The translations under genes and the position numbers were made by a program. Shown here one piece after another: positions 1 through 10,124 of a stretch of 10,124 nucleotides of DNA (within the stretch, counting starts at the first letter, position 1; every line of letters begins with the position of its first letter). Under the pieces are notes generated by a model. That model saw only the letters and a list, made by a program, of their open reading frames with translations, ran no database searches and had not been told where the DNA came from. The stretch lies in NCBI GenBank assembly GCA_009840695.1, contig VXNG01000026.1, positions 398 to 10,521 on the forward strand. Direction: 5' to 3'. The DNA comes from Acidimicrobiaceae bacterium (GTDB lineage Bacteria; Actinomycetota; Acidimicrobiia; Acidimicrobiales; Aldehydirespiratoraceae).

Positions 1-55
1 ATTGGCAGCCCACGAGGCCCATTTGGGACTTCTGCGCTGCCAATTCCAGCAGCGT
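1..55. repeat. 55-bp dyad repeat, copy 1
   Basis: Bases 1-55 recur exactly at 73-127, a period of 72 bp. Within the unit, ATTGGCAGC (1-9) pairs with GCTGCCAAT (36-44). An inner hairpin is made by CCCA (18-21) and TGGG (24-27). The first base of the window is already inside the repeat, so this copy may extend further and more copies may lie upstream. It sits downstream of the nitronate monooxygenase gene and has no coding potential I trust. It may be a REP-like intergenic repeat or a transcript-end structure; no T-tract follows the stem on either strand. Confidence 0.85.
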
Positions 56-72
56 TGCCGGCACAACACCGA

Positions 73-127
73 ATTGGCAGCCCACGAGGCCCATTTGGGA
101 CTTCTGCGCTGCCAATTCCAGCAGCGT
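73..127. repeat. 55-bp dyad repeat, copy 2
   Basis: This is an identical second copy of bases 1-55, separated from it by a 17-bp spacer. With one flanking base on the left, the outer stem is 11 bp and perfect: GAATTGGCAGC (71-81) with GCTGCCAATTC (108-118). The inner stem pairs AG-CCCA (87-88, 90-93) with TGGG-CT (96-99, 101-102) across a G-A mismatch. It lies 29 bp beyond the stop codon of the minus-strand monooxygenase gene, so it could fold at the 3' end of that transcript. Its function is inferred only. Confidence 0.85.
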
Positions 128-156
128 CGATGTCTGGCGAGGGTTATGCGCCGGAC

Positions 157-1215
157 CTAGGGGGCGATCCGGTCGAGGGCGTCGACGGCCTCGACCACGA
201 TGCGATCGATCAGCTCGGCGCAGGTGGGCAGGTCATCGACGACGCCCACGCACTGGCCGGTGGGCAGGACGCCAGCGTCGATGTCGCCGTCCACCATGGT
301 CGCTCGGGTGAGCATGGGGGCGTTGGCAGCCATGGCCATCTGGCTCCAGGTCAGGCCCTGGCTGCGGCGCATGGCCAGCCCTTCCCGCAGCATCTCCGAC
401 ACCGACATGCCGGTGACGCCCCGGAACCGCCAGGCGTTGGCCACAGCCCGCACCATCCGGGTGAGTCGGGCCGACTCCAGCGACTCGATCAGGCGGGTGC
501 GGATCACCCGCTGGGGTTTGCCGTCGATGCTGCTCGACACCACGGTGCCGGTGACCGGCGTGCCGAGGTAGACCGCCTTGACTGCGTCGGGCACCTTCGA
601 CTCGGCGGTGAGCAGGAAGCGGGTGCCCATGGCCACGCCGTCGGCGCCCCACGCCAGGGCGGCGGCCAGGCCCCGGCCGTCGTGGAAGCCGCCCGCGGCG
701 ATCACGGGCACATCCACCGCGTCGAGCACCTGGGGCAGCAGCAGGGAAGTGGGGATCGAGCCGGTGTGGCCGCCGCCCTCACCGCCCTGGCACAGGATGA
801 CGTCCGCGCCGAGTTCGGCCATCTTCTCGGCGTGCCGGCGAGCGCCCACCGTCGGCATGACCAGCACAGCGCCGTCTCGCAGTCGCTGCACCACCCGAGC
901 CGGAGGCGGACCGGCGAAGCTGGCCACCCTCACGCCCGCGTCCACCAGACGGTCGGCCCGATCGTCCAGGTCGGCGGCGTCGGGGCGCAGATTCACCCCG
1001 AAGGGCTGGTCGGTGCGGGACCGGACCTCCTCGATGGCGGAGCTCATCTCGTCGAGGGTCATGGTGGCCGAGGCCAGGATCCCGAGTCCGCCCGCCCCGG
1101 CGGTACCGGTCACCAGCGACGGCCCTGCCACCCATCCCATCCCCGTCTGCACGATCGGATAGTCGACGCCGAACAGCTCCGCGGCCCGGGTCCGAAGCCG
1201 CTGGTCGACGCTCAC
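157..1215 (-). CDS. Nitronate monooxygenase / 2-nitropropane dioxygenase family flavoprotein
   Basis: The product has 352 residues, near the usual length for this FMN-dependent TIM-barrel family. Family members oxidise nitronates, though many actinobacterial relatives have unknown substrates. The N-terminus has the family's PIVQTGMGWVAGP stretch (20-32). The glycine-rich motif QGGEGGGHTG (143-152) carries His150 at the position of the family's catalytic histidine. AAGGF (173-177) and MGTRF (196-200) fit the phosphate-binding end of the barrel. The GTG start at 1215 is chosen because homology begins just after it and GAAGGG lies about 7 nt upstream. The frame stays open to 1335, but those extra residues look non-coding. 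The stop is TAG. A partial duplicate of the start region lies 92 bp upstream, and the stop codon of a possible leader ORF overlaps this GTG. An enoyl-reductase-like flavoprotein (FabK type) is a less likely alternative. Confidence 0.88.
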   Translation of the reverse strand: MSVDQRLRTRAAELFGVDYPIVQTGMGWVAGPSLVTGTAGAGGLGILASATMTLDEMSSAIEEVRSRTDQPFGVNLRPDAADLDDRADRLVDAGVRVASFAGPPPARVVQRLRDGAVLVMPTVGARRHAEKMAELGADVILCQGGEGGGHTGSIPTSLLLPQVLDAVDVPVIAAGGFHDGRGLAAALAWGADGVAMGTRFLLTAESKVPDAVKAVYLGTPVTGTVVSSSIDGKPQRVIRTRLIESLESARLTRMVRAVANAWRFRGVTGMSVSEMLREGLAMRRSQGLTWSQMAMAANAPMLTRATMVDGDIDAGVLPTGQCVGVVDDLPTCAELIDRIVVEAVDALDRIAP

Positions 1216-1226
1216 AGCTGCACCCT
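1203..1226. repeat. 24-bp direct repeat, proximal copy (covers the monooxygenase start)
   Basis: Bases 1203-1226 match 1295-1318 at 23 of 24 positions (A1216 against G1308). On the minus strand each copy reads AGGGTGCAGC(C/T) followed by GTGAGCGTCGACC, so each holds a -10-like or SD-like stretch, a GTG and four codons. This copy contains the true start. Just outside the repeat the -10-like box reads AAGGGT here and TAGGGT in the distal copy. Confidence 0.85.
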
Positions 1227-1307
1227 TCTCCAGAATCTCGGTCGAGAAACGTGCCTCTGCGGCCCACAAACGGCTCCAAGAATGGAGGTGGTCGGGTCGA
1301 CGCTCAC
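1212..1307 (-). CDS. Possible 31-codon leader ORF coupled to the monooxygenase gene
   Basis: A GTG at 1307-1305 opens a 31-codon frame that ends in TGA at 1214-1212. That stop overlaps the GTG start of the monooxygenase gene in the sequence GTGA, the classic 4-nt overlap of translationally coupled genes. TAGGGT (1319-1314) lies exactly 6 nt before this GTG, which suits a leaderless transcript. The first four codons (VSVD) match those of the main gene because the start region is duplicated. The remaining peptide has no recognisable domain. It could be a real leader peptide or just a by-product of the duplication. Confidence 0.4.
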   Translation of the reverse strand: MSVDPTTSILGAVCGPQRHVSRPRFWRRVQL

Positions 1308-1318
1308 GGCTGCACCCT
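1295..1318. repeat. 24-bp direct repeat, distal copy
   Basis: This is the second copy of the start-region repeat, 92 bp upstream of the first on the minus strand. Since 92 is not a multiple of 3, its GTG opens a different frame, which ends on the main start codon. It looks like a partial tandem duplication of a 5' gene end. Confidence 0.85.
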
Positions 1319-1468
1319 ACCGGCGGCTCTCTCACCGCTATGGCGACTCTGAACGCACCGTCCGCCGGTGCCGCGGAACGCTGCGCCTATCCTGCGGGGA
1401 CTCCAGTTCCTGGCTGGCATCGCTCGCCGGGGATTCCGCGACGGCGCACACGAGAGGGGGTGACAGCG
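1308..1468. other. Divergent intergenic region in front of selD
   Basis: This region separates the leader ORF from selD and should hold the selD promoter, but I cannot point to a clear -10/-35 pair. A long-range 7-bp inverted repeat, CGCGGAA (1372-1378) with TTCCGCG (1434-1440), encloses 55 nt including the small hairpin CCAG-TTC-CTGG. It could structure the selD 5' UTR. A selD ribosome-binding site, AGAGGGGG, lies at 1453-1460, 8 nt before the ATG. Confidence 0.4.
1314..1319 (-). promoter_or_regulatory. Putative -10 box (TAGGGT) for a leaderless transcript
   Basis: On the minus strand TAGGGT fits the actinobacterial TANNNT -10 pattern. It is followed by 6 nt and then GTG, so transcription would begin at the start codon of the leader ORF. 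I see no convincing -35 element 17-18 bp further upstream. Confidence 0.4.
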
Positions 1469-2503
1469 ATGGCCCGAAGGCTCACTGAGTACAGCCACGG
1501 CGCTGGTTGAGCCTGCAAGATCGCTCCGGGCGATCTCGCGCACGTGGTGCGCGGCCTGACCCCTGATCCTCCGCCGGAACTGCTTGTCGGCCTGGCCACC
1601 GGCGATGACGCCGCCGTGTGGCGAATCGGTCGCGGGCGCGCGCTGGTGCTGACCGCCGACTTCATCACGCCGGTGGTGGACGATGCGCGTACCTGGGGCC
1701 GCATCGCGGCCACTAACGCGGTCTCCGACGTGTACGCCATGGGCGGTCGGCCGCTGCTGGCGCTGAACATCGTCGCCTGGAACTCCGAGGAGCTGTCCAC
1801 CGACCTGCTGGCCGAAGTGCTGGCCGGCGGCGAGGACGCCGCCCGGGCCGGCGGTTTCGTGGTGGGCGGCGGACACACGGTCGACGATCCCGAGCCCAAA
1901 TACGGGATGGCCGTGGTGGGCGAGGTCAACCCGGGCCGCATGCTCACCAACGCCGGCCTGCGCCCCGGCAACGCGCTGGTGCTGACCAAACCCCTGGGCA
2001 CCGGGGTCATCTCGACGGCCATCAAGCGGGCCGAGGCCCGCCCGGAGGTGGTGGACCGGGCCGTCGCGGAGATGACCCGGTCCAACGACAAGGCGGCCGA
2101 GGCCGCCATGCGGCACGGCGCCACCGCGGCGACCGACGTGACCGGCTTCGGTCTGCTGGGCCACGGTCTGCGAATGGCTCAGGAGTCCGGGGTCGACCTG
2201 GAGATCTCGGTCGGCGATGTGCCGATCATCGAAGGCACCCGGGAGCTCGTGGGTCTGGGAACGGTTCCCGGCGGGACCCAGCGCAACCTCGACTGGGTGT
2301 CGCCCCACCTGGACACCGGAGACGCCGGCGAATCGTCAGTCACCCTGCTGGCCGACGCGCAGACCTCAGGGGGCCTGCTGCTGGGCATGGTCAGCCACGA
2401 CGCCGGCCTGGCCGCAGTGACCGAGCTGCGAGTATCCGGCCACGAGGCCGCAGTCATAGGAGAAGTCACCGAAGGCACCGGCCGCATCCGCCTGCAGCCC
2501 TGA
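1469..2503 (+). CDS. selD: Selenide, water dikinase (selenophosphate synthetase), itself a selenoprotein
   Basis: SelD makes selenophosphate from selenide and ATP, the selenium donor for Sec-tRNA and selenouridine synthesis. Starting at ATG 1469, after the SD AGAGGGGG, the frame reads MARRLTEYSHGAG, then UGA, then ACKIAPGDL. This lines up with the E. coli N-terminus RLTQYSHGAGCGCK, so the UGA (codon 14) falls on the catalytic Cys17; Cys16 and Lys17 here match E. coli Cys19 and Lys20. Full length is 344 residues, against 347 in E. coli. Other matches are GDDAAV (45-50), TNAVSDVYAMGG (82-93), GGGHTVDDPEPKYG (133-146), DVTGFGLLGH (223-232) and QTSGGLLL (298-305). Read without recoding, the gene would begin at GTG 1544 and lose the catalytic segment. 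Its 3' end is 9 bp from the convergent aldolase gene. No selA, selB or selC is visible nearby. Confidence 0.96.
1508..1510 (+). other. In-frame UGA selenocysteine codon of selD
   Basis: The TGA sits between GGT and GCC in a frame that otherwise runs unbroken from ATG 1469 to the stop at 2501-2503. The residues on both sides are conserved SelD sequence (YSHGAG before, CK shortly after). It occupies the position that is Cys or Sec across the family. Sec at this site is known in other bacterial SelD proteins, for example in Haemophilus influenzae. Confidence 0.93.
1518..1553 (+). promoter_or_regulatory. Candidate bacterial SECIS: two abutting hairpins after the UGA
   Basis: Hairpin 1 pairs AGATCGC (1518-1524) with GCGATCT (1530-1536) around loop TCCGG. 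Hairpin 2 pairs CGCGCAC (1537-1543) with GTGCGCG (1547-1553) around loop GTG. Both stems are 7 bp and perfect, and they abut, so they could stack coaxially. As I recall the general bacterial SECIS model, it asks for an apical loop 16-37 nt after UGA with a G in its first two positions. Hairpin 2 (33 nt after UGA, loop GUG) fits better than hairpin 1 (14 nt, no early G). Which one binds SelB is inference. Confidence 0.65.
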
Positions 2504-2512
2504 GGCCGCAGA

Positions 2513-3316
2513 TCAGTCCAGGAGGTCGGGCTGCTCTCGGGCTATCTCGGTGTAGAGGGGCTGGAAGGTGAACCACATGGCCAGGCCGGAGCCGACCATC
2601 GAGTAGGTGTGGCGGGCGACATCGTCGGGGATGTCGATCGGGTCGCCGGCCGCTTCGGCCAGCAGCTGGGACTGGCAGGCCCGATCCATGGCCACGAACG
2701 CGCCCGCGGCGGCGTCCACGGATGCGCCCACCGTCAGCAGGCCGTGGTTCTGGAGGATGGCAGCCTTGCAGTCGCCCAGCGCGGCCGCGATGCGTTTGCC
2801 CTCGTCCAGTTCCATCACGACACCGCTGTAGCCGTCGAAGATGACGTGGTCGTCGTAGAAGGCGCAGGCGTCCTGGGTCAGCGGCCGCAGGGGGCGTCCC
2901 AGCGCAGAGAATGACTTGCCGTGCATCGAGTGGGAGTGAGCCGCGGCCACCACGGCGGGGCGGGCCGCGTGGATCTGGGAGTGGATGGCGAAGGCTGCGC
3001 CGTTGAGGAGGGCGCCCTCGCCGTCCACGATGTTGCCGTCAGAGTCCACCCGGATCAGGTTCGAGGTCGTGATGTGGGAGAACGGCACGCCCCACGGGTT
3101 GACCCAGAACGTCTCGGGATCCTCGGGGTCGCGCACGGTGACATGGCCGGCGGCGCCCACCGCGCCGTCCTCGAAGCCGAGCTTGGCGAAGATCCGGTAG
3201 GTGGCGGCCAGACGCTGCTTGCGGTGCTGCCGCTCCTCCACAACCGTCTCGAAGGTGGGCAGGTACCACTCCGGTTCCGTACTCGGTGTGCCGCCGTCTC
3301 CGTGCTCAGAGCTCAT
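2513..3316 (-). CDS. Class II aldolase/adducin family protein
   Basis: The product has 267 residues, of the L-fuculose-phosphate aldolase / adducin-head fold. Family enzymes are Zn-dependent aldolases, epimerases or decarboxylases; the substrate here is unknown. HSHSMH (127-132) supplies the His-x-His zinc pair, and His191 in LQNHGLLTVG (188-197) supplies the third ligand. GHVTVRD (57-63) and the FWVNPWG segment (70-76) are also typical. An ATG start at 3316 is preferred over a TTG at 3343: no SD is visible, but TACGAT lies exactly 6 nt upstream, suggesting a leaderless transcript. The gene follows the MFS transporter gene on the same strand after 61 bp, so the pair may share transcription as well as having a separate promoter here. 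It converges with selD. Confidence 0.88.
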   Translation of the reverse strand: MSSEHGDGGTPSTEPEWYLPTFETVVEERQHRKQRLAATYRIFAKLGFEDGAVGAAGHVTVRDPEDPETFWVNPWGVPFSHITTSNLIRVDSDGNIVDGEGALLNGAAFAIHSQIHAARPAVVAAAHSHSMHGKSFSALGRPLRPLTQDACAFYDDHVIFDGYSGVVMELDEGKRIAAALGDCKAAILQNHGLLTVGASVDAAAGAFVAMDRACQSQLLAEAAGDPIDIPDDVARHTYSMVGSGLAMWFTFQPLYTEIAREQPDLLD

Positions 3317-3322
3317 AGTCGA

Positions 3323-3328
3323 ATCGTA
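3323..3328 (-). promoter_or_regulatory. Putative -10 box (TACGAT) for a leaderless aldolase transcript
   Basis: On the minus strand TACGAT matches TANNNT and is followed by the 6 nt TCGACT and then ATG, placing the transcription start at the initiation codon. No SD-like purine run precedes the ATG, which agrees with leaderless initiation. No clear -35 is seen. Confidence 0.45.
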
Positions 3329-3342
3329 GCCCCGGGCGACCA

Positions 3343-3378
3343 ACCGGTTGCCCGAGGATTCGATGCTCTCGAACCGGT
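3343..3378 (-). other. Stem-loop between the MFS and aldolase genes
   Basis: ACCGGTT (3343-3349) pairs with AACCGGT (3372-3378), and inside it CGAG (3353-3356) pairs with CTCG (3368-3371). The structure begins at the last base of the MFS stop codon and ends 15 bp before the aldolase -10-like box. No T-tract follows, so it is not a canonical intrinsic terminator. It may attenuate read-through or protect the MFS transcript end. Confidence 0.4.
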
Positions 3379-4496
3379 CAGCCGTCCCCCAGCGGTCGGG
3401 CCACGGTCCGGGTGGTGAAGACGCCTATGGCCGCGGCCAGCATCAGCGAGCTGCCGACTATGCCGAGCACGGTCGCTCCCGCGCTGTCGATGAGAAGTCC
3501 GCCCAGCAGCGGTCCGCCGGCGCGACCCGCGGCCATCAACGCCTGAGCATCCCCGACCCGCTCCTCGGGATAACGCGAGCGGCTGGCCAGCACCTCGAAC
3601 ACGCCCGGTATGGCGGCCCAGAAGAAGAACCCCCACACCACCAGAGCAGCCAGGAACAGCCAGCCCCAGCCCGTGGTGGTCACCACGATCGCGCAGACGG
3701 CGGTCGCCGCCATCCAGGGGCTCGGGATCCTGCGGGTGGACCTCATTCGAGACGCGGGGATCGCCACCACCGCGTTGAGGCTGAACCCGGCCGCGACGGC
3801 CGCGACGGAGAGTCCCGGGTCGCCCGTTCCTAGCACCACTGCGTAGATAAAGATCGCCGATCCGCCGAGGGTGAACAGGCCCAGGCAGACCAGCAGCACC
3901 CGCGCTGCGGCGACCGCCCGGTGGCGCACCCGGTCCCTGGGCAGTTCCCTTACCTCGCTGCGGTAGCCGAAGGCGAGCGGCACCAGCGACACCGCGGCCA
4001 GTGCAGCGAACACCAGCCTCGGCCCACCCACCTCCAGGAGCAGCGACACCAGCGGTGCGGCGACCACGCCCACCACCGGGCCGGCCACGGCAACGTCGCC
4101 CATGCGGCGGTCGTCGCCGAAGGCCTGCACCCAGCCGTACCAGGCCAGCAGGCCCAGAGCCACGCCGCTGACGAGGCGCAGGGGCACCAGCAACGCGAAG
4201 GCGGGCAGGGCTGCCGATCCGAGGTTGGCTGCCGCTGCGGCCAGCAGCGAGGTCACGAAGACCGGTTCGCGGGGCTGCAGCCAGCGGCCGGCACTCCAGG
4301 AGGCGAGCACGAAGCCGCCGAGCTGGAAGACGCCGATCATGGACGCCACGCCGAGGCTGATGCCGTAGTGGTCGGCGATCTCGGGCAGCAGGAATGGCGT
4401 GGACACAAAGGCCAGCACGCTGAAGCCGACCGCGAGCAGGATCCCGACCTTGACGGTGGGTCGCAGCAGGTAGACGAGCCGGACGGGACTTTGCAC
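3378..4496 (-). CDS. Major facilitator superfamily transporter
   Basis: This is a 372-residue, strongly hydrophobic integral membrane protein. By eye, likely membrane segments lie near 17-36, 48-70, 77-94, 98-120, 133-152, 158-176, 198-222, 228-248, 261-303 (probably two helices), 316-335 and 338-360, giving 11 or 12. Charged patches fall in short loops, and the central basic loop (RSEVRELPRDRVRHR, about 179-193) fits the cytoplasmic linker between the two MFS halves. RLVSGVALGLLAWYG (107-121) resembles a TM4 of drug or organic-acid permeases. It is a little shorter than usual. The substrate cannot be told. The start is GTG 4496, with no SD but TAGCTT 6 nt upstream. It lies upstream of the aldolase gene, so it may import that enzyme's substrate, which is inference. 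Confidence 0.82.
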   Translation of the reverse strand: MQSPVRLVYLLRPTVKVGILLAVGFSVLAFVSTPFLLPEIADHYGISLGVASMIGVFQLGGFVLASWSAGRWLQPREPVFVTSLLAAAAANLGSAALPAFALLVPLRLVSGVALGLLAWYGWVQAFGDDRRMGDVAVAGPVVGVVAAPLVSLLLEVGGPRLVFAALAAVSLVPLAFGYRSEVRELPRDRVRHRAVAAARVLLVCLGLFTLGGSAIFIYAVVLGTGDPGLSVAAVAAGFSLNAVVAIPASRMRSTRRIPSPWMAATAVCAIVVTTTGWGWLFLAALVVWGFFFWAAIPGVFEVLASRSRYPEERVGDAQALMAAGRAGGPLLGGLLIDSAGATVLGIVGSSLMLAAAIGVFTTRTVARPLGDG

Positions 4497-4502
4497 CAGT
4501 CG

Positions 4503-4508
4503 AAGCTA
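4503..4508 (-). promoter_or_regulatory. Putative -10 box (TAGCTT) for a leaderless MFS transcript
   Basis: On the minus strand TAGCTT (TANNNT) is followed by the 6 nt CGACTG and then the GTG start codon. The spacing is the same as at the aldolase gene and the leader ORF. Confidence 0.45.
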
Positions 4509-4599
4509 CCGGCCCCGCCCCGGGCCGTCGGGTATCGGCTGGGTGACATCGGCCACACGACGCCCAGCGTCATGCCGTCGCCCGCTGACCCGTTGGTGC

Positions 4600-4605
4600 G
4601 AGACT
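4600..4605 (+). promoter_or_regulatory. Weak -10-like box (GAGACT) in front of the first SDR
   Basis: GAGACT has the A at position 2 and T at position 6 of an actinobacterial -10 but not the leading T. It is followed by 6 nt and ATG 4612. No SD is visible before this ATG. The 115-bp divergent region (4497-4611) must serve both this gene and the MFS gene. Confidence 0.3.
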
Positions 4606-4611
4606 GGCGCG

Positions 4612-5511
4612 ATGTCTCAGCAACTGTGCGAGGGCCAGGTTGCGCTGGTGACGGGTGCGAGCAAGGGCGGCACCGGTACGGCCATCGCGCTGCGCCTGGC
4701 CGCCGAGGGAGCTCGGGTGACGATCACGGCCCGCAGCGTCGACGGCCTGGAGGCCACCCAGTCCCGTATCCGCGATCTGGGCGGCGAGTGCCTGGTGCTG
4801 CCTACCGACTTGAGCGACCCGCACGGCGCCCGGACAGAGCTGGTGGCCCGCACTGAGGCCGAGTTCGGTCCTGTCGACATCCTGGTCAACAATGCCGCGG
4901 CCGGCGGCTACGGCCCTTTCGAGTCGGTCGGGCCCGAGCGCCTGGAGAGGGCCCTGCAGGTCAACCTTTGGGCACCGTGGGAGCTGATGGCGGAGGTTGT
5001 CGGAGGGATGCGCGAGCGGGGCCGGGGAGCGATCGTGAACATCACGACGTTCTCGGCGGAGCTCCCGCCGGGTCCGCCGTTCCCGACCAACAAGCCGTCG
5101 AAGGCTGGGGCCATGTATGGAGCGAGCAAGGCCGCGCTGAACCGGCTCACAGTGTCGGTGGCCAGCGAGTGCGAGGGCCAGGGCATCGCAGTGAACGCGC
5201 TGTCGCCCCAGGGGGCCATCGCCACCCCGGCGCTGGTGGCCGCCGGTTGGGTTGAGGGCGTGATGTTCGAGCCGCTGGAGACGATGGCCGAGGCGACGCT
5301 GGCCCTGTGCACCGCCGATCCAGAGGTGCTGACCGGGCGGATCGCCTTCAGCCTGCAACTGCTGGTCGAGCTGCAGCGCCCGGTCCTCGACCTGCGGGGA
5401 GAGGAGTTGTTGGAGGGCTGGCAGCCCGAGGACCTGCCCGGCATCATCGCGCGCCAAGAGGAGAGCCTCGCCGGCCGGGGCTGGCCCGACGCCTACCGCT
5501 TCGGCCGGTGA
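4612..5511 (+). CDS. SDR-family NAD(P)-dependent oxidoreductase (long C-terminal form)
   Basis: The product has 299 residues, about 50 more than a classical short-chain dehydrogenase. The Rossmann motif is TGASKGGTG (14-22), one residue longer than the usual TGxxxGxG. Arg41 after the second strand (TARS) suggests NADP preference. NNAA (93-96) stands for NNAG. The catalytic Tyr169 and Lys173 are in MYGASKAA. At the usual serine position the sequence reads ITTFSAE (144-150), so Thr146 or Ser148 must serve. A proline-rich insert (PPGPPFPTNKP, 152-162) precedes the catalytic Tyr. The C-terminal 60 residues, ending WPDAYRFGR, are extra. ATG 4612 is preferred over an in-frame ATG at 4543 because the Rossmann domain begins 9 residues later. 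The substrate is unknown. Confidence 0.88.
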   Translation: MSQQLCEGQVALVTGASKGGTGTAIALRLAAEGARVTITARSVDGLEATQSRIRDLGGECLVLPTDLSDPHGARTELVARTEAEFGPVDILVNNAAAGGYGPFESVGPERLERALQVNLWAPWELMAEVVGGMRERGRGAIVNITTFSAELPPGPPFPTNKPSKAGAMYGASKAALNRLTVSVASECEGQGIAVNALSPQGAIATPALVAAGWVEGVMFEPLETMAEATLALCTADPEVLTGRIAFSLQLLVELQRPVLDLRGEELLEGWQPEDLPGIIARQEESLAGRGWPDAYRFGR

Positions 5512-5558
5512 ACTTCAAGCGATAAACCACATCAGGTGTGGCTAACTGCTTGAAGTTC
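5510..5558. other. Nested inverted repeat between the first and second SDR genes
   Basis: GAACTTCAAGC (5510-5520) and GCTTGAAGTTC (5548-5558) form a perfect 11-bp stem whose first two bases belong to the stop codon of the first SDR. Inside, CCACA (5527-5531) pairs with TGTGG (5537-5541). The stem can be extended by GGCCG (5559-5563) with CGGCC (5502-5506) across a 3-nt bulge. It has no T-tract. It could be a rho-independent-like stop, an mRNA stabiliser or an operator; the 125-bp gap suggests the next gene has its own promoter. Confidence 0.7.
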
Positions 5559-5636
5559 GGCCGCATCCCGACTCGGCCACCGACAGCGCTCGTGGTGGGC
5601 CATGATGGACACAGCAAGTCCCAACAGAGGAGTCAC

Positions 5637-6374
5637 ATGTTCGATCTGAGCGGACGCACCGCCCTGGTGACCGGAGCGGGTCAGAACATCGGCGCGGGCA
5701 TCGCCCGCGGCTTGGCCACCCAGGGTGCCCATGTCGTCGTCAACGACTACTTCGCCGATCGGGCCCAGGCGACGGCCGGCGAGATCATGGCGGCGGGCGG
5801 GAGCGCGGTTCCCAGCGTCTTCGATGTGACCGACCTCGACGCCGTGCTGGCCGCGGTGGCCGGGATCGGTGTGATCGACATCCTGGTCAACAACGCGGGT
5901 CTGGCCGGCCCGACCGACATGAAGGCGGAGCAGTTCCGCGGCATGGACCCGGCCGACTGGCAGGCTTCGGTCGATGTGAACCTCTACGGGGTCATGAACT
6001 GCTGCCATGCGGTGATCGACGGCATGTGCGAGCGTGGCTGGGGACGCATCATCACCATCTCGTCGGCCGCGGGCACCCACGGCGTGCACATCGGTGTGGC
6101 TCCCTACAGCGCCGGCAAGGGCGGCGGGATGTCCTTCACCCGCACGCTGGCGCTGGAGGTGGCCCGCTTCGGCGTGACGGCCAACACGCTGGCGCTGGGA
6201 CTCTTCGAGCGCAAGAACCGGGAGATAACCGAGCACTTCGCCAGGGCGATTCCCGCGGGACGTACCGGCCGGCCCGAGGATGTGGCCGCCGCCTGCGTCT
6301 GGCTCGCCTCCGACGAGGCCGAATGGGTCACCGCCCAGACCATCGGCATTAACGGCGGCTCACTCACCAGTTGA
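5637..6374 (+). CDS. SDR-family oxidoreductase (FabG-like)
   Basis: The product is 245 residues, a classical short-chain dehydrogenase. The coenzyme motif is TGAGQNIG (12-19), with Asn17 where the second glycine of TGxxxGxG normally stands. Asp37 after the second strand (VVNDY) favours NAD. NNAG is at 85-88, VNLYG at 114-118, the catalytic serine is in ISSAAG (141-146), and Tyr157 and Lys161 are in PYSAGKGG. ATG 5637 is chosen because AGAGGAG (5626-5632) sits just before it; an in-frame ATG at 5538 would start inside the upstream hairpin region and adds unconserved residues. It is followed after 19 bp by the third SDR, so the two are probably cotranscribed. A 3-hydroxyacyl-CoA or alcohol dehydrogenase role is plausible but unproven. 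Confidence 0.9.
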   Translation: MFDLSGRTALVTGAGQNIGAGIARGLATQGAHVVVNDYFADRAQATAGEIMAAGGSAVPSVFDVTDLDAVLAAVAGIGVIDILVNNAGLAGPTDMKAEQFRGMDPADWQASVDVNLYGVMNCCHAVIDGMCERGWGRIITISSAAGTHGVHIGVAPYSAGKGGGMSFTRTLALEVARFGVTANTLALGLFERKNREITEHFARAIPAGRTGRPEDVAAACVWLASDEAEWVTAQTIGINGGSLTS

Positions 6375-6393
6375 CCGCGAGAACGGAGCGACT

Positions 6394-7164
6394 ATGAGAC
6401 TTGAGGGCAAGGTGGCGCTGATCACGGGGACGGCCAGCGGGATCGGGCGGGCCACTGCCCTGCGCTTCGCCGGGGAGGGTGCCCGGGTGGTGGCGGCCGA
6501 CATTGTCGAGGCCAACGACGAGACGGTCGAGATGATCCGTGCGGCCGGGGGCGAGGCCACCGCGGTGCACGCCGACGTGTCCGACGACGCAGAGGTAGCG
6601 CTGGCGGTGAAGACCGCGGAGTCCACTTACGGGCAACTGGACATCGCCTTCAACAACGCCGGAATCATGCTGGCCGACGACGCCGATGCCATCGCGACCA
6701 CCGAGGAGACCATCGACAAGACCCTCGCCGTCAACCTGAAGGGCGTGCTGTATGGGTGCCGGCACCAGATCCCGGCCATGCGCCGGGCCGGCGGTGGCTC
6801 GATCATCAACACGGCGTCGTTTGTGGCGTCGGTGGGCGCGGCCACCCCCCAGATCGCCTACACCGCCTCCAAGGGGGCGGTGCTGTCGCTAACCCGCGAG
6901 CTGGCAGTGATCCACGCCCGGGAGAACATCCGGGTCAACGCCCTGTCGCCGGGGCCGCTGCGCACCGAGTTGCTGATGTCGTACCTCGACACGGACGAGA
7001 AGCGCCAGCGCCGGCTGGTGCACGTGCCCATGGGCCGCTTCGGCGAGGCCACCGAGATGGCCTCGGCCGCGCTGTTCCTGGCCTCCGACGACTCGTCCTA
7101 CATGACCGGCGCCAACCTGCTGGTCGACGGAGGCCTAACCGCCGCCTACGTCACCCCGGAGTAG
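6394..7164 (+). CDS. SDR-family NAD-dependent oxidoreductase
   Basis: This 256-residue classical SDR has all hallmarks: TGTASGIG (11-18), Asp36 at the end of strand 2 (NAD preference), ADVS (60-63), NNAG (87-90), VNLKG (113-117), Ser142 in NTASF, and Tyr156 and Lys160 in AYTASKG. NALSPGPLRTELL (182-194) and the C-terminal DGGLTAAYV complete the fold. ATG 6394 is preceded by CGGAG. The reading frame extends upstream to 6280 inside the second SDR gene, but that part is antiparallel noise. The arrangement with the preceding SDR suggests sequential oxidation or reduction of related substrates. The gene converges on the hypothetical gene ending at 7186. Confidence 0.92.
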   Translation: MRLEGKVALITGTASGIGRATALRFAGEGARVVAADIVEANDETVEMIRAAGGEATAVHADVSDDAEVALAVKTAESTYGQLDIAFNNAGIMLADDADAIATTEETIDKTLAVNLKGVLYGCRHQIPAMRRAGGGSIINTASFVASVGAATPQIAYTASKGAVLSLTRELAVIHARENIRVNALSPGPLRTELLMSYLDTDEKRQRRLVHVPMGRFGEATEMASAALFLASDDSSYMTGANLLVDGGLTAAYVTPE

Positions 7165-7185
7165 GCGGCGGCGACGGCCGCTCTG

Positions 7186-7653
7186 TCAGGCCTCGTCGGG
7201 CCCCCTTGGGTCGCTCTGCCCAGCGGTCGCCGATCCGGCGTACCTCTCGAAACTCTCGTCCTTCGCCAGTAGGTCCTCCAGGCAGGCGACGGCCACCACG
7301 GCATCCGTGTAGCCGTTCTGGATGGCTCTGGCCACCAGTTCCTCAAGTGACGGTCTGCATGCGTACGGATCGAATCCGGCAGCCTCTTCCGTGAACTCGA
7401 TGAACTCTTCCGCGAACCGACGCTCCTTGCTGTTGAGGCAGTCCATTGATGGGGGCTCGACCCGGCAACCCTCAAGATAGTCGAGGTAAGCCGAGCGGAA
7501 CATTGCGAGGTTGTCCTGCAGGCAACTCTCGGGCAGCCCCCACGCCTGTTCGGTCCATGCTTGCGATGTACCAGTCGGCGGTCCAGCGGCATCCCCTCCG
7601 GGGCTCGCGCCACCTTCCGGCCTTGTTGTAGACACTTGGCACCGTTCCCTCAA
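7186..7653 (-). CDS. Hypothetical protein, 155 aa, last gene of the sigma-factor cassette
   Basis: I do not recognise a family. The first 30 residues are Gly/Pro/Thr-rich and probably disordered. Residues about 43-140 look like a soluble, acidic, mainly helical domain (SERRF-like KERRFAEEFIEFTEE at 76-90, SLEELVARAIQNGY at 102-115, AVACLEDLLAKDESFERY at 121-138). Cysteines lie at 5, 44, 63, 72, 99 and 124. A TTG start at 7653 is supported by the TTGA overlap with the upstream small ORF. GTG 7635 (residue 7) is an alternative, with GAGGGAA upstream. This frame is preferred over a same-strand competitor because it is richer in ordinary hydrophobic and charged patterning. Its position suggests a partner or target of the sigma-factor system, which is inference. 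Confidence 0.62.
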   Translation of the reverse strand: MRERCQVSTTRPEGGASPGGDAAGPPTGTSQAWTEQAWGLPESCLQDNLAMFRSAYLDYLEGCRVEPPSMDCLNSKERRFAEEFIEFTEEAAGFDPYACRPSLEELVARAIQNGYTDAVVAVACLEDLLAKDESFERYAGSATAGQSDPRGPDEA

Positions 7654-7772
7654 TCACGGCAACCCCGCGGCGGATGGGTCCTTGCCGCGCGATAGAGCGG
7701 CGCATCGAGTGTCACGACTCGACAGTGCGGGGTCAGCCCAAGAGCTGAGTGATTGATGGGATGCATTATCAT
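7650..7772 (-). CDS. Possible 40-residue small protein between the sigma and hypothetical genes
   Basis: ATG ATA ATG at 7772-7764 follows the purine run AAAAAAGGAAAGGA. The second ATG (7766) has AAAGGA at an ideal 6-nt gap. The frame runs 40 codons with no membrane segment and two cysteines, ending RGCRD, and its TGA overlaps the TTG of the next gene by 4 nt (TTGA). The strong ribosome-binding site, the overlap and the location between two co-oriented genes support translation. The sequence itself matches nothing I know. It could be a coupling leader ORF or a small regulator. Confidence 0.42.
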   Translation of the reverse strand: MIMHPINHSALGLTPHCRVVTLDAPLYRAARTHPPRGCRD

Positions 7773-7788
7773 TCCTTTCCTTTTTTCT

Positions 7789-7805
7789 TCAGGAGTTTCT
7801 CCTGA
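7789..7805 (-). other. Short perfect hairpin and A-rich tract ahead of the small ORF
   Basis: TCAGGAG (7789-7795) and CTCCTGA (7799-7805) form a 7-bp stem with a 3-nt loop. In minus-strand sense it is followed by AAGAAAAAAGG, which leads into the SD of the small ORF. It lies 13 bp after the sigma stop codon. The tract after the stem is A, not T, in transcription direction, so it is not an intrinsic terminator for the sigma transcript. It could be an RNA processing site that leaves a strong SD exposed. In plus-strand sense a T-tract precedes the stem. Confidence 0.5.
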
Positions 7806-7818
7806 GTATTCGACCTCT

Positions 7819-8457
7819 CTAGTCGTTCCTGTATGGATTCCTAGGATCGCTCTCGAGCCTGCGCAAGATCTGCTCATATCTTTGGCCGATCCGTTGGCCG
7901 GTGAGCCCCAGCTCGTCAGCAATGCTCTTCCTTGTCCGCCGCAGGTGCATGATCTGCACGAACAGCCAGCGCTCGTCCGTCGTTAACAGTTCACGAATGA
8001 GCCCCTCCATCTGCTGAGCTCGCAGATTCCCTAGTGCTTCCTCCTCGGTGTCGGCCTTCGGGTCAGGGCGCTCATAGTCGCGTCGTGCCAGTGCGTCAGC
8101 GGACACCACCGTGAGTTCGGATCGAGCTTCGGTCGCCTTCAAGCCCTTGTTGGCACGATCGAGGGCGTCCTTCGACTTGTTGTCGGCCATGCTGTTGGCG
8201 AGCGGTGTCCATTCCTCGTGGCGGTCTTCGCTCTGAGTCGCGGCGTGTGTCAACAGATCCTGGAACACCTCTTGCAGCACATCTTCGACACTTACTCCCC
8301 CGCGGATGCTTGGCTCACTGCTCCCCCGACCTCGTGGCGGCCCTTTCCCCTTGAAGAGAACCTTCTTGATCCTGTCGTGAACGCGGTCGAGAATCGTGTC
8401 GAGACGGTCGCTATCCGATAAGAGAGGGTGTCCTTCGTAGGAGTCGGCTAGCGCCAC
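7819..8457 (-). CDS. ECF-like RNA polymerase sigma factor (sigma-70 family)
   Basis: This 212-residue protein has the two-domain layout of group 4 sigma factors. The sigma-2 part spans about 18-105, with SVEDVLQEVFQDLL (56-69) matching the region 2.2 pattern (DxxQEVF) and LANSMADNKSKDALDRANK (87-105) matching regions 2.3-2.4. A charged linker (110-145) follows. Sigma-4 spans about 148-202, with the helix-turn-helix in KSIADELGLTGQRIGQRYEQILRRL (177-201). The insert KGKGPPRGRGSSEPSIRGG (36-54) between helices of region 2 is unusual. The start is GTG 8457, backed by AGGGAGGAGG just upstream. No recognisable anti-sigma factor lies next to it; the hypothetical protein downstream or the GRDP-like protein upstream are candidates by position only. 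Two copies of a CCCWWATCGG-like motif stand in front. Confidence 0.82.
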   Translation of the reverse strand: MALADSYEGHPLLSDSDRLDTILDRVHDRIKKVLFKGKGPPRGRGSSEPSIRGGVSVEDVLQEVFQDLLTHAATQSEDRHEEWTPLANSMADNKSKDALDRANKGLKATEARSELTVVSADALARRDYERPDPKADTEEEALGNLRAQQMEGLIRELLTTDERWLFVQIMHLRRTRKSIADELGLTGQRIGQRYEQILRRLESDPRNPYRND

Positions 8458-8467
8458 ATGTCCTCCT

Positions 8468-8497
8468 CCCTAATCGGTGTTCCATACCCCTTATCGG
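8468..8497 (-). promoter_or_regulatory. Pair of 10-bp direct repeats in front of the sigma gene
   Basis: On the plus strand CCCTAATCGG (8468-8477) and CCCTTATCGG (8488-8497) differ at one base and are spaced 20 bp apart, two turns of the helix. A third relative, CCCATATCGG (9203-9212), precedes the GRDP-like gene. CCGATAAGAG at 8415-8424, inside the sigma gene and in the opposite orientation, is 9 of 10 like the complement. The proximal copy touches the sigma gene's ribosome-binding site. This fits an operator or a sigma-specific promoter element for autoregulation (inference). Confidence 0.45.
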
Positions 8498-8573
8498 AAT
8501 TGGCCGGCGCGACGAAAGGGACTTGATTGGACTGTCCCGATCGATTCCGGTTACAGGAGGAGCCTCGACGAGA

Positions 8574-9176
8574 TCAGTAGGGTGGCCTCGGCGTGCACTT
8601 GCAGGTCCCCGTGCATGTGTCAACCATGCACTCTTGGCCGTCGCAGGCCTTGCCCATCAGGCTGCCCGTCATCTCCCAGAACTCTGGATCGTAGGGGATC
8701 CCACTGGCCCGGAAAGCATGAATGGTCGCTCCGAGCCCGCCTCGATCCTGCTGGCTCGGGTGGTCGAACGGCTCGTGATGAATCAGTCCGCTCGCGCCGA
8801 GGTTCTGGCAGAGTTCTGCGTACTGGCGTGTGTGGAGAATCGTGGCGTGCCAAGCGGCATCGACAATGGGAGTCGGTGACAGGGGCACTGCCGAGTCGAC
8901 GCAGAGGCCAAGGAACGCCCAAGCCTCGTTGACTGCTCGCACAGCGAGAGGTCCCTCGAACCCCTCTTTCACCAGTCGCCACACCGTCCGATCGAACAGG
9001 ACCGGGTGATGCTTGCGCCTGTCGGCGTGGCAAGTGTGGACCTTGGCCGCCTCAAGCAGCTCGCTGGCAGTCGGACCGGCATCGAGCGTCGTAGACGCTC
9101 CGCGGGCGCAGGTCGGGTCGGGTCCGGTGCGGCAATCCGACGCTCGGGGGAGACATGTCGCGATGTTGTTGGCCAT
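8574..9176 (-). CDS. GRDP-like (DUF1399-type) protein with cysteine-rich C-terminus
   Basis: The product has 200 residues. The core VDAAWHATILHTRQYAELC (105-123) followed by LIHHEP (131-136) matches the VDxxWHxHIL-TxxYxxxC...HHxP signature of proteins related to plant glycine-rich domain proteins, also found singly in bacteria; the biochemical role is unknown. Upstream, VNEAWAFLGLCVDSAVPLSPTP (82-103) also fits the family. Beyond the core, GIPYDPEFWE (159-168) is followed by a cysteine cluster (Cys178, 183, 188, 192, 194) that could bind metal; further cysteines lie at 8, 15, 23, 49, 92 and 123. No signal peptide or membrane segment is seen. ATG 9176 is chosen over TTG 9182 because GAAGGAG lies 7 nt before it. 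It is first in the cassette, 116 bp before the sigma gene. Confidence 0.68.
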   Translation of the reverse strand: MANNIATCLPRASDCRTGPDPTCARGASTTLDAGPTASELLEAAKVHTCHADRRKHHPVLFDRTVWRLVKEGFEGPLAVRAVNEAWAFLGLCVDSAVPLSPTPIVDAAWHATILHTRQYAELCQNLGASGLIHHEPFDHPSQQDRGGLGATIHAFRASGIPYDPEFWEMTGSLMGKACDGQECMVDTCTGTCKCTPRPPY

Positions 9177-9202
9177 TTCCAAGCTCCTTCGTTGGGTGTA
9201 TG

Positions 9203-9212
9203 CCCATATCGG
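9203..9212 (-). promoter_or_regulatory. CCCATATCGG motif upstream of the GRDP-like gene
   Basis: This is the third copy of the 10-bp motif found twice before the sigma gene. With two flanking bases, TTCCGATAnGGG in minus sense is shared with the distal sigma copy. It lies 26 bp before ATG 9176. The shared element suggests both genes respond to the same regulator, possibly this sigma factor. Confidence 0.4.
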
Positions 9213-9273
9213 AAATCAGGCCCGTCCTGAAAGAGGTTCGGAACAAGCGGCGTTGTAGCCGCTGGCCGCGGCG

Positions 9274-10124
9274 CTAGCGGGGTTCTCGGGGTAGGCCGAG
9301 GATGCGTTCGCCGATGATGTTGCGCATGATGGCCGATGTGCCGCCCTGGATGGTGTAGGCGGGGGCGTAGCAGATGGCGGTGGGCAGAGCGTCGCCGACG
9401 GTGGCGGCGGGACCCAGGACCCGGGCTGCGAACTGGGCCACCCGTTGCTCGTGCTCGGTGCAGAAGGCTTTGGTGCCTGCGCTGTAGTCGGCGGAGCCTT
9501 CGCCCAGAGCGCCCCGGTACACCATGAGCCGTCCCAGCCGGTAGCCGGTCTCTATGACTGCGATCTCCTGGCGGGTGTGGGGATCAGCGAGATCGGCGTG
9601 CTCCAAGGCCAGTTCGTACAGGGGCCGGTTGGACACCAGCCGGTCGATGCCTCCCCGCTCGTAGCCGAGCTGCACCATGGTCTGCTTGAAGGCACCGCCC
9701 TCAGTGCCGACCAGATTGCCGGCCGGCACTCGCACGTCGGTGAGGAAGATCTCGCAGAAGTGCGAGTTGCCGACCATGTCACGCACCGGCCGGACCTCGA
9801 TGCCGTCGAGCTCCATGGGCACGATCAGTTCGCTCAGTCCCCTATGCGGCGGGCCCTCGCGGCTGGTGCGGCAGATCACGTAGCAGTAGTCGGCGCTGGC
9901 CGCGCCACTGGTCCAGATCTTCTGGCCGTTCACGACGTAGTGATCGCCGTCGCGGTCCGCGGACGTCTTGAGCGACGCCAGGTCCGAGCCGGCGTCGGGT
10001 TCGCTCATCCCGATGCACCAGGACGCCTCCCCCGACAGCATCCCGGGCAGGAACGCGGCCTTCTGAGCCTCGGTGCCGTAGCTGTAGATGGACGGGCCCA
10101 TCTGGCGGTCGGCGAACCAGCTGG
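9274..10124 (-). CDS. Acyl-CoA dehydrogenase, C-terminal part (5' end outside the window)
   Basis: At least 283 residues are present, and the frame stays open through the window edge (SWFADRQMGPSIYSYGTEAQ). An ATG at 10101 is internal, not the start. ACADs are FAD enzymes that form the alpha-beta double bond of acyl-CoA thioesters and pass electrons to ETF. The signature CIGMSEPDAGSDLASLKTSA and the next strands (VVNGQKIWTSGA) are the beta domain of the family. Near the end, YTIQGGTSAIMRNIIGERILGLPR is the C-terminal FAD-contact motif. By eye the position of MCAD Glu376 is Gly here, while YERGG carries a Glu at the helix-G position used as base by isovaleryl- and long-chain-type enzymes. The substrate is unknown. 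The stop TAG is 97 bp before the GRDP-like gene on the same strand. Confidence 0.93.
   Translation of the reverse strand, partial: SWFADRQMGPSIYSYGTEAQKAAFLPGMLSGEASWCIGMSEPDAGSDLASLKTSADRDGDHYVVNGQKIWTSGAASADYCYVICRTSREGPPHRGLSELIVPMELDGIEVRPVRDMVGNSHFCEIFLTDVRVPAGNLVGTEGGAFKQTMVQLGYERGGIDRLVSNRPLYELALEHADLADPHTRQEIAVIETGYRLGRLMVYRGALGEGSADYSAGTKAFCTEHEQRVAQFAARVLGPAATVGDALPTAICYAPAYTIQGGTSAIMRNIIGERILGLPREPR

Follow-up and report, generated by a model that had tools for sequence, protein, structure and literature searches.

An Acidimicrobiaceae selD gene with an in-frame UGA at the catalytic position, probably read as selenocysteine, and a covarying hairpin downstream

Selenophosphate synthetases that contain selenocysteine (Sec-SelD) have long been known, as the available portions of four papers describe (PMC4561486, PMC1794560, PMC13188914, PMC2398784). 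According to a 2015 survey of 223 reference prokaryotes, 19% of the SelD genes that it detected carry Sec, always at the site considered here (PMC4561486). A sequence-only reading of the DNA studied here had stated that such proteins occur in some bacteria. The published model of the bacterial SECIS comprises a stem of 4 to 16 bp and a loop of 3 to 9 nt with a folding energy of at most −7.5 kcal/mol; the loop has a G within its first two positions and lies 16 to 37 nt past the UGA (PMC13188914). Regarding the class Acidimicrobiia, a study of sponge symbiont bins of various phyla, which include Acidimicrobiia, found SelA and SelB in most bins, according to the available part of its text (PMC5649159). 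A 2025 method paper in which SelD was checked counts 83,103 Sec-using organisms, and the portion of its main text at hand does not name the class (PMC12013277). No Sec survey naming Acidimicrobiia with selenocysteine was found in the literature searched, the supplements of which may hold an earlier notice, and a search for streamlined marine actinobacteria or actinomarin in combination with seleno returned nothing relevant.

We analyzed a window of 10,124 nucleotides (i.e., the whole stretch of DNA under study; contig VXNG01000026.1 of assembly GCA_009840695.1) from an Acidimicrobiaceae bacterium. A frame on the forward strand at 1469 to 2503 contains two TGA codons, one at 1508 to 1510 (residue 14) and the other as the terminal stop at 2501 to 2503. 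When translated through the first of these, the product of 344 residues scored 368 bits against TIGR00476 (cut-off, 125), which identifies it as SelD, and 345 bits against NF002098 (cut-off, 299); it also contains the AIRS (PF00586) and AIRS_C (PF02769) domains. The curated score and the domains thus confirmed the initial proposal that the frame opened by ATG 1469 passes the TGA into SelD. Upstream of this ATG lies GAGAGGGGGTGACAGCG, likely its ribosome site. We consider it highly probable (about 0.96) that this gene, selD, encodes a selenophosphate synthetase with selenocysteine at the catalytic position.

The segment RLTEYSHGAG-U-ACK aligned with SHGAGCGCK of the solved SelD 3u0o, placing residue 14 on residue 17 of the latter. 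We take 3u0o to be the E. coli SelD and its Cys17 to be the catalytic residue. The aligned site was TGA in 47, TGC in 23, and TGT in 10 of 80 related loci, a sample that is not neutral because a Cys was demanded by one of the six patterns used to collect it; one locus counted as TGC (L052) is not truly aligned at the UGA site and was excluded from the hairpin sets and the tree described below. The nearest five loci (L001 to L005), with 86 to 95% protein identity to the window SelD, all have TGA. Two claims of the sequence-only reading were therefore upheld by the 3u0o alignment, i.e., that the conserved N-terminal motif flanks the UGA and that the UGA replaces the catalytic Cys; the comparison with Cys- and Sec-type SelD genes supports the latter as well, since the aligned loci without TGA have Cys codons. 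In two other UGA-containing SelD genes (L007, 10040; L053, 10037), the second Cys is replaced by Ser or Ala (U-GSK and U-GAK), which shows that a Cys two positions past the Sec is not invariably kept.

Both sides of the UGA appear to be translated in one frame, as indicated by low diversity at the first two codon positions and an excess of synonymous differences. Across the 48 TGA genes (window included), diversity at codon positions 1, 2, and 3 was 0.125, 0.030, and 0.408 in the ten codons before the UGA and 0.137, 0.068, and 0.427 in the eleven codons after it. Differing codon pairs were synonymous in 4,492 cases and nonsynonymous in 1,170 before the UGA; after the UGA, the excess was modest (3,722 versus 2,962).

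These data bear on an alternative in which translation truly terminates at the UGA, leaving a 13-residue leader, and SelD starts anew at GTG 1544 (1544 to 1546) without the catalytic residue. ORF calling with table 11 does yield that ORF, with a product of 319 aa, and most of the database proteins listed are of such a length. However, just 12 of the 48 TGA genes have GTG at 1544; the other 36 have GTC, GTT, or GTA there, so this GTG is not a conserved start. The residues between the UGA and the GTG are conserved, including a Lys aligned with 3u0o, and their variation is mostly at third positions, whereas a restarted product would be devoid of the active-site segment. We regard this alternative as highly unlikely; that the UGA at 1508 to 1510 is decoded as selenocysteine and not as a stop, in this gene as in many of its relatives, is all but certain.

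The claim that standard gene calling begins at GTG 1544 and loses the active site was correct, as the 319-aa ORF demonstrates. Among the 120 database homologues listed of 8,000 scored, query coverage was at most 92% and lengths were mostly 303 to 319 aa, as expected if these proteins had likewise been called from downstream of the UGA. By these lengths and coverages, truncation of the active site looks systematic: automated annotation loses the active site of SelD.

A candidate bacterial SECIS is located at 1538 to 1552 on the forward strand, with the stem GCGCA(C)/(G)UGCGC and a loop around the GU at 1544 to 1545. The hairpin can be drawn as 5 bp with the loop CGUGG or as 6 bp with the loop GUG, and it conforms to the published model with −8.1 kcal/mol. 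It spans 28 to 42 nt past the UGA, with 32 to 33 nt between the UGA and the loop, which occupies nt 33 to 37. The GTG called as a start thus sits inside the loop; the earlier reading had mentioned neither the SECIS nor this placement of the GTG.

We examined the conservation of this hairpin in 42 distinct sequences from the 48 TGA rows (window included) and in 32 Cys rows, with a null model in which synonymous codons were shuffled among rows sharing the amino acid (2,000 trials). In the TGA genes, 232 of 252 cells were paired, versus 213.3 (standard deviation, 2.8) after shuffling, and none of the 2,000 shuffles was as high; in the Cys sequences, 80 of 192 cells were paired and 767 of the 2,000 shuffles were as high (these counts are not probabilities because related sequences are not independent). 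All five core pairs were complete in 37 of the 42 TGA genes versus none of the 32 Cys genes. Pairing of the five core pairs in the TGA genes, 97.6% in register, fell to 10.5 to 67.6% when the partner was slid by 1 to 3 bases. The pair formed by the bases 30 and 40 nt past the UGA was GC in 27 rows, CG in 6, TA in 6, and TG in 1, with 2 rows unpaired; the base at 30 nt usually closes an Ala codon, and the one at 40 nt usually opens a codon for Arg, Gly, or Ser. An energy of −7.5 kcal/mol was reached at this place in 34 of the 42 TGA genes, the remaining 8 falling short of this value of the SECIS model, and in 1 of the 32 Cys genes. The loop GU was present in all 42 TGA genes and also in 25 of the 32 Cys genes, and for that reason it proves nothing by itself. 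In summary, the hairpin covaries in the UGA genes only and not in the Cys genes.

A second hairpin, AGAUCGCU/GGCGAUCU at 1518 to 1536 on the forward strand, is less well supported as a conserved RNA element. In the TGA genes, 84.2% of its cells were paired, a value equaled by 74 of the 2,000 codon shuffles, and slid partners reduced pairing to 21 to 36%. It is the less likely SECIS: neither of the first two positions of its loop is a G, its pairing is nearly explained by the shuffle, and the hairpin at 1538 to 1552 is preferred on both counts. Folding of the single sequence produced both hairpins (z, −1.72; 11 of 200 shuffles as good). An Rfam scan of the window gave no match above the gathering score, and ARAGORN detected no tRNA in it.

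Around selD, the window is collinear with three related loci (L001 to L003; 88 to 92% DNA identity). A nitronate monooxygenase-like gene is encoded on the reverse strand at 157 to 1335, and beyond its 3′ end, at 1 to 127, lie two identical 55-nt direct repeats spaced 72 nt from start to start. Three consecutive short-chain dehydrogenase (SDR) genes, identified by domain search, occupy 4612 to 7161 on the forward strand within DNA collinear in the same three loci. The following segment of approximately 2.1 kb (7165 to 9257) is missing from these loci, which have 0 to 150 bases in its place. Its reverse strand carries a weak sigma-70-like ORF (7819 to 8457; TIGR02937, 29 bits, below the cut-off) and two ORFs without a significant Pfam match (7186 to 7653 and 8574 to 9182), the latter with a Cys-rich C terminus.

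Two of the collinear loci, L001 and L002, belong to Acidimicrobiaceae MAGs (genomes G001 and G002) with SelD identities of 94 to 95%. In G001, selA adjoins selB, and the genome also contains a tRNA-Sec with a tca anticodon and an FdhA-like gene in which a single TGA occurs. G002 has a tRNA-Sec with tca, an FdhA-like gene that likewise contains a single TGA, and a selA that is truncated at the end of its contig. The profile search found no SelB over the cut-off in this fragmented genome, likely an assembly gap, although not proven to be one, because selA meets the contig end where G001 has selB. For a broader view, we used samples of 50 of the 80 loci for tRNA-Sec, 27 genomes for SelA and SelB, and 30 genomes for the FdhA-like gene. 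A tRNA-Sec match of at least 58.8 bits was present in 45 of the 50 genomes (46 at the cut-off of 47 bits) and in 29 of the 32 with TGA-SelD; the other three (G004, G027, and G038) had no match of at least 58.8 bits. The anticodon was tca in all five of the relatives' tRNA-Sec genes scanned. SelA was detected in 27 of 27 genomes and SelB over the cut-off in 26. Weak matches to RF01852 and SelB were rejected as evidence, given that the same arose in control genomes (e.g., Bacillus subtilis), and only strong or over-cut-off matches were counted. An FdhA-like match with one TGA was found in 26 of the 30 genomes, none over the TIGR01591 cut-off, and the UGA site read NNIDSCNRT-U-HAPSV in 23 of the 25 loci examined, the remaining two having either escaped the filter or no such motif. 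In the G001 gene, a 6-bp hairpin with a GGUCU loop follows the UGA. As a separate observation, tRNAs with a cta anticodon occur in the genomes of two Blastococcus loci (L106 and L095); they score 66 to 68 bits against the Rfam model of tRNA-Sec, and ARAGORN classifies them as tRNA-Pyl. A UAG-reading tRNA-Sec in the Blastococcus group has reportedly been published.

By analogy with these relatives, the host itself presumably possesses the Sec machinery. SelB and Sec-tRNA-Sec(UCA) would then act with the mRNA hairpin at 1538 to 1552, which SelB would bind, and the UGA at 1508 to 1510 would be decoded as Sec and appear in the protein. SelD would in turn supply the selenophosphate with which SelA makes more Sec-tRNA; as SelA needs this selenophosphate, SelD would depend on its own product.

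That the UGA is decoded as some other amino acid, whether through near-cognate suppression or through an altered code, is barely credible. The aligned loci alternate with Cys and never with Trp or another residue, and tRNA-Sec(UCA), SelA, and SelB occur in the relatives. Moreover, TGA serves as the stop codon of selD itself (2501 to 2503) and of two SDR ORFs (with ends at 5511 and 6374), which means that UGA has not been reassigned throughout. A sequencing error or a pseudogene can be dismissed, for while a one-base change of TGC to TGA would look alike in a single sequence, TGA occurs in 47 other loci, including the nearest five, independent assemblies contradict an error, and the remaining selD frame is open and conserved.

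We also surveyed 395 genomes of the class to which G001 belongs, 276 of which had SelD over the cut-off. With a SelD site motif of the same shape, TGA was found in 185 genomes and TGC or TGT in 63; a stricter TGC/TGT pattern, requiring a Cys also two codons on, matched 48, and all of these tallies include chance hits. The TGA pattern is looser behind the codon than the 48-genome pattern, so that 63 is its same-shaped counterpart. Chance hits include, for TGA, G075 and G373 and, for TGC/TGT, G168 and the majority of the 15 genomes added by the looser pattern. One genome (G267) matches both patterns, and another (G277) has two SelD genes with one TGA each. Because the tallies sum to less than 276, a few dozen genomes with SelD match neither pattern. 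Given that annotation drops the active site and that UGA is the commoner SelD state in this class sample, Sec use there is easily missed.

Small genomes (0.6 to 1.1 Mb) with TGA-SelD were considered as a set of 15 (G074, G090, G097, G133, G137, G209, G082, G078, G061, G193, G086, G109, G144, G197, and G186). All 15 had a tRNA-Sec at about 75 bits, with tca in all eight scanned, and 11 had a near full-length match to the SelB model, in every case below the cut-off. None of the 15 had an FdhA match at an E value of 1e-30. Ten of the SelD regions were folded and formed hairpins behind the UGA, which were less regular. As Sec-SelD and tRNA-Sec are kept in these genomes without an FdhA match, SelD may help to keep the Sec trait alive there.

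A quick tree of 96 SelD sequences (53 Sec and 43 Cys) required a minimum of four Sec/Cys changes. The main Sec clade (47 Sec and 2 Cys, the latter being L008 and L050) was nested inside Cys groups with node support of 90 to 98, and the counts were nine events for loss only and seven for gain only. Several long branches in this tree were flagged and its sampling is biased, and repeated Sec loss is for these reasons at least as likely as gain. A 2006 survey records no Cys-to-Sec event in SelD (PMC1794560). A gain or regain of Sec in the main Acidimicrobiia clade, starting from a Cys form and accompanied by a SECIS newly built into the coding sequence unusually far from the UGA, seems doubtful.

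The window selD shares with the known Sec-SelD/SPS2 its family, the replaced residue, the in-frame UGA, and the downstream hairpin, and it differs from them in taxon (i.e., Acidimicrobiia). Sec-SelD being a well-known kind, we regard this gene as a further member of that kind. Cys-SelD proteins, both those of the 3u0o type and those from other Actinobacteria, belong to the same family and have the same motif (SHGAG-x-xCK), but a Cys codon takes the place of the UGA and the complete set of five core hairpin pairs is absent from all of the Cys sequences. Relative to the published SECIS model, the loop in the window selD lies near the far end of the 16- to 37-nt range. The FdhA-like gene of the relatives resembles selD in having an in-frame UGA and, in G001, a hairpin behind it; the loop of that hairpin, however, lies 19 to 23 nt past the UGA, i.e., about 14 nt closer. 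The distant loop of selD and the closer FdhA-like loop in G001 thus offer a test of the working range of SelB.
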